Source: an uncultured Pseudomonadales bacterium
GTDB taxonomy: Bacteria > Pseudomonadota > Gammaproteobacteria > Pseudomonadales > Azotimanducaceae
Length of the DNA stretch: 64,000 bases
Reading direction: 5' to 3'
NCBI GenBank assembly: GCA_958296165.1
Contig: OY282447.1
Location: forward strand, 1,488,001 to 1,552,000
Position 1 is the stretch's first letter. Every line of letters begins with the position of its first letter. A program made the position numbers and the translations under genes. Positions 1 through 64,000 of this stretch are shown piece after piece. Below the pieces are notes generated by a model. The model worked only from the letters and a program-made list of their open reading frames with translations. It had not been told where the DNA came from and searched no databases.

Positions 1-908
1 CGGTTCGGATCCATTGGATGCAGCGCGTGCGCGAACGACTGAAATGGCATCCATGCCGTGGCGCGTTGCTCGCGAGCAGTGGTCGGGGCCACGTCCACGA
101 CCGTTGCGGCGCCGAAGCCGGCCTGCGCCAGCCAGCCCAAGAGAGTAGAGATGTCGGGCGCCACGTAGACATTGCGCATGCGGGCGTAGCGGCCGTGCGG
201 CAGCAACGGCCGCGCATCGACGACCAGCGATTCGAGCACCAGCACGGTGTGGGCGTGGGCATGGCGCGCCAGGTCGCGCAAATGCGCTTGCGGGTCACGG
301 CGGTGGTAGATGACGCCCATGGAAAAGATGGCATCGAACGGCTCTGCGACCTCGAGGTCTTCCAAGCGCGACGGCAGCACCAAGTTCCGAGTGGCGCCGA
401 CGCGATCACCTAGGTAGTAGGCCACTGCCGCGTGTTGCAGCGCGAACAGCAACGACGGGTCCACGCCCGTTACCGATGCCGCGCCGGCTTCCAGCATGCG
501 CCAGCCGTAGTAGCCGTTGCCGCAGCCGGCGTCCAGCACTCGGCGGCCGGACAAGTCGATATGCGGAACGATACGCGCCCACTTCATGTCCGAGCGCCAC
601 TCGGCGTCGATGTACACGCCGAACAGACAGAACGGCCCTTTGCGCCACGGCAACAGCGCCCGCAATGCGGTTTCGAGTTGGCGCCGCACGGCGTCAGTCA
701 TCTGCTCCGGGCTGCCCACGCTGACGGTGCGGCCGAGCGACGATGCAGCAGGCCGACAGCGCGGCAGAGCGCCGAGCGCGTGCAGCCAGCCGGCAAGGTC
801 GCCATGCCTGCCGGCTTGTATCGCGTCGATGTAGCGCTGCGCGTTGGGCACCGCTCGTCGCCAAGCAGCGAATAGCGCTTGCACGGCGGCCGGATGCGAA
901 GCCGTCAT
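1..908 (-). CDS. cmoB: tRNA U34 carboxymethyltransferase CmoB (3' end beyond window)
   Basis: CmoB transfers the carboxymethyl group of carboxy-SAM to 5-hydroxyuridine at tRNA position 34, giving cmo5U. The frame is open from an ATG at 908 to the window edge, about 302 codons. Visible family motifs are LLPWRKGPF followed by IDAEWRSDMKW, then the Rossmann SAM-binding loop VLDAGCGNGYYGWRM, then FSMGVIYHRRDP, then RYARMRNVYVAPD, all in the order seen in known CmoB proteins. The start codon overlaps the cmoA stop as ATGA, so cmoA and cmoB are translationally coupled. Family proteins are about 320 residues, so only a short C-terminal tail is missing. High confidence. Confidence 0.95.
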   Translation of the reverse strand, partial: MTASHPAAVQALFAAWRRAVPNAQRYIDAIQAGRHGDLAGWLHALGALPRCRPAASSLGRTVSVGSPEQMTDAVRRQLETALRALLPWRKGPFCLFGVYIDAEWRSDMKWARIVPHIDLSGRRVLDAGCGNGYYGWRMLEAGAASVTGVDPSLLFALQHAAVAYYLGDRVGATRNLVLPSRLEDLEVAEPFDAIFSMGVIYHRRDPQAHLRDLARHAHAHTVLVLESLVVDARPLLPHGRYARMRNVYVAPDISTLLGWLAQAGFGAATVVDVAPTTAREQRATAWMPFQSFAHALHPMDPN

Positions 909-1663
909 GGCCGTTGGACGCGCTCTGCCGTCGGCTGGCTTTCCGGCGATGCGACGAATGAAGCCCAGTTCAGGCATCGGAACCACACCCGCGGCGCCGG
1001 GAAACCAGCCGTGCGCAGCCGGGCGAGATGCGTTTCTTCCGCATCGGTGCGCATGACGTTTTCCAGCGCCGTGCGCTTGCCAGCGATCTCCAGTTCGCTG
1101 TAGCCATTGGCGCGCTTGAAGTCCAAGTGCAGATCAGCGAAGTAGCCGTGCTCATCGAGCTTTTCGGACAGGAGCAGCACGCCGCCGTCGTTGAGGCAGT
1201 CGCGCAGCCGCCGCAAGAGCGGCAAGCGGTCTTCAGGCGGCAGAAATTGCAGCGTGTAGTTGAGGATCACCACATCCGCGCTCTCGAACGCAAGCTCTCT
1301 GATGTCTGCTCGGCGCCATTGGAGGCGTGGTTCGGTGCCGGCGAGCTGCCGCGCTCGGTGCAGCATCGCCGCGGAGTCGTCCACCGCCGTGATTTCGCAT
1401 GGTCGTTGCCCGATCGCGGCCAGCACCGCGTGTGCCGTGGCGCCCAGCGAGCAGCCTAGGTCGTAGCAGCGCCCGCCGGGGCGCAGATGCTTGGCCGCGA
1501 TCAAGCCCGTTAGCGGCACGACGGTCTCGTAGCCGGGCACGGAGCGGCGAATCATGTCGGGGAATGCGGCTGCCACCGCCTCGTCGAAAGCGAAGTCCAC
1601 CAAGTGACGCTCTGCCGTGGCGAACAGCCGATCCGTGCTAGCGGGTCTGTCGCCATCGTCCAT
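905..1663 (-). CDS. cmoA: Carboxy-S-adenosyl-L-methionine synthase CmoA
   Basis: CmoA makes carboxy-SAM from SAM and prephenate, the donor used by CmoB for wobble-uridine modification. The protein shows DRLFATAERHLVDFAFDEAV at the N-terminus, the PGYETVVPLTGLIA segment that precedes the cofactor site, the Rossmann loop YDLGCSLGATAHAV, and VILNYTLQFLPPEDR, all CmoA signatures. The chosen start is MDDGDRPAS at 1663 (about 252 residues); an upstream in-frame start at 1717 would add 18 residues lacking family similarity. The stop overlaps the cmoB start by four bases (ATGA), which supports an operon. Cytoplasmic. Confidence 0.95.
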   Translation of the reverse strand: MDDGDRPASTDRLFATAERHLVDFAFDEAVAAAFPDMIRRSVPGYETVVPLTGLIAAKHLRPGGRCYDLGCSLGATAHAVLAAIGQRPCEITAVDDSAAMLHRARQLAGTEPRLQWRRADIRELAFESADVVILNYTLQFLPPEDRLPLLRRLRDCLNDGGVLLLSEKLDEHGYFADLHLDFKRANGYSELEIAGKRTALENVMRTDAEETHLARLRTAGFPAPRVWFRCLNWASFVASPESQPTAERVQRP

Positions 1664-1782
1664 GCGGTCATTGTAGCGGCTGCGCTCTCGCAGCACGCTG
1701 GCCTGGCAAGAGTGCAAAGACGCTATGATCTGTCCGATGACAGGCTTGCCCGTACATATGGCTCGTGGCGAGCAGCCAGCTG

Positions 1783-4743
1783 ATGGAAACTCTTACGAGG
1801 TTGAGCAGAGTGGGTAGCGTGGCCCGCACATCTTCCGTGCCGCCGCTCGCCCTGCTTGCGGCGGGCATCGCCAGCTGGGCGCAAGGCGGCGGCGAGGCTG
1901 CTGCGCAAACGGCGACGGCCATTGAAGAGATCGTCGTGATTGGTTCTCGCATTCGCCGCGACGCCGCCGATGCACACGGGCTGCACTTCAGCCTCGATGC
2001 CGAGGACAAGGATCGTAGCGGGCTCTCGTCGCTGGGCGACATCCTGGCGCGCCTGCCGGTCTCCGGCTCACCGCTTGGCACGCGCTTCAACAGCAGCGGC
2101 AACTTCGGATTTCCCGCCGATGGCGGCGGCGTGGCGGCAGGCGCTTCACATGTCGATCTCCGGCACCTAGGCGCCAAGCGGGTCCTCGTCCTGGTCGACG
2201 GCTTGCGTTGGGTCAACGGCACATCGGGCAGCGGCGTCTCCGGCGCATCGGACTTGAACACCATCCCCGCTGGCATCGTCGAGCGAGTGGAGGCTTCCCT
2301 CGAAGGCGCTTCGGCGATCTACGGTTCCGACGCCATCGCCGGCGCCGTCAACATCGTCACCGCCCATACGGAGGGAATCAGAGCGAGCGTCTACGGCGGC
2401 GGCTACGCGCATGGCGGCGAGACCAGCCACGTCGAGCTGGCGCTCGGCGGCAGCCGCGGCGCAACGCTGGCTTCGCTGCACGCGAGCTTCGTGGAGCAGC
2501 GGCGCATCGGCGCCGGCGCACAGGAACGCACACGCTGGCCGTTTCCTGGCAGCGGCGTTCGGCACGGCAGCACGTTCACGCCCCAAGGCCGCGTGATTTT
2601 CACGGATCCCAACACCGGCAAGTTCGTGAACTGCGCCCTCAACGCAGGCGTCGTCGGCAAGCCGGTCTACGACCCCGGTGATCCTTGCGGCGCAAACGAC
2701 GACTACCATCCCTGGAGCAATGCCGACCGCTTCAACTACGCGCGCTACAACCTGCTGCTAACGCCGTCTCGGCGCAGCGGCCTGTTCGGGCGAATCGAGC
2801 ACACGCTGTCGGAGCGCGTACGGTTCCATGGTCGAGCGCTCTACAACAGCCGCCGGTCCGTCAACCAAGCAGCCCCGGAACCCCTTTGGGCCGGTTCGAT
2901 CGCGGCGAGCGGCAGCGTGCTCGACGACATCGTGATCGCTGCCGACAACCCTTTCAACCCGTTCGGCTTCGATCTCGGCGAGGATGCCTGGGCCACCCGA
3001 CGGCCTCTGGAGAGCGGCCCGCGAGTCTTCACACAAGATGTCGACACGCGCTACGTTGCGCTTGGCCTCCAAGGCACGCGCACCTTCCTGCAACGCACGT
3101 TCAATTGGGACGCGAATTTCGTCTGGTCGCGCAACGTCGCCAAGCAGACCAAGCAAGGCGCCCACAACGCCCGCAAGATGCTGCAAGCCTTGGGGCCGCC
3201 AGCAGCCTGCGCCGCCATTCCCGGCTGCGTACACCTGAACCTGCTCGGCGGCCAAGGCAGCGGCAGCGGCACCATCACGCCGGAGATGCTGGCGTGGATC
3301 GGCTTCGTACAGCGCGACTACAGCGACCAGACGTTGCGCGATGCCACCTTCAACCTAGCCGGAGACCTGTTCGACCTGCCGGCGGGGCCGCTGGCGTTTG
3401 CCGCCGGCTTCGAGCACCGCCAACAGCACGGTCGATTTACTCCGGACCCGGTCGTATCAGCAGGCGATACGGCTGGCAACCTAGCCGAGCCCACGGCCGG
3501 CGGCCATCGTTCCACCGAGTGGTATGGCGAACTGGAGATGCCGATAGCGGCCGACCGGCGCGGCATCCATGCTCTGGATATAGCCATAGCGGTGAGGCGA
3601 TTCCGTTACGACACGTTCGGCACCGATACCACCGCCAGATATGGACTGTCGTGGCGGCCGACACCCAGCCTGCTGTTTCGGGCTAGCTGGGCGCAGGGCT
3701 TTCGGGCACCCAACATCGGCGAACTGTTCGGCGGCAGGACGCGCCTAGACGCAGTGATTGCCGACCCGTGCTCGGACTTCAATGGCAGCGGCGCCAGCGC
3801 GACGACGGTTGACGCTTGCGTAGCCGCTGGCGTGCCGGCGGACGGCAGCTATGCGCAACTCGGCAGCCAGATTCCCGTTCTTACCGGCGGCAACGATCTG
3901 CTACAACCCGAGACGTCCAACAGCCGCACCTTCGCGCTCGCCTGGCAGCCGCAAGGCGTGCTCGACTTGGCCACGGTGGACGACTTCCGCGTGGAGCTGA
4001 ACCGCTATTCCCACACAGTCGAAGACGCGATAACGGCTTTCGACGCGCAGGCGGTCTTGGACGGCTGCTACAAGAAGGCCGAGGCGGCCTTCTGCAGCTT
4101 CATCGAGCGCAACCCGCAGGGCCACATCCGGCGTTTCGGCAACACTCTGCTGAACATCGGCATCGTCCGCACCAGCGGCTGGGATGTCGGCGTCGTCTTG
4201 GCGACTACGCCAACGGCGGCCGGTCAGTGGCGAGCGCAGTGGCGGACTACGTACCTGCAGGAGTACCAAGAGCTGCTGAAGGACAGCCTGGGCGCCGTGG
4301 TAGAGACCCGCAACCTCGCCGCCAAGACTGAAGCCGACCGCGGCAAGCCGCGCTGGAAGTCCACCCTCACCGTGGACTGGATGCTGAACGCTTGGCAGGT
4401 CTCATGGAGCGCCCGATACATCCACGGCATGACGGAGCGCTGCTCCAACTTCCTGGACGGTTCGCCAGACAGCTTCACCAACTTGGGCCTGTGCTCCGCG
4501 CCCAACTACACCAACAATGCCGCCTCCCGCAATCGCCTTTCGCGCACCGTCTACCAGGATGCAAGCGCCCGCTACTCGTGGTTCACGGCTAGCGGCGAAG
4601 TCGCATTGAAGCTCGGCGCCAACAACCTGCTGGACCGCGACCCGCCAGTGAGCATGAGCGCTACGCTGAACGGCTACGACGCTTCCACATACGACATTCC
4701 AGGCGGCCGATTCCTGTACGCGCAACTGACGTTCGAGCGATAG
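1783..4743 (+). CDS. TonB-dependent outer-membrane receptor
   Basis: About 986 residues from the ATG at 1783; a GTG at 1765 would add six residues. A signal-like N-terminus (hydrophobic PPLALLAAGIASWA) leads to a TonB-box-like IEEIVVIGSRI. The plug follows with SLGDILARLPV, the LGAKRVLVLVDGLRWV segment, and the closing ERVEASLEGASAIYGSDA and AGAVNIV. The barrel contains SWAQGFRAPNIGELF, typical of this receptor class, a NNLLDRDPP periplasmic turn and a terminal strand FLYAQLTFER. Paired cysteines in the barrel loops suggest extracellular disulfides. The substrate cannot be read from sequence; the gene stands alone, divergent from cmoAB, so siderophore, cobalamin or polymer uptake all remain possible. 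Confidence 0.92.
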   Translation: METLTRLSRVGSVARTSSVPPLALLAAGIASWAQGGGEAAAQTATAIEEIVVIGSRIRRDAADAHGLHFSLDAEDKDRSGLSSLGDILARLPVSGSPLGTRFNSSGNFGFPADGGGVAAGASHVDLRHLGAKRVLVLVDGLRWVNGTSGSGVSGASDLNTIPAGIVERVEASLEGASAIYGSDAIAGAVNIVTAHTEGIRASVYGGGYAHGGETSHVELALGGSRGATLASLHASFVEQRRIGAGAQERTRWPFPGSGVRHGSTFTPQGRVIFTDPNTGKFVNCALNAGVVGKPVYDPGDPCGANDDYHPWSNADRFNYARYNLLLTPSRRSGLFGRIEHTLSERVRFHGRALYNSRRSVNQAAPEPLWAGSIAASGSVLDDIVIAADNPFNPFGFDLGEDAWATRRPLESGPRVFTQDVDTRYVALGLQGTRTFLQRTFNWDANFVWSRNVAKQTKQGAHNARKMLQALGPPAACAAIPGCVHLNLLGGQGSGSGTITPEMLAWIGFVQRDYSDQTLRDATFNLAGDLFDLPAGPLAFAAGFEHRQQHGRFTPDPVVSAGDTAGNLAEPTAGGHRSTEWYGELEMPIAADRRGIHALDIAIAVRRFRYDTFGTDTTARYGLSWRPTPSLLFRASWAQGFRAPNIGELFGGRTRLDAVIADPCSDFNGSGASATTVDACVAAGVPADGSYAQLGSQIPVLTGGNDLLQPETSNSRTFALAWQPQGVLDLATVDDFRVELNRYSHTVEDAITAFDAQAVLDGCYKKAEAAFCSFIERNPQGHIRRFGNTLLNIGIVRTSGWDVGVVLATTPTAAGQWRAQWRTTYLQEYQELLKDSLGAVVETRNLAAKTEADRGKPRWKSTLTVDWMLNAWQVSWSARYIHGMTERCSNFLDGSPDSFTNLGLCSAPNYTNNAASRNRLSRTVYQDASARYSWFTASGEVALKLGANNLLDRDPPVSMSATLNGYDASTYDIPGGRFLYAQLTFER

Positions 4744-5007
4744 CGGCGGCGCAAGAACCGGGGGGCCTTGCTCGCAGCCCTCCGAGCGAAGAAGTCGCAC
4801 TCCGTTGGCACGATCACCGCTAGCACTGTGCTAACGTGTCAGCCCGTGAGCTACGACGCATCGCCGGGTGCCAGTTAACGAATCCTTCAGCGACGCCGAG
4901 TGCAGGCGGGCGTAACGCACTCAGTGGGTGGTGCGCCACTGACGAACTCCAACTGGCGATGAGCGGCCGGACATGGCAACTTCGTATGGACAGCAAGAGC
5001 TAGATTC
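4744..5007. promoter_or_regulatory. Intergenic region with nested inverted repeats upstream of the GHKL gene
   Basis: 264 bases with no gene. The interval 4870-4957 contains an outer perfect 7-bp pair (GCCAGTT at 4870-4876 with AACTGGC at 4951-4957). It encloses two more perfect stems: GAGTGC 4898-4903 with GCACTC 4917-4922, and CAGTGG 4922-4927 with CCACTG 4936-4941, which share base 4922. As RNA this could fold into a multi-branched structure ending about 50 bases before the start of the GHKL gene. Whether it is a leader structure, a small RNA or chance is unknown. Confidence 0.35.
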
Positions 5008-7875
5008 ATGACACATGCAAGTACGCTCGCTATTCGTCGTGACGACGGCATAGCCGACTTCGAGCGACATTTGCAGCGCCCCGACCTCAGCCGGCGAGTG
5101 CTTGCGCTGCCTGCGAGCATTCGTGGTGGCGGATCACTAGGTCGGTCTGTGGGATTGGCGCAGCTTGTACTCACTTGGGCGCAAAGCGCCGACTCGCCTA
5201 GGGCGAGAACGTACATCGTTCCTGGCCCGGACGCCTATCAGAACTTCGTATCGCCTCTTTACGGTTTCGCCGCCGCCTACTTCTCGGACTGCATCACGCC
5301 GCGAGGTCTTGAACATAACATCCGCATGGACCTTATGCGTAGCTCCAGGGACAGGATCATCGCTATGAGCGCAGGCGATTTGGGCCGGACTGCGAAGGGC
5401 CGCAAGGTCGAGTTCATTCTTGTGCATGGCGCACGCAATGAGTTCCACGGTCTGCTTTACAAGAAGACCCCGACACCAGCAGACCTGATGGATCGGGAAA
5501 GACATGGCCAGCTTGTAGCTGATCCCGGTGGTATGAGCGACCTGCTGCGACGTTGCCTCCACCAGCACCGTATAGTCTGGACTTCCGCCGAGCGCAAATA
5601 CTTGACTAGGCAACTCAACCGGAAAGATAACCCGCTTGGTCAACTGCTCCATGAGTCATTCAGGAATACGGCCGAGCACGCCTACCTCGACGTTAGCGGC
5701 AACGTGCCATCGAGGGGCATGCGCAGCGTCACCATAGCGGTTCAGCAAGTTGAACGAGACGAGTTTAAGTCGTGTGCGGTTACCAGTTCCGAACAACCCC
5801 GCGTTGCTGCCTACTTTGATAGGCTACGGGCGAAGTATCGATCCAGCTACGGTCGCAAGCACATCGACGTTCTCGAGATATCCGTGTTGGATTCCGGACC
5901 TGGCTTCGCACAGACAATATATCGGGCATGCGCTCAGGAGGCCCCACCACTTGATGAGGCCGGCCTAGTCGCGCATTGCTTCAAGAAGCACCGAAGCGCC
6001 AAGTCAGGACCGTCGTCAGGCATTGGATTGAGCAGGATACTCGAGTCTATACACGATTTGGACGGATTCATGCGTCTGCGGACTTCCACGACGGAGTCGT
6101 TCTTCGCGGGCGGCCCCGACTATAGCCCAACGATGAATCCACTCGACTTTATCCAAGGCGAATTGGCGAAAGTATGGGGAACATCACTCACGATCGGTAT
6201 TCCGCTAGCTCACGATCGGTATTCCGCTAGCCTACTAGAGATGTTCCTGCCCATAGTCGACGTCTCCATCGGGGGCGCACCCGCTGAACCAGTCGCTGTC
6301 ATCTATCCACCTCACCCTATGGACTGGGATGGAACGCTCGACCGGATAGTCGCCAATCTCACGAACAGGAGGTTACCGCCTAGCCGGATTGTGTTTGTCT
6401 GCCCAGCGAGACAGGACATCCACTTGGTCGAAGCCTTCAAGGACCAAGAAGAGCACCTGCGAGAACGGCTACGGGCAACGACCCATATGGTGGTTGCGGC
6501 CTACGACGATCGCGGCCATGTAGCGGACAACAAAGTTGTACATCTGTGGCCGGCACAGCCACCACAGTGGTCCATAACAGACGCCTGCGTGGCCGATCTC
6601 GCAACGAAGTACATTGAAGAGCTCTCCAAGCGAACCAAAGCCATCTTGAACGCTCCGGCCGGACATCGGTTCCGAAAGTTATCGGGCTCCTCAAGCACAA
6701 CCTTCATCCGTGCCGGCAACATGCTTCGCGAGACGGACTCAATCAATGTCTATTCCCACATGCTACTGCGCTGTTGGCCAACGGACGCGGAAATAATTTA
6801 CATCGATAGCTTTACGGTGCTGTCTTTCGCTATGGCGCTACAAAGGACAATTGCGTTCTTTTCAGAGGACCCGACTGCGACACCATCGATAGAGAATTTC
6901 CATTCCTATGAGAAAGCTAGCGACTTCGACTTCCCTACGAGTGGTCAATACCTAGTGGTCATCTCAGCATCCACGTCCGGCGACCCAGCCAATCAACTCG
7001 TAACGCGTCACGGCGCAGAGCAGGGCAAGATCATCCACCTCATTGGTGCGGGCGACGACAGCGCCAACCCGGTGTTCAGGCAATCTTGCGTATATTTCCA
7101 CGAGCTCGACTTGGCACATCATCCGGCCGTACTGGATGACATCAGGATCGACGGAGAGGAGTTCATACCCTCCTACGGCGAACCCACAGCGGTCAGCATA
7201 ACGACCCGTCACATCCAAATAGCGGACGCAAAGAGATACAAGAGCGACTTCTACCAACGGCACCTGACGCTTCAACGCAGCGCACCCGCGGCCGGGTATA
7301 GCAGCTACTCGTTATTCTCCGTACAGAACGAACATGGCCTCGCTGGACTTCAAGAGCTAGACGAATGGTTGACTGCGCGACTGATCCACGACCTTCCCGC
7401 CAGCATCTCGTTGATCGTACATTTAACTGACCCTTCGTCGAGGGAGTTGGCAGAGATGATCTTGAGCAAGTTGCCGAAGCTGAACGACATAGAAACAGTC
7501 GCCGTCGACCATGTTGTGGAACACGAGGCGCAGTTCTCAACGAACGACTCTATCTTGATCGTAGCGGACGAAGATCCCAATCTAGAGGGATTTATTCGTG
7601 CGGGTACGGTACTCCGGCGGTGGCCAAAGGCGTTTCGTCACTTCGTGCTGGGGCATGCCTTTCCTGAGACTAGGGCGGACTTTGACCGCCTCAAGCAGAG
7701 TCTTAGAATGCGAGCGGGCGGTCTGCGGCGATACGGATGGTCCGATTTCGCTGTTGCGGCGGTTGGCCGAACGGACCAACACATGGAATCGCTGTTCAAA
7801 ATACCCCGTGGACTTTGGAAGCGTATTGATGCCCTCGGTGAACGTCGAAGGACACCTTTCAGACGCACTACGTGA
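5008..7875 (+). CDS. Large GHKL-ATPase multidomain protein, candidate conflict-system component
   Basis: 955 residues. Residues about 210-345 carry the three boxes of a GHKL (Hsp90/gyrase B/histidine-kinase-like) ATPase: an N box in GQLLHESFRNTAEHAY, a G1 box in EISVLDSGPGF and a G2 box in SSGIGLSRILESI. The N-terminal ~200 residues and the ~550 after the ATPase are not recognised with certainty. A stretch near residues 585-670 (AEIIYIDSFTVLSFAMAL, then QYLVVISASTSGDP) resembles the fold order of a phosphoribosyltransferase, but weakly. No histidine-kinase dimerisation helix and no membrane segment is seen. The next ORF overlaps its 3' end by 47 bases, so the two form a unit. Base composition is clearly lower in GC than its neighbours, suggesting transfer. 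Function unknown; anti-phage defence is only an inference. Confidence 0.8.
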   Translation: MTHASTLAIRRDDGIADFERHLQRPDLSRRVLALPASIRGGGSLGRSVGLAQLVLTWAQSADSPRARTYIVPGPDAYQNFVSPLYGFAAAYFSDCITPRGLEHNIRMDLMRSSRDRIIAMSAGDLGRTAKGRKVEFILVHGARNEFHGLLYKKTPTPADLMDRERHGQLVADPGGMSDLLRRCLHQHRIVWTSAERKYLTRQLNRKDNPLGQLLHESFRNTAEHAYLDVSGNVPSRGMRSVTIAVQQVERDEFKSCAVTSSEQPRVAAYFDRLRAKYRSSYGRKHIDVLEISVLDSGPGFAQTIYRACAQEAPPLDEAGLVAHCFKKHRSAKSGPSSGIGLSRILESIHDLDGFMRLRTSTTESFFAGGPDYSPTMNPLDFIQGELAKVWGTSLTIGIPLAHDRYSASLLEMFLPIVDVSIGGAPAEPVAVIYPPHPMDWDGTLDRIVANLTNRRLPPSRIVFVCPARQDIHLVEAFKDQEEHLRERLRATTHMVVAAYDDRGHVADNKVVHLWPAQPPQWSITDACVADLATKYIEELSKRTKAILNAPAGHRFRKLSGSSSTTFIRAGNMLRETDSINVYSHMLLRCWPTDAEIIYIDSFTVLSFAMALQRTIAFFSEDPTATPSIENFHSYEKASDFDFPTSGQYLVVISASTSGDPANQLVTRHGAEQGKIIHLIGAGDDSANPVFRQSCVYFHELDLAHHPAVLDDIRIDGEEFIPSYGEPTAVSITTRHIQIADAKRYKSDFYQRHLTLQRSAPAAGYSSYSLFSVQNEHGLAGLQELDEWLTARLIHDLPASISLIVHLTDPSSRELAEMILSKLPKLNDIETVAVDHVVEHEAQFSTNDSILIVADEDPNLEGFIRAGTVLRRWPKAFRHFVLGHAFPETRADFDRLKQSLRMRAGGLRRYGWSDFAVAAVGRTDQHMESLFKIPRGLWKRIDALGERRRTPFRRTT

Positions 7876-8407
7876 GTATTCGGATGACCCGAGATATGTC
7901 TTTCTTCCGAAGTTAGATGGAAGCCGGCTGACCTTAAGGCCAGGATCAGTGTTCTTCGAGGGCGAGTATCAGGTGTTGTCCGACGCGGTGATCTATCTGG
8001 CGGTTGCAACGGCAGTTCAGTGTGCGAGAGAAGGCACACACACTACGGAACCTAGGTTGCGGTTCGACTCGAACCCATTCGTGGGTTCTGTCATTGACCC
8101 GCAGATGTTCTCTCGATTCAGTGACGGAATACTTCAGGGAGCGCTGCTGAGGTGTCTTCATCGATCGGAATTGGATTTCTCCCAAAGCGCTGTCCTAAGT
8201 CGGCAGGCGCGAGAACTGTTCGTAGCGGTCATCCGCAACGCGACGAATGTGGTTGGCGAAGCCGCTTTGGAGTTCATGGCCGCATTGGCGACCGGCAGGG
8301 TTTCGCTCAGCCCGCAGGACGATCACATCGTCAGAGAGCGGATTAGGAGCGCAGGGCCCAACATAGCTCAAGTGTGGGACATGTTCACTACACGGACGTC
8401 CATCTGA
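7829..8407 (+). CDS. Small partner protein of the GHKL ATPase, function unknown
   Basis: About 192 residues from ATG 7829 (MPSVNVEGHLSDAL). The frame stays open upstream to 7598, but that part is the shadow of the preceding gene. The 47-base overlap with the upstream gene implies translational coupling. The protein is soluble, with no signal peptide or membrane segment. Helical segments such as LSDAVIYLAVATAVQ and RQARELFVAVIRNATNVVG alternate with charged stretches. I recognise no catalytic motif. Its strict coupling to the ATPase suggests it is a subunit or effector of the same system. Same lower-GC composition as its partner. Confidence 0.7.
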   Translation: MPSVNVEGHLSDALREYSDDPRYVFLPKLDGSRLTLRPGSVFFEGEYQVLSDAVIYLAVATAVQCAREGTHTTEPRLRFDSNPFVGSVIDPQMFSRFSDGILQGALLRCLHRSELDFSQSAVLSRQARELFVAVIRNATNVVGEAALEFMAALATGRVSLSPQDDHIVRERIRSAGPNIAQVWDMFTTRTSI

Positions 8408-8591
8408 GCCGGCGTCAAACGCGAATCTCTGACGGGCCGGAACACGGTCTGGCTCCTAGCCGTACTACTTCCGCACCGAAAAAAACTTGGACCACGACCG
8501 AAAAGAGGTGTAAATGCACATGCGAACCTCGACACTTGCGACAACATGGGCGCTTACCTAGGCTAGGGTTGGCTGGGCGCCAGGCGGGTCG

Positions 8592-8973
8592 GAGCTGAGG
8601 CGGGCGTTCACGGACTGGCTGTGGACGCTGTGGAGGCGTTTGGAGCGCCGCAGCGAGGAGCCCCGGGGCGCCGCCCGAGGAACTGACGCTGGAGGAGATG
8701 AAGGTGACGTTGGAAGAGCGCGTGAGCCGCTGGCCGGAGCCGTACATTCGCCAGGGCATCGAGCAAGGAATAGAACAGGGCATTGGGCAGGGTCTTGCCC
8801 GGCAGCGGGCGCTGCTGCGGCGCCAGGCCGAGGCGCGCTTCGGCGCTGCGACGGCGGAGCGCCTGTCCGTGCGGCTGCGGCGGGAGGAGGATCAGGAGCG
8901 GCTGGAGGAGATCGGCGAGGCGATCGTGCGCTGCGAAACCGGCGACGAGCTGCTCCTGCCGACTGGCGCCTGA
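8592..8973 (+). pseudogene. Truncated, frameshifted Rpn/YhgA-type nuclease C-terminus
   Basis: From 8592 the frame reads ELRRAFTDWLWTLWRRLERR. Near 8680 it must shift by one base to continue as PPEELTLEEMKVTLEERV and then the tail RQGIEQGIEQGIGQGLARQR, ending in ETGDELLLPTGA at 8973. This is the usual C-terminal region of Rpn-family (PD-(D/E)XK, transposase-like) proteins, whose QGIEQG repeats are distinctive. The nuclease domain is absent upstream, so this is a decayed remnant, lying 111 bases before a tRNA gene. 8408-8591 contains no recognisable feature. Confidence 0.7.
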
Positions 8974-9084
8974 CACCTGCACGCAGCAAACGCGCCAACT
9001 GGGCTGTCGCACCGAGCCTAAGCTACGGCAGACTGCTTCCCTAGCCAGCGCACCGGCACTACAATGCGCACGCCGGCACAGCGG

Positions 9085-9161
9085 CGGAGTGTAGCTCAGC
9101 CTGGTAGAGCACTGTCTTCGGGAGGCAGGGGCCCCCGGTTCAAATCCGGGCACTCCGACCA
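9085..9161 (+). tRNA. tRNA-Pro (anticodon CGG)
   Basis: The 77-base sequence folds as a cloverleaf. The acceptor stem CGGAGTG pairs with CACTCCG, followed by the discriminator A and an encoded CCA (9159-9161). The D arm is GCTC-AGCCTGGTA-GAGC. The anticodon stem CTGTC/GGCAG carries loop TTCGGGA, giving anticodon CGG for proline codon CCG. The T arm is CCCGG-TTCAAAT-CCGGG. No promoter could be assigned. A tRNA 3' end is a common integration site, and the lower-GC GHKL module lies just upstream, but no second copy of the tRNA end was seen in the window. Confidence 0.95.
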
Positions 9162-9226
9162 CCTCGGCTTGCCCGCCCGGGCGAGTTCACTCTTGTATCC
9201 GGCGTACCGCGCGTGCTGAGCAACCT

Positions 9227-10420
9227 CTAAATCAACAAGCGCTCGCTGCGGTAGCGCATCACCGTGGCGAACACGCAGAGCGCAGCCAGCAATACCGTGG
9301 ACGCGGCCGATGTCGCGGCGTGCGTCGCTACAACCGTCTCGCCTTTGATGAGCCCGGTCACCAACAAGTGCTGAGACAGGCTGGGCACCAGCATCCACGC
9401 CAGCGACGGTTGGAGCGGATTCATCGCGATAACGATGATCGGCAGCGCCGGCACCACCATGGCCAGGCTGGTGTAGGTCTGCGCTTCGCGGAAGCTCTTC
9501 GTATACGACGCCACGGTCATCATCATTCCAGCACCTAACACGGCAAACGGCAGCATGGCGCAGTAGATGCCCAGGCAGACGGCCGGGCCGAGATTCGCCG
9601 ACATGCCGACCTCGGCCAAGGGCAGGAAGCGGGCCGCAACGCCGAACGAGGCGATGGCGAGGCCGAGCGAGGCGGCCATAAACAGCAACGTACACGAGAA
9701 CTTTCCGATCACCAGGCTCGAGCGCGGCACGGCCAACGTCAACAGCGGCTCCATGGTGCCGCGGTCGCGTTCGCCGGCGGTAGCGTCGATGGCTACTTGG
9801 ATTCCGCCCAACAAGGTCGCGAAGATGAGGAAATAGGTCATCATGCCGAGGATGAGGATGGCGCGCGCGGACGGCGTGGAGACGTCGTCGGTCAAAACCG
9901 CCAGCGGTTGCGTGACGGCGGGGTCTACGCCGCGTAGCTGCAAGCGGTTCGCGCCGACGATGCGGCCGTAGGCCGAGAGGGCCGAGCGCAGCCGGCCTTC
10001 GGCTATTTGGTTGGCGTTGTTCGAGCTGTCCGCCACCACCCAAAGCCGCGCCGGGGCGCCGCTGCGGAGCGCGGCCGCGAACCCCTCGTCCACCACCAAG
10101 CCCACCTCGACGTCGCCGCGACGGACGGCATCGCGCAGCGCCCGGACGTCGGCAAAGCGGTCGTGCTCGATGTCGATCAGCGCACCGTGCAGGTGACCCA
10201 ACAGATTCGCGGCGTTCGCAGCACCGATCGCAGGCACGGCAATGGGCTGCAGCGATTCGTCCACTTGCCGGCTCACGGTGAACCCCAGGATCGCCGCGAA
10301 CAGCGCCGGGCCGAACAACGGGCCGAACACAAACGCGGAAATCAGCGCCCGGCGTTCACGCAGGCTGTCGAGCAGTTCCTTGCGGAACACAACCCAGGCC
10401 CCGTTCGTCAATCGCGGCAT
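9227..10420 (-). CDS. ABC-2 type transporter permease (NatB-like)
   Basis: 397 residues. An N-terminal membrane anchor follows the cytoplasmic VFRKELLDSLRERRALI. Then comes a large extracytoplasmic segment (about residues 50-190), and five to six further membrane helices including AILILGMMTYFLIFATLLGG and SLVIGKFSCTLLFMAASLG. The motif DATAGERDRGTMEPLLTLAV between helices is typical of NatB/ABC-2 permeases, where it contacts the ATPase. The gene lies 3 bases after the ATPase gene, so the two form one exporter. NatAB of Bacillus exports sodium; the substrate here is unproven and may relate to the upstream S33 hydrolase of the same operon. Confidence 0.88.
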   Translation of the reverse strand: MPRLTNGAWVVFRKELLDSLRERRALISAFVFGPLFGPALFAAILGFTVSRQVDESLQPIAVPAIGAANAANLLGHLHGALIDIEHDRFADVRALRDAVRRGDVEVGLVVDEGFAAALRSGAPARLWVVADSSNNANQIAEGRLRSALSAYGRIVGANRLQLRGVDPAVTQPLAVLTDDVSTPSARAILILGMMTYFLIFATLLGGIQVAIDATAGERDRGTMEPLLTLAVPRSSLVIGKFSCTLLFMAASLGLAIASFGVAARFLPLAEVGMSANLGPAVCLGIYCAMLPFAVLGAGMMMTVASYTKSFREAQTYTSLAMVVPALPIIVIAMNPLQPSLAWMLVPSLSQHLLVTGLIKGETVVATHAATSAASTVLLAALCVFATVMRYRSERLLI

Positions 10421-10423
10421 GGC

Positions 10424-11155
10424 CTAGCCGACCCATGTGCGGTAAGCATCGTCGCCGTCAGACGAGTTGCCTACGACGCTCACGAACGCATCCTCCAAGT
10501 CGTCGCAGCCGGTGGCTGCGCGGATTCCGTCTGCGCTGCCCGCCAGAGCGACGGAACCCGCGGCGAGGATCACGATGCGGTCGCACAGCGCGGCAACTTC
10601 CTGCATCACGTGGCTTGAGAACAACACGCAACAACCCGCGTTGCGACGTTCGCCGATTGCATCGCGCAGAGCCCGGGTCGCCATCACGTCCAAGCCATTG
10701 GTCGGTTCATCCAAGATCAGCGTCTGCGGGTCGTGTACCAAGGCGCGAGCCAGCGCCACGCGCACGCGCTGACCTTGCGAGAAGCCTTTGGCGCGGCGAT
10801 CGGCGATGTCCTCGATGTCCAGCTTGGCCATCACCTGCGCAACCGCCTCGGCTCGATTGCGCATGCCCTGCAAGGCGGCGTAGTAGGCGATGTTCTCGCG
10901 CGCCGTCAAGTTGCCGTAGAGGTTGGCGTTGTGCGGCAACACGCCGATGCGGCTGCGTACCGCAAGAGGCGCAGCGCGAATGTCCAAGCCATCCAGCGTC
11001 GCGGCACCGCCGTCTGCTCGCAGCGTCGTGCAGAGGATGCGCAGGGCGGTGGACTTGCCGGCGCCGTTGGGACCCAAGAGGCCAGTAATGTGCCCGTCGG
11101 CGGCGCTGAAATCGATCTCGCGCAAGGCGTGGATATCGCCGAAGCGCTTGCTCAA
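10424..11155 (-). CDS. ABC transporter ATP-binding protein (NatA-like), 5' end displaced by IS1380
   Basis: ATPase partner of the downstream permease. It shows a Walker A GLLGPNGAGKST, Q-loop region IGVLPHNANLYGNLTARENI, ABC signature FSQGQRVRVALARAL, Walker B TLILDEPTNGLD and an H-loop in VLFSSHVMQEV. The reading frame now starts at TTG 11155 (LSKRFGD). The original first six codons, encoding MIEVRG, lie at 12905-12922 beyond the IS element; joining at the TCAA duplication restores MIEVRGLSKRFGD in frame. The Walker motifs are intact, so the protein could still work if translated from the TTG. The native promoter and start are lost and expression would rely on read-through from the co-oriented transposase. 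Confidence 0.85.
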   Translation of the reverse strand: MSKRFGDIHALREIDFSAADGHITGLLGPNGAGKSTALRILCTTLRADGGAATLDGLDIRAAPLAVRSRIGVLPHNANLYGNLTARENIAYYAALQGMRNRAEAVAQVMAKLDIEDIADRRAKGFSQGQRVRVALARALVHDPQTLILDEPTNGLDVMATRALRDAIGERRNAGCCVLFSSHVMQEVAALCDRIVILAAGSVALAGSADGIRAATGCDDLEDAFVSVVGNSSDGDDAYRTWVG

Positions 11156-12900
11156 CCCTAATGTTGCATTAAGTACGCCGATCTATAGGGCGAAAGCGGC
11201 GAGGTAGTCGTTCATCGTGGCCTCGGTCCTGGGGTCGCACATGATGGAAAGGACGGGTTTTCGCTGCGGGTACAGGAAGCGTCCGGCGCGCAGCAGGAAG
11301 TCGTTTCGCATCGTGCGCAGCTGCTCGAAGTTCCAAAGCGGCGAGCGCTTGGCGCTGGCGCGGCGTTGCGGCGCGCGGGCGGCCATCTGGAGTTCTCTGG
11401 CGAGGTTGTGGGCGAGCATGGCGGCGAGCGCGAACAGGCGGTTGGCGGGTTCGCGGCGGGCGGGGACGCGGGACAGTCCGCACTGCGACTTGAGTTCGGC
11501 GAACAGGGCCTCCTGGGCGCCGCGGCCGTCGTGGAACAGGGCGACGCGCCGGGCGCTCTGGCGCTTGTTGGTGACGACGGCCTTGAACTCGAAGCCGTGG
11601 GCGCGGGGTTCGAACAGGTCGAGCTGCAGGGGCCCCGGGCGGCGGATCGGCACGCGCCGGCGGATCACGACGATGCGGCGCTGGCTGGCCCAGCTGTTCG
11701 GCTTCCAGTCCGGCTCGAAGCACTCGGCGTCCCGGCCGGCCTTGCGCCATCGGGTCTGGCTCTCGATCAGCTGCTTGAGCGCCGGGAAGCGCTCGAAGGG
11801 CACGGACACGGAGTAGTCGACGCGGCGCCGCTCGAACAGGCCGAGGACGTCCTCGCCGAAGAAGGCGCCGTCGGCGCGGGCCTCCAGCCGCGTTCCGGGC
11901 AGCGCGTCGCGCAGGCGGGCCAGCGTTTCGTCCATGAACTCCCGGGCTCCCGTGGAATCGGCCACGTTGCCGGGGCGGTGCAGCACGTCCAGCGCCTGGC
12001 TGGTCTGCGCCACGGTGGCGAACAGCGGCCAGTAGCTGCGCTGGCCCTTGCGCTGCGGGTTGTAGCCCGCCGCCGTGCCTTCCGCCTGCCGCTTCGTGCC
12101 CAGCACCGAGCCGTCGAAGTCGACCGTCGCGCGCCCCGGGCGCAGCGCCCGCAGCCGCTCGACCACCAGTTCCCGGTTCGCCGCCCGCATCTTGTCGACG
12201 CAGCGCCCGTCCATGCCGGCGAGCGCGCGCGAGACCGTCGACACGTCCGGCAGCCGCCGCAGCCCCACCGCGCGCCGCACCGCCTCGTCGTTGCGGTAGC
12301 GCGCCATGTCGCGCAGGCTGCGGCAGCCGAGCAGCAGGTGAACCACCAGCAGCAGGACGACGGCGTGCGGCGGGTAGGCGCGCTCGGGCAGGTGCCGGAA
12401 GCACGGCCGCAGGCGCTCCTTCAGCCCCAGCCGGGCGAACAGCCGCTGGAAGACGACCAGCCCGGCGTGCGACGTGAGGCGCTGCGCCTCGAATCGGATT
12501 TCCAGCGCCCGGTTCGCTTTTCCGCGCACGGCGTTCCTGCTAATCTTCACTTCGGCGGCCTCCTTCGATGTTTGTTTGAGCACCTCCATCGTACCAAGGG
12601 AGGCCGCCGCTTCCGAGATCCGCAGAACGATTCGGCATCGGTTTTCGAAAGGGCCGAAAGGCGTCGTCGGAGCGGCGCCGCTCAGGCCAACCGCCGGTGC
12701 GTTTGAGCGGCAACGCCGAAAATCCGCATTGGATCCAATCGGGGAGGATCCGAATCGTCCTCGCCGAAACGCCTTCGTCGCGCCTTCCCTTGGTGCGCGC
12801 CTACTCTTCTCCCGCTTCGTTTCGTCGGGAGAACCGACTACGACTCGCCGTGCCGCTCAATCCCAAGGGGATAGATTGAGAATCTAATGCAACAATAGGG
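11156..12900 (-). mobile_element. Complete IS1380-family insertion sequence
   Basis: A 1,745-bp element. The 17-bp terminal inverted repeats match at 15 of 17 positions: left 11156-11172 starting CCCTAATGTTGC, right 12884-12900 ending AACAATAGGG. A 4-bp direct duplication TCAA flanks it at 11152-11155 and 12901-12904; 4-bp duplications are characteristic of the IS1380 family. It carries one intact transposase gene. The roughly 310 bases between the transposase start and the right end hold no other gene. The element sits in the sixth/seventh codon boundary of the natA-like gene and is oriented with it. Confidence 0.93.
11183..12589 (-). CDS. IS1380-family transposase
   Basis: 468 residues, uninterrupted, so possibly active. 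DDE-type transposase. The first acidic residue lies in ATVDFDGSVLGTKR, followed by the family segment AGYNPQRKGQRSYWPLFATV; the second in ARADGAFFGEDVL; and a late glutamate in QEALFAELKSQCGL. The C-terminal segment RLFALAAMLAHNLARELQM is also typical of the family. SD-like purines precede the ATG at 12589. It reads toward the displaced natA gene with only about 27 bases of IS left after its stop. Confidence 0.93.
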   Translation of the reverse strand: MEVLKQTSKEAAEVKISRNAVRGKANRALEIRFEAQRLTSHAGLVVFQRLFARLGLKERLRPCFRHLPERAYPPHAVVLLLVVHLLLGCRSLRDMARYRNDEAVRRAVGLRRLPDVSTVSRALAGMDGRCVDKMRAANRELVVERLRALRPGRATVDFDGSVLGTKRQAEGTAAGYNPQRKGQRSYWPLFATVAQTSQALDVLHRPGNVADSTGAREFMDETLARLRDALPGTRLEARADGAFFGEDVLGLFERRRVDYSVSVPFERFPALKQLIESQTRWRKAGRDAECFEPDWKPNSWASQRRIVVIRRRVPIRRPGPLQLDLFEPRAHGFEFKAVVTNKRQSARRVALFHDGRGAQEALFAELKSQCGLSRVPARREPANRLFALAAMLAHNLARELQMAARAPQRRASAKRSPLWNFEQLRTMRNDFLLRAGRFLYPQRKPVLSIMCDPRTEATMNDYLAAFAL

Positions 12901-12918
12901 TCAAGCCGCGCACTTCAA

Positions 12919-14370
12919 TCATGGGCCCGGGCCCATCGGCGAAGCGAACAGCGGAAACGGGCGCACGCGTTCGAGGCAGCTCAAGTCCAGCGCCTCAAAG
13001 TCAGCGCTTTCCACGAAGTCCGCCATCAGACGCTGTGCGCAACCGACCATGAGCATGCCGTGGCCCTGACCAGCGCCTACCAACGCCTTTGCATTGCCGA
13101 GGCGCTCGGCCGCCAACGTTGCGTAGCGTGGCGGGGTGATCGGATCGAGTTCGCCACTGAGCAGCAGGACGGGCACGTCGCTTGCCACCAGCCGCCTGAA
13201 GTCCTCGTCCACTGGGCCACTCGGCCAGCCAGCGCAAACGCCTCGCGCCACTTCGACAAACATCGAACCGAGATAAGTGCGGGCTTGCGCATCCATATCC
13301 ACCTCGCCCCAGAAAGGCTCGTCTTCCGCGCACAGCACGGCGTAGTTCAAGCCCACCGCCAGTTCTTCGGTGGCTTCTGCGATGGCGTGCGCCCGGGCCG
13401 CCAGCCGGCGGTAGTCGCCACGGTACGCTCCCTCTAACAGCGGCGGCAGCAGGCTCGCCGTAAGCGGCGAGTAGAGCAGCAGGCGGACCACGCCGGCCAG
13501 GGACGTGTAGTCCAACGGCACCGTGGTCGGCGCGCCCGTACGGGGATCGTCGAACGTCACCTCCACCGGCGCCGTGCGCAGGCGCTGGCGTACGGCGTCG
13601 AAGTGTGCCTCCAAATCCGGATAGGCCGCGTGGCAAGGGGCATCTTCCCGACAACGGGTGAACAACGCTTCCAGCGCCGCCTGACTGTCGAGCGTGACTT
13701 GCGGGCCGAGCGCGACGGTGGGCGGCAAGACGCCATCCAGAACAACGCTGCGCACATGCCGAGGGAAGCGCCGCAGGTAGTGCTGCGCGACGCGCGTACC
13801 ATAGGAAATGCCGTACAGGTTCATGCGTTCATAGCCGAGTGCCGCGCGGACGCGCTCCAGATCCTGCACGGCAAGGCTGGTGGTGAAAAAGCGCGGGTCG
13901 TGGTGCAGCGTCTGCATGCAATCGAGCGTCAACCGCACGAGCGCGTCGGCGTCTGCGCCAACGCCGGTGCCGAGAACTTGCCCAGTGAGATTGTCGCAAT
14001 GCAGCGGCGCCGACTTGCCGCTGCCGCGCTGGTCGACCAGCAGCACATTGCGCTCGCGCAGGATGCGCGCGAACGCGGCTTCGCTCTGCGCGAAGAAACG
14101 CGTCGAGGCATCGCCGGGCCCACCGGCAATCACAACGAATGGATCCGGCGCCGGCTCCTCCACGAGTGCGTCCACGACAGCGACGAACAACGCGATGCTC
14201 TGGCCCTCCACCGCATTCGGATCCAATGGCACGTCGAGCCTGCCGCAATTGGCTTCCACTTCCGAGCGCCCTTCGTTGGCGGTGATGCGGCAAGTTTCCA
14301 GCTCCAACGCGCCGGCACTGCCGCAGAGCTGCAACGCCATCGCGATGAACGGTAGTAGTAGGCGGCGCAT
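12919..14370 (-). CDS. Secreted alpha/beta-hydrolase, peptidase S33 (proline aminopeptidase-like)
   Basis: 483 residues with an N-terminal signal peptide (LLLPFIAMALQLCGSAGA). The fold shows the oxyanion segment FVVIAGGPGDAS, strand VLLVDQRGSGKS, nucleophile elbow LYGISYGTR (Ser), acid in LLSGELDPITPP (Asp) and GAGQGHGM (His), giving the Ser-Asp-His triad of S33 exopeptidases and related lipases. Several cysteines suit an oxidised periplasmic location. Its stop originally overlapped the natA start as ATGA, so hydrolase, ATPase and permease formed an operon, now cut by IS1380. Substrate unknown. Confidence 0.9.
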   Translation of the reverse strand: MRRLLLPFIAMALQLCGSAGALELETCRITANEGRSEVEANCGRLDVPLDPNAVEGQSIALFVAVVDALVEEPAPDPFVVIAGGPGDASTRFFAQSEAAFARILRERNVLLVDQRGSGKSAPLHCDNLTGQVLGTGVGADADALVRLTLDCMQTLHHDPRFFTTSLAVQDLERVRAALGYERMNLYGISYGTRVAQHYLRRFPRHVRSVVLDGVLPPTVALGPQVTLDSQAALEALFTRCREDAPCHAAYPDLEAHFDAVRQRLRTAPVEVTFDDPRTGAPTTVPLDYTSLAGVVRLLLYSPLTASLLPPLLEGAYRGDYRRLAARAHAIAEATEELAVGLNYAVLCAEDEPFWGEVDMDAQARTYLGSMFVEVARGVCAGWPSGPVDEDFRRLVASDVPVLLLSGELDPITPPRYATLAAERLGNAKALVGAGQGHGMLMVGCAQRLMADFVESADFEALDLSCLERVRPFPLFASPMGPGP

Positions 14371-14502
14371 CGCCGAAGCCCGTTAGGTGGAGGAGCGCCT
14401 AAGAATGACGTACACGAATAGTACCAGCCATGCACGCAACGCGATGCGACGACCAAGAGCGGCTATGCTCTGCGCTTCGACACGTTTGAGGCAATTTCTT
14501 CC
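14371..14502. promoter_or_regulatory. Divergent intergenic region
   Basis: 132 bases between the divergently oriented S33 hydrolase and quinone oxidoreductase genes; promoters for both must lie here. I could not assign convincing -35/-10 boxes or an operator. Confidence 0.3.
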
Positions 14503-15468
14503 GTGAAGGCCGTTTTCTGCGAGACGCTGGATGGGCCGGACGCACTAGTCGTCCGCGATGTGGACGAGCCCGGTGCGCCCGGCGATGGCGAAGTGAAGGT
14601 AGCCGTGGCGGCGCGCGGCCTGTCGTTCACCGACTTGCTGATGTCCAAGGGCGCATACCAAGTGAAGCCGCCGCTGCCGTTCGTAATCGGCGGCGAAGGG
14701 GCTGGCGTGGTCAGCGCGGTTGGCCGCAGCGTCGAAAACGTTCGCGTTGGAGACAGAGTGCTCGTACCGGCCGGCTGCGTCGAGCAAGTGCTTGTGGACG
14801 CCAGCCGCATCACGCCCATTCCCTCCGGGGTCGCACTCGATGCGGCGGCGTCTTTCCGCTCCAACTACGCCACCGCCATCTACGCGCTGCAGCGCGGCCG
14901 GCTGCGTCAAGGCGAAACGCTGCTCGTGCATGGTGCCGCTGGCGGGGTCGGTTTGGCGACCGTCGACGTCGGCAAGCTCATGGGCGCTACGGTGATTGCC
15001 ACGGCCGGCTCGGACGACAAGCTCGCTGTGGTGCGGCAGATGGGCGCCGATCATGTCATCAACTACCGCTCCGACGGCTTTCGAGAGCGTGTGAAGGAGC
15101 TCACCGACAACCGCGGCGCGGATGTGATCTTCGACCCGGTGGGCGGCGACGTGTTCGACGAGTCCATGCGCTGCGTGGCGCCGTTCGGTCGCATCCTGAT
15201 CGTCGGCTTCACTGGCGGCCGAGCCGCGTTGGCGAAGACCAACCACCTGCTCATCAAGGACGCCGAGGCCATCGGCTTCACCATCGGCGGCCTGGCTCGG
15301 CATGACCCGGCCTGGGCGGCGCGCAATCAGCGGGTGCTGATGGGCTGGCTGGCGGGCGGGCGGATCAGGCCCTATATCTCGCACCGCGTGCCGCTCGAGC
15401 GCACCGTCGAAGGATTGCGGCTGATCGTCGAGCGAGCGGTGATCGGCAAGGTGATCGTTACGAGTTGA
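14503..15468 (+). CDS. Zinc-less medium-chain quinone oxidoreductase (NADPH:quinone reductase family)
   Basis: 321 residues from a GTG start (VKAVFCETLDGPDAL). The GroES-like half contains SFTDLLMSKGAYQVKPPLPF and GGEGAGVVSAVG; the Rossmann half has the dinucleotide motif LVHGAAGGVGLATVDVGKLM and ATAGSDDKLAVVRQMGADHV. The cysteine/histidine ligands of zinc alcohol dehydrogenases are missing, as in the QOR/crotonyl-CoA reductase-like branch. Cytoplasmic NAD(P)H-dependent reductase of quinones or enoyl-type substrates; the exact substrate is not readable. Monocistronic. Confidence 0.9.
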   Translation: MKAVFCETLDGPDALVVRDVDEPGAPGDGEVKVAVAARGLSFTDLLMSKGAYQVKPPLPFVIGGEGAGVVSAVGRSVENVRVGDRVLVPAGCVEQVLVDASRITPIPSGVALDAAASFRSNYATAIYALQRGRLRQGETLLVHGAAGGVGLATVDVGKLMGATVIATAGSDDKLAVVRQMGADHVINYRSDGFRERVKELTDNRGADVIFDPVGGDVFDESMRCVAPFGRILIVGFTGGRAALAKTNHLLIKDAEAIGFTIGGLARHDPAWAARNQRVLMGWLAGGRIRPYISHRVPLERTVEGLRLIVERAVIGKVIVTS

Positions 15469-15485
15469 CGGCCATTTCTTGACGG

Positions 15486-15974
15486 CTACTTGCGCCGCCT
15501 GGATGCGAGAGAGACGACGTTCGCCAAGCCCTTGCGCGAGCGCCCCCGCAGGGTTTGGGCGCGTTGCGCGGGTTGCAGTGCCAGCTCCCAAGTCCAAGTG
15601 ACTTTGGCGGTCTTTGCGAAGCCGCGCAGCCCGTGCGATTCGCGCGCCTCGAACAGCGTAAAGGTGATGTGCGTGTCGCCGCTCTCGGACCACAAGAGGC
15701 CCAAGTGCGGTTCGCTCTCGAGCTTGGCCGTGCCTTGCGCGTCGACGCCCATGCCGCGCACCGTCACCGCGTAGGTGCCGAACTCGTCCGCCACGATCCA
15801 GGCCATCACCGAGTGCTCGCCGCCGCCGTCCACGGCCAGCGTGGCCTCGGCCAGCAGCCCATCGGCGGCCACGTCGTCAGAAACTTGGATGCGCGCCTTG
15901 AAGACGGTGCCCAGCGACTCGGTGGTGGGTCGAAAAGAACCGCGGCCCAACCACAGCCCAGCTTGGAGGATCAC
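15486..15974 (-). CDS. Conserved hypothetical protein
   Basis: About 162 residues from GTG 15974. No signal peptide. Alternating hydrophobic and polar segments (DTHITFTLFEARESHG, VTWTWELALQPAQRA) suggest a beta-rich lipocalin-like fold, but I recognise no family. It begins 15 bases after the VOC gene on the same strand and is probably the last gene of the DUF5916-VOC operon. The C-terminus is basic (RRRK). Confidence 0.6.
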   Translation of the reverse strand: MILQAGLWLGRGSFRPTTESLGTVFKARIQVSDDVAADGLLAEATLAVDGGGEHSVMAWIVADEFGTYAVTVRGMGVDAQGTAKLESEPHLGLLWSESGDTHITFTLFEARESHGLRGFAKTAKVTWTWELALQPAQRAQTLRGRSRKGLANVVSLASRRRK

Positions 15975-15989
15975 GGCATCGCCGATGCT

Positions 15990-16406
15990 TTAGGGGCGCG
16001 CCTGCACCAGTTCGATGCTTACGCCATCCGGCGCCGCGACGTAACAGATCAACGAGCCGGGCGAAAACTCCCACGGTTCCACCGCGAAAGCGGCGCCCTT
16101 GGCGCGGATTTCCTCACAGAACGCCTTCAGATCGCCACGATACGTATAGCCGAAGTGATCCGTGCCCCACTCGTCGTGGCTGGAATAGTCGGCGAAGTGC
16201 TGCATCGCCCGCGTTGAGACCGGAGCTTCTCCCGGCCGCTTGCCGCGGATGATGATCTGCATCCCGCCCACTTGGACGTTGATCTGCGGCGCATCGCGCA
16301 GCTGGTAGTCGGCGACGATGCGCCCGCCCAGGATGCGCTCGTACCAAGCGGCGGCGGCTTGCGGATCCGCGCTGACGAGATGGATGTGGTCGAACGTTAG
16401 CGACAT
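15990..16406 (-). CDS. VOC (glyoxalase/bleomycin resistance) family protein
   Basis: 138 residues with the vicinal-oxygen-chelate pattern. An N-terminal metal-ligand histidine lies in FDHIHLVSADPQAAAAWY, the second module has DEWGTDHFGYTYRG, and the last ligand glutamate is in PDGVSIELVQARP. Such proteins are dioxygenases, isomerases or thiol transferases; the substrate is unknown. It starts 3 bases after the DUF5916 gene stop, so the two are co-transcribed. Confidence 0.85.
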   Translation of the reverse strand: MSLTFDHIHLVSADPQAAAAWYERILGGRIVADYQLRDAPQINVQVGGMQIIIRGKRPGEAPVSTRAMQHFADYSSHDEWGTDHFGYTYRGDLKAFCEEIRAKGAAFAVEPWEFSPGSLICYVAAPDGVSIELVQARP

Positions 16407-16409
16407 CGG

Positions 16410-18881
16410 TCAACTCCCGAAGCGGTAGCGGAACTTCACCACCAAGTGCTCGCCGGTGGTTTCATCCAGCGTTTGCGAGAACAGATCGCCAAAGCCACTG
16501 CCCACCGCATTCTGGTAAGGCGCCGCGGCGTTGCGCGTATAGACCACGAACAAATCCGACAGCGGCGCGATCTCCCAACGGTAGCGTAGCTGCATGTTCA
16601 TGCGCGAGATGGCGAAATCGTCGCTACTCGCTCCAGCGGCCTTCTCTCGCGGCACTAGGAAGCCGGGCACTGCCGGCACACGGTAGAAATCCCGTTCGTC
16701 GGCACGGATGGCCACCCACTGGAAAGCCATGCGCAATTGCTGACGGGCGGTGAAGAAATAGCTGAAGTCGAAATTCGGCATCACCTCGGCGGAGGCGAAG
16801 GCGGTGAACGCGCCGTCCGACCGGTGCAGCAGCCACGCATCTCGATCCACGTAGCGCAGGCCCACGCCCATGGTCATCCGATCGGTGGGCCGCCAGCGCA
16901 GAAAGCCCTGCGTGCGCAGGTAGACGCCGCCGCCGGCGGGTTCGTTGCGCCAACGCTGCCGCACGGAGTAGGCGAATCGGCGCGCCGAATCCGAGTAGTA
17001 ACGCAGTTCCACTTCCCAACTATCGTCGACACGGTAGATGCCGTTGCCGAAGCTGCCGCGGTCGTCGTAGTGCGCCGGCCGCAAGCCGCCGCTCAAGCGC
17101 AGTTGCGAGAGATTGTGCAGAGTAACGCGCTGATCGATGGACAGCTCGGCATCGATGACCTTGCCGGTCGTATTCCACATCCGGTCCAAGCGCAGGTAGG
17201 TGCGCATGTTGCGAAAGCGCGCCATGCTGGAGCTGGAGAGCCGAAGCCGGTAGGCGACGCGCTGGTAGTCGTTGCGGCGTTGATAGCCCATGTCGTTGAT
17301 TTGGATGGATTCATCGAAAGAATCCAGCGACAAATAGTGCGACAGCCCTTGGCGCGGCGCGTAGCTCAAGTCCACAAAGCCGCCGATGCCGTCCTCCAAG
17401 CCGCCGTCCACGTCGGAGGCGATGAACTGCCCGCTGGTGCGCAGCCGTCCAGCCCGACTGATGAACTGTCCATCGGCGGCATATACGCTGGCCGAACGCT
17501 GCGGATGACGCATCGCGGTAGACATGAAGCCGAGCGAGCGGTAGCCGCCGTTGGAGTGCTCGTAGAGCATCCGCAACGCGCCGAAGTCGCGCCCGTCTTG
17601 GTGGAGCGTCATCGGCGTATCGCCGTCGAAAGCGCCGAAGCGCGCGTCGTCTTCCATCACGCCCAGGAATCCGTAGCGCAGCGAACCACGTTGACCAGTA
17701 GCCTTCACCGCGCCGCGCAGATCCGCCGGCTGGCGCAGCCCGTCTGGCGACAGCGTAATGTCGTCCGGCGTGTCCGGGCGTATGGCCGGTGCGCCGATCC
17801 TTCGGGTATGCAGCAGCCGCACGTCGCTGGACATGCGGCCGCTCGTGAAGATTTCCTGTCCTTCCTGGAAGAACAGCCGCTTCTCCGGGAAGAAGGTTTC
17901 GTAGTTGCTGAGGTTCACCACCACATCGTCCGCTTCGACGTTGCCGAAGTCCGGATTCAACGTGGAGGCGATCTGCAGGTTGCTCGACGGCCGCCAAAAC
18001 AAATCGACGCCGGCCTTCGGCGCGACGCTGCCGCGCCGGTGCCGGTCGTAGCTGGCCGAGACATAGGGCGTTACGCTGTATTGCTGGCGCGGGCTCACGT
18101 CGTGCAGCGCCAGCGGCTGGAACTCGGACAGGAACTTCGGCTTGGTCCACGGCAAGGGCGGCCAAGCGTAGCGCTCGTCTGTGTAGGCCACGTTGCGCTG
18201 CGCGAAGATGCCGATGGTGCGCGTGCCGTTGGCCTTCGGCATGTTCACCAACGACCACGGTATGAAATACTCGGCACTCCAGCCTTCGTCGGTACGCGCC
18301 GTGGCGCCGTGCCATGCGCCGTCCCAGGAGTCGCTGAATTGCCGCTCCGGCAGGATGGTGCCGTCCGAAACGCTGTTGCCCAAATTGAGCTGGAACCAAA
18401 AACCGTAGCGGCCTTCGCCGGACGTATCGAGCGTAAACGAGAAGTAGTCGCGATTCAGCCAGCCTTGATCTCGACCGCTCAAATGCTCCACCAGAGCTTC
18501 GGCCTTCTGCACCATTTCCACGCCCAAGTAGAAGCCGCGCTGCGTATAGAACAACCGCACCTTGGTGGGCAACGACGCCGGCTCGAGCGTATCCGGATCG
18601 ATGACGCGAAAATCGTCGTGAACTTCAAGGCCTTGCCATGCGGCCTCGTGCAGGCGTCCGTCGATGTGCATCTTGGCGGCGCCATCGCGCCGCTCAACCG
18701 CCACATGGCCGTTGGTGATGACTGCCAGTGAATCCTCGCCGGCGGTGGCCGGCGAAGCCGCATCAAAGGGGTTGGCGCTTGCGAGCTGCGCGCACAGCAA
18801 GAGAATCCCGGCGAGGCCGGGCAAGGAACTCAAAACAACGACTCCGCACGGGCAAGAGCCGATCATACACTGTTTCGCCAT
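16410..18881 (-). CDS. DUF5916-family outer-membrane protein with CBM9-like domain
   Basis: 823 residues. A signal peptide (VVVLSSLPGLAGILLLCAQL) is followed by a CBM9/DOMON-like N-terminal domain with the signature MHIDGRLHEAAW and SFTLDTSGEGRYGFWF. Then comes the DUF5916 region with LNPDFGNVEADD and NYETFFPEKRLFFQEGQEIF, diagnostic of this family. The C-terminus is rich in alternating strands and ends KFRYRFGS, as expected for a beta-barrel. Likely surface or outer membrane; members often occur with hydrolases and polymer-use genes, but the role is uncharacterised. First gene of a three-gene operon. Confidence 0.88.
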   Translation of the reverse strand: MAKQCMIGSCPCGVVVLSSLPGLAGILLLCAQLASANPFDAASPATAGEDSLAVITNGHVAVERRDGAAKMHIDGRLHEAAWQGLEVHDDFRVIDPDTLEPASLPTKVRLFYTQRGFYLGVEMVQKAEALVEHLSGRDQGWLNRDYFSFTLDTSGEGRYGFWFQLNLGNSVSDGTILPERQFSDSWDGAWHGATARTDEGWSAEYFIPWSLVNMPKANGTRTIGIFAQRNVAYTDERYAWPPLPWTKPKFLSEFQPLALHDVSPRQQYSVTPYVSASYDRHRRGSVAPKAGVDLFWRPSSNLQIASTLNPDFGNVEADDVVVNLSNYETFFPEKRLFFQEGQEIFTSGRMSSDVRLLHTRRIGAPAIRPDTPDDITLSPDGLRQPADLRGAVKATGQRGSLRYGFLGVMEDDARFGAFDGDTPMTLHQDGRDFGALRMLYEHSNGGYRSLGFMSTAMRHPQRSASVYAADGQFISRAGRLRTSGQFIASDVDGGLEDGIGGFVDLSYAPRQGLSHYLSLDSFDESIQINDMGYQRRNDYQRVAYRLRLSSSSMARFRNMRTYLRLDRMWNTTGKVIDAELSIDQRVTLHNLSQLRLSGGLRPAHYDDRGSFGNGIYRVDDSWEVELRYYSDSARRFAYSVRQRWRNEPAGGGVYLRTQGFLRWRPTDRMTMGVGLRYVDRDAWLLHRSDGAFTAFASAEVMPNFDFSYFFTARQQLRMAFQWVAIRADERDFYRVPAVPGFLVPREKAAGASSDDFAISRMNMQLRYRWEIAPLSDLFVVYTRNAAAPYQNAVGSGFGDLFSQTLDETTGEHLVVKFRYRFGS

Positions 18882-18977
18882 CGCCGATGCGATGGAGTCG
18901 TGTCCCTAGCGATCGTCCCGCTCCGTTGCCTAGCAACGATCCCAAGGGAGTCAAGGCGACGGCACCAGCTGCGACGA

Positions 18978-19505
18978 TCACTGCTTGACGAAAGTGAACT
19001 CGTTGCAGCCGTGGTTGTTCACCGCCTTGATCTTCTCTACCCGCAATCCATGCCTTGAGAAGAAGTCCACGACTTCCCCTACGGAAGCAACTTCGTACGG
19101 ATAGCCGCCGAGCCAATCGAACCAGTCGTAGAAAAGGGACATGCCCCTCGTGTTCTTCCCGTACTCGGCGAACGTGTTGCGCCGGCGAACGACGCTGCTG
19201 CAGCAGCATCGTATGACGACGTAGGGAATGAAGACTGCACATATGGCACACTTCCCCAACGTGCTTGCGCAGTAGCAGCGCTTGACGAGTCGCCAGATCT
19301 TGGATCGCCAACCCTGGTCGTTGGACAGCGCCAAGCAAAGACGGCCTCGATCGCTTAGAAGCGTGGCCACGTTGCGGAGCGCTTGCCACATGTCGCCGGT
19401 GTGGTGTAGCACGCCCCATGAGTAGACGACATCGAACGTGGGCAGCGAACGCACGAAGTCCTGGTCGAGAATGTCGCCACGCTCAACCACCCAGTCGCCA
19501 TCGCC
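18978..19505 (-). pseudogene. C-terminal half of a class I SAM methyltransferase (split by mobile DNA)
   Basis: Reads GDWVVERGDILDQDFVRS, then TFDVVYSWGVLHHTGDMWQA (post-motif segment of SAM methyltransferases) to a stop at 18978. The frame is cut at 19505, inside the target sequence CATCGCC. The N-terminal half with the SAM-binding loop is at 26871-27234; splicing the two across one copy of CATCGCC gives KSRFDGDGDWVVERGD in perfect frame. Alone this fragment lacks SAM motif I and cannot be active. Confidence 0.9.
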
Positions 19506-19936
19506 GGGGTGGGCGACGTTTTAGTGCGCGGGCGGCGAGCAGGGTTTGCAGGGCCATCGCGATTCCCCGTTACGCTGAGGGTATCGACAACCAAAGCGAA
19601 GGGAACCGCGATGACGGCCGGGATGTTGGCGCGGGAGGCGCGGGAGCGCAAGGATGAGTGGCCTTTCCGGCGGAGGCGGTGGGCCGGCTGCTGTCGTCGT
19701 CGGAGTTCCGGGCGCGTTGCCGGGGACGCTGCGGGGCGGCCGGGGCTTCCGGGAGTTCGAGTTGGATGTACGGGGCGCTCTGCTGGCCGGCGCGGCGACG
19801 GGCGCTTGGAGGTTCTGTCGGAGCTGGACGCGGAGTTCGATGCGCCGGCGTGCCGGCGTTGCGGCTCGGCGATGGTCCGGCGCGGCGCGTGAGCGTTGCC
19901 GCCTGACCGCTGGCGCACTAAAACGTCGCACACCCC
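19506..19936 (+). mobile_element. Small TIR element with remnant transposase N-terminus
   Basis: About 431 bp bounded by inverted repeats of about 23 bp that match at all but one position: left GGGTGGGCGACGTTTTAG..., right end the complement with one T/G difference. The core GCGACGTTTTAGTGCGC is identical at both ends. CATCGCC flanks it at 19499-19505 and 19937-19943. Inside, frames at 19654-19890 can be pieced into a short transposase-like start ending APACRRCGSAMVRRGA, a zinc-ribbon-like sequence seen near the N-terminus of ISKra4-like transposases; frameshifts prevent a full reading. It is an internally deleted, non-autonomous derivative. The family assignment is tentative. Confidence 0.6.
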
Positions 19937-19975
19937 CATCGCCCAGGGCAATCGCATTTGAGATTGCAGGGGGAT

Positions 19976-20945
19976 CAGCTATTCCCGCTAAATCCTGAGC
20001 CCGCGTGGCGCAAGGGCTGGCGGGGCGCTGGGAAATAGTTTCTCGCAGACTTTCGGCTGCGTTTTGGGGTTCAATCGGCAGACGGTCGATGAAGGAGTCC
20101 AGGGATGGGGCGCGAGGCGAAGTTTCGGAAGGATCCGTCGATGCCGGGGATGGCGGCGGAGATGCGGCGCTGCTTCGAGCGGATCGAGGATGCGGTGTCG
20201 AGCCGCGGGCTGAGGCTGTCGGACTGTCTGATGTCGGGTCTGGCGATCTTCGCGCCGAGCACCCGTCGCTGCTGCGGTTCGACCGGGACGCTCGGGTGTT
20301 GGCGAGCCGTCGGCTCGGGAGGGGAACCTGCGCAGCCTGTTCGGGATCGGTCGGGCGCCGTCGGACAGCCGGATGCGGGAGCGTCTGGACGCGCTGGATG
20401 AGGAGGAGCCGCGTCGTCCGTTCAAGCGTCCGTTCGCGCTGGCGCAGCGCGGCGGCGTGTTGAAGGAGTGCGAGTGGCTGGGCGGCCGCCCCGTGCCGTC
20501 GGTGGACGGCACGGGGCCCTTCTCGTCGCACAACTTCGGCCACGGCGAGCAACATCTGGCGACGGTGTTCGCGTGCCTGATGATGCTGGCGTTCGGCATC
20601 GACCAGCTGCGGAAGGCGCGCTGTCCGCTGTTCCGGGCGGCGCAGGCGCGCAAGGGGCGGGCGAAGTGCTTCCCGCTCGCTGTTCACGACGTTCCGCCTG
20701 CCGGACTGGGACACGTTCTACCGGGCCCTGGCCTTCGGCCGCGAGGCCCCGTGCCGGCGCCGTTCGACAGCCCCTGAGCCGACCGCCGGGCCGAACCGCG
20801 CTCGGACCGCCTCGCTTCTTCAGGGGAACCGACATCGCCGCCCCACGCATCCGGACCAGGCCCGGAGGTCGGTTCCTGCCTGCTCGATCGGAAGACCACG
20901 CCGCAACCCGACTCGCGGACAACCCGTGTCGTTAGCGGGAGCACC
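19976..20945 (+). mobile_element. Nested IS relic with internally deleted DDE transposase
   Basis: About 970 bp inserted near the left end of ISAs1 copy 1. It is flanked by an 11-bp direct repeat TGCAGGGGGAT (19965-19975 and 20946-20956), and both ends carry an inverted TCCCGCTAA. Frames read MGREAKFRKDPSMPGMAAEM, ..LSDCLMSGLAIFA, then after a frameshift HPSLLRFDRDARVLASRRLG, MRERLDALDEEEPRRPFKRP, VPSVDGTGPFSS and directly HNFGHGEQHLATVFACLMML. In full-length relatives a long DDE core lies between the SVDGTG and HNFGHG motifs; here it is deleted. Non-functional; an ISNCY/ISDol1-like assignment is from memory of the motif order. Confidence 0.65.
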
Positions 20946-21012
20946 TGCAGGGGGATGTCGAGGGGGAGGATAGGGCAGAATCGGCGCTTCGATCCAGGGA
21001 AGGAGAGGCGGG

Positions 21013-22163
21013 ATGCGTGAGATTCTGTCCATTTTTCAAGACGTTGAGGACCCTCGGAGCGGCAACGCCGGGCGCCACGACCTGCACGAGACGCTGGCGA
21101 TCGCGCTGCCGTCGATGCTGACGGGCGGACGCACGTGCGTCGACATGGAGGACTTCGGCTGCGTCCGGGAGCCGTGGCTGCGCGAGTTCATGACGCTGGA
21201 GCACGGGATTCCGAGCCACGACACGTTCTCGCGGCTGTTCCGGATGCTGGATCCGTCCGGGTAAGCAGAAGGCGCTGCTGCGCCTGGCGCAGGACTGGGC
21301 GGACCGTCTCGGCGACGTGGCGGCGGTGGACGGCAAGGTGCTGCGGCAGTCGTTCGAGGACGCCTCGGAACGGTCGCCGACGCACCTGCTGCAGGCGTTC
21401 GCGTCGCAGGCGAAGCCGACCCTGGCGCAGGTGGAGGTGGACGGCAGGTCGAACGAGATCCCGGCGCTGCCGGAGCTGGTCGACGTGAAGGGGCGCACGG
21501 TGACCGCGGACGCGATGCACGCGCAGCGCGGCACGGCGGCGGCGATCGTCGCCAGGGGCGGCGACTGCGCGCTGGCGCTCAAGCGCAGCCAGGGGACCCT
21601 GCGCGAGGACGTGGCGACGTATCTGGACGGTCCGCCCGAATCGGCGGAACTCCTGTCGCATCAACAGGTTGGCAAGGGCCAGCCGACTGAAGTCGGGGCG
21701 CGTCGAGACGCGCACCGCGACGGTCTGCCACGACGTCGACTGGCTGCTGGAGCGGCACGACCGGCCCCGACTTCAGTCGGCTGACTCTCGGCCATCGGCA
21801 GGGTGGTCGCGGAGCGGCGTCTCGCGGACGGAACGGAGAGCGTCGACGCCCGCCACTGCCTGCTCAGCGCGCAGCCGGACGCCGAGCGCTTCGGACGGAT
21901 CGCCCGCGCCCACTGGGCGATCGAGAACGCCGATGCTCGCATCGGACGCCTGCACTTGGGTGCTCGACGTGTCGATGGACGAGGACCGGGCGCGCAACCG
22001 CAAGGGCAACGGCGCGGCCTGCCTGGCCGTGGTCCGGCGGCTGGCTCTGAACATCGCCCGGATGCATCCCGACAAGCGATCCGTCCGCCGCAAGTTCCTG
22101 CACGCGCAGCGAAAGCAGGAGTTCCTCGTCGACATGATCCGCCGCATCCGCAGGTCGGAGTAG
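21013..22163 (+). pseudogene. ISAs1-family transposase, frameshifted
   Basis: Starts MREILSIFQDVEDPRSGNAG and HDTFSRLFRMLDPSG, then needs shifts near 21262, about 21680 and about 21950. Recognisable pieces are VAAVDGKVLRQSFEDASER (DDE region), TADAMHAQRGTAAAIVARGG, ALALKRSQGTLREDV, RVETRTATVCHDVDWL, VVAERRLADGTESVDARHC, RIARAHWAIEN and VLDVSMDEDRARNRKGNGAA to FLVDMIRRIRRSE. The order is that of ISAs1 transposases. A pair of 17-bp inverted arms (21682-21698 and 21765-21781) replaces normal coding sequence around the DVDWL motif. Confidence 0.85.
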
Positions 22164-22244
22164 CCACCGATCTCAAATGCGATTGCCCTGCCCAATCGGC
22201 ACCGGGGAGAGTAATGTCCAATGAGAAGATGAGCATGAACCGAG

Positions 22245-23130
22245 GCTCTGTCGCGGGTGTCAGCGAGGGCGCCGGTCCTCGTCCAGTCGGGTCAGCATGG
22301 CGGCTTGCAGGCGCCGTCGCAACACAATCGCTGCGACGCGAGACTGGGCCTGGGGTCGCAACGCGAAGACCGACGCGGCGGACGCCGCGGTTCCGGCGCG
22401 GATGGGCGCGGCGCTGGATCTGCGGCCGACGGAGCCGCCGGGCAGGGCGCTGCGCGACCTGGGCGACCTGACGGTTGCGCGCGAGGCGCTGGCGCGGGAC
22501 CGGGCGGCGGCGCTGAACCGCCGCAAGGGCCTGCGCGTGGCGCTGCTCGGGCAGCAGTGCCGGCGGCGGCTGGAGCAGATCGACCGGCAGCTCCGGGCCG
22601 TCGAAGCGGAGATCGCGCGCGTGCTGGCGGGCGACGAGGGGCTGTCGCGCCGCGCCGAGACGCTGGCCTCCATTCCAGGCGCGGGGAAGGCCACCGCGGC
22701 CGGGCTGCTGGCCGCGATGCCGGAACTGGGCGGCCTCGACGCCAAGGCGGCCGCCAGCCTGGCCGGCCTTGCGCCGGTGGCGCGCGAGTCCGGGCAGTGG
22801 CAGGGCAGGCGCTTCATCCAGGGCGGTCGCGCGTGCGCCGCCTGCCCTGCATGGCGGCCGTCGCCGCCGTCCGGCACAACCCCGATCTCGGCCGCAAGTG
22901 CCGCGACCTGATCGGCCGCGGCAAGCCGCCGAAGGTGGCGCTGGTCGCCGTCATGCGCAAGCTCCTGCTGCTGGCCAACGCGCCGCTGCGGCAGAACCGG
23001 CCCTGGACCCCGCGAGCCGGCGACGAGCCGACCGCACCGCCCGCGGAGGCGGCCGAGGAAGCCGGCGGCCCGCCCCGCCTCCGCGGGCGCCCAACCGCCA
23101 CACGGCACCTCCGACCTGCTTCCAGCCCCC
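22245..23130 (+). pseudogene. IS110-family transposase relic
   Basis: The frame from about 22340 reads WGRNAKTDAADAAVPARMGA, the end of the DEDD domain, then a charged linker and the transposase_20 region ASIPGAGKATAAGLLAAMPE, LAGLAPVARESGQWQGRRFI. A frameshift near 22845 leads to RRLPCMAAVAAVRHNPDLGR and PPKVALVAVMRKLLLLANA, the usual end of IS110/IS1111 transposases. The N-terminal catalytic part is missing or scrambled. No ends with inverted repeats were found, as expected for IS110. 23131-23343 downstream holds no gene other than the leader of the next one. Confidence 0.75.
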
Positions 23131-23343
23131 TGCCTGACACTCCGAAGACCGAAACGACGGCCAACCTCCAGAGGTGTGTCTACGTACAGCTCCAAAATCG
23201 ACACTTGCAACACGGATACTCACATAGCGTTGGACAGTTCTGGGGAGAGTCAGGGTCCATTTCAATGTGCTACGCTTCGCGCCTAACGGCGTCGCGCAGC
23301 CGGCCGGCGCGCAGAACAAGAACCCAGGGAGGCGAGCCGACCC

Positions 23344-25971
23344 ATGCACGCACGAACAGCAGGCATGCTGCCTGTTTTCCTGCTGACCGCGGCACTCGCG
23401 GGCGGCGAAACGCAGACGCTGCCGCTGTTCGCTCCGGCGGACGACGGCATCCGGCAGGGATTCGCGCGGGTCGTGAACCTCTCGAACCGCAGCGGCACGG
23501 TCTCCGTCCGCGCCTACGACGACGCCGGCGTCCTGCGCCGGACTTCGTTCCGCATCGCCGCATCCGCGGTGCATCACTTCAACTCGGACGACCTGGAGAA
23601 CGGCAGCACCGCCAAAGGCATCGCCGGCGTCGGCGTCGGCGCCGGCGACTGGCGCCTCGAGCTGGACAGCGATCTGGCAATCACGGCGACCGCGTACCTG
23701 CGCACCGACGACGGCTTTCTCACCGCGATGAACGCGGTGGTGGACAGAGGGCCGGACGGAGTCCACCGGGTGATGACCTTCAATCCCGCCTCGAACGCGG
23801 CCCAGCAGAGCGTGCTCCGGCTGGCCAACCTGTCGGATCGGGCGGCAACGGCGACCGTGCGGGGCGTCGACGACCGCGGCGCGCCGGGGGACCGTCCCGT
23901 GACGGTCGCGCTCCGCCCGAACGGCGCCGCCACCCTGACCGCGAAGGAACTGGAGGACGGCGGGCTCGGCGACGGCAGCGGCAAGTGGCGCCTGCTCGTC
24001 GCGGCGCCGGAGACGATCGCCGTCATGTCCCTCATGAGCACCAGAACCGGCCACCTGACCAACCTCTCCTCGGCGCCGGAAGGCACCGCCGTCCCGCTGT
24101 TCACCGCCGCCTCGGCGGGCAGACAGAGCTTCGCGCGGATCGTCAACCGGTCGTCGGAAGCGGGAACCGTGGCGGTACACGCCACGGACGACTCGGGCGC
24201 CCGATACGGCACGGGCCCCTATGGCGACGAGCCGGCGTTCACCCTCCCCATCGGCGCCAATCAGGCGCTGCACTTCAACTCCGACGACCTGGAGAACGGC
24301 AACGCGGCAAAAGGCATCGCGGGGGTCGGCGACGGCGACGGCCACTGGCGGCTGCGCTTCGACGGCAATCGGGACCTGCAGGTGCTCGCCTACATGCGCA
24401 CGGAGGACGGCTTTCTCACCGCGCTGCACGACGTGGTGGGCTATCCGGGACGGGAGCACCAGGTGCCCGTGCTCAACCCGGGCAGCAACGCCGACCGGGA
24501 GAGCAGCCTGCGGATCGTCAACGCCACGTCCGCCGCGACCTCGGTGACCATCCGCGGCTACGACGACCGCAATGCCGAAGGCGACCGCGCGGTCCGCATC
24601 GCCCTGCGGGGCAACGAGGCGAAGACCTTCACCGCCAGACAGCTGGAGGACATGGGACTCGGCGACGGCAGCGGCAAATGGCGCCTGCTCGTCACGGCGA
24701 GCAATCCCGTCACGCTGATGTCTCTGATGAGCACCACGACCGGCCACCTGACCAACCTCTCCTACACGCCGGACGGCGCCCGCGTCATCGCCAAACCCGT
24801 GACGGCATCGTTCAGCTACGAGGAGGACGACGGCATTCCGTTCGGCATCCGCTTCGACGCCGCCGCGTCCAACGGCGACATCGTCGACTACGCGTGGGAC
24901 TTCGGGGAGAACAGCCTGTTCGTCGGCAACCCCCCCGGCACCGGTCCGACGCCCCTGTTCGTCTACGACCTTGACCGGTTCTTCTCGGGTACCCGGGGTC
25001 CCAGCATCGGCTACGAGGGCCGCTACCCCGCCACGACGACCTACCCGGTCACCCTGACCGTCACCGACCGCTCCGGCGCGACGGCCACGCATGCCAGGCA
25101 GATCGTCGTGACCAACACCCTGTCCTTCGCCGGCATGCGCGACCTCATCGGTCGTATCACCGACGATGGCGGGCATCGCGGGAAACTCATCATCTCGGAG
25201 CTGAATACCGGCAAGGCGTTCGAGGGCAGCCATGCCCAGCGGACGGTGTATGTGAGCATGAAGGAGCAGGGGGTGCCGAAGGGAAGCATCCATGTACACG
25301 GTCCGGGGATTACGAACTGGCACGTACTCGGTCCGCACGGCATCCTGACCCACCCGGACAACGCCGCCCTGCGCGCCGAGACCCTGGTGGTGAACCGGTC
25401 GACACTGCCCGCGTTCAATGAGCTTAGTCCGCCGCTCATCCCCGCGCACAACATCATATGGACGGCACCGACCGCCAATCTTGATGCCGACTTCTTGGAG
25501 TGCGATCCGACCGACCCGCGGATCCGGGACCTGTGGCGTCCCGACCACTCGCACTGGACTGGCATCCCCGTCGGCGAGGACACCGACGTTCCGGACCACT
25601 GCGGTGCCGACTTTGGATGGATATACACCGCGACCATGGACGCGGTCCGGACCGGCAAGGCGCTGATGGCGACCGCGGCGATCCGCGAACAGGACGGCAC
25701 CGTCGTGCCGAATCCCATGGTCATGATGTGCGGCGACACCAAGGAGCAGTGCTTCGCGGTGGAGGGGGCGGGCGTAACGTCGGCAGCGGCGCCGAAGCTC
25801 GCCGCGGCGGCGTTCCACCTCTTCCAAACCTACGAGGATGCGGAGGATGTGGTGCGCGCGCTGAAGTCGTGCGCGACGGATATCGGGGAGCCCGGCGTCG
25901 ACCGTGAATTCGGTCAGGGACTCGTTGACTTCCGCTGCACTGAAGCGATGATGCCGGTCGTCGAGCGGTAG
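23344..25971 (+). CDS. Secreted repeat/PKD protein with subtilase-like C-terminal tail (transposon cargo)
   Basis: 875 residues, with SD GGGAGG at 23327-23332. After a signal peptide (MLPVFLLTAALAGG), residues about 25-485 hold four related blocks of about 110 residues, two types alternating: one with HHFNSDDLENGS and LRTDDGFLTAM, the other with LGDGSGKWRLLV and VMSLMSTRTGHLTNLS. A PKD-like domain follows (SFSYEEDDGIPFGIRFDAAA to TYPVTLTVTDRSGATATH, about 490-590). The last ~90 residues resemble the end of an S8 subtilase: EGAGVTSAAAPKLAAAAFHL holds the serine-like site and CATDIGEPGVDREFGQGLVD the closing segment. The Asp and His motifs of S8 (DSG-like, HGTHVAG-like) are not visible, so protease activity is doubtful. 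Intact reading frame inside a composite transposon. Confidence 0.75.
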   Translation: MHARTAGMLPVFLLTAALAGGETQTLPLFAPADDGIRQGFARVVNLSNRSGTVSVRAYDDAGVLRRTSFRIAASAVHHFNSDDLENGSTAKGIAGVGVGAGDWRLELDSDLAITATAYLRTDDGFLTAMNAVVDRGPDGVHRVMTFNPASNAAQQSVLRLANLSDRAATATVRGVDDRGAPGDRPVTVALRPNGAATLTAKELEDGGLGDGSGKWRLLVAAPETIAVMSLMSTRTGHLTNLSSAPEGTAVPLFTAASAGRQSFARIVNRSSEAGTVAVHATDDSGARYGTGPYGDEPAFTLPIGANQALHFNSDDLENGNAAKGIAGVGDGDGHWRLRFDGNRDLQVLAYMRTEDGFLTALHDVVGYPGREHQVPVLNPGSNADRESSLRIVNATSAATSVTIRGYDDRNAEGDRAVRIALRGNEAKTFTARQLEDMGLGDGSGKWRLLVTASNPVTLMSLMSTTTGHLTNLSYTPDGARVIAKPVTASFSYEEDDGIPFGIRFDAAASNGDIVDYAWDFGENSLFVGNPPGTGPTPLFVYDLDRFFSGTRGPSIGYEGRYPATTTYPVTLTVTDRSGATATHARQIVVTNTLSFAGMRDLIGRITDDGGHRGKLIISELNTGKAFEGSHAQRTVYVSMKEQGVPKGSIHVHGPGITNWHVLGPHGILTHPDNAALRAETLVVNRSTLPAFNELSPPLIPAHNIIWTAPTANLDADFLECDPTDPRIRDLWRPDHSHWTGIPVGEDTDVPDHCGADFGWIYTATMDAVRTGKALMATAAIREQDGTVVPNPMVMMCGDTKEQCFAVEGAGVTSAAAPKLAAAAFHLFQTYEDAEDVVRALKSCATDIGEPGVDREFGQGLVDFRCTEAMMPVVER

Positions 25972-26120
25972 GCGCTTCTCCGTCAAGGCCGCGGTTCGAG
26001 CCCTGCCGGGCAAACAGGGCGGCCGTGGCAAGCAGGTTGCCCAATGGGTTCGGACATGCGCCGTCGATGCGTCCGCATCGCGGTCAAAAAGGCACAAGAA
26101 TTGGCACAAACAGCAGGATG

Positions 26121-26674
26121 GCAGTGGCGGAACTCCTGGTCGCATCAACAGGTTGGCAAGGGCCAGCCGACTGAAGTCGGGGCGCGTCGAGACGCGCACC
26201 GCGACGGTCTGCCACGACGTCGACTGGCTGCTGGAGCGGCACGACTGCCCCGACTTCAGTCGGCTGACTCTCGGCCATCGGCAAGGTGGTCGCGGAGCGG
26301 CGTCTCGCGGACGGAACGGAGAGCGTCGACGCCCGCCACTGCCTGCTCAGCGCGCAGCCGGATGCCGAGCGCTTCGGGCGGATCGTCCGATCCCACTGGG
26401 CGATCGAGAACGCCGATGCTTCGCATCGGACGCCTGCACTGGGCGCTCGACGTGTCCATGGACGAGGACCGGGCGCGCAACCGCAAGGGCAACGGCGCGG
26501 CCTGCCTGGCCGTGGTCCGGCGGCTGGCTCTGAACGTCGCCCGGATGCATCCCCGACAAGCGATCCATCCGCCGCAAGTTCCTGCACGCGCAGCGAAAGC
26601 AGGAGTTCCTCGTCGACATGATCCGCCGCATCCGCAGGTCGGAGTAGCCCCCGATCTCAAATGCGATTGCCCTG
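26121..26674 (+). mobile_element. ISAs1-family element copy 2, 5'-truncated
   Basis: Direct repeat of 21643-22190: it begins at GGCGGAACTCCTG and runs through the same transposase C-terminal motifs (RTATVCHDVDWL, VVAERRLADGTESVDARHC, ALDVSMDEDRARNRKGNGAA) to the terminal repeat ending CGATTGCCCTG at 26674. It has its own additional frameshifts (near 26420 and 26555). It carries the same 17-bp inverted arms (26166-26182, 26248-26264) as copy 1, so the arms predate duplication. Confidence 0.8.
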
Positions 26675-26684
26675 GAAAAAGTGC

Positions 26685-26868
26685 CAGGGCGATTGCGTTT
26701 GGGAATCTTTGGTGGGTTATGTGGCCAAACAGCCCCCGGCCGGGGCCGATTTCACCTCCAAAACGACCGAAATGGGTCTGACAAGACGGTTTTGAGGGGT
26801 CGCTTGCCACGGTTCGGCGTGCATTTGGGCGACGAGACGACATTTTATGTCCTAATGCAATCGCCCTG
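26685..26868. mobile_element. MITE-like element with ISAs1-related termini
   Basis: 184 bp bounded by CAGGGCGATTGCGTT (left) and, in inverted orientation, CAGGGCGATTGCATT (right): 14 of 15 positions match, and the ends are closely related to the ISAs1 ends next to it. No coding capacity. Its right end forms the right end of the composite insertion next to the CCCATCGCC duplication. Confidence 0.6.
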
Positions 26869-26870
26869 CC

Positions 26871-27234
26871 CATCGCCGTCGAACCTGGACTTGAGCGCCA
26901 AGGCGCAAGCCACCGATTGCTGGTCGTAGTCGAAAGACCGCACGCTCGCCCCCATGCGGCGAGCGGCCAACGAAAACAGCCCGCTGCCGTGGCCGATGTC
27001 AAGAAAGGTCCTGCCTGCCAACGCGTGGCCGATCCCACCATCGCAGGCATGCTGCCTCGCTTCTTCCGTGCAGGCCGGACCACTTTTGGACCTTTCGCCA
27101 TCTCCGTGCGGGCAGAGCATGCGGAAAACGCTCTTAGCTGCCGCCGCTATGCGTTCGTCTGTGATCTGGTTCAGGAACTGGTGCCAGTTGCGTCCAAACT
27201 CAAACCGTAGAGCCGGCTGCGTCTTCGCCCTCAT
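26871..27234 (-). pseudogene. N-terminal half of the split SAM methyltransferase
   Basis: Starts MRAKTQPALRFEFGRNWHQF, reaches the SAM-binding motif GRTFLDIGHGSGLFSLAARR and motif II VRSFDYDQQSVACA, and ends at FDGDG where transposon sequence begins. It continues in frame at 19505 on the minus strand. The whole protein would be about 295 residues. The segment between residues about 42 and 70 (CPHGDGERSKSGPA) looks unlike relatives and may be a small extra insertion. Spacing of 40 bases from the AAA ATPase gene suggests the two were co-transcribed before disruption. As encoded now the product would end after a few transposon codons (QGDCIRT). Confidence 0.88.
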
Positions 27235-27274
27235 TCAGTCATTCGCCCTGTGCCCTCTGTGCAAACACGGCAGC

Positions 27275-28483
27275 CTACGACACGTCTTGTGCGTGATGGC
27301 CTTGGCGGCGCACTTCTAGCTTGTGAACCATGTGAGTGTGGAAGGACGGGATGCCAAAGCTCACGGCGCCGTCGTTCAACGTCAGCACACCGTGTTCGAT
27401 GGCTTTGCGGACGGTCTTTTCCCCGTCGAACGATGCATCGTCCACGATCTTGACGGATTCCTCTTGCCACAAGAAATCCGTGTTCCGTTTGAGCATGGCG
27501 TCGATGATGGGAAGCACCGCATTTTGGTTGGGCAGCATCCTCAAGCGAGCGTTGTAGTAGTCGGCTCTCGTTTGGTCCCCGGCCTTCAACGCGGACTTCA
27601 ACCCAGCCCCTTCGGCAAGAACGCCATGTTCCTCAATCGCCTGCAACGCTCCCGCCAGGTAGCCGTGAACATGCTGGGGGAATCCGTGCGACGCCTTAGC
27701 CAAGGCCATGGTGCATTCCTTGGGGATTCGGTGCCCCATCGCCAGCATGTTTTGCTCTATAGCCTCCACCGTTTCTACGTTCGATAGCGGCCCAAGATGA
27801 ATCGTCTGCGCCACTCGAGAAATGCCGCTAGATGTCCCTTCCAAGTTCCCCAGCACCTCCGGCAGGTGTTGCAGCCCAATCCCCACCAGCAACAGCGGGC
27901 AACCATGATCGCCTTGGTGCAGCACGCATAACGCGTCCATGCCGGCAGGGCGGATCCGTTGGAGTTCATCGATAGTGACGACGAGCGCTTTGCCTTCCCA
28001 CGCTCCCGCGGCCTTGGCGGCACGCAGCAGTTCGAATAGGTTGCCAGTGTGGCGGACATGCTCCTTCGTCATGTTGCCTTTGATGATGCTGAGGCCACCA
28101 CCGTATGCCGTATTCCGTGTGTCCATCTCGGCCACCTCGCGGCCGATTTTCTCGCTGTCCAACGCGGCGGCGATTTCTCGAAACAGTCCGATGTCTGTTT
28201 CCAGCATGGTGGCGTCGACTCTCAGCCAGCGCACATCCAGCTCCTCGCGCGCCACGGCAACGGCACGCTCGGCGAACTCTCTCGCCAGCTGGGTCTTGCC
28301 GACGCCGGGGACGCCGACGATCAGCGACATGCCCTCGGACGGATCGACGGTTTCGCACAAATCGTCGAGGCGCTTGTTCAACGCCGCCAGTTCCTCGGTT
28401 CTACCCGCGAAGTAAGGCGGCCGGCCGCGCTGAGATCGGAGCTTGGCAGGTGGGCGTTTGGCCAGCGGTTGCACGTCGTTCAC
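27275..28483 (-). CDS. AAA/STAND-type ATP-binding protein
   Basis: 402 residues from GTG 28483. Basic N-terminus, then PPYFAGRTEELAALNKRLDD (AAA_16/ORC-like start), Walker A GVPGVGKTQLAREF, Walker B ALVVTIDELQRI, a sensor-like PLLLVGIGLQHLPEVLG, and a C-terminal helical region likely of winged-helix type (VRKAIEHGVLTLNDGAVSFG). It resembles stand-alone ATP-binding proteins of the archaeal-ATPase/MoxR-like group often linked to mobile or defence DNA. Role unknown. It lies upstream of the split methyltransferase on the same strand. Confidence 0.8.
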   Translation of the reverse strand: MNDVQPLAKRPPAKLRSQRGRPPYFAGRTEELAALNKRLDDLCETVDPSEGMSLIVGVPGVGKTQLAREFAERAVAVAREELDVRWLRVDATMLETDIGLFREIAAALDSEKIGREVAEMDTRNTAYGGGLSIIKGNMTKEHVRHTGNLFELLRAAKAAGAWEGKALVVTIDELQRIRPAGMDALCVLHQGDHGCPLLLVGIGLQHLPEVLGNLEGTSSGISRVAQTIHLGPLSNVETVEAIEQNMLAMGHRIPKECTMALAKASHGFPQHVHGYLAGALQAIEEHGVLAEGAGLKSALKAGDQTRADYYNARLRMLPNQNAVLPIIDAMLKRNTDFLWQEESVKIVDDASFDGEKTVRKAIEHGVLTLNDGAVSFGIPSFHTHMVHKLEVRRQGHHAQDVS

Positions 28484-28563
28484 GGCAGGGAGCGTACACC
28501 ATTGCCGCCGCTTGCCGCAGCGAGTAGAGTCGGGCTTGTGTAGGGCAAAGGGGAGCTAGGCCA

Positions 28564-29034
28564 ATGGCAATCAAACTCAACGTCAACGGGCGCGAGGTGG
28601 AGGCCGACGTTGCGCCCGATACGCCGCTACTGTGGGTGCTTAGGGATCACTTGGGCCTCACCGGCACCAAGTACGGCTGTGGCGGCGGCTACTGCGGCGC
28701 CTGCACGGTGCATCTCGGCGGCGCTGCGGTGCGCTCCTGCCAACTGCCGGTCTCCGGCGTGGCGAGCAGCGCCATCGACACCATCGAGTCGCTGGCCGAG
28801 CGGCACCCGGAGCTAGTCGACACCTGGGTGCAGAACAACGTCGCGCAGTGCGGCTATTGCCAGGCGGGGCAGCTGATGTCCGCGGCGGCGCTGCTCGACG
28901 GCAATGCATCGCCAACAGACGCGGACATCGACGCGGCTATGTCCGGCAACATCTGCCGCTGCGGCACCTATGTGCGCATCCGCGCTTCCATCCACGCAGC
29001 GGCCGAACGCCGCGCTGAAGGAGGGAGCGCCTGA
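28564..29034 (+). CDS. iorA: [2Fe-2S] subunit of molybdenum hydroxylase (IorA-like)
   Basis: 156 residues. The plant-type ferredoxin domain has cysteines in [14 protein letters not shown] plus the following cysteine in SCQLPVSG. The C-terminal four-helix [2Fe-2S] domain shows [13 protein letters not shown] and [12 protein letters not shown]. This is the small electron-transfer subunit of xanthine-oxidase-family enzymes such as isoquinoline 1-oxidoreductase and aldehyde oxidases. Its stop overlaps the start of the large subunit (ATGA at 29031-29034). No FAD subunit is adjacent, as in the IorAB type. Confidence 0.92.
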
Positions 29035-31253
29035 TGAACGCCATCACCAATCTCTCGCCGAACCTCTCCCGCCGAGGCTTCCTCGGCATCTCCGGCGTCT
29101 TCGTGCTCGGCGCCTGCGTACCGGGCTGTGCGCCAACGCCGCAAGCGAAGCTGGCCACCGGCACGCTGACGCCCAATCTCTTCCTCACGCTCACGCCGGA
29201 CGGCACGGTGCGTGTGCTCTCGCACCGCTCGGAGATGGGCCAAGGCATCCGCACGGCGCTCGCGCAAATCGTCGCCGACGAACTGGACGCCGACTGGTCG
29301 CGCGTACAAGTGGATCAAGCCGACGGCGACAGGAAGTACGGCGATCAGAACACAGACGGCTCCAGGAGCATTCTGCTGAACTACGACCGCTTGCGCAGCG
29401 CCGGCGCCACGGCGCGGCTGATGCTGCGGCAAGCGGCCGCCAACCACTGGCAGGTGCCGCTCGCCGAAGTAGCGGCGCAGAACCACGAAGTCATCCACGC
29501 CAAGAGCGACCGCCGCTTGGGCTACGGCGACTTGGCCGGCGAGGCGGCGCTGCTGCCGGTGCCGGAACAGGCGCCCTTGAAGGAGAGCGCCGAGCACCGC
29601 TACATCGGCAACAAGGCCGTGCATGTAGACGCTGCCGACATCGCCCACGGCAAAGGCACGTTCGGCGCAGATCTCACGCTGCCGAACATGGCCACCGCAG
29701 TGGTGGTGCGCTGCCCTTGGCTGGGCGGCGGCGTGAAGAACATCGCCAACCAGCCCACCGACGTGCCGGGCCTGATCGGCATCGAGGTGCTGGATCCATC
29801 TCCTAGCGCCGGGCCGGTGTTTGCGCCCCTCGGCGGCGCCGCGGTCATCGCCGAAGACACCTATACGGCGATGCGGGTCGCCCGCGATTTGCAGATCGAG
29901 TGGACCGAAAGCGCCAACCACGCCTTCGATAGCGGCGTCTTGAGCGCCTCGTTGCGCCAAGCGCTGGAGCAGCCAGGCACGCCAGTGCCGAATTCGGAGA
30001 AGGGCGACGTGGATGCCGCCTTCGCGGCCGGCGGAACGGAACTCTCGGCCACTTACGAGACGCCGTTCCTAGCCCACGCGCCGATGGAACCGCCAGTGGC
30101 AGTGGCCAACGTCACCGCGGAGGGCTGCACTGTGAACGCGCCGCTGCAAGACCCGCAAAGCGCGCGCGGCCTGATCGCCAGCTGGCTCGGCTATGCAGCC
30201 GAGGAAGGCGAGAAGGTGACCGTCACGCCAACCCTGCTTGGCGGCGCTTTCGGGCGCAAGTCCAAACCGGATTTCGCCTTGGAAGCGGTGGAACTCTCGA
30301 AGCGGCTGAAGCGTCCCGTGCGCGTGCAGTGGCTGCGCGAAGACGACATCCGCCACGACTACTTCCACGCCGCGAGCGCACAGCGCCATCGCGCCATCAT
30401 CAGCGACCGCGGCCATCCCGCCGCCTGGCTGCAACGCACGGCGTTTCCGTCCATCACCACCGTATTCGCAGCGGCAGCAAACGCGCCGGCGGAGTGGGAA
30501 CTGGAGATGGGGTTCTCCAACCTGCCCTACGCGGTGGAGAACCAACGCATGGAATCGGCCGGCATCCGGCCCGGCGTGCGCGTCGGCTGGCTGCGCTCGG
30601 TTTGCAACATCTTCCACGCCTTCTCCGCCAACGTCTTCGCAGACGAGATGGCCGCCGCGGCTGGCCGCGACGCCATCGAGCACCGCTTGGAGATTCTTCC
30701 GGCCGGCGGCAAGCTCACGGTGCCGGGAATGCAGCCGCCGGAAGGCCACGAGCTAGACGTAGACCGGCTGCGACACGTGATCGAGCGAGTGCGGGCGTTG
30801 TCTGAATGGGATCGGCCGCGTGCCGAAGGCGTGGGCTTGGGATTCGCCGTGCATCACAGCTTCCGCTCCTATGTCGCCACGGTGCTCGAAGCGAGCGTGG
30901 CCGAGGGCAGACCGAAGGTTGCGAACGCCTACGTGGTGCTCGACTGCGGCACCTACGTGAACGCCGACACGTGCGTTGCGCAAATGGAAGGCGCGGTCGT
31001 CTTCGGCCTTTCCTTGGCGCTGCACGGCAACATCGGCATGAAGGAAGGCGCGGTAGTGCAAAGCAACTTCCACGACTACCCCATGCTGCGCATGTCGGAA
31101 GCGCCAGCGACCACCGTGGAACTGGTGCCGGCGCAAGGACGGCTGCCAGCCGGCGTCGGCGAACCAGGGGTGCCACCGGTGGCGCCGGCGTTGGTGAACG
31201 CCTTGTATGCGGCCACGGGCGCACGCTACCGAGCCTTGCCGATCAAGGTGTAG
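29034..31253 (+). CDS. iorB: Molybdopterin-binding subunit of aldehyde/isoquinoline oxidoreductase (IorB-like)
   Basis: 739 residues. The N-terminus has a twin-arginine motif LSRRGFLGIS followed by a hydrophobic run and LGAC, so the enzyme is probably Tat-exported and possibly lipid-anchored. Molybdopterin-cytosine-dinucleotide binding segments are visible: VLSHRSEMGQGIRTALAQIV, LLGGAFGRKSKPDF, RPGVRVGWLRSVCNI, and a C-terminal GVGEPGVPPVAPALVNALYA whose GVGEP glutamate is the catalytic residue of the family. Substrate unknown (N-heterocycle or aldehyde). Forms a complex with the preceding [2Fe-2S] protein. Confidence 0.92.
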   Translation: MNAITNLSPNLSRRGFLGISGVFVLGACVPGCAPTPQAKLATGTLTPNLFLTLTPDGTVRVLSHRSEMGQGIRTALAQIVADELDADWSRVQVDQADGDRKYGDQNTDGSRSILLNYDRLRSAGATARLMLRQAAANHWQVPLAEVAAQNHEVIHAKSDRRLGYGDLAGEAALLPVPEQAPLKESAEHRYIGNKAVHVDAADIAHGKGTFGADLTLPNMATAVVVRCPWLGGGVKNIANQPTDVPGLIGIEVLDPSPSAGPVFAPLGGAAVIAEDTYTAMRVARDLQIEWTESANHAFDSGVLSASLRQALEQPGTPVPNSEKGDVDAAFAAGGTELSATYETPFLAHAPMEPPVAVANVTAEGCTVNAPLQDPQSARGLIASWLGYAAEEGEKVTVTPTLLGGAFGRKSKPDFALEAVELSKRLKRPVRVQWLREDDIRHDYFHAASAQRHRAIISDRGHPAAWLQRTAFPSITTVFAAAANAPAEWELEMGFSNLPYAVENQRMESAGIRPGVRVGWLRSVCNIFHAFSANVFADEMAAAAGRDAIEHRLEILPAGGKLTVPGMQPPEGHELDVDRLRHVIERVRALSEWDRPRAEGVGLGFAVHHSFRSYVATVLEASVAEGRPKVANAYVVLDCGTYVNADTCVAQMEGAVVFGLSLALHGNIGMKEGAVVQSNFHDYPMLRMSEAPATTVELVPAQGRLPAGVGEPGVPPVAPALVNALYAATGARYRALPIKV

Positions 31254-31299
31254 CCGCCGCTTGGCCGGACACCAACGCAAATACCGCCCGCGCCAAGCG

Positions 31300-32145
31300 A
31301 TGGCGCGGGCGGCTTGGCTGGCGTTGACCGCGCTGGTCGGTTGCGAAGACAGGCCAGCGCCGCGCTTCGAAGCGCCGCTGGTATCCGGCGTCATCACCCT
31401 GCCGCTGCGCGAAACACAGCGCTTCGACACGCTGCTCTCGCAGCAAGGGCTCCTGGCGGCGCTACAAGGCGTTGGCCAGCGACATATCAGCGTCGACTCC
31501 GCCGATGCCGCCGGCTTGATCGTCGTGCAGCTGCCGCACGCCCACTTCGAGGCAACTATCCTGGGCCTGGGCGCCGTTGCCGTCGAGGCGCTCATCGAGG
31601 GCGGCTACGCCGTGGTGCTGGGCAGCGGTTTCACCAGCGTGTTCAACCCGGTGCTGCCGCTCGGCCTCTTGCAGGTCGCCGGCGAGATCAAGAGCGAGCC
31701 CACGCCGCATGGCTATACGCGCATCCTAGGCGCGAGCGCTGGCGAGCTGCGCGTAATCGCTCGCGACGAGTTCCACTCCGGGCTGTTCGAGGCCGCCATC
31801 CAGGTCGGCCCTGGCATCGTTCAGAACGGCCGGCTCGACATTCTGCAACGCGAACGCAATCTGCCCGCGTACAGCCGCGCCGCAGTCGCCACCTGCGACG
31901 ACCGCTGGCTGGCCGTGATTGCGCAGGCGCCGATGCATCTGTACGACTTGGGCGAGCGGCTGCTGCACTACCTCGAGGCCCGCAACCTACGCTGTGCGGA
32001 AGTGGTCAATCTGTCCGGAGACCGCGAAGCGCTGCTGGCGATCTTGAGCGCGGATGGCAACAGCATCGTCTACTTCGGCGACCCCACCTTGCCGAAGGCA
32101 TCCGTCGTCGCATTCGCGGCTGCGCCGCCGCAACCTTCGCAATAG
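31300..32145 (+). CDS. Lipoprotein of the phosphodiester glycosidase (NAGPA/DUF2233) family
   Basis: About 281 residues from ATG 31300. The first 15 residues are a lipoprotein signal with the lipobox LVGC. The body follows the DUF2233 order: substrate-loop-like GGYAVVLGSGFTSVFNPVLPLGLL, then AAIQVGPGIVQNGRL, a basic region, and a late VVNLSGDREALLA where typical members have a NLDGG motif. The replacement of the double glycine may alter activity. Periplasmic, lipid-anchored; may act on sugar phosphodiesters or cell-wall material. It lies 46 bases downstream of iorB and could be co-transcribed. Confidence 0.65.
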   Translation: MARAAWLALTALVGCEDRPAPRFEAPLVSGVITLPLRETQRFDTLLSQQGLLAALQGVGQRHISVDSADAAGLIVVQLPHAHFEATILGLGAVAVEALIEGGYAVVLGSGFTSVFNPVLPLGLLQVAGEIKSEPTPHGYTRILGASAGELRVIARDEFHSGLFEAAIQVGPGIVQNGRLDILQRERNLPAYSRAAVATCDDRWLAVIAQAPMHLYDLGERLLHYLEARNLRCAEVVNLSGDREALLAILSADGNSIVYFGDPTLPKASVVAFAAAPPQPSQ

Positions 32146-32253
32146 TGCCGCCGAGTCCCCGGGGCGGCTTGATCCTGTACGATGGGCTAGTGGCGCCCGA
32201 GCGAGGGCCTCGCCAAGACGGCCTTGAGGTCAGTGCATGTGAGATCAGTAGAC

Positions 32254-33789
32254 ATGGCAGCGAGTCGAGATACCCACTACCTGCGGGGCTTGCTGCGCGA
32301 ACTGCGGTCGAGCCACGAGGCCGAGTGGGTGGAGTTCAAAGGTGGACAACGACAAGCCGGCGCTCATCGGCGAGTACATCTCCGCCCTAGCCAACGCCGC
32401 CGCGCTGGCCGGCAAGGCGCATGGCTATGCGGTGTGGGGCGTTGAGGACGAAACCCATGCCTTGGTGGGTACGCGCTTCTCCCCCCGCACCGCCAGGAAA
32501 GGCAACGAACCGTTGGAGACGTGGCTCTCCCGGCCGTTGGTACCTCAAGCCGCCTTCCGCTTTCACGAGTTACAGCAAGACGACAAGCGCTTCGTGCTGT
32601 TGGAGGTGGATGGCGCTACGCACCGCCCTGTTTCGTTCCAAGGCACCGAGTTCATCCGCATCGGCAGCGCGAAGAGGAAACTCAAGGGCTTCCCGGAAAA
32701 GGAACGAGCGCTTGGCAAGCCTTCAGCCGCATTCGCTTCGAGGAAGGCATCGCCGCCGAGCACCTTGGCGGCGAGGATGTTCTCCTTGCGTTGAACTGCC
32801 CCGCCTACTTCGACTTGCTCAAGGTGCCGACGGCCGACGGCCGCGACGCCACGCTTGAAGCACTTGAACGCGACAAGCTGATCGGCCCGTGCGACGCCGG
32901 TGGCTTCAATATCACCAACCTTGGCGCGATTCTCTTGGCCAAGGATCTCGGCGACTTTCCGGTGCTGCGGCGCAAGGCGCTGCGCGTCATCGAATATCGC
33001 GGTACGGGCCGTCTCGACACGCTGCGCGAACACGAAGGAACGGAGGGCCATGCCGCTGGCTTCCGCGAGTCGATGGACCACATCCATGCTCGGCTGCCGA
33101 CGCACGAGGAGAACGGACGCGCGTTTCAGCGAACCGTGCCGGAGTTTCCGCCACTGGCAGTGCGGGAGCTGGTCGCCAATGCGCCCATCCATCAGGATTT
33201 CTCGATGACGGGCACCGGCCCGATGGTGGAGATATTCGAGGGACGAGTGGAAGTCACCAACCCCGGCGAACCGCTGACGGAACCGGCGCGCTTTCTGGAC
33301 AGCCAGCCAATATCGCGCAACGAGCCTTTGGCTTCGCTGATGCGGCGCTTCGACATCTGCGAGGAACGAGGCAGTGGCATAGACAAGGTAGTCGCCGAGA
33401 TCGAGCGCTTCCAACTTCCCGCGCCGATCTTCGAGGCACCGCACCGCTTCACGCGCGCCACGCTCTTCGGGCCAAAGCCGTTGGCGAAAATGGATCGATC
33501 CGAGCGTGTGCGCGCCTGCTATCTGCATGCCTGCCTGAAGCACGTGAATCGAGATTTCCTCACCAACGCCTCGCTGCGCAAGCGCTTCGACATCAAGGCG
33601 GCAACGTCTGCTTCCACTGCCAGCATCGCCTCACGCTACATTCGCGAGGCCGTGGAAGCCGGTTATATCAAGCCCCTTGATGCGCGGGCCGGACGCCGCA
33701 GGATGAGCTATGTGCCCTCTTGGGCAGCGAGCGACAGCCAAGGGTTCTATTTAACAAGCGCCCAGAAAAGCGAGCGCGATTTGGCTTAA
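32254..33789 (+). pseudogene. AlbA_2/HATPase transcriptional-regulator-like gene with two compensating frameshifts
   Basis: The N-terminal AlbA_2 (Schlafen-type) domain starts YLRGLLRELRSSHEAEWVEF, shifts by +1 near 32340 (an extra G after TTCAAA), continues VDNDKPALIGEYISALANAA and GYAVWGVEDETHALVG, then shifts back near 32705 (KERAL to WQAFSRIRFEEG). From there the frame is open through the HATPase-like region REHEGTEGHAAGF, VRELVANAPIHQDFS, VTNPGEPLTEPARFLDSQPI, MRRFDICEERGSGIDKV and a winged-helix-like end. The intact parent would be about 510 residues (COG2865). The shifts nearly cancel, so sequencing errors are as likely as real decay. Confidence 0.8.
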
Positions 33790-34067
33790 CTCGTTGAATA
33801 ATCTAAGGTTTCCTATTTAACGGTCATTTAACGGGCGCCCTTTCCACGCGAAGCCCCCTCTCGGCACGAGAGGCGCCTTTCGCCTATTTAACGAGAAGCT
33901 CTCTCGACGGCCGCTATTTCCTATAACTGGTTGATTTAGCTTGCTCTTCATATTAACGGTCATTTAACAGCGCGACGCTAACCCATTGAAAAGTAACAAG
34001 GCCGGCTTGCGGAGCACCTTCACCTTGCAGTAGACAATACGCTCACCGCTTGGAACAGGAGACTGCC
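33790..34067. repeat. AT-rich intergenic region with repeated ATTTAAC words
   Basis: 278 bases without a gene, markedly more AT-rich than the surroundings. A 16-bp direct repeat TTAACGGTCATTTAAC occurs at 33817-33832 and 33953-33968, and further ATTTAAC words lie at about 33750 and 33885. They may be regulator-binding sites or remnants of a repeat element. The downstream flavin oxidoreductase promoter presumably lies here. Confidence 0.4.
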
Positions 34068-35138
34068 ATGCACATAGGAGTTTGCGTCGCGTCGCACGTT
34101 AACGACGTCGACTACGTTGTGCGCGCGGAAGAACTTGGCTATTCGCACGCTTGGTTGGCAGACAGCCAAATGCTGTGGTCGGACTGCTATGCGGCGCTGG
34201 CGCTCGCGGCGGTGCGCACCAGGCGCATCAAGCTCGGCACGGGCGTCGCCGTCGCGGGCACGCGGCCAGCCCCGAACAACGCCTCTGGCATCGCCACGAT
34301 CAACGCGCTGGCGCCGGGCCGCACTTTCTTCGGCGTCGGCACCGGCAATACGGCCATGCGCGTGATGGGCTTGCCGCCGCAGCGCATCGCGCAGTTCGAT
34401 GGCTACTTGGCCACCGTCGCGCCGCTGTTGCGCGGCGAAGAGGCGATCTTCCGCCACGGCGGCAAGGGTCTGCCCATCCGTCACATCATGCCGGAGGCAG
34501 GCTTCGTCAATTTCGCAGACCCCATCCCGCTGTACGTCTCCGGCTTCGGCCCGAAATCCCTTGCGCTGGCCGGCAAGCACGGCGACGGCGCGGTGCTTGC
34601 GCTGCCCGCCACGCCAGTGGTGATGGCGAACATCTGGAGGATGATCGAGGCGGGCGCCGAGCGGGCCGGGCGCACCATCGACCGCGACAGCTACTACGCC
34701 ACCGCGCTCACCACGATGGTGGTGCTGAATCCCGGCGAAGCGGTGGACTCGCCACGAGTCAAGGCGGAGTGCGGTGCCATGGCGATGGCGGCAGTCCACT
34801 TCAACTACGACCAGTACCGCAACTTCGGCCGCCAGCCGCCCGGCTTCATGAACGGCATTTGGCAAGATTACCGGGCGCTTGTCGAATCCTACCCCGCCGC
34901 ACGCCGCCACCAGCGCGTCCACGGCGGCCACAACTGCTGGGTGCTGCCGGAGGAGGAGAGGTTCCTCACGCCGGAGTTGCTGCAGGCCACGGCGATGATC
35001 GGCACACGCGATGCATTGCTGGAGCGACTGCTGGCCTTGGCGGAGGCCGGCCTAGATCAAGTGATGATCCTTCCCAACTTCGATACGCGCTTCGACGTGT
35101 TGGAGCGCGTTGCCAAGGACATCGTCGCCAACGTGTAG
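34068..35138 (+). CDS. LLM-class (luciferase-like, F420/FMN-dependent) oxidoreductase
   Basis: About 356 residues from ATG 34068 (MHIGVCVASHVND). The TIM-barrel features of bacterial luciferase-like enzymes are present: AEELGYSHAWLADSQMLWSD, RIKLGTGVAVAGTRPAPNNA, FFGVGTGNTAMRVMGLPPQR, PIPLYVSGFGPKSLALAGKH and TAMIGTRDALLERLLALAEA. The sequence is closest in pattern to tetrahydromethanopterin-reductase-type LLM proteins that use F420 or FMN; the substrate is unknown. It is followed by a strong hairpin at 35199-35224 and is monocistronic. Confidence 0.88.
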   Translation: MHIGVCVASHVNDVDYVVRAEELGYSHAWLADSQMLWSDCYAALALAAVRTRRIKLGTGVAVAGTRPAPNNASGIATINALAPGRTFFGVGTGNTAMRVMGLPPQRIAQFDGYLATVAPLLRGEEAIFRHGGKGLPIRHIMPEAGFVNFADPIPLYVSGFGPKSLALAGKHGDGAVLALPATPVVMANIWRMIEAGAERAGRTIDRDSYYATALTTMVVLNPGEAVDSPRVKAECGAMAMAAVHFNYDQYRNFGRQPPGFMNGIWQDYRALVESYPAARRHQRVHGGHNCWVLPEEERFLTPELLQATAMIGTRDALLERLLALAEAGLDQVMILPNFDTRFDVLERVAKDIVANV

Positions 35139-35198
35139 GGTTTCCGCCGTCGCAATTTTTCTGCTTTGCAAGGGGCACACTTTTTCTTCATGGGCAAA

Positions 35199-35224
35199 AA
35201 AAGGGGGGCTTCCGCCCCCCTTTT
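35199..35224. terminator. Bidirectional rho-independent terminator
   Basis: An 11-bp perfect stem AAAAGGGGGGC / GCCCCCCTTTT with a TTCC loop. Read on the plus strand it ends in TTTT, and on the minus strand it is followed by T-runs as well. It lies between two convergent genes (LLM oxidoreductase, plus; secreted protein, minus) and can serve both. Confidence 0.85.
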
Positions 35225-35276
35225 GCCTAACTCCGGAGAACCCCCCGGCACTTTAGCACGTTGTTGGCGCTGAGCT

Positions 35277-37019
35277 TCAATGCGCCTCCAACGGCCAGTA
35301 GCGCACGGTGTCCGTCTGACCCTCCGGCAGCGTGACTTGGGTAGTCGCCACGCTCACGTTATTCTGAGTCGCAACCACGTCAAGTGTGGCTGCGAAACGA
35401 CGAGAGGGACCGGTGACTGTAACGATGTCCCGAACCCGCAATATGGCGCTGGACCCCTTCTCCACCATACCGGTCAACCCGCCGTTGACGAGGGTCAAGG
35501 GACGACCAAGCGAATCGGTAGCTCCCGCCGTCGCCGCTACGTCAACGCCTTCTTCCGCCACAAAGTCGCGCAGCGTGTACGCGGCGTCAATGTTGCCGTG
35601 GTTGACGATCACCAGCCGCTGGTTATACGAGCCGCCTTCCCAATTCTCCCACACTGTGCGAGTCGCACCGAAATCCGATGCAGTGGTCAGGTAGCCGATG
35701 CGCACTGTCGTACCGTCGCGAACGATCTCACCCGCAGCTCTAGGACCCCTCGGCTGCACGCTGGCCGCGCCGTCGAGCCAGACCAGCCTTTCAAGAGTGG
35801 GAATCTTGATCCCCAGCATCATCGTGTACTTGACTGGCTCAATTCGCGAGTAGCGCGTCTGCGTGGCACTGTTGGCCGCCACGTTGGCACAGAACAAGCG
35901 AGTTCCAGTTCCAGTAAACACATCGGTTAGGCCCGTCGTGATCCCAACTCTGTCGGCGGTCGCCGCGGTGCCTTCTGGAACCTCCCGGGTCATGGGCTCT
36001 TCACCACGGACACTGACGCGACAATCCCCATCCACAAAGAACTCGCCGAAGTTGTAGGAAGCGGTGCCATTGCTGCCCATAACCTCCGGCCTCGCTTCCT
36101 CGTATACGTCACCGACCGTGATCGGAGTGGCGTCACCGCTGCTACCCTCGTGGTTCAAAATGCCAGGGAACATAGCTCGCGAAGCAACGGGGACAGTGTC
36201 CGTAAACGTCACAGTGACCGCCGCCAAGTTGCCCGTCGCCGCCCTGCCGGGGAGGAACCTACGGAAGTCGGTGGCTACGGACGCGGTAAGGGCTGGCAGA
36301 GCTGCCACCCTGGCACTAATCGTCCGGATGGTACGGGCGATGGGCCTCGTGCTTTGCCAGAGCACTGCCTGACTGCCCAAACTGCCGAAGTCCGCTCTTA
36401 TCGCACTCTGTCGGTTTCCCCAAATGGACAGCCGTATCGAGAAGGTCTTCTGGTCGACGGGTTCTGCAACGCGCAGCTTGACCGCATTATTAGCCAACGC
36501 CCAATTAATCGTGGCAGTGCCCTCAGCAATGTTTTCGTCGCGGCTGTTGCCACTCGGGTCGATCGCGAAGACTACGCCTGCTCCGCCTTGAACATACTGC
36601 AGTCGGACAACGTCGTCTGCAACAGTTGTTGATGGGGTGCCGGGGCCGCCGCCGTTGGCGTCGGTGACCGTTGGCCCTGGCGACCCGTTGGTATTCGCCG
36701 AATCGAAACTCGCAAATCCCTCATTGGAGGCACCGTCGTACAACAGGTCGAACCGAAGATAGTAATCGCCTTCGTCGTGCAGGAATCCGATCGGGATGTT
36801 CGCAGCCGACAGATTGTAGCCTGTCGTCGTGGCCACGGCGATGACGGCAGCTCTGCTCGAATCGGCCGCAAGCGTCTCGGCGGCGAAGTACTGCGCGTCG
36901 TTGGGGGGGGGTGATCCGGGATTGAGGTTGATCGCGGCATGAGCCGTGCCAACGCCTGCTAAGCCGATGACGCCGAGGACGGCCGCGAGAGCAACCTTAA
37001 GGTTCTTTGCACAGAGCAT
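35277..37019 (-). CDS. Large secreted protein of unknown function with N-terminal poly-proline/poly-C tract
   Basis: About 580 residues from ATG 37019 (MLCAKNLKVALAAVLGVIGL). A classical signal peptide ends near AHA-AINLN. The mature part is rich in Ala, Thr, Val and short beta-like segments with few lysines (NEGFASFDSANTNGSPG, TRTVWENWEGGSYNQRLVIV), as in secreted or surface-layer-like proteins. I recognise no family. Codons for residues PPP close to the mature N-terminus form an uninterrupted run of nine cytosines (36903-36911), so slippage could switch the gene off. It lies downstream of a secretin gene on the same strand, so a link to that export machinery is possible but unproven. Confidence 0.7.
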   Translation of the reverse strand: MLCAKNLKVALAAVLGVIGLAGVGTAHAAINLNPGSPPPNDAQYFAAETLAADSSRAAVIAVATTTGYNLSAANIPIGFLHDEGDYYLRFDLLYDGASNEGFASFDSANTNGSPGPTVTDANGGGPGTPSTTVADDVVRLQYVQGGAGVVFAIDPSGNSRDENIAEGTATINWALANNAVKLRVAEPVDQKTFSIRLSIWGNRQSAIRADFGSLGSQAVLWQSTRPIARTIRTISARVAALPALTASVATDFRRFLPGRAATGNLAAVTVTFTDTVPVASRAMFPGILNHEGSSGDATPITVGDVYEEARPEVMGSNGTASYNFGEFFVDGDCRVSVRGEEPMTREVPEGTAATADRVGITTGLTDVFTGTGTRLFCANVAANSATQTRYSRIEPVKYTMMLGIKIPTLERLVWLDGAASVQPRGPRAAGEIVRDGTTVRIGYLTTASDFGATRTVWENWEGGSYNQRLVIVNHGNIDAAYTLRDFVAEEGVDVAATAGATDSLGRPLTLVNGGLTGMVEKGSSAILRVRDIVTVTGPSRRFAATLDVVATQNNVSVATTQVTLPEGQTDTVRYWPLEAH

Positions 37020-37377
37020 GTTTGCTACTCCAAGTCCATTGATTTGTTCAACTACCAACCTGGCTCGTCGACTCGAAGGTTCCCTCCCGCCACGCAGCTA
37101 GGCGGTGCCAATTATGCACGACTTTGGGTGCGTGGCAACACTTTTTTCAAGAAAAGTTATGGCGGCTGTTCAAGCCCCCGACAGGAGCGCCGCCATCAAC
37201 CTAACCTGTTGATTTTAAGGATATTTCATCCACCAAGATGGCTGTTGTGCATGCTTTCGAGACGGTCCGAGCCCTCTTTGAAGCGCCGCCGCGCCCAAGC
37301 CGCGGCATCGCGCCGACCCGCTCGCGAGCGGCGAGTACGTGCGACAGCTGAGAGAGCGGCCTAGAGAGTGCTTCCGC
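37020..37377. promoter_or_regulatory. Intergenic region upstream of the secreted-protein gene
   Basis: 358 bases between the secretin stop and the secreted-protein start, both minus strand. The half nearest the start (37130-37230) is AT-richer, with TTTTTTC and AAGGATATTTC stretches that could house a promoter. No ORF, RNA gene or clear terminator was recognised. Confidence 0.3.
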
Positions 37378-39399
37378 CTACTCGGACGTCCCAAGCATAT
37401 CCAGCTCGGCCTTGACGCGCTCCATCAGGTCCTGCCCCTCGGAGTGGTCGGCGATCACATAGGGAATCACCATCACTATCAGTTCCGTAACGTCGCGTTG
37501 GCCGCTATCCACGCGGAACAGCCGCCCCAAGCCCGGCAATTTGGCCAAGCCCGGCACGCCGGTCCGGCCATCGCTGCGGCTGTCTGAAATGAGGCCGCCC
37601 ATCAGCAGCGAGCCGCCGTCGCGCAAGGTGAGGCTGGTGGACAAGGTGCGGTTCAAGATGGTGGGCGTTAGTCGGTTCTCGGCGGAAGTGCTGCGCGCCT
37701 CGCTTACGGTGAGCTCGGCTTCCATGTCCACTAGGCCGTTGGCTTGCACGATCGGCGTAATGTTCAGCGCCACGCCGGTTCGGCGATACTGCACCTGTTG
37801 CACGGTATTGATCGGGCCCACTACGTTTTCGTTGCCGGCCGCCGTTTGGGTGATGGTGGGAATCTCGTTGCCCACTTCCAAGTTCGCGCTGTCGCCGCTC
37901 TTCACCACCAGCCTCGGCCGGGAGTGGATCACCGCCTTGCTCTCCTGGTAGAAGGCGCTCAGCATCGCGCGGGTCTGGCCGGCGCGGTCGAGCACCAAGG
38001 ACAGGGCGCGCGCTTCGAGGCCGAAATTGCTGGAGGTTCGGCTGGCGCGCGTGCCGCCGCGCAAGCCGAACCGCTGCACCGCGCTGTTGAACAGGAAATC
38101 GATGCCGGCTTGGGTTTCGTCGCTGAGCGTGACCTCGGCGATCAGCACTTCGATCAGCACCGAAGGCACGGGAGCATCCATTTCCCGCACGATGGGCAGC
38201 AGCTGCCCCCAATCCTGGCCAGCGCCGCGGAACAGCAGCATGTTTCTGTTCCTGTCGACGATCAGCTGGCCTTCTTCGAACAAGCCCGTTAGGGCTTCGG
38301 TTAAGGACTCAGCTTGCGTATTGCGCACTTGATAGGAGAATATCCCGTCGGCGAGGGCGTCGCGCTGCTGCCCGTCTAACAGCTCCACCCACTGCTTCAC
38401 GTGATCCAAGGTGGGTTGATCCCATGCGAACACCACCAGCTTGTTGAGGCTCGCCATAGGCAGCAGCACCACGGCGCCGCCGCCACGGTTCAGACCCTTG
38501 CTCGCGCCGTAGCCTTCGGCGGCAAGAACATCCACCAAGCGATCGGCCGCCGTCTCCACGTCCAGCGACGCGGGCTCGATGACCGCGCCATAGCGGCCGC
38601 GCAGCAAAGGCTGATCGAGCACGTCGATGGCCTCCATCGCCTGCGCGACCACGCTGCCCGTGCCGCGCAGCAACAACCTGCCGTCGCTCCGCGGCGTTAC
38701 GTCCAGCGTGTTGTTGCCGAACATGCTCAGGAGCGTCGCCTCCACGTTCGCGGTGTCGGCAACCTCTAGCGGCACGAGCTGGAATACCGTGCGGTGGGTC
38801 ACCGGCACCGCCGGCTGGGTGCGGCCGCTGATGAGCAGAGGTGTCTCGCCGGCGAAATCGGCCTGCGCCAGGAAGGAGAGGACGCCGGCCCGGTCGACGA
38901 TCTCGATGCCGTATTCCCTCAGCACCGCGCGCGCAGCCGCGAACAGTTCGCCGGGCGGAGTGGGATCGGTGAGTTTCAGCGTTACGAGGTCTGTGCGGCC
39001 TTGCAGGCTGGGGCCGAGGTGGAAGGCCATGCCCAACTGCTCGGCGAACACTTCGTTGATGAAGGCCACCAACGGCACATCGTGGAAGCTCACAGTGACG
39101 GATTCGCCGGTGAGTTCGCTGCCTAGATCGTCCGCCTTGGCGTCCGAGATGGCGCGCTGGACGACCACGCCAGGCGTGGGAGTGACGACTAGGCCTCCGG
39201 CGGCGGCGTTGGCCGAGCCGTCATCCACTAGGACGGACTTGGGCTGCCGTAGGGGTTCCGGGAAAGAACGCTCCAGCACGTTGGAGCAGGCGCTCGCCAT
39301 CGCCAACAGACTGATACATGCCGCCGCCGGCGCGGTCCGTTTCGCCGCCGCACGCCCGCGGCTGATGCATGCCGCCCTGCCTTGCCTCAGTATGCTCAT
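37378..39399 (-). CDS. Secretin (GspD/PilQ/MshL family) outer-membrane channel
   Basis: About 673 residues from ATG 39399, chosen because it overlaps the upstream gene stop (ATGA). The N-terminus resembles a lipoprotein signal (LLAMASAC). N-domains follow (VTVSFHDVPLVAFINEVFAE, STN-like), with repeated ring-building folds ending in VLDQPLLRGRYGAVIEPASL and the linker FSYQVRNTQAESLTEALTGL. The C-terminal secretin domain has the family signature VPSVLIEVLIAEVTLSDETQ, LEVGNEIPTITQTAAGNEN, QYRRTGVALNITPIV and DGGSLLMGGLISD. It forms the outer-membrane gate of a type II or type IV-pilus-like exporter. The rest of the apparatus is not in the window. Confidence 0.93.
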   Translation of the reverse strand: MSILRQGRAACISRGRAAAKRTAPAAACISLLAMASACSNVLERSFPEPLRQPKSVLVDDGSANAAAGGLVVTPTPGVVVQRAISDAKADDLGSELTGESVTVSFHDVPLVAFINEVFAEQLGMAFHLGPSLQGRTDLVTLKLTDPTPPGELFAAARAVLREYGIEIVDRAGVLSFLAQADFAGETPLLISGRTQPAVPVTHRTVFQLVPLEVADTANVEATLLSMFGNNTLDVTPRSDGRLLLRGTGSVVAQAMEAIDVLDQPLLRGRYGAVIEPASLDVETAADRLVDVLAAEGYGASKGLNRGGGAVVLLPMASLNKLVVFAWDQPTLDHVKQWVELLDGQQRDALADGIFSYQVRNTQAESLTEALTGLFEEGQLIVDRNRNMLLFRGAGQDWGQLLPIVREMDAPVPSVLIEVLIAEVTLSDETQAGIDFLFNSAVQRFGLRGGTRASRTSSNFGLEARALSLVLDRAGQTRAMLSAFYQESKAVIHSRPRLVVKSGDSANLEVGNEIPTITQTAAGNENVVGPINTVQQVQYRRTGVALNITPIVQANGLVDMEAELTVSEARSTSAENRLTPTILNRTLSTSLTLRDGGSLLMGGLISDSRSDGRTGVPGLAKLPGLGRLFRVDSGQRDVTELIVMVIPYVIADHSEGQDLMERVKAELDMLGTSE

Positions 39400-40130
39400 T
39401 CTCCCTCCGTGGGTGGGTTCTCCGCGTCCGCGATCAACACGTCCGCGGCGGCTGCCGGCGGCGGAGGAAAGAGCGGCAGCGTTTGCCGTTCGCCATCCTC
39501 GTGTTGCAGCACCAGCGCTTGCGCGGAAACAGACGCAAGCCTTCTGCCGTCCTCTAGCGCATCCCCGGCGTGGAAGCGCTCGACCCTGTCGGTTGGCAGC
39601 GTCAGCAGCACCACGCGCTCCGAGGCGGTGATGACAACTCCGACAAAACCGATGGCTTGCAGTTCCGGCGACCATGCGGCTTTGCCTCGATTGGCTTCGC
39701 GCGCAAGCCTTGCGACTTCCTCTTCGCGGGCGCGTTCCCGCGCCAGCCGCTCCGCCTCCAATCGCTCCGCCTCATCGCGCGCTCCCTGCAACGAGATTCC
39801 CCAACGCTGGTTGTTGCGAAACGTGGCGAGATCCTCGCTCGCCAGTGCCGTCGCGGCGCTGTCGACGAAGACATCCGCATCGCGCCGCGCTCGGTCGTCG
39901 TACGGCGTGGCAATCGGGAGCGCCAGCGCAAGCAACGCCGCTAACAAGGCCGGGCCGAGTATCGGCAATAGCGGATGACGGCGGAAGGCGCGGCCAGCGA
40001 AGCGCTGCGCTTCTTGCAGGCTCGTAGCGACCCAATGCCGGAACCGGGCCGCGCCGCCTGCTAGCGCGGCCGTACCCGCCCGGGGGACAACGCGCCGTGG
40101 CCGCTCCGCTCCATCTTTGGTTTGTTCCAT
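39396..40130 (-). CDS. Single-span GspC/PilP-like periplasmic connector protein
   Basis: About 244 residues from ATG 40130 (MEQTKDGAERPRRVV). A basic cytoplasmic N-terminus is followed by one membrane helix (LLPILGPALLAALLALALPI), then a charged coiled-coil-like stretch (GARDEAERLEAERLARERAR) and a small C-terminal beta domain (GFVGVVITASERVVLLTLPT, FHAGDALEDGRRLASVSAQA) resembling the HR domain of GspC or PilP. Its stop overlaps the secretin start by ATGA. Topology and position suggest an inner-membrane protein that contacts the secretin. The exact family is not certain. Confidence 0.65.
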   Translation of the reverse strand: MEQTKDGAERPRRVVPRAGTAALAGGAARFRHWVATSLQEAQRFAGRAFRRHPLLPILGPALLAALLALALPIATPYDDRARRDADVFVDSAATALASEDLATFRNNQRWGISLQGARDEAERLEAERLARERAREEEVARLAREANRGKAAWSPELQAIGFVGVVITASERVVLLTLPTDRVERFHAGDALEDGRRLASVSAQALVLQHEDGERQTLPLFPPPPAAAADVLIADAENPPTEGE

Positions 40131-40254
40131 GTGCAGGATGTTCAACGCGGCGGCGAGGCAGGGCCATGCTAGCACGCAGAGGGCCAAACGTGCTCGCCCG
40201 GGCACAGTGGGAAGCAGCGGGAACCGTGGCAGCAAGAGCGTTGCGGAATCCCGC

Positions 40255-40911
40255 TCAGCGATCGTGCAGCTTGAGGGGGCGAGTGCGGGCGCATTCGTCT
40301 GCCTCGCGCTGGCCGTGCAGTGCGCGAACCGGCGCGAACGTGCGGCGGTGCAGCGAAGTGGGGCCTAGGCGTTGCAACGCGATGAGGTGCGCGGCGGTGG
40401 CGTAGCCCTTGTGGCACTCGAAGCCGTAGCCTGGAAAGCGCTTCGCGGCAGCCACCATTTCGGCATCCCGAGCCACTTTGGCGATGATCGAGGCGGCGCT
40501 GATGGCCGGCACCTTGGCGTCGCCGCCCACCACCGGCACCGCCGCACAGGGCAGGGCAGGAGCGATGTTGCCGTCTATGTAGGCAACGCGAACGTTGGCC
40601 GCCAGCGCTTCCACGGCGCGGCGCATGGCCACCAAGCTGGCTCGCAGGATGTTGATGCGGTCGATCTCGGACACTTCAGCCCGACCGATCGCCCAAGCAA
40701 TCGCCCGGGCGCGTATTTGCGCGGCGAGCTCGCGCCGCGTTTTCGCGCTGAGTTCCTTGGAGTCGCGCAAGCCGTCGATAGGATCGGCGGGGTCCAAGAC
40801 CACCGCGCCAGCAATCACCGGCCCTGCCAGCGGCCCTCGCCCCACTTCGTCTACGCCAGCGACGTGCGGGCCCTGCTCTGGTTCGCCGACGGCGCCGATC
40901 AGATCCAGCAT
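40255..40911 (-). CDS. rnhB: Ribonuclease HII
   Basis: 218 residues. The RNase HII start [20 protein letters not shown] carries the first two acidic catalytic residues. VAYIDGN supplies the third and the C-terminal half contains [16 protein letters not shown] and [18 protein letters not shown]. It cleaves RNA in RNA-DNA hybrids and single ribonucleotides in DNA. The gene starts 3 bases downstream of the lpxB stop, the gene order typical of gammaproteobacterial lpx operons. Confidence 0.96.
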
Positions 40912-40913
40912 CG

Positions 40914-42077
40914 CTAGCTGCGGATCAGCGCCAGCACGGCTTCCGCGGCTTTGCCGGCGCCGCCACGGCGGAGTTCGTCATGCCAGTAAGCGCAGGCACG
41001 GTAGTAGGCATCGTCGGTTTGGCTGCGCTGGTATTGCTCCTTCAGTGCCGTAGCCAGCCGGTGTGGTTCGGCGTCCTGCTGCAGCAGTTCCGGCACCAGA
41101 GCTTCGCCGGCGAGGATGTTCGGCAAGGCCACGAAATCCGATTTCTTCAAACGCAAGATGAGCCACGCCGAGACGGCGCCCAGCCGGTAGGAGACCGCCA
41201 TCGGGCGACGCAAAAGCATCGTCTCCAACGTTGCCGTGCCGGATTTCGCGAGCACCATGTTGGCAGCGGCTATGACGGTTCTCGATTGGCCCCGCACGAG
41301 ATGCACCGCCAGATCCTTGCATTGGGGGTGTCGGGCGAGCACCGCCTGCATGGCGTCGTGGACCGCTTGCGTTGGCGTAGGTATCAGGAAGACCGCGTTC
41401 GCGAATGCCGCATCGAGCAGAACGGCGGCATCGAGGAACAGCCGCCCCATGAAGTCGATCTCGGAGCGGCGGCTGCCGGGCAGCAGCGCGATCACCACGC
41501 TCTGCGCGGGTACGCCAAGCGCTTGCCGGGCGCGCTGGCGCACAGCGTCGCTGCCGTCGTCCGGGCCGATTTCATCCGCCAGCGGATGACCGACGAACAC
41601 CGCCGTGGCACCGCGTTGGCGGTATAGCTCCGGCTCGAATGGGTACAGCGCCAGCACCACGTCGGCAGCCTTGGCGATGCGCTTGATGCGGCCTTGGCGC
41701 CAGAAATAGACGGAAGGGCTCACATAGTGCGCCGTGGGTATGCCGCGCTTCTTAACCGCGCGTTCCAGCAGCAGGTTGAAGACGTTGAAATCCACGCCCA
41801 CTACCGCGTCTACAGGTTCCGCAACGAAGCGCTGGCGCAGGCGGCGCAACAGGCCGTAGAGGCTCGGCAAACGCAGCAGTGGATCCTTGAATCCGTTTAC
41901 GGCGAGCGCGTCTAGCGGCGCCAGAGAATCGAGGCCGGCGGCCAGCATCGTCTCGCCGCCGACGCCCACGAACCGCGCGTTGGGCGCCCGTGCGCGGATC
42001 GCGGTCATCAGCCGACTGCCCAGAATGTCGCCAGACGATTCGCCAGCGACGATGCCGATGTGCGGGCCGGCGCTCAA
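40914..42077 (-). CDS. lpxB: Lipid-A-disaccharide synthase
   Basis: 387 residues. GT19 glycosyltransferase that joins UDP-2,3-diacylglucosamine and lipid X to make the lipid A disaccharide. Motifs: [96 protein letters not shown] and [20 protein letters not shown]. Membrane-associated. Coupled to rnhB. The usual upstream lpxD-fabZ-lpxA genes are absent here; Uma2-family genes lie upstream instead. Confidence 0.96.
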
Positions 42078-42172
42078 CCTACACCGCGTCCATCGCTAGG
42101 GCATCCTCCACCTTGGTGGTAAATGGCCGGCAATGCCGTCAGTTGATTAGGTGACGAGCACGGAGCACGGAT

Positions 42173-42754
42173 TCAGGGCCGGTCGTCGCTCTCGCCGGCC
42201 TGGAAAAGCTGCAGAGCAGCCTCCAACTCCGCGACGCGCGCCTCGGCCTTCTTGCGCCTTGCGGCTTCCCTTCTTCGCCCTGCCGCTTCCCTTCTTCGCC
42301 CTGCGGCCTCCCTTCTTCGCTCTGCGGCCTCCCGTTCGGCCGCCGCCTCGGCCTCGCTTTGGTGCCGGACGTCCCGGCCGGTCACGGGGTCGCGGAAGCG
42401 GATCAGCCCGCCCTCGGCGCGCAAGTCCAGCCCCAGCACGGGGCTGCGGATCGTCCGCTCCCCGCCCAGAAGCCGCGCCGACAGCGGCTCGTAGCCGCCG
42501 TCCGACAGCGCCAATCCCTGCAGCCGCGGCGCGCCGAGCGGGAACAGGCCGCCCTGCGGGTCGAACTGCCAGTACTCCGGCACGCCCATCTCCGCGTAGA
42601 TGCGCCGCTTGGCGTCCAGGTCGCGCCCCACTGAGCTCGGCGAGGCCACCTTCGGCTTACCGTCCGAGCAGGGGTAGAGGGCGTCCTCTGCGGCGATGTG
42701 CGCGCGGACTGCTGGCGCGGACGAGGCGGACGCGGCCGGTGTGTGCGCTGGCAT
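42173..42754 (-). CDS. Uma2-family protein, internally deleted copy
   Basis: About 193 residues from ATG 42754 (MPAHTPAASASS); a purine-rich AAGGAGG lies 8 bases upstream inside a longer alternative start. It is nearly identical to the neighbour at 42972 but lacks about 76 residues between PCSDGKP and VASPSSVGRDLDAKRRIYAE. The deletion removes the segment with the PDVLVAFG aspartate and the VLEVASP glutamate that Uma2/DUF820 nuclease-fold proteins need, so it is likely inactive. The tail has a 7-residue repeat (RRREAAG) encoded by 21-bp tandem repeats. Confidence 0.8.
   Translation of the reverse strand: MPAHTPAASASSAPAVRAHIAAEDALYPCSDGKPKVASPSSVGRDLDAKRRIYAEMGVPEYWQFDPQGGLFPLGAPRLQGLALSDGGYEPLSARLLGGERTIRSPVLGLDLRAEGGLIRFRDPVTGRDVRHQSEAEAAAEREAAERRREAAGRRREAAGRRREAARRKKAEARVAELEAALQLFQAGESDDRP
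42249..42332. repeat. Four 21-bp tandem repeats
   Basis: Units such as CTTCTTCGCCCTGCGGCCTC, 21 bp each, the second to fourth nearly identical. They encode the RRREAAG heptads in the Uma2-like protein tail and could vary in copy number by slippage. Confidence 0.8.
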
Positions 42755-42971
42755 GTGGCTGTCCTCCTTCATGGCGGTCCGGCGCGGCCAACCGCCGCGC
42801 CGGCGGTGAAAGTAGCATGATCCTGCCTGTCGATTCCTGCGCTGGCCCGTGCCAGCTCGGCAAGCAGTTTCACAGCTCGACAAGCCCGCGTCTGTAGGAC
42901 ATCCGCTCGATGTCGCGTGCGACATCTCTGCCACGGCACCGCCGTGCTTCAGCCGCGCCGTCCGCAGGGCT

Positions 42972-43673
42972 TCAGGAACGGTCGTTGCTTGAACCGGCCT
43001 GCAAGCGTTGCAGGGTGGCCTCCAACTCCGCGATGCGCGCCCCGGCCTCGTCGTGGTGCCGAATGTCCTTCCCGGTCACGGGGTCGCGGAAGCGGATCAG
43101 CCCGCCCTCGGCGCGCAGGTCCAGCCCCAGCACGGGGCTGCGGATCGTCCGCTCGCCGCGCTCCAGCCGCGCCGGCAGCGGTTCGTACTCCCCGTCCACC
43201 AGCGCTAGCCCCTGCAGCCGCGGCGCGCCGAGTGGGAACAGGCCGCCCTGCGGATCGAACTGCCAGTACTCGGGCACGCCCATCTCCGCGTAGATGCGCC
43301 GCTTGGCGTCCAGGTCGCGCCCCACCGTGCTCGGCGAGGCCACCTCCAGCACCCAGTCCGGCGGCTTCCCTTCCTTCCAGACCAGGTATGTCGAGCGGTT
43401 GTGCGCGCCCAGCCCGAACGCCACCAGCACGTCCGGCGCGATCCGGTTCCTCGGGTTGCCCTGCTCCGGGTACGCCAGGATGTCGGGCGCCACCAGCGCG
43501 CCCGGGCGCGCCACGCGGAGGTCGACGACGGCGTTCACGATGGCCAGCCCCTGCCACATGTTCTCGGACATCGGTTTACCGTCCGAGCAGGGGTAGAGGG
43601 CGTCCTCGGCGGCGACGTGCGCGTGGACCGCTGGCGCGGACGAGGCGGCCGCGGCCGGTGTGTGCGCTGGCAT
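42972..43673 (-). CDS. Uma2-family restriction-endonuclease-like protein
   Basis: About 233 residues from ATG 43673 (MPAHTPAAAASSAP), with SD AAGGAGG just upstream. DUF820/Uma2 PD-(D/E)XK-like fold: AVVDLRVARPGALVAPDILA, RIAPDVLVAFGLGAHNRSTY, DWVLEVASPSTVGRDLDAKR, MGVPEYWQFDPQGGLFPLG, then a long predicted-strand region and a coiled C-terminus (RIAELEATLQRLQAG). Such proteins are common in cyanobacteria and some proteobacteria; their cellular role is unclear. It is a tandem duplicate of the gene at 42173, and the duplication includes about 120 bp of upstream sequence. Confidence 0.85.
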   Translation of the reverse strand: MPAHTPAAAASSAPAVHAHVAAEDALYPCSDGKPMSENMWQGLAIVNAVVDLRVARPGALVAPDILAYPEQGNPRNRIAPDVLVAFGLGAHNRSTYLVWKEGKPPDWVLEVASPSTVGRDLDAKRRIYAEMGVPEYWQFDPQGGLFPLGAPRLQGLALVDGEYEPLPARLERGERTIRSPVLGLDLRAEGGLIRFRDPVTGKDIRHHDEAGARIAELEATLQRLQAGSSNDRS

Positions 43674-43948
43674 GTGGCTGTCCTCCTTCATGGCGTTCCG
43701 GCGCCGCCCGCCGCTGCGCCAGCGGTGAAAGTAGCATGATCCCGCCTGTCGATTGCCGCGCTGGCCCGGCAAGCAGTTTCACGGCTCGAAAAGCCCGCGT
43801 CTGTAGGACATCCGCTCGACGTCGTGTGCGACTTGGCTGGCAGGCTACGAGACGACAGGACGCAAGACGTCGGCCCACGCACCTTGACGGTATAGTTGAC
43901 TAGCCCTGCGGGGCTGAACCCGAACCCGACACAAAGACTGCACCCACA

Positions 43949-45154
43949 ATGAGCTATACCGATGCCGAGCTCGAGGCAATGATGGCCGACCTCGAGTCCG
44001 ACTTGGTGGAGCGCAAAGAGTCCGCTCAGGACAGGCGCAAAATCCGCCGCAATATCTGTGCATTCGCCAACGATCTGCCCCGCAACGACAAGCCTGGCGT
44101 CCTGCTGATCGGCGTTCGCGACGACGGCTCGTGTGCGTCTTTGCCGCTAACCGACGAACTGCTCAGTCGCTTGGTCGCCATTCACGGCGAAGGGCAGGTT
44201 TTGCCGCTGCCTTCCATAACGGTGCAAAAGAGGGTTCTGCGTGGCTGCGAGGTGGCTGTCGTTACAGTAGTGCCTTCGCACGAACCGCCGGTGCGGTTCC
44301 AAGGCCGCGTTTGGGTACGGGTGGGGCCGTCCTTGCGCGAGGCATCGGTCGCCGACGAGCAGACCCTTGCGGAACGCCGCCGGGCCACCGACCTTCCCTT
44401 CGACTCCCGACCCGCCGCGAGCGCAAGCCTCGAAGCGTTCGATGCGGACTTCATGCGCGAGCGCTACCTGCCGGCCGCGATCGACCGAGAAGTGCTGGCG
44501 CGTAACACACGGCCATTCCGTCACCAGCTGCATTCGTTGCGGTTGGTCAAAGCGGATGTGCCCACATGGGGTGCGTTGATCGCGTTCGCCAAGGACCCGC
44601 TGGCGTTCGTTCCAGGGGCGTCCGTTCAGTTCCTGCGCCTAGACGGCCAAGAGATCACCTCGCCTATACTCAACCAATGTACTCTCGCGGGTCGATTGGA
44701 CGAAATTGTCCGACAACTGGACGATCTCCTCGGCCTCAACGTTGCCACGCACACTCGCGTGGCCGGTTCACTCACGGAGCAGCGGCACCCAGACTATCCT
44801 GTGGACGCTCTGCGCCAGCTCGCGCAAAACGCGATCATGCATCGAAGCTACGAAGGCACCCACACGCCGGTGCGCATCTATTGGTACGCGGATCGTGTGC
44901 AGATCGCTAGCCCCGGTGGCCTGTACGGGCGGATGACTCCCGACAACTTCGGTCAAGGCGACACCGACTACCGCAATCCGCTGCTGGCGGAAATAATGGC
45001 CAACCTCGGTTTCGCGCAGCGGTTCGGGCTGGGCATTCCAATGGCCAAAGAGGCGCTGCGCGCCAACGGCAATCCGCCGCCGGAGTTTCGCTTCGAACCA
45101 CAACTTGTGACGGTGATCGTGCGAACGAGGCGCGCCTCAAGACAGGCGAAGTAG
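43949..45154 (+). CDS. AlbA_2 (Schlafen-like) / HATPase-type regulator
   Basis: 401 residues. The N-terminal AlbA_2 nucleic-acid-binding domain includes LESDLVERKESAQDRRKIRR, NDKPGVLLIGVRDDGSCASL and VWVRVGPSLREASVADEQ. The C-terminal region resembles the ATPase-like part of COG2865 regulators: YPVDALRQLAQNAIMHRSYE (N-box-like), VRIYWYADRVQIASPGGLYG and MANLGFAQRFGLGIPMAKEA. The stop codon is followed at once by the ParA start, so the two are coupled. The pairing suggests a joint system rather than a lone regulator; target unknown. Confidence 0.85.
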   Translation: MSYTDAELEAMMADLESDLVERKESAQDRRKIRRNICAFANDLPRNDKPGVLLIGVRDDGSCASLPLTDELLSRLVAIHGEGQVLPLPSITVQKRVLRGCEVAVVTVVPSHEPPVRFQGRVWVRVGPSLREASVADEQTLAERRRATDLPFDSRPAASASLEAFDADFMRERYLPAAIDREVLARNTRPFRHQLHSLRLVKADVPTWGALIAFAKDPLAFVPGASVQFLRLDGQEITSPILNQCTLAGRLDEIVRQLDDLLGLNVATHTRVAGSLTEQRHPDYPVDALRQLAQNAIMHRSYEGTHTPVRIYWYADRVQIASPGGLYGRMTPDNFGQGDTDYRNPLLAEIMANLGFAQRFGLGIPMAKEALRANGNPPPEFRFEPQLVTVIVRTRRASRQAK

Positions 45155-46147
45155 ATGCGCATGAAGAGCATCGCATTCTTCAATAACAAAGGGGGAGTGG
45201 GCAAGACTTCGCTGGTTTACCACTTGGCGTGGATATACGCCAAGCTGGACTACAACGTGCTGGTGGCCGATCTGGATCCGCAAGCCAAACTGACCACCAT
45301 GTTCCTAAGCGACGACGAGCTGGAAGCACTGTGGAACGCATCGGACACGATCTACGGTTCGTTACAGCCGCTTCTATCCGGAACCGGCGACGTGACGATG
45401 CCGAAACTGGTGGAACCAACGGCCGGCCTCAGTCTAGTGGCTGGTGATCTGCGGCTCTCCACCGCCGAGGACCAGCTGGCCAGTCAATGGCTGGATTGCC
45501 TAGACGGCAAGGAACGGGCGTTTCGCGTCCTAGCCGCGATCTGGCGGGCGCTGCGTGTGATCGCCGACCATGTGCAGGCAGATTTGGTTCTGCTGGATGT
45601 CAGCCCCATCCTCGATGCCCTGAATCGCGCCGTTTGGGTGGCCGCGGACCATGTGGTGGTACCAGTTGCGCCGGACCTGCACTCCACTCAGGGGGTGAGC
45701 AACCTAGGGCTAACGCTGCGCCAGTGGCGCCGCGAATGGGAGGAACGGCGCAGACGCAACCCTGTTGAAGATTTGGCCCTGCCGCACGGCGCGCATCCGG
45801 TTGGCTATGTGGTGCTACCGCACGCCGTGCGATTGGATCAGCCCGTCCAAGCGCAGGTTCGGTGGATGGCGCGGATTCCCAACGCCTACCGTTGCCACGT
45901 GCTGCACGAAGACGTTGCATCGGCACCGCTTACGGCGACGGACGACAAGCACCGCCTCGCAACCCTCAGACACTTTCGCATTTTGATGCCCCTCGCCAGG
46001 GAGGCACGCAAGCCGATGTTCCATTTGAAGCCTGCGGACGGGGCGCTCGGCGGCCACACCCGCGCCGTGGCGGATTGCCACGCCGACTTCAGAGATTTAG
46101 CCCGCGAGATCGCACGGCGCTGCGACGTGCCTCGCCCGAGCGCTTGA
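45155..46147 (+). CDS. ParA/MinD-family ATPase
   Basis: 330 residues. Deviant Walker A KGGVGKTSLVYHLAWIYA at the N-terminus, A' motif VLVADLDPQAKLTTMFL, Walker B-type ADLVLLDVSP, then HVVVPVAPDLHSTQGVSNLG, the ParA order. The C-terminal third is longer than in a minimal ParA and ends with DFRDLAREIARRCDVP. No ParB or parS-like sites are seen nearby, so ordinary chromosome partition is unlikely; it may act with the AlbA_2 protein translated directly upstream. Confidence 0.88.
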   Translation: MRMKSIAFFNNKGGVGKTSLVYHLAWIYAKLDYNVLVADLDPQAKLTTMFLSDDELEALWNASDTIYGSLQPLLSGTGDVTMPKLVEPTAGLSLVAGDLRLSTAEDQLASQWLDCLDGKERAFRVLAAIWRALRVIADHVQADLVLLDVSPILDALNRAVWVAADHVVVPVAPDLHSTQGVSNLGLTLRQWRREWEERRRRNPVEDLALPHGAHPVGYVVLPHAVRLDQPVQAQVRWMARIPNAYRCHVLHEDVASAPLTATDDKHRLATLRHFRILMPLAREARKPMFHLKPADGALGGHTRAVADCHADFRDLAREIARRCDVPRPSA

Positions 46148-47412
46148 GAGAGACCAGCCTGATAGCAGGCGATGAGGAGAGCAGCCGCCATCTGCGCCGC
46201 AATGTCGCGGTACAGATGGCGCACGGTCTGTTCGGGCAGACCGGCTTTCGCCTAGTCGCCGCGCCGACCTTTCTGCCGGCCTATCTGTTCATGCTGTCCG
46301 GCGCCGAATTCGTGGTCGGCCTGGCGCGTTCGCTGCAAGCCGCAGGCACGGTCGCCACGCCCATGATCGGCGCGTCGCTGATCGGCCATCGCAAGAAGAT
46401 CCTCGGCATCACGTTGGCTTCGAGCGGATTGATGCGCGCGCAGGTGCTCGGCATGGCCGCGGCGGGTTTTCTGCTCGGCGCGGATGCCGCGGTGCTGGCG
46501 ATGGTGGTGTTCCTCGCGCTCATGGGCTTCTTTCAAGGCATCGCCCAAGTCACCATGAACTCGCTGCGCGCCAAGGTGATTCCGGTGCGGCGGCGCGGCA
46601 TCGTCAGCGGTGCTCGGAACTTCCTCGCCGGGATCAGTTCGGCAGCGGTTTCCTACGCCGCCGGCGCCTACGTGATCGACGGCAATTGGCTCGGCAACGG
46701 CTACGCCTCGGTGTTTCTGCTGGCGTTCGCCATCGCCACGGTCGGCCTGTTCGCGCTGGCCTTGACGCGCGAAGGGCGGGCCGAGAGCGTGCGCGGGCGG
46801 GAATCCATCATCGAGACGTTCCGCGCGGTGGGGCCGATCTTGCGCGAGCAGCCGGCGTTTCGGCGCTTCTTCATCGCCAGGGCGCTCGGTTCCTGCGGTC
46901 GCATGGCGCTGCCGTTCTACATCCTGTTCGTCGGCACGCGCCTCGAACTCACCGGCGCCACGCTCGGCCTGCTCACGACGGTGTGGATGCTCACGTCGAG
47001 CGCCGCCAATCTGCTCTGGGGCCTGTTTGCGGACCGGCACGGCTACAAGGTGGTGATGGTGGCTACGCTAGTGTGCTGGACTGCCTCGCACGGGCAGCTG
47101 TTGTTCGTCGAAGGCCTGTCCGGAGTGATCGTGTTCTTCGCGCTGATGGGCGCGGCGTCCGGGGGGTTCAATCAGTCCGGGCAGAACATGGTGCTGGAGT
47201 TCGGGCGCCCGCGCGACATCCCCATCCGCCTGGCGGCGTCCGGTTCGGCAGTGAATCTCGTCGGCGCGATCGGGCCGTTGCTGGGCGGCGCGGTGGTCGA
47301 GCTCAGCGGCTATGCGGAGTTGTTCATTGCCGTCATCGTGCTGCAGCTGATCGCCCTGGCCATCCTCGTGGTCTCTGTGCCGGAGCCGCGCCGGGCGAAT
47401 ACTGGCGTATGA
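46144..47412 (+). CDS. Major facilitator superfamily transporter
   Basis: About 422 residues if started at TTG 46144, which overlaps the parA stop (TTGA); an ATG at 46216 would remove 24 residues. Around 12 hydrophobic segments are visible, for example MAAAGFLLGADAAVLAMVVF, VFLLAFAIATVGLFALALTR and LFIAVIVLQLIALAILVVSV. The loop LLWGLFADRHGYKVVMVATL is the MFS A-like motif between helices. It resembles uncharacterised MFS members of marine proteobacteria; substrate unknown. Inner membrane. Confidence 0.82.
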   Translation: MRETSLIAGDEESSRHLRRNVAVQMAHGLFGQTGFRLVAAPTFLPAYLFMLSGAEFVVGLARSLQAAGTVATPMIGASLIGHRKKILGITLASSGLMRAQVLGMAAAGFLLGADAAVLAMVVFLALMGFFQGIAQVTMNSLRAKVIPVRRRGIVSGARNFLAGISSAAVSYAAGAYVIDGNWLGNGYASVFLLAFAIATVGLFALALTREGRAESVRGRESIIETFRAVGPILREQPAFRRFFIARALGSCGRMALPFYILFVGTRLELTGATLGLLTTVWMLTSSAANLLWGLFADRHGYKVVMVATLVCWTASHGQLLFVEGLSGVIVFFALMGAASGGFNQSGQNMVLEFGRPRDIPIRLAASGSAVNLVGAIGPLLGGAVVELSGYAELFIAVIVLQLIALAILVVSVPEPRRANTGV

Positions 47413-47456
47413 TCGGAACGGTCTCGACAGGCATCGACCAATAGGGGAGGGGAGCC

Positions 47457-48797
47457 ATGAACGAACTGGGACTCAACGCCGAGGCGACGTTCGTCCTCAA
47501 CACATTCGCGTTTCTGATCTGGGCGGTGCTGGTGATGTGGATGTGCGCCGGCTTCACGATGCTCGAAGCCGGCTCCGTGCGCACCAAGAACGCCTCCGTC
47601 ATCTGCTTGAAGAACATCGGCTTGTATTCCATCGCCGGCCTTGCCTACTACGTCATCGGCTTCAACCTGATGTATGTCGACGTGGACAAGCTGATCGGCA
47701 CCGTCTCGTTGTTCTACGGCTCGTCGCAGGAGGAGCTGGCGCTCTTGGCCGCCGATGAAGCTGGCCGGGCCGCGGCCACGGCGGCCGTTGCCGAGAATGG
47801 CTTCTCGAAGATGTCGGAGTGGTTCTTCCAGATGGTGTTCGTTGCCACGGCGGCTTCCATCGTCTCCGGCGCACTGGCCGAGCGGGTGAAGCTGTGGAGT
47901 TTCTTCGCTTTCACGGCGCTGCTGACCGCCTTCGTCTATCCCATCGTCGGCGCGTGGACATGGGGCGCGGGCTGGCTTGCCGACATGGGCTTCAAAGATT
48001 TCGCCGGCTCCACCATCGTACATTCCACCGGCGGCTGGGCGGCTCTTGCGGGTGCTTTGGTGGTTGGGCCGCGGCTCGGCAAGTTCCGCAAGGATGGCCG
48101 CGTCAAGTCCACGCCGCCTTCCAACGTGCCGGCGGTGACGCTGGGCGTATTCATCCTCTGGCTCGGCTGGTTCGGCTTCAACGGCGGCTCGCAGCTAGCC
48201 TTGGCCAGCGCCTTCGACGCGGTGGCGATGAGCAACGTGCTCGTCAACACGAATCTCGCCGCCGCGGCCGGGGTGATGGCGGCGGTGAGCGTGGCGCGGC
48301 TCATCCTGGGCAGGGTGGATCTGCTGGCGGTGCTGAACGGCGCCATCGCCGGCCTCGTGTCCATCACTGCCGCGCCGGACCTCGTGGATCACTACTGGGC
48401 CATCGTCATCGGCGCGATCGGCGGCGTGATCTGCGTAGGCGGAATAAAGCTCTTGGAGATCGTGAAACTGGACGACGTGGTAGGCGCGATACCGGCGCAC
48501 CTGTTCGCTGGCATTTGGGGAACGCTGGCGGTGTGCATCGCTGGCGGCGGCAGCTTCGGCGTCCAGCTCATCGGCGTATTGGCGATCGGCGCGTTCGTGT
48601 TCGGCGCGTCCTACGCGCTGTGGTTCGTGCTCGACAAGGTGATCGGCGCGCGGGTGTCCAACACGGTGGAGGAGTTGGGGCAGGACGTTTCCGAGCTCGG
48701 CATCGAGGCATATCCCGAGTTCGTGGTGATGCCCGATCAGGACGACATCGACGATTTCCGCAACGAACAACGAAGGAGTGAAGGAGAAACCAAATGA
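47457..48797 (+). CDS. amt: Ammonium transporter (Amt/Mep/Rh family)
   Basis: 446 residues with 11 membrane helices. Features: MWMCAGFTMLEAGSVRTKNA near the N-terminus, the first pore histidine in STIVHSTGGWAALAGALVVG, VFILWLGWFGFNGGSQLA, and the second pore histidine in VVGAIPAHLFAGIWGTLAVC. Conducts ammonium/ammonia across the inner membrane. The C-terminal cytoplasmic tail is longer than in E. coli AmtB (GIEAYPEFVVMPDQDDIDDF). No glnK is adjacent. Good SD (AGGGGAGGGGAGCC) before the ATG. Its stop overlaps the next gene by ATGA. Confidence 0.94.
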   Translation: MNELGLNAEATFVLNTFAFLIWAVLVMWMCAGFTMLEAGSVRTKNASVICLKNIGLYSIAGLAYYVIGFNLMYVDVDKLIGTVSLFYGSSQEELALLAADEAGRAAATAAVAENGFSKMSEWFFQMVFVATAASIVSGALAERVKLWSFFAFTALLTAFVYPIVGAWTWGAGWLADMGFKDFAGSTIVHSTGGWAALAGALVVGPRLGKFRKDGRVKSTPPSNVPAVTLGVFILWLGWFGFNGGSQLALASAFDAVAMSNVLVNTNLAAAAGVMAAVSVARLILGRVDLLAVLNGAIAGLVSITAAPDLVDHYWAIVIGAIGGVICVGGIKLLEIVKLDDVVGAIPAHLFAGIWGTLAVCIAGGGSFGVQLIGVLAIGAFVFGASYALWFVLDKVIGARVSNTVEELGQDVSELGIEAYPEFVVMPDQDDIDDFRNEQRRSEGETK

Positions 48798-49168
48798 CGC
48801 AAGACGAACGGCCGATCTTCGCCATCGGCCATGCGCGAATGCCGGTGCATGAAGTGGCCGATGCCTGCGACTTCTTCGCGCGGCACGGAATGCGCGAGAT
48901 CCTCAGACGCGAAGATTTCGCCATCCTCGAACTGCGCGGCGGCACGCACCTGATCCTCGCCAAAGCCGAGCAGCGGATCCCTCCCGGCACGCGGGCGCCG
49001 TTCGATCTCATGGTCGACGACATCGACGCCGTGCATCGGAAGTTCGTGGCAGACGGCGCTGATGCGACGCCCATCGAGCGCGGCAACATCCACGACTCGT
49101 TTTCCGTCACGGGGCCCTCCGGCTACGCCATCCCGATCAACTCGTCGCACGTTGCCGGCGCGGTGTGA
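48794..49168 (+). CDS. VOC family protein
   Basis: 124 residues. Glyoxalase-fold halves: AIGHARMPVHEVADACDFFA at the start and APFDLMVDDIDAVHRKFVAD with SFSVTGPSGYAIPINSSH at the end. The usual metal-ligand glutamate near the C-terminus is not evident, so it may bind rather than turn over a ligand. ATGA overlap with both neighbours couples it to amt and to the CoA-transferase. Confidence 0.8.
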   Translation: MTQDERPIFAIGHARMPVHEVADACDFFARHGMREILRREDFAILELRGGTHLILAKAEQRIPPGTRAPFDLMVDDIDAVHRKFVADGADATPIERGNIHDSFSVTGPSGYAIPINSSHVAGAV

Positions 49169-50376
49169 TGCCCGAGCATCTGTTCGACGGCCTGCGAGTC
49201 ATCGACGCGGCCACGGTCATCGCAGCGCCGGCGGCAGCGATGATTCTGGGCGACTTGGGCGCGGACGTCATCAAGATCGAACGGCCGGGCAAGGGCGACA
49301 TGCTGCGCATGCTGTCGCGGCTGCCCGGCGTGCCGGAGAGCGGCCTCGACTGGTTCTGGCAGCAGGACGGCCGCAACAAGCGCGGCATGACGCTCGACCT
49401 CAAGAGCGAGCGCGGCATGGAGGTCATGCGCAAGCTGGTGGCCAGCTGCGACGTGTACATCACCAACCAGCCCTACGGCGCCCGCGAAAGGCTCGGCCTC
49501 ACCTACGAGGCGCTCAAGCCGCTCAACCCGACGATGATCTACGCGTCGCTCACCGCCTACGGCGAGGAAGGCCCGGAGCGCTACCGCAAGAGCTTCGATC
49601 AGCTCGCCTACTGGGCGCGCAGCGGCCTCATGGATCTCATGCGCCAGGCCGGCACCCGCCCCACCCAGGGCTTGGCCGGCATGGGCGATCATCCTACCGG
49701 CGTTGCCCTGTACGCCAGCATCGTCACCGCGTTGCTGCGGCGGGAACGCACCGGCCAAGGCGGGATGGTGCAAACCTCGCTGCTGGCCAACGGCCTGTGG
49801 TCGGCCTCTGGCGTCGCTGGCGGCGTGATGGCCGGCGGCGACATCGCGCAGTACCGCGAACGTGTCGCTGCGCCGTCCGCGCTGATGCGCGTCTACGAAA
49901 CCAGCGACGCGCGCTGGCTGCAATTCAACATGGTGCGCAACGAGGAACTTCTGGCGTTGATGTTCACCGGCCTGGACGCGGTGGAAATGCTTGCCGATGA
50001 GCGCTTCGCCAAACCTGGCGCCATGTGGCAGCACAGCACCGAGGTGGGCGACGCCATCGCCGCGATCGTGGCAACCAAGACCTCGGACGAGTGGCTCGCC
50101 GTCTTTGACGAGCTGGGCGTTCCCGTGAACCGCATCGCCATCGTTGAAGAAGCGCCCGCCGACGAGCAGATTCTTGCCAACGGCATGGCGATGGTGCCCG
50201 AGGCCGAAGATGTCGACGTGCCGTTGCTGGTGAACCATCCCATCAAGGTCACCAGCGTGCCGTCGGTGGGACCACGGCGCGCGCCCCACTTGGGCGAACA
50301 CTCGGCGCAGATACTTGCCGAACTTGGCTACGACGAAGCCGAGGTGCGCGCGATGCGAAAGGATGGCGTGATCTGA
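49165..50376 (+). CDS. Class III CoA-transferase (CaiB/BaiF family)
   Basis: 403 residues. Family features: LFDGLRVIDAATVIAAPAAA, ADVIKIERPGKGDMLRML, NKRGMTLDLKSERG, TYEALKPLNPTMIYASLTAY, ALLRRERTGQGGMVQTSLLA and VPSVGPRRAPHLGEHSAQIL. It moves CoA between carboxylic acids. The catalytic-Asp neighbourhood reads MVQTSLLANG, where most members have an acidic residue, so activity is uncertain. Last gene of the amt-VOC-CoA-transferase chain, and convergent with putA. Confidence 0.9.
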   Translation: MMPEHLFDGLRVIDAATVIAAPAAAMILGDLGADVIKIERPGKGDMLRMLSRLPGVPESGLDWFWQQDGRNKRGMTLDLKSERGMEVMRKLVASCDVYITNQPYGARERLGLTYEALKPLNPTMIYASLTAYGEEGPERYRKSFDQLAYWARSGLMDLMRQAGTRPTQGLAGMGDHPTGVALYASIVTALLRRERTGQGGMVQTSLLANGLWSASGVAGGVMAGGDIAQYRERVAAPSALMRVYETSDARWLQFNMVRNEELLALMFTGLDAVEMLADERFAKPGAMWQHSTEVGDAIAAIVATKTSDEWLAVFDELGVPVNRIAIVEEAPADEQILANGMAMVPEAEDVDVPLLVNHPIKVTSVPSVGPRRAPHLGEHSAQILAELGYDEAEVRAMRKDGVI

Positions 50377-50398
50377 GCACTCCGCGCGGCCGTGCCGA

Positions 50399-53300
50399 TC
50401 ACTCCGGCAGGCTCAGCAACGCCGCATTGCCTCCCGTCGCGGCCGTATTCCACGTTACGGTTCGCTCCAGCGCGAATCTCGGCAAGTAGTGCGGGCCGCC
50501 CGCCTTGGGGCCGGTGCCGGACAAGCCCTCGCCGCCGAACGGCTGCACGCCCACCACGGCGCCGATCATGTCGCGATTCACATAGGTGTTGCCCGCCCTG
50601 ACTGCTGCCATCACTCGCTCGGCCTGGCGGCGGATGCGCGAGTGAACTCCCAACGTAAGGCCGCAGCCTGCCGCTTGAATGTCCGCCAGCGCCAGCTCCA
50701 AGTCGGCGGCGGCCCAACGCGCAACATGCAGGATGGGGCCGAAGTGCTCGGCATCGAGCTCGGCGATGGAGTCGATCTCGATCAGCGTCGGGCCGAAGTA
50801 GGCGCCGTCGATGCCCCTTGGCACTGGGCACTGGAAGATCATGCGATCGCGCAGAGCGTCCACATGGGCGGCCAGCCGGGCCAGCGCCGCCGTGTCGATG
50901 ACCGGGCCGACGTCCGTAGCCGGATCGGCCGGGTCGCCTAGAACCAGCGCGCGCATGGCGCCGACCAGCATGGCCAGCAAGCGCTCGGCGATGTCCTCCT
51001 GCACATAGAGCACTCGCAAACACGAACAACGCTGGCCGGCGGAGCGGAACGCCGACGTAATGACGTCGTCCACCACCTGTTCCGGCAGCGCGGTGGAGTC
51101 CACGATCATGGCGTTCTGCCCGCCGGTTTCGGCGATGAACGGCACGATGGGGCCGTCCTTGGCGGCAAGCACGCGGGCGATGTGTTTGGCGGTGGCGGTC
51201 GAGCCGGTAAACGCGACTCCGGCGATCGCTGGCGCCGCAACGAGGGCGGCGCCGGCTTCGGCGCCGCCGAAGGCCAAGCACACGGCGTGCTCCGGGATGC
51301 CGGCCGCGCGCATCAGCCGCGCGGCCACAGCGGCCACGGCGGGCGTCTGCGGCGCAGGCTTGGCCACAACGGTGTTGCCAGCCGCCAGCGCCGCCGCCAC
51401 TTGGCCGACGCAGATGGCGAGCGGGAAGTTCCACGGCGAGATGCAGGCGAATACGCCGCGGCCGTGCAGGCGGAGCGTATTCGCTTCGCCGGTGGGGCCG
51501 GGCAGCGGAGTCGGCGCGGCGAACAGGCGTTCGCACTCGGCGCCGTAGTAGCGGCAGAAGTCGGCGGCTTCGCGCACTTCGCCAACGGCATCGCGCAGGG
51601 TCTTGCCGGCTTCCTTGGCGAGCAGCGCGACGAGGCGCGGGCGATCGGCTTCGAGGAGATCGGCGAGGCGCCGCAAACATGCGCCCCTCGTCGCCGCCGG
51701 CGTCGCTTCCCAGGGTCCGAACGCGCCGGCAGCCCGGCGCACGAGAGCGGCAACGTCCGCATGCGCAGTCGCGCCGTCGATGAGCTGGGCCCCGCAGCCT
51801 CGCGCCGCGCTCACGAGAGCGGCCACTTCGGCTCGATCGCCAACGTCCAAGCCCAGCGAGTTGCGGCGTTGGTCGCCGAACAGTTCGGGCGGCGGAACGA
51901 TGCCCGGATGGGGCGAACCGCCGCTCTCTCTGGCAGCCGCGATTGGATCGCGCACTACCTTGGCGAGCGGCACGGCATCGTCCAAGAAGCGGTTGACGAA
52001 CGACGAGTTGGCGCCGTTTTCCAGCAGCCGGCGTACCAGGTAGGCGAGCAGATCTTTGTGCGCGCCAACCGGCGCATAGACCCGCACGGGCGGCAAGTTG
52101 TGTACCCGTCGCCGCGCCTCGTCGTAGAGCAATGCGCCCATGCCGTGCAGACGTTGGAACTCGTAGCGCCGGCCGTGGCGCGCGCCTAGTTCCAGCAGCG
52201 CGGCAACGGTGTGCGCATTGTGGGTGGCGAACTGCGGATGCAGATTCGCCGAGCGCAACAGCCGCGCCGCACAAGCGAGGTAGGCCAGGTCCGTGTGCGC
52301 TTTGCGCGTATATACCGGGTAGCTGGCCAAGCCCTCAGCCTGCGCCCGCTTGATCTCGAAATCCCAATACGCGCCCTTTACCAGCCGCACCAGCACCGGG
52401 CGGTTCAAGTTCTGCAGCCAGTCGATCACTGCCGGGGCGCGCTTCGAGTATGCCTGCACCGCTATCCCCAAGCCTCCCCAGGACTTGAGTTCGGGCGCAG
52501 CAGCCAGCCGCTCGAACAAGCGCAACGACAGCTCCAACCGCTCGGCTTCCTCGGCGTCGATGGTGAATTGCAGGTTGCGGGCCGCCGCCTGGCGAGCCAG
52601 CGCAAGCAGCCGATCGCCCAGCGGCGCCAAGATCCGCTCGGCTTGAAGCGGCTCGTAGCGGGGATGCAACGCGGAGAGCTTCACGGAGACGCCGGATGCG
52701 GTCGCCGGAGTGGCGTTTGGAAAGGCGTCGCCAACGGCCTTGATGGCTTGGAGGTATGCCTCCGCGTAGCGTTCGGCATCCTCGAAGGTGCGAGCGCCTT
52801 CGCCGAGCATGTCGAAGGACGCCAGGCGAATGCCAGCCGCCTTGGTGCGCGCCAGCGCTTCCAGAATCGTGCGCCCCTGCACGAACTCCGCGGCCAGGAT
52901 GCGCACCGCCCGCGCCAGCGCGGCGCGTACCACGGATTCGCCCACGCGCCCCGCCAAGCGGCTGACCCAGCTGCGCGCGTCGCGCGTGACGTGATCGCCC
53001 AGGGCGACGACATTGCCGGTGAGCATGAGCGCCCACGTGGAAGCGTTGAGGAACAGCGAGTCGGAGTGCCCTAAGTGCTGTGCCCAGTTCGCGGTGCCGA
53101 TCTTCTCGGCGATCAGCGCCTCGGCGGTGTCGTCGTCTGGGATGCGCAGCAGCGCTTCGCTAATGCACATGAGCGCGATGCCTTCCTCGTTGGAGAGGCC
53201 GAACTCCCGCAGGAAGAGATCCAGCACCGAGCGCTCGGCCGATCGCGCCCGGCAACCGCCCACCAACGCTCGGGCGCGCTCCAGCACCCGCGCCTGCTCG

Positions 53301-53437
53301 GCGTCGGCAAGCGGCACTTCGGCGAGGCGCGCCTGCACCGCCTCGCGCTCGGTCTGCGCTCCGGCAGCCGCGATGGCCGCCCAACGGCCGTTGTCGCCAA
53401 GCGGCGCGGGCGGCCTAGCTGCGCGCCGCGTTGGCAC
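50399..53437 (-). CDS. putA: Bifunctional proline dehydrogenase / P5C dehydrogenase PutA
   Basis: 1,012 residues, the size of PutA forms without the N-terminal ribbon-helix-helix regulator domain. The proline dehydrogenase barrel has SVKLSALHPRYEPLQAERIL, FTIDAEEAERLELSLRLFER, IAVQAYSKRAPAVIDWLQNL, RPVLVRLVKGAYWDFEIKRA and TRKAHTDLAYLACAARLLR. The aldehyde dehydrogenase part has FACISPWNFPLAICVGQVAA, GVAFTGSTATAKHIA, the catalytic glutamate in PFIAETGGQNAMIV and the catalytic cysteine in SAGQRCSCLRVLYVQED. Oxidises proline to glutamate. The start lies within the end of the upstream flavoprotein gene (23-base overlap). Confidence 0.95.
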   Translation of the reverse strand: MPTRRAARPPAPLGDNGRWAAIAAAGAQTEREAVQARLAEVPLADAEQARVLERARALVGGCRARSAERSVLDLFLREFGLSNEEGIALMCISEALLRIPDDDTAEALIAEKIGTANWAQHLGHSDSLFLNASTWALMLTGNVVALGDHVTRDARSWVSRLAGRVGESVVRAALARAVRILAAEFVQGRTILEALARTKAAGIRLASFDMLGEGARTFEDAERYAEAYLQAIKAVGDAFPNATPATASGVSVKLSALHPRYEPLQAERILAPLGDRLLALARQAAARNLQFTIDAEEAERLELSLRLFERLAAAPELKSWGGLGIAVQAYSKRAPAVIDWLQNLNRPVLVRLVKGAYWDFEIKRAQAEGLASYPVYTRKAHTDLAYLACAARLLRSANLHPQFATHNAHTVAALLELGARHGRRYEFQRLHGMGALLYDEARRRVHNLPPVRVYAPVGAHKDLLAYLVRRLLENGANSSFVNRFLDDAVPLAKVVRDPIAAARESGGSPHPGIVPPPELFGDQRRNSLGLDVGDRAEVAALVSAARGCGAQLIDGATAHADVAALVRRAAGAFGPWEATPAATRGACLRRLADLLEADRPRLVALLAKEAGKTLRDAVGEVREAADFCRYYGAECERLFAAPTPLPGPTGEANTLRLHGRGVFACISPWNFPLAICVGQVAAALAAGNTVVAKPAPQTPAVAAVAARLMRAAGIPEHAVCLAFGGAEAGAALVAAPAIAGVAFTGSTATAKHIARVLAAKDGPIVPFIAETGGQNAMIVDSTALPEQVVDDVITSAFRSAGQRCSCLRVLYVQEDIAERLLAMLVGAMRALVLGDPADPATDVGPVIDTAALARLAAHVDALRDRMIFQCPVPRGIDGAYFGPTLIEIDSIAELDAEHFGPILHVARWAAADLELALADIQAAGCGLTLGVHSRIRRQAERVMAAVRAGNTYVNRDMIGAVVGVQPFGGEGLSGTGPKAGGPHYLPRFALERTVTWNTAATGGNAALLSLPE

Positions 53438-54872
53438 CAGCTGCGCGGCCGAACACCGCCCCCGAGGTCAGGCCCGTGCCGCCCGGATAGTTGAAGTAGA
53501 ACAATCCTCCGACCAGCTCGCCGGCCGCGAACAAGCCGGGAATCGGCGCACCGTCTTCGGCCAGCACTTGTGCCGCACTGTCTACGGCCAAGCCGCCGAA
53601 GGTGAAGGTGATGCCGCACGTCACTCCGTATGCCTCGAACGGCGGCGTGTCCAGACGGTTCGCCCAGTTGGATTTCGGTATCGCCAGGCCGACGGCGCCG
53701 CGGCCGTCCTTGACGGTGGGGTCGAACGGCGTCGCCAAGTCTACGGCGGCGTTGAAACGCTCGATCTCCGCGACCAACGGCTCGGCGGCAACGCCTTCGC
53801 TGGCCAGCTTTGCCGCCAGCTCCGGGATGCTGTCGGCACTCAGCTTGGTAACTTGACGAATGCGGTATTCGTCGCGCAGCAAATGCGCCACCTGGGCATC
53901 GAACAGCTGCCAAGCGCATTGGCCGGGCTGGTCGAGCACTTCGCGGCCGTAGCGCGCGTAGGTGTAGTTGCGGAAATCCGCCCCTTCGTCGACGAAGCGG
54001 CGGCCGGCGTTGTTGACGAGAATGCCGAACGGGTAGGAGTGCTTCTGAAAGTTGTCGCCGACGGCGAGGTCGCCGAACTCCGGCGCGTTCATGTCCCAGG
54101 CCACGGCGTGGCAGCCGGACCAGTTGCCGCGCGTCGCAGCGCCTAAGTCCACCGCCATGCGGATGCCGTCGCCGGTGTTGAAGCGGGTGCCGCGCACTTT
54201 CGCCAAATCCCAGCCAGGGCCCAAGTAGCGCGTCCGCCAGGCGGGATTGGACTCGAAGCCGCCGCAGGCGAGAACGACCGCTTCGGCGCGCAGGCGTTCG
54301 TTGCCGATCGAGATTTCCAGGCCCTTGTCGAGGCGCTGCAGGGCAGTGGCGCGCACGCCGTAGCGGATGTGGACGCCGGCGTTCCTGGCAATGGCCGTTA
54401 AACTATCTACCAAACCGGGGCCGCCACCCCAGGCTTCCACCGTCAAGCCGCCCCAAAACCGCACTTTGCCCTCTACCTCGAACGACTGTCGGCCATACAG
54501 CGGCAAGAAGCGCACGCCCTTGTCGCGCATCCACTGCAAGGTCTCGAAGCTGGATTCGACGAGCTTCTCCGCCAAATCCGGATCGATGCGATATTGCGTC
54601 ACGCGGCCCAAATCGTCGTAGAACTGCTCGCGGCTGTAGCTGCCGAAATCCGTGCGGGCTAGCTCATGGGCGGTGAGTTCCGGCATCAAGCGGCGCAACT
54701 GGGCAACTCCAGCGTAGACGGTGCGCATGGCGCCGGCCGTGAAGCGCGAGTTGCCGCCCCGCAGCTCGAACGGCGCCCGCTCGATCACGGTGACTTCTGC
54801 GCCGCCCTCGCGAGCGGCGATGGCGGCATTCAGCGCCGCGTTGCCGCCGCCGATGACGACGACGTGCGTCAA
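53415..54872 (-). CDS. FAD-dependent fumarate reductase/tricarballylate dehydrogenase-like (TcuA-like)
   Basis: 485 residues. N-terminal FAD motif HVVVIGGGNAALNAAIAARE, then ELRGGNSRFTAGAMRT. The substrate domain contains FGILVNNAGRRFVDEGADFR and the C-terminal FAD contact ITFTFGGLAVDSAAQVLAED, PIPGLFAAGELVGGLFYFN, GTGLTSGAVFGRAAG. This order is typical of the SdhA/FrdA-like soluble flavoproteins such as TcuA and KstD-like enzymes. It shares an operon with a CoA-transferase (ATGA overlap) and putA, so a role in catabolism of an organic acid is likely; the substrate is unproven. Confidence 0.85.
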   Translation of the reverse strand: MTHVVVIGGGNAALNAAIAAREGGAEVTVIERAPFELRGGNSRFTAGAMRTVYAGVAQLRRLMPELTAHELARTDFGSYSREQFYDDLGRVTQYRIDPDLAEKLVESSFETLQWMRDKGVRFLPLYGRQSFEVEGKVRFWGGLTVEAWGGGPGLVDSLTAIARNAGVHIRYGVRATALQRLDKGLEISIGNERLRAEAVVLACGGFESNPAWRTRYLGPGWDLAKVRGTRFNTGDGIRMAVDLGAATRGNWSGCHAVAWDMNAPEFGDLAVGDNFQKHSYPFGILVNNAGRRFVDEGADFRNYTYARYGREVLDQPGQCAWQLFDAQVAHLLRDEYRIRQVTKLSADSIPELAAKLASEGVAAEPLVAEIERFNAAVDLATPFDPTVKDGRGAVGLAIPKSNWANRLDTPPFEAYGVTCGITFTFGGLAVDSAAQVLAEDGAPIPGLFAAGELVGGLFYFNYPGGTGLTSGAVFGRAAGANAARS

Positions 54873-56065
54873 CCGAGCACTCCCTGCTGGCGCAACTCCG
54901 CAATGGCCGCGTCGCTGTAGCCGAGTTCGGCAAGGATTTCGGCGGAGTGCTCGCCGAGCCGAGGCGGCGGGCGCGAGGGCGTGGCGGCGGCATCATCGAC
55001 GGTGAAGCCGGCGCCCAGAAAACGCAGCTTGCCGTCCGGCACGCCGTCCAGTTCGGCGATCGTGCCACGGTGCTGAAGCTGCGGGTTCTGCAACACTTCG
55101 GCAGGCCCTTTCAGTAGCCCGCAAGGCACGCCGGCGGCGCGGATGAGGCCGTTCCAATGTGCCGCTGTGTTGGTGAGGAAGTGAGCGGCGAACAGCTGCC
55201 GCAGCGCCGTCGCGTTGGCGCGCGCCGCAAGCTGTGTGGCGAAGCGCTCGTCGGCGAGCAAATCCGCGCGTCCAACGGCCTCGGCAAGCCGTAGGAACAG
55301 GCGGTGGGTGAGGGCGACTACCAGCAGCGTGCCGTCGCTGGTCTCGAACGTGCCGGCCGAACCCACCTGCGCCAGCGGGTTCGGCCCGACGCGGGGCATG
55401 ACGCGGCCGGTGCCCATGTAGTTGTAGTAGTTAAGGCCCATCAGCGCCATGCAGGATTCGAGCATGGAGACGTCCAGGAACGCGCCCTGGCCGGTGCGCT
55501 CGCGGCGCAACAGCGCCGCGTTGATGGCGGAGCTGGCGACGATCGCCGTGCCAGCGTCAGCCACGGCGAAGCCCACACGCACCGGCTGTTCTTGCGTGCC
55601 GGTGGCAAGGAACATGCCGGATTCGCCCTGCATGAGGTGATCGTAGGCGGCACGGTCGCTCTCGGGCCCGGTTTGGCCATAGCCCGAAATGGCGCAGTAG
55701 ACGAGGTTCGGCTTGATGGCCGTGAGGGCCTCGAAACCAATGCCGATTCGGTCCGGCGTGCCGGGGCGCATGTTGTGCAGCACCACATCGGCGCTCGCCA
55801 CGAGGCGATGCACCGCGCGCAAGCCATCGGCCTGCTTGAGATCGATGGCCAGGGAGCGCTTGTTGGCGTTTTGGCCGAGAAAGGCCGGGGGCAGGCCATC
55901 GGGATGGCTGGCGCGCATTTGATCGCCGCCGGCCGGCGACTCCACCTTGACGACGTCCGCGCCCATGAGGGCGAGCTGATACGCGCACAAGGGCCCGGCG
56001 TGAACATGCGTGAAGTCGACGATGCGGACGCCGTCTAGAAGATCAACGGGTTGCTGCTCGGGCAT
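54869..56065 (-). CDS. Class III CoA-transferase (CaiB/BaiF family)
   Basis: 398 residues. LLDGVRIVDFTHVHAGPLCA, ADVVKVESPAGGDQMRASHP, NANKRSLAIDLKQADGLRAV, NLVYCAISGYGQTGPESDRA, ALLRRERTGQGAFLDVSMLE (with Asp and Glu in the catalytic region) and PPPRLGEHSAEILAELGYS. It activates or transfers an organic acid as CoA ester, possibly the substrate or product of the flavoprotein encoded next. First gene of the three-gene minus-strand operon. Confidence 0.93.
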   Translation of the reverse strand: MPEQQPVDLLDGVRIVDFTHVHAGPLCAYQLALMGADVVKVESPAGGDQMRASHPDGLPPAFLGQNANKRSLAIDLKQADGLRAVHRLVASADVVLHNMRPGTPDRIGIGFEALTAIKPNLVYCAISGYGQTGPESDRAAYDHLMQGESGMFLATGTQEQPVRVGFAVADAGTAIVASSAINAALLRRERTGQGAFLDVSMLESCMALMGLNYYNYMGTGRVMPRVGPNPLAQVGSAGTFETSDGTLLVVALTHRLFLRLAEAVGRADLLADERFATQLAARANATALRQLFAAHFLTNTAAHWNGLIRAAGVPCGLLKGPAEVLQNPQLQHRGTIAELDGVPDGKLRFLGAGFTVDDAAATPSRPPPRLGEHSAEILAELGYSDAAIAELRQQGVLG

Positions 56066-56325
56066 CCATTCCTCCTTAGTCCGTTCTGGCGCTGCTCAAC
56101 CGAAGCCGCAGGCGTTCGTCGGCGCTGCCACGCCGCCATAATAGCGCCTGCACAAACGCTTGGCGCACCGCATCTCTTGCGGCCGAACGGCCCGGCTTTA
56201 GGTTGCAGACGGACTGTTTGGCCGTGTCCGTCTCGCCCTTCCACCCATCGGTTACTGTGCTAATGTAAGGGCGAGTAATGCAGCCGGAGCCGGCTGCGTA
56301 CACATTGACATTTGGAGGTACTGGT
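56066..56325. promoter_or_regulatory. Divergent intergenic region
   Basis: 260 bases between the divergent CoA-transferase (minus) and small secreted-protein (plus) genes. It must contain promoters for both. A GGAGG at about 56313 is the ribosome binding site of the plus-strand gene. No other feature was seen. Confidence 0.35.
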
Positions 56326-56688
56326 ATGGCACGGTCTGTGTATTTCGGGCTCCTTCTCGTCGCTGCCATGGCGCTGGCGCAACTGCCAGCTTCGGCGTCG
56401 GGATCGGTGGGACCCGGCGGCGTCAAGGCCGCGGCGTCCGCTGGCTACTCGCGCGGCAAGGCGATCACGTTCCGCCAGCTGGTCTGTCGCAAATGCCCGA
56501 TCGGAAAGCGCGAGTTCAACCGCGAGCGCGCCCGCAGCGTGAAGGAAAGCATCGACGCTGCTCTGGCCGGCCGCTCCGGCGGAGCGGAGACCGACAACAT
56601 CAGGGCGCTTTGCGCCGGCGACGCGGAGAGCTGCGCCGGCAAGTTGGAAGCAGTACAATACTTCCTGCAAAGGCGCTACAAGCTGTAG
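56326..56688 (+). CDS. Small secreted cysteine-containing protein, unknown function
   Basis: About 120 residues from ATG 56326 with SD TGGAGG. The signal peptide SVYFGLLLVAAMALAQLPAS is followed by a basic mature protein with two cysteine pairs: one as VCRKCPIG (CxxC) and one spaced in ALCAGDAESCAG. It could bind a metal or form disulfides. It sits 179 bases before an outer-membrane-like gene on the same strand. Confidence 0.7.
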   Translation: MARSVYFGLLLVAAMALAQLPASASGSVGPGGVKAAASAGYSRGKAITFRQLVCRKCPIGKREFNRERARSVKESIDAALAGRSGGAETDNIRALCAGDAESCAGKLEAVQYFLQRRYKL

Positions 56689-56867
56689 GTATGGCTGTAA
56701 GTTGTGTGGAAGGTGCGGGAAGGTGCGTGACCCAACACAGCAAGCGGGCGTTGTGCAGGCGAGGGGCCGATGGTCGCGTCGCTCGCCGTGATGAAGCCAG
56801 GCACATCTAGCGCGTAGTGTTCGTTGCTGAGGGGCATCAAGAACAAGAGCATGAACAAGGAGGCCTT

Positions 56868-57737
56868 ATGCGACCACTCATTTCAGCCCTGATCCGTTGC
56901 ATGGCCTGTTGTATGGCCATCGCCTACTCGTCTCATGCCTTCGCCGACGGATCGGCATGGCTCACCGAGCCGAACACAGGCTACTTTAGCCTTTCCTACG
57001 TCACGCAATCCGCGGACGACTACTACCGCCAAAGCTGCCCTCCCAGCCGGCGAACGGCGTCCACTCGGTGCTCTCTGCCGGGTGATCTCATCCAAGACAC
57101 GACGTGGTTGGTTGCGAGCTACGGCATCTCCGACAGCGTTGCTCTAGATGCGCGCATCGGCCATGCGACAAGCGACTTAGGCGGCCAAGGCTATTCCGAT
57201 TTAGTAGACAGCACTATCGGCGTAACCTGGCGCGTGCTAGACGAGACTATCACCGACTATCCCAGCGTTGCCTTGCGGGCCGGCCTGATCGTCGCCGGCG
57301 GATACGAAACCGGCCAGCTCACCTCCTTGGGCGACGGAGGAGACGGTTTCGAGGCGTCGGTGATCGCCGGCAAGTTCGTCTCGAGCCGGGTTGGCGTGTC
57401 GATGGAAGTCGGCATTCGCGACCGCGGCGACGGCATCCCCGCCAATCTCTTCACCAACCTCTCCGGCGTGCTGCTGGCCAGCAACAGGCTGGTGCTGTCA
57501 CTGGACTACCGGCGCGTCGATTCCGCGGACGGGTTCGATATCGGCGAACGGGGGTTCACGCCAGACAAGTACCCGGCAACGCAGGAGGAATCCGAGCTGG
57601 TAAGCGCGAGCGCTTTCGTGAACCTAACCGACAAACTGAGCGCCTCGTTGGTGTACGGAACAGTGGTGGACGGTCGCAATACTGCCAACTCCGACATCGT
57701 GGGAGTAAGCCTGAACTACTCGTTCGATCTGTACTAG
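56868..57737 (+). CDS. Predicted outer-membrane beta-barrel protein
   Basis: About 289 residues from ATG 56868, with SD AAGGAGG 6 bases upstream. Signal peptide (LIRCMACCMAIAYSSHAFA), then alternating strands with aromatic girdles: GYFSLSYVTQSADDYYRQ, VASYGISDSVALDARIG, FVSSRVGVSMEVGIRDRG, SASLVYGTVVDGRNTA, ending GVSLNYSFDLY with a C-terminal aromatic as in barrels inserted by BamA. A cysteine pair near residues 60-70 may form a loop disulfide. Ligand unknown. Confidence 0.78.
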   Translation: MRPLISALIRCMACCMAIAYSSHAFADGSAWLTEPNTGYFSLSYVTQSADDYYRQSCPPSRRTASTRCSLPGDLIQDTTWLVASYGISDSVALDARIGHATSDLGGQGYSDLVDSTIGVTWRVLDETITDYPSVALRAGLIVAGGYETGQLTSLGDGGDGFEASVIAGKFVSSRVGVSMEVGIRDRGDGIPANLFTNLSGVLLASNRLVLSLDYRRVDSADGFDIGERGFTPDKYPATQEESELVSASAFVNLTDKLSASLVYGTVVDGRNTANSDIVGVSLNYSFDLY

Positions 57738-57808
57738 CGACGGGCACTGTATTAGCGCCTTGCTTGCGGACTTGAACGGCAGCGCACGGTAAGCTGGCGG
57801 AGGCCGCT

Positions 57809-59383
57809 ATGACAAACACGCTTCCGCCTTTTTCCCTCGCCGATACGGCCGGCGCCAACTTCGCCTTTCCCGCGGGGCCCACGCGAACCGCCACGCCGAC
57901 CCTGCTGTGCTTCGTCAAAGAGGATTGTCCCACCTGCAACTTGGTGATGCCGTTGCTGCAAGCCTTGCACGACAGCGGCGACGTAACAGTGCTCGCGCCG
58001 GGCCAGACCGCCGAAGGCAATCTCGTGCTGGCGGAACGCCACCATCTAACGCTGCCCCTGCTTGACGATTCCATCCTCAAGGTCTCCTTCGCCTACGACG
58101 TAGAGACCGTACCGCTGGTGCTGCTGGCGGATGCCGAAGGCGCTGAAATCGACCGCCTCGTAGGGTTCGATCGAGCCGAATGGCAGGCATTTTTCGCCAC
58201 TCACGCACCGAACGCCACGGTGGACTGGCAGGCGCTGCCTTCCTGGCGGCCCGGCTGCGGTTCGCTGACCCAAGACCCGGTCGTCGCCGAGCGCTTGCGC
58301 GCCGAATCCGAGAACAGCCCGCTACGCGCCCGCAAGATCGAAATCGCCCCGGCCGACGACGTTCACGAGTTCCTATTCGACCAAGGCTTCACCGACGGGC
58401 TGCCGGTGGTGCCGCCTACGCCAGAGCGGGTGCTGCGCATGCTCGGCGGCACGAGCCGTGATCCGCAGCAAGTCGTCGCTCAGATCCCGCCCAACTACGC
58501 CCCGGCGACGGTGGAGAAGATCGCCATCAACGCAGTGCTGGCGGGCTGCCGGGCTGAGTATCTGCCGGTGGTGATCGCCGCTCTCGAAGCGATCTGCACC
58601 AAAGAGTTCAACATTCACGGCGTAAACGCCACCACGATGGGCGCATCGCCGGTGCTGGTGGTGAACGGCCCGATCCGCGAGCGCATCGGCATGAACATGC
58701 GCTTGGGCGTACTTGGCCAAGGCACGCGCGCCAACGCCGCCATCGGCCGCGCCGTGCGCCTGGCAGTGCGCAACATCGGCGGCGCCAAGCCTGGCGGCAC
58801 GGAGCGCTCTACATTGGGCAATCCCATGAAGTTCACCATGTGCTTCCCGGAGTGGGAGGAGCGCAGCCCTTGGACGCCGTTGCACGTGGAGCGGGGCTTC
58901 GACGCCGCCGACTCGGTCGTGACGGCCTTCGCGATGACCAGCGGCCCGGCTTTGTGCGTAGACCAATCATCGCGCTCGGCTCGGCAGTTGGCCGGCAGCT
59001 TTGCGCTGTCGCTGGAGGCGGCCCACCACGTGCGCGCCCACAACGCTAGCGATGCGTTGCTGGTTGTCTCGCCCGAGCATGTAGACACGCTGTGGCGCGA
59101 CCAATTCACCAAGAACGACATCCGCGACCATGTGCAGCGCGTGACGGCCCGTCCGCTCGCCGACCTGGTCTCCGAGGACGACATTGGCGGCGGCTTGCCG
59201 CGCGAGCGCTTAGAGGCGATGCCCCCGGAACGCCGGCAAAGGCTCATGCCGAAGTTCGCCGCCAAAGAGAATCTGCACATCGTGGTGGCCGGCGCCGAAG
59301 CCGGCAAGTTCTCAGGCATATTCCATGGCTGGGCTGGCGGCGAAATCGGCTCCATCCCAGTTTCCCGCAAGATCGACAGCTAA
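57809..59383 (+). CDS. Thioredoxin-like protein with UGSC-associated C-terminal domain
   Basis: 524 residues. Residues about 30-125 form a thioredoxin-like domain with redox motif CPTC in LLCFVKEDCPTCNLVMPLLQ and a cis-proline region VETVPLVLLAD. A GCGS motif follows (WRPGCGSLTQDP). The long C-terminal domain (DQGFTDGLPVVPPTPERVLR, TVEKIAINAVLAGCRAEYLP, GPALCVDQSSRSARQLAG, IVVAGAEAGKFSGIFHGWAG) is of a type I associate with UGSC-family neighbours. It ends 20 bases before the UGSC selenoprotein gene, in one operon. Probably a redox partner; reaction unknown. Confidence 0.8.
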   Translation: MTNTLPPFSLADTAGANFAFPAGPTRTATPTLLCFVKEDCPTCNLVMPLLQALHDSGDVTVLAPGQTAEGNLVLAERHHLTLPLLDDSILKVSFAYDVETVPLVLLADAEGAEIDRLVGFDRAEWQAFFATHAPNATVDWQALPSWRPGCGSLTQDPVVAERLRAESENSPLRARKIEIAPADDVHEFLFDQGFTDGLPVVPPTPERVLRMLGGTSRDPQQVVAQIPPNYAPATVEKIAINAVLAGCRAEYLPVVIAALEAICTKEFNIHGVNATTMGASPVLVVNGPIRERIGMNMRLGVLGQGTRANAAIGRAVRLAVRNIGGAKPGGTERSTLGNPMKFTMCFPEWEERSPWTPLHVERGFDAADSVVTAFAMTSGPALCVDQSSRSARQLAGSFALSLEAAHHVRAHNASDALLVVSPEHVDTLWRDQFTKNDIRDHVQRVTARPLADLVSEDDIGGGLPRERLEAMPPERRQRLMPKFAAKENLHIVVAGAEAGKFSGIFHGWAGGEIGSIPVSRKIDS

Positions 59384-59403
59384 CGAGATTCACAGGAGGC
59401 AAC

Positions 59404-59922
59404 ATGACCACCATTCTCGATCCCACCGACGAACGCGTGCCCGTCGCTCGCTCGGTGACTCTGCGCCCCGGCGCGGTCACGGGCAGTGTGGCGCTGTTGG
59501 ACATCTCCAAGCCGCGCGGCAATGTGTTGCTCGACCGCTTGGAGCAGCGCTTGGCCGAACGCCTGCCAGGCGCGACGATCAATCGCTACGCGAAGCCCAC
59601 CTTCACCAAGCCGGCGCCAACGGCGCTGCGCCAGGACATCCTGGCCAACAACGATTTCGTGATCGAGGCACTCGCCGACTGAGGCTCCTGTACCACGTGC
59701 AGTTTGCATGACACGGTATGGTTCGAGATTCAGGGCGTGCCTTCGGTGAGCATCGCGTCCGCGGCGTTCATGGACGCCGCGGCGACGCAGGCCAAAGCGC
59801 TCGGCATGGACGACGCCAAGTGCGTATTCGTCGACCATCCGATCCAGGATGCGACGGATGAGGAGATGCGAGCGCGAGCGGATGCTTGCGTGGACGCAGT
59901 GGTTGGGGCGCTGACGGCGTGA
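59404..59922 (+). CDS. UGSC-family selenoprotein with in-frame UGA (Sec) codon
   Basis: Read straight, the frame stops at TGA 59680-59682 after FVIEALAD, but the same frame continues GSCTTCSLHDTVWFEIQGVP to a stop at 59920-59922. The resulting ALAD-U-GSCTTCSLHD is the defining motif of the UGSC protein family, in which U is selenocysteine (Cys in some members). The full product is 172 residues. SD AGGAGG lies at 59394-59399. A hairpin just after the UGA (59688-59721) is a plausible bacterial SECIS. The residues after the UGA keep conserved-looking pattern (VPSVSIASAAFMDAAATQAK), arguing against a nonsense mutation. Predicted redox role with the thioredoxin-like gene upstream and the ferritin-like gene downstream. 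Confidence 0.88.
59688..59721 (+). promoter_or_regulatory. Candidate bacterial SECIS hairpin
   Basis: Starts 5 bases after the UGA codon. The outer stem CUGUACC pairs with GGUAUGG (7 pairs, two of them G-U), then an internal loop (A opposite ACAC), then CGUGCA with UGCAUG (6 pairs, one G-U) closed by a GUU loop. Position and G/U apical loop fit a SelB-binding bSECIS, although the loop is short. Read by eye; not folded computationally. Confidence 0.55.
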
Positions 59923-60977
59923 GCGCGGCCGCGGCTGAACGGCAGCTCGTCTTCAGCGCGGAGGAACTGCTCACGGAGCACGACTACGCCGCTCCGCACG
60001 TGATCGACGGGCAACGTCTGCATGGCGGCTTCGACGATCGCGGCCGGTACGTATCGCCACGCTCGTTGGGCCGCCGCGTTGCCATCGACAACTGGACGGC
60101 GGCGCTGCGCGAGCGCGGCGGCGACTTGCTGACAGCGGACGCTTCGCTGCTCACCGGGCCGCGCGTGCCGAACGTGGCGCAACAGCGCCTGCTGATCGAA
60201 GACGGCGTTACGCGCCCGTTCTGGAACGGCCTCACCATCACCGGCAAGATCGAAGGCCGCGGGCGGATGATCGCCGAGATGCCGTTCCCGGACTTGCAGG
60301 CGATTGTCGTCGAGGACGTCAGCGGCATGGCATTGGGCCATCTGAGGAAAGGCCTGCTCAAAGCGCACGGAATGGACGAAGGCGGCGAGCCAGACAAGGG
60401 CATCGGCGGCCACGATGTGATGTGGTTCGTGGCCCGCGATCTCGCCTTCGGCGCGAATGCGCATGCAGATGTCGAGCCGCCGGGCGGGGTCGCAAGGCCG
60501 GAAGAGGGCGCTCGGCGGATGCCGGAAATCGATTTGCCCTACGAGATGTCGCTTTCGTTCTTGATGAACTTGCTGCTCATCGAGTTCCGCGCCGAGATAG
60601 GCTTTGCGGGATCCCAAGCCACTTTCCGCACGCCAACGCTGTTCCGACAACGCCGTACGCAAGCGGAGGAAGCGGCAGAAATCGTTGAGCGGATTCGCAC
60701 CGACGAGCTCATCCACGTCGAGTCGCTGCGCCTCTACATCGGCGAGTTGCGCTCGCTCACCATCAAGACCAGCGACGGCGGCGCCATGCCCGGCGCTCGC
60801 TTGGTGGACCGATTTTGGAACGGCCTCTTGCAGTGGGCGACGGTGGAGCAGCCGCGCCTAACGGCCGAGCGCCTATACGAAGCGCTGCGAACGGAAATCC
60901 TCGCCAGCGACGGTGGCGACCGCCTGCTGCGCGAGTTCAACGCCCTCGCCGACCCGGGTTACTCGCTGGCGGCGTGA
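59919..60977 (+). CDS. Ferritin-like-fold protein of the UGSC operon
   Basis: About 352 residues from GTG 59919, whose GTGA overlaps the selenoprotein stop. Two helical segments carry carboxylate-histidine patterns of a diiron or ferritin-like site: FLMNLLLIEFRAEIGF and AEIVERIRTDELIHVESLRL (ExxxxxDExxH). The N-terminal half (EELLTEHDYAAPHVIDGQRL, ALRERGGDLLTADASLLTGP) is unrecognised. Coupling to the UGSC gene points to a shared redox pathway; substrate unknown. Confidence 0.7.
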   Translation: MSAAAAERQLVFSAEELLTEHDYAAPHVIDGQRLHGGFDDRGRYVSPRSLGRRVAIDNWTAALRERGGDLLTADASLLTGPRVPNVAQQRLLIEDGVTRPFWNGLTITGKIEGRGRMIAEMPFPDLQAIVVEDVSGMALGHLRKGLLKAHGMDEGGEPDKGIGGHDVMWFVARDLAFGANAHADVEPPGGVARPEEGARRMPEIDLPYEMSLSFLMNLLLIEFRAEIGFAGSQATFRTPTLFRQRRTQAEEAAEIVERIRTDELIHVESLRLYIGELRSLTIKTSDGGAMPGARLVDRFWNGLLQWATVEQPRLTAERLYEALRTEILASDGGDRLLREFNALADPGYSLAA

Positions 60978-61004
60978 GCGATCCCACAACGGGCCGTTCG
61001 CTGC

Positions 61005-62078
61005 TCAAACCCGATGCGCAAACCCTTCGCGCAGCTTGGGCTTCACCTTCGCCACGCTTAGCAGCGACTCCACGCAATCCCGCAGCGATTCGTCGAACGG
61101 GCGGAACTCGACGTCCGTGACCGCCTTGATGCGGTCGTTGCGCAGATCGCATTGCGCCCAAATCGCCCGGAACTCCGCCTCCCGTGCCTTGATGCGATCC
61201 GGGAAGTTGTCCGTTACGGCGGGCGTATCGTGGCCGACTTCCGGCAGCAGACGGTCTATGCTGGCGCAGATCTCCTCGACTTTGGGCGTGTCTGTGGACC
61301 AAGCGATGTAGCGCTCGCCGTTGCGCACATGGACGCTTTCCAAGAGGCCGATGTGGCAGTCCGCGTCGTCGCGCACGTCCACCGTCATCCACGGACGATA
61401 GGCGCCGTTCTGGTAATACTCGCCGAGCAGCATCATCTCGACGTTGTGCTGCCACGGCCCCATGTTCTTCTGGTGCGGCGACTGGATGGGGCCTACGTTG
61501 TCGGCGGGACAGCAAGTGACGGAATCCCAGTCGCCGCTTTCTGCGGCGGCATCCGCGAACGCGCGCTGGGCGATGACCTTGCCCATCGAATAGCCTTGCC
61601 GCTCGGGCGTGCGGCGGGGGTTGGTTTCGTCCGGATAGCGATCCTCGTAGAACACCGGGCGGCGCCTGTATTCCTGGATGTCGGCCTCCGAAATCACCGC
61701 CGCGATGCTGGAGGTGACCACCACGCGGCTCACCGTGCGGGACTTGTTGACGCTCTCGATCAGGTGGTCGCACACCATGCGCACGTATTCGTGATCCGTG
61801 TAGGAACTCACATGAGCGACATGCGCGACACCGTGGCAGCCGGCGAAAATGTCGTCGAAGCTACCGGCGTCGTCCAAGTCCGCAGCGTGGATCGTGAGCC
61901 GCCCGGACGCGAAGCCCGGCATGGCGCGCAGGAAATCGGTGCGTTCGGGGTTGTTGGCGTCGCGCACGCAGGCGCGCACCCGATAGCCTTTGTCGAGCAG
62001 GCGCCGCACCACCCAACCGCCAATGAAACCGGCGCTGCCCGTTACCGCAACCGTGCCGCCTTTCGGAATCGAAGCCAT
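61005..62078 (-). CDS. NAD-dependent epimerase/dehydratase (dihydroflavonol reductase-like SDR)
   Basis: 357 residues. Extended SDR: the Rossmann motif VAVTGSAGFIGGWVVRRLLD, GYRVRACVRDANNPERTDFL, IHAADLDDAGSFDDIFAGCH, VVVTSSIAAVISEAD with the serine, and the catalytic pair Y-x-x-x-K in RQGYSMGKVIAQRAF. The active-site tyrosine and lysine are present. Reduces or epimerises an unknown carbonyl or sugar substrate. Convergent with the UGSC operon, 27 bases apart. Confidence 0.88.
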   Translation of the reverse strand: MASIPKGGTVAVTGSAGFIGGWVVRRLLDKGYRVRACVRDANNPERTDFLRAMPGFASGRLTIHAADLDDAGSFDDIFAGCHGVAHVAHVSSYTDHEYVRMVCDHLIESVNKSRTVSRVVVTSSIAAVISEADIQEYRRRPVFYEDRYPDETNPRRTPERQGYSMGKVIAQRAFADAAAESGDWDSVTCCPADNVGPIQSPHQKNMGPWQHNVEMMLLGEYYQNGAYRPWMTVDVRDDADCHIGLLESVHVRNGERYIAWSTDTPKVEEICASIDRLLPEVGHDTPAVTDNFPDRIKAREAEFRAIWAQCDLRNDRIKAVTDVEFRPFDESLRDCVESLLSVAKVKPKLREGFAHRV

Positions 62079-62176
62079 CCTCTAACCTCGTGCATCAAGA
62101 TGGCGCGAGCATAGGCGCTAGGCGGACGCGAGCGCAACCCGCGCTGCCTGGCGGCATTTGCCCACGAATTAGCGGC

Positions 62177-62611
62177 TCAAGACTCATCGCGACTTCGCCA
62201 GCGCGAAGCGTCCGCCAGCTCTCTAGCATGGCGCAACTGTTCATCGCGGTCTTCCTGTGCTGATGAAGGCAGCACGATGTCGGCGTGGAAGAGGTTGTCC
62301 GCAATGGGAGACGCTCGCAGTGTGCGGCCCGAGGCTTGGGCGTCTTGGGCGGTCACGACCGCCCAGCCGTAGAAGCGTCGCGGCTTCGCACTACTGCTCT
62401 GTCGTGCGCTAGCTGCGCTGTCCGCGCTCTTAACAATGCCCTCTTGAGGCGCAATGCTGAGTCTGTCTACTGAGATGCTCGCATTTCCCACTTTATCCAT
62501 GAAGACACTGTGAGGCACAGAACGCTTGGCTCGACTAGCGTCTTTACTTCTGAAAACTCGCCGCCCGAGAGCCTCAGCCGAATCGAGAGGCGGAACATCG
62601 GTTGTTTTCAA
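62177..62611 (-). CDS. Uncharacterised protein, third gene of coupled operon
   Basis: 144 residues from TTG 62611, which overlaps the upstream stop (TTGA). Contains EALGRRVFRSKDASRAKRSV, SISVDRLSIAP, FYGWAVVTAQDAQASGRTLR and NLFHADIVLPSSAQEDRDEQ. It is charged and soluble, with no signal peptide. The FYGWAVVTA and HADIVLP motifs look conserved-type, but I cannot name a family. Works presumably with the two genes before it. Confidence 0.65.
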   Translation of the reverse strand: MKTTDVPPLDSAEALGRRVFRSKDASRAKRSVPHSVFMDKVGNASISVDRLSIAPQEGIVKSADSAASARQSSSAKPRRFYGWAVVTAQDAQASGRTLRASPIADNLFHADIVLPSSAQEDRDEQLRHARELADASRWRSRDES

Positions 62612-63195
62612 CCGCCTTCCAAGTCAGCCAGAGCCTCGCGGAAGAACCCATCGGGCAGTCCGTTTGCGTCTGAGTACCGGGCGCGGCGGTGGTTGCCGTT
62701 CAGATTGACCATGCACAGCACCTCGCCTTTAGGCTCGCACAGTGCCATAACTGATCGCCGGGGGCCTCCGGGTGCAACGACGGCGATCTCCCCTTCTGGT
62801 GTCGGATACACCTCGAATCGCATAGGCCGGAGCCTATACATGCTTCTGAGCAAGCGACCAGCAGTCCAGATCACGCCGTTCGGTGGGGGCTCGAACCCCT
62901 CATCGTGCGCCTCGTCTGCCACGTTGTCGAGGTCTGCCAGCGCTTCGGCCAAGTCCGGCGGAATATAAGGCTCGTGCGCGAGGCCTGTTATCTTGGGGAC
63001 GGCTTTGATCCAAAGCGGTATCACGGCTTCTATGTCGTAGCTGGGCTTCGCCAACCCGGACGTTCCAACATGTCCGCTGATAGGCTGTGTGTGTCGCGCT
63101 GGCAATACGGGCACATGCCCAACGTCCAGTGCATTGGAATCCATCGACGTTGTGGCGGTCGATTCAGTGCCAATACTCGCCGGCGGCATCAACAT
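62608..63195 (-). CDS. Uncharacterised protein, second gene of coupled operon
   Basis: About 195 residues if started at ATG 63195; ATG 63189 is an alternative, and both overlap the stop of the preceding gene. The C-terminal half is distinctive: AGRLLRSMYRLRPMRFEVYP, EGEIAVVAPGGPRRSVMALC, EPKGEVLCMVNLNGNHRRAR and LPDGFFREALADLEGG. It looks like a compact alpha/beta domain with no known active site. The frame stays open upstream to 63345, but that part overlaps the neighbouring gene and is a shadow. Confidence 0.62.
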   Translation of the reverse strand: MLMPPASIGTESTATTSMDSNALDVGHVPVLPARHTQPISGHVGTSGLAKPSYDIEAVIPLWIKAVPKITGLAHEPYIPPDLAEALADLDNVADEAHDEGFEPPPNGVIWTAGRLLRSMYRLRPMRFEVYPTPEGEIAVVAPGGPRRSVMALCEPKGEVLCMVNLNGNHRRARYSDANGLPDGFFREALADLEGG

Positions 63196-63908
63196 CTCGA
63201 TGTCCGATCTAGCGAGCTGGCCTGTGCGATCAAGGCTTGGACGACAGCCAAGTCGCTGTGCCATGAGTCGAGAATCGACAACATGGAGCTTATTCTCATC
63301 TGCTGGTTTGGCTCCTTGATGTCGCGGTGGATGTTGATCCGACAATGCGCCGTCGCTTCCGGCCCTTCTCGGATGTCCAGTGTCACGCGCTTGTCAGTCA
63401 TCTCATAGATCGCCTTGAGCTCGAACCTCGGCACAACAGACTGGAAGCTCATCCAAGCGCCGTCTGACTTCAACGCATTTGACACATGACAGATTGATGA
63501 GTTTCGCACTGCGCAGGTGAGGTTTGTTCCCAACGCCCTGTAAGGAACATGTGGAACCGTCTTCAAATAGCCCTTGGCGGCGGACGCACAAGCTAGCGAC
63601 TCAGGCAACAGTGGATCGCCAGATTGCTCGAACACCACCCGGGAAGGGTCTGCCGTGATAAGAAGACCATTATCGAACCCCACCCGTGAGAGTGTTGGGG
63701 TAGTAAATACCTCCTCTTCAGCCGGCTGCCAGCGTTCGTCGGTGATGCCGTTATGCCTAAGGAAGTCAGGATTGAGAATCGTCGGATTGTGAGTCTCTGC
63801 CACAATGACCACTGAGAACTGGGTGATGTCCATCTGTTGGCTAGGCTCGGTCATATTCCACCCGGTCGTGGTTGGCGACAGAGCCTGCGATTGCCCAACG
63901 TGCGGCAT
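63189..63908 (-). CDS. Uncharacterised protein, first complete gene of coupled operon
   Basis: About 239 residues. ATG 63908 overlaps the stop of the upstream gene (TAATG), which favours it; MTEPSQQMDITQ at 63854 is an alternative start. Contains TQFSVVIVAETHNPTILNPD, VFTTPTLSRVGFDNGLLITA and PRFELKAIYEMTDKRVTLDI, a beta-rich soluble protein without signal. The AETHNPTILNPDFLRHNGI segment looks like a conserved core. Lower GC than the chromosome around it. Function unknown. Confidence 0.65.
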   Translation of the reverse strand: MPHVGQSQALSPTTTGWNMTEPSQQMDITQFSVVIVAETHNPTILNPDFLRHNGITDERWQPAEEEVFTTPTLSRVGFDNGLLITADPSRVVFEQSGDPLLPESLACASAAKGYLKTVPHVPYRALGTNLTCAVRNSSICHVSNALKSDGAWMSFQSVVPRFELKAIYEMTDKRVTLDIREGPEATAHCRINIHRDIKEPNQQMRISSMLSILDSWHSDLAVVQALIAQASSLDRTSRC

Positions 63909-64000
63909 TACGCAAGCTCCCGTTTACGGTGTAGCCGTTGGTACGCCGCAGTACCCGCTCCAATACGCACATGTGTACTGTCTACCAGATCGCTCACGCA
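63908..64000 (-). CDS. C-terminal end of an unknown gene (continues beyond window)
   Basis: Open minus-strand frame from the window edge ending SDLVDSTHVRIGAGTAAYQR and a basic LHRKRELA, with a TAA stop overlapping the next start as TAATG. Too short to assign. It implies the operon extends to the right of the window. Confidence 0.45.
   Translation of the reverse strand, partial: CVSDLVDSTHVRIGAGTAAYQRLHRKRELA

What the first reader, a model, noticed from the sequence alone, without database searches (positions are those of the whole stretch)
59404..59922. UGSC selenoprotein hidden by an in-frame UGA
The frame ending at TGA 59680 continues without interruption as GSCTTCSLHD for another 79 codons, and ALAD-U-GSC is the signature of the UGSC family, in which U is selenocysteine. 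Standard annotation would report only a 92-residue protein and miss the redox centre. Its presence implies that this organism decodes UGA with selA/selB/selC/selD elsewhere.
Basis: partly seen in the sequence, partly recalled or inferred. Interest (0 to 1): 0.82.

Follow-up and report, generated by a model that had tools for sequence, protein, structure and literature searches.

The report
UGSC selenoprotein with a fixed partner
A bacterial gene that ordinary annotation would cut in half at a stop codon encodes a known kind of selenium-containing protein; less expected are the neighbouring protein that usually accompanies it and a faint kinship with the selenium enzymes that split amino acids.

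Summary
The frame 59404-59922 passes through TGA 59680-59682 and encodes a full-length UGSC-family protein (PF24696 160 bits, NF041046 166 bits). The open extension alone proves little: 58 of 199 comparable TGAs in this 65% GC window read on as far. Homology decides it: the best 80 of 422 relatives all have TGA there, a bSECIS-like hairpin follows in 113 of 114 sequences, and this genome has selA, selB, tRNA-Sec(UCA) and selD. Two distant homologues carry Cys. UGSC is in print since at least 2008: a new member of a known kind. Apparently new: (1) the upstream gene encodes a thioredoxin-like domain plus a domain ("UP") to which I could assign no Pfam or NCBIfam family, found in the same 5 of 398 genomes as UGSC; (2) the predicted fold is Rossmann/flavodoxin-like, not thioredoxin-like as printed; (3) profiles link it weakly but repeatedly to PrdB/GrdB, Sec subunits of proline and glycine reductases, even with the motif masked. 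I propose a two-component Sec-dependent reductase, UGSC plus UP; that mechanism is inferred.

The parts
59404..59922 (+). UGSC-family selenoprotein gene, 172 residues with Sec at residue 93
   Evidence: PF24696 and NF041046 hits; translation; TGA at the same codon in the 80 fetched relatives
59680..59682 (+). in-frame UGA read as selenocysteine (U93) of a U-x-x-C-x-x-C motif
   Evidence: D92-(Sec/Cys)93-G94-S95-C96 invariant in 48 aligned members
59696..59710 (+). bSECIS-like hairpin: arms 59696-59701 and 59705-59710, loop GUU 59702-59704; 19 nt between UGA and loop
   Evidence: all six pairs form in 113 of 114 TGA-bearing sequences; pair counts on 46 distinct sequences
59394..59399 (+). ribosome-binding site AGGAGG
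   Evidence: read directly
57809..59383 (+). partner protein: N-terminal thioredoxin-like domain with CPTC, then the UP domain
   Evidence: homologue upstream on the same strand in 80 of 80 loci, five of them cut by the end of the held DNA; Foldseek thioredoxin/ResA hits for the N-terminus
58376..59380 (+). UP domain, no Pfam or NCBIfam family assignable
   Evidence: same 5 of 398 genomes as UGSC; families with E under 0.001 in 43 members bear thioredoxin-type names
59919..60977 (+). downstream reading frame whose GTG overlaps the UGSC stop; perhaps co-transcribed, not part of the conserved module
   Evidence: no homologue in the stretches held of 116 loci; no NCBIfam hit

Best explanation
This is a genuine UGSC-family selenoprotein gene in a bacterium whose nearest named relatives are labelled Gammaproteobacteria/Pseudomonadales. 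SelB with Sec-tRNA(UCA) reads UGA 59680 as selenocysteine, directed by a short hairpin 19 nt downstream (machinery and hairpin shown, decoding inferred). The product is a small Rossmann/flavodoxin-like domain with the Sec just before a helix, in a U-x-x-C-x-x-C motif (predicted). It works with the protein encoded just upstream (association shown, contact inferred). Most likely (about 0.4) UGSC supplies a nucleophilic selenol, as GrdB/PrdB do in glycine and proline reductase, to a small organic substrate held by the UP domain; the U93-C96 selenenyl-sulphide formed is then reduced by the partner's own CPTC thioredoxin domain. The confidence below is for the identity together with some Sec-based catalysis alongside UP.
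For: Family. Sec genes. TGA in the best 80 relatives. Hairpin in 113 of 114, with codons nearly frozen in window plus 80 loci: Ser AGT 81 of 81, Leu TTG 80 of 81, Thr ACG 81 of 81, against 11%, 16% and 35% in the UP genes; 3 of 46 distinct sequences swap C-G for G-C at one pair while Cys 99 becomes Trp. In 58 relatives 34 have UGSC and tRNA-Sec, 2 UGSC only, 5 the tRNA match only, 17 neither. Cys form in G143, whose best tRNA-Sec-like hit is tRNA-Ser. Partner; UGSC-UP fusions in L145 and L146. Fold: pLDDT 93.9. GrdB/PrdB link: hhalign 91%, E 9.4e-7; scores 39.4 and 34.4 against at most 22.0 and 17.6 in 60 column-permuted controls each and at most 19.3 for nine other families, one a Rossmann-fold SDR family; still 38.4 and 34.0 with residues 93-103 masked. 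Best non-UGSC hit of a UGSC HMM in 6876 frames is the one true GrdB, E 0.0054; Cys form hits GrdH, E 0.0013. A thioredoxin-reductase-like gene directly precedes UGSC in G139.
Against: No experiment. One sequence alone does not show the hairpin: the window's folding energy is ordinary against synonymous recoding (z -0.78, 21% as low) and the six pairs arise in 7.7% of recodings; 96 of 500 shuffles match the number of pairs changed on both sides; the innermost pair is missing in 3 of 46 distinct sequences, among them the fusion-type genes. UGSC with one TGA and no tRNA-Sec match: G398 (81% complete) and G430 (91%, 550 contigs). The GrdB/PrdB link is 71% and 38% with other settings, its E-values are for single comparisons, the UGSC HMM lists no PrdB-like frame up to E 10, no member hits PF07355 at E 1, and 1 of 48 hits GrdH/GrdF. 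No PrdA/GrdE-type family was seen in UP. The second UGSC copy in this genome has no UP in the fetched 14 kb, though a second UP lies elsewhere.
Confidence: 0.85

Rival explanations
1. UGSC is a general thiol/selenol oxidoreductase of thioredoxin-like fold, as the 2008 ocean-sampling paper supposed, and its thioredoxin-like neighbour is simply another redox protein.
For: [quoted passage not shown] the neighbour has a CPTC thioredoxin domain.
Against: The confident model alternates strands and helices, with weak matches to NagZ, flavodoxins, azoreductases and lumazine synthases, TM about 0.5; UGSC against the thioredoxin part of the neighbour gives hhalign 0.4%. The conserved UP domain has no role on this view.
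Confidence: 0.1
2. UGSC is a Sec peroxidase or disulphide reductase on a Rossmann-like scaffold, reduced by the thioredoxin domain of its neighbour, with no small-molecule substrate of the glycine-reductase kind.
For: Sec just before a helix with Cys 96 and nearly invariant Cys 99; thioredoxin domain in the gene next door; thioredoxin-reductase-like gene beside UGSC in G139.
Against: Recurrent neighbours in 81 stretches are catabolic by one representative each: acyl-CoA dehydrogenase in 35, TauD in 27, RraA-like in 26, CoA-transferase in 22, which suits an enzyme of a degradation route better; the profile link is to GrdB/PrdB.
Confidence: 0.35
3. The UGA is an ordinary stop or a decayed gene; only the 92-residue product is made.
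For: Open extensions of this length are common in this DNA (58 of 199).
Against: Full-length domain hit, TGA in the 80 fetched relatives, coding-type substitutions after the TGA, conserved hairpin, complete Sec machinery.
Confidence: 0.01

Closest known systems
UGSC-containing selenoprotein family (PF24696, NF041046)
   Same: Full-length match, Sec at the family position; a prominent family in marine samples according to PMC2398784 and PMC9402790 (passages).
   Different: No difference in kind; here it sits behind a thioredoxin-UP protein. Distant paralogues, the second copy of this genome included, score 113-124, just under the NCBIfam cut-off of 125 (six of ten scanned).
PrdB-like and GrdB selenoproteins (TIGR04483, TIGR01918, PF07355)
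   Same: U-x-x-C, and in GrdB U-x-x-C-x-x-C; weak but repeated profile similarity that does not depend on the motif.
   Different: UGSC is 172 residues, has no PF07355 hit and misses the TIGR01918 cut-off, and no PrdA/GrdE-type partner was seen; its partner is UP.
UGSC/Unknown_1 fusion of PMC2398784
   Same: UGSC fused to another conserved domain; L145 and L146 show such a fusion with the UP domain.
   Different: The paper's Figure S1 was not available to me, so that Unknown_1 equals UP is a guess; the passages I saw do not describe separate neighbouring genes or strict co-occurrence.

Membership tests
UGSC family (PF24696 / NF041046) | profile score over the curated cut-off | tested here: met
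   160.4 bits against 25; 166 bits against 125
UGSC family (PF24696 / NF041046) | Sec or Cys followed by G-S-C | tested here: met
   UGSC at residues 93-96; positions 92-96 invariant in 48 aligned members, Sec read as Cys
bacterial selenoprotein | selA, selB, selC and selD in the genome | tested here: met
bacterial selenoprotein | bSECIS: 3-9 nt apical loop with G in its first two positions, 4-16 bp upper stem, 16-37 nt from UGA (rule as given in PMC13188914) | tested here: met
   GUU loop, 6 bp, 19 nt; all pairs in 113 of 114 sequences
bacterial selenoprotein | homologues with Cys at the UGA position | tested here: met
   G143 (intact) and G277 (frame-broken gene) carry TGC
bacterial selenoprotein | Sec found in the protein | not testable with these tools
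   needs labelling or mass spectrometry
GrdB/PrdB reductase selenoproteins | PF07355 or TIGR01918 score over the cut-off | tested here: not met
   no PF07355 hit at E 1 in 48 members; best TIGR01918 score 10.9 bits against 65.45
GrdB/PrdB reductase selenoproteins | Sec in U-x-x-C(-x-x-C) | tested here: met
   U93, C96, C99; C99 nearly invariant; GrdB motif as in PMC13188914 (passage)
GrdB/PrdB reductase selenoproteins | common descent of the Sec domain | tested here: inconclusive
   hhalign 91%, 71% and 38% by setting; scores 34-39 against at most 22 in permuted controls and 19.3 in nine other families, and 34-38 with the motif masked; HMM E 0.0054 for GrdB but no PrdB-like frame
GrdB/PrdB reductase selenoproteins | pyruvoyl-type partner PrdA/GrdE alongside | tested here: not met
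   no such family among the hits of 43 UP members at E 1
thioredoxin fold (UGSC itself) | thioredoxin-like topology | tested here: not met
   in the predicted model only: Rossmann/flavodoxin-like order of strands and helices

The most novel reading that the evidence does not exclude
UGSC is a stripped-down relative of the GrdB/PrdB catalytic selenoprotein domain, and with the so far unclassified UP domain it forms a two-component Sec-dependent reductase, often with a built-in thioredoxin, that breaks a bond in a small organic compound; one of the commoner marine selenoproteins would then be a catabolic enzyme, not a thioredoxin-like redox protein.
Probability: 0.4. Interest if true: 0.62.

Novelty: new member of a known kind. 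Interest (0 to 1): 0.38.

Why it matters
UGSC is listed among the prominent marine selenoproteins (PMC2398784, PMC9402790, passages), and the 2026 review says the functions of such families remain largely uncharacterized (PMC13188914, passage). If UP is its constant partner, the unit to purify and assay becomes clear: UGSC together with UP. If the kinship with GrdB/PrdB holds, the search should turn from disulphides and peroxides to amines, betaines and similar substrates.

Tried and rejected
Rejected: that the uninterrupted frame is evidence by itself (58 of 199 comparable TGAs do the same). Rejected: that the folding energy of the single sequence proves a bSECIS (z -0.78); the case rests on conservation. 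Rejected: homology of UGSC to the UP or thioredoxin domain (hhalign 0.1-0.4%). Rejected: that the downstream frame 59919-60977 belongs to the module. No relative of UGSC in the PDB by sequence (0 hits at E 10); PrdB-like: two weak, unrelated-looking hits. Foldseek on the UP protein model (pLDDT 87.2, pTM 0.65) returned only its thioredoxin part in the 50 rows shown, so the UP domain's fold is unidentified. PF07355's first hit in this genome (L137) was first read in a wrong frame and then shown to be a PrdB-like gene with TGA. An alignment of two short DNA stretches was misplaced and not used. A tRNA-Sec screen at Rfam's gathering score cannot be taken at face value: 188 of 398 genomes pass, and the one hit near 50 bits that I checked is tRNA-Ser. 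In one search a cluster in 68 loci was taken for antisense frames and not examined; ten of the other clusters were named, from one representative each.

Rows dropped or set aside: L101 and L104 are the same gene (G277), frame-broken, left out of alignment A1 and, with the Cys form L102, of the hairpin count. That count (114) is the window plus 113 loci, without L017 (the window again) and without L141, L145 and L146, fetched later, which lack the innermost pair. G277's tRNA hits were not checked one by one. Of 80 rows, 74 have one TGA, one has two and five none; three of the five are fragments that miss the Sec position, one is below the cut-off, one (G414 contig 111) is a paralogue that has lost the motif. 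The large draws scored only the best 8 or 5 candidates a genome.

Papers: PMC2398784, PMC13188914, PMC9312934, PMC5029168, PMC7539508, PMC9402790, PMC7435645 and PMC5330540 were seen as passages only; all others only in search listings. That a UGSC-GrdB kinship or the UP pairing is not in print rests on searches and those passages; supplements were not open to me.

Full report
What is there. The frame from ATG 59404 gives 92 residues, a TGA at 59680-59682, and 79 further codons to the TGA at 59920-59922. Read through, it is a full-length UGSC protein: Pfam PF24696 with 160.4 bits over residues 3-171 and NCBIfam NF041046 with 166 bits against a cut-off of 125. AGGAGG precedes the ATG. The open extension alone would not convince, since 58 of 199 TGAs that end an open stretch of 90 codons or more in this window are followed by 79 or more open codons.

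Is the UGA decoded? Every part that can be tested is in place. The genome, one contig of 5.07 Mb, holds selB (406 bits), tRNA-Sec with anticodon UCA directly after it, selA just before it (526 bits) and selD (245 bits). A scan of named genomes found 422 relatives; the best 80 were fetched and all have TGA at this codon. In 58 genomes of relatives 36 have UGSC and 39 a tRNA-Sec match; 34 have both, 2 only UGSC (G398, 81% complete, and G430, 91% in 550 contigs), 5 only the tRNA match (one, G439, at 49.9 bits and doubtful), 17 neither. In 398 genomes drawn from the phylum five have UGSC: G000, G139 and G311 with TGA and a strong tRNA-Sec match, G143 and G277 with Cys and without one. ARAGORN calls the G143 hit tRNA-Ser and those of G139 and G311 tRNA-Sec; G277 was not checked so. 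The G277 gene is frame-broken. In G311 tRNA-Sec lies directly before UP and UGSC on the same strand. PMC5330540 (passage) reports UGSC-motif selenoproteins in bacteria whose tRNA-Sec has the anticodon CUA, which implies TAG in those genes.

The hairpin. The RNA at 59696-59710 can form CGUGCA-GUU-UGCAUG, with 19 nt between UGA and loop, inside the published bSECIS limits (passage). All six pairs form in 113 of 114 TGA-bearing sequences. On 46 distinct sequences, two fusion-type genes among them, 98.9% of cells are paired, against 1.4-66.7% when the partner is slid by 1-3 bases; 1 of 500 shuffles reaches the covariation score, but 96 of 500 reach the single pair with a change on both sides. Three sequences change C-G to G-C at that pair, and with it Cys 99 becomes Trp; three lack the innermost pair. 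Codon choice in the stem is nearly frozen in the window and 80 loci: AGT for Ser 81 of 81, TTG for Leu 80 of 81, ACG for Thr 81 of 81, against 11%, 16% and 35% in the UP genes. Relatedness inflates all these counts, and the single sequence is not unusually stable.

The partner. The gene just upstream (57809-59383) encodes a CPTC thioredoxin-like domain and a second domain of about 335 residues. A homologue lies upstream of UGSC on the same strand in 80 of 80 loci, five of them cut by the end of the held DNA; the gap between the two matches is 8 to about 170 bases, but 581 in L078. In the 398-genome draw the UP domain was found in the same five genomes as UGSC and in no other. Leaving out the window's own genome, four of 397 agree; by my arithmetic about 1e-9 by chance, with the caution that only the best few candidates a genome were scored. 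L145 and L146 carry UGSC and UP in one frame. The second UGSC of this genome (3809921-3810427) has no UP in the fetched 14 kb, but a second UP, to judge by its 355-codon frame without a thioredoxin part, lies at 1438507-1439469. No Pfam or NCBIfam family could be assigned to the UP domain: in 43 members the families with E under 0.001 bear thioredoxin-type names, the rest are isolated weak hits.

Fold and kinship. The AlphaFold2 model of UGSC (pLDDT 93.9, pTM 0.88) alternates strands and helices; residue 93 sits between strand 85-91 and helix 94-109. Foldseek gives weak matches, TM about 0.5: NagZ first, then azoreductases, flavodoxins, lumazine synthases and others. This does not fit the thioredoxin-like fold suggested in PMC2398784. 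The same genomes carry PrdB-like selenoproteins (two in this genome; the one scanned scores 71.7 bits to TIGR04483, below its cut-off of 300). UGSC against their profile: hhalign 91%, E 9.4e-7, with U-x-x-C on U-x-x-C. With other settings and a broader alignment this is 71% and 38%, scores 39.4 and 34.4. Controls: 60 column permutations each, at most 22.0 and 17.6; reversed 11.8; the UP and thioredoxin domains 12.8 and 14.9; nine other families from the loci, one a Rossmann-fold SDR family, at most 19.3. With residues 93-103 masked the scores stay at 38.4 and 34.0, so the similarity does not rest on the motif. A UGSC HMM against 6876 translated frames of the loci finds, after UGSC itself, the one true GrdB at E 0.0054 and 0.012 (two copies of one gene), but no PrdB-like frame up to E 10; a PrdB-like HMM has many UGSC frames among its weak hits, from E 0.04. 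One of 48 UGSC members, the Cys form of G143, hits GrdH at E 0.0013 and GrdF at 0.0022 over the Sec segment. Against this: no PF07355 hit in any member. I do not file UGSC under GrdB/PrdB, but hold that it may work like them.

How it may work. In glycine reductase the substrate-binding subunit GrdB has a U-x-x-C-x-x-C motif and thioredoxin supplies electrons (PMC13188914, passages; finer chemistry is recalled). UGSC has the same spacing, U93, C96, C99. With a thioredoxin domain in the neighbour, and with a thioredoxin-reductase-like gene (169 bits to TIGR01292, below its cut-off) ending 12 bases before UGSC in G139, a cycle of selenol attack on a substrate, closure of U93-C96 and reduction by CPTC is plausible. 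Recurrent neighbours in 81 stretches, named from one representative each, point to catabolism: acyl-CoA dehydrogenase in 35, TauD dioxygenase in 27, RraA-like in 26, MFS transporters in 23 and 14, CoA-transferase III in 22 including the window. The substrate is unknown and no step of the cycle is shown.

Verdict. The finding is right and, as a selenoprotein, ordinary: a new member of a family in print since at least 2008. The pairing with UP, the fold and the GrdB/PrdB link are what a specialist would want to follow.

Noticed in passing
   Followed up: partly
L147 and L177 (G000 contig 1, 122811-123704 and 4639186-4639776): Two PrdB-like genes with an in-frame TGA in a U-x-x-C motif, so this genome has at least four candidate selenoprotein genes.
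   Followed up: partly
L139 (G414 contig 111, 9475-9957): A UGSC paralogue that has lost Sec and the whole motif in a genome with tRNA-Sec; perhaps a non-catalytic form.
   Followed up: partly
L134 (G000 contig 1, 4406163-4407065): selD lies in an open frame of 750 codons, far longer than selD; possibly one of the known SelD fusions.
   Followed up: no
L069, L080, L085: UGSC loci in MAGs labelled Klebsiella pneumoniae, Planctomycetaceae and Thermoanaerobaculia are 73-78% identical to this one, like the gammaproteobacterial ones; perhaps wrong labels or mixed bins.
   Followed up: no
window 54869-56065, minus strand: A family III CoA-transferase; 22 of 81 UGSC stretches, this one included, have such a gene nearby, elsewhere at about 30% identity and in another arrangement.
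   Followed up: partly
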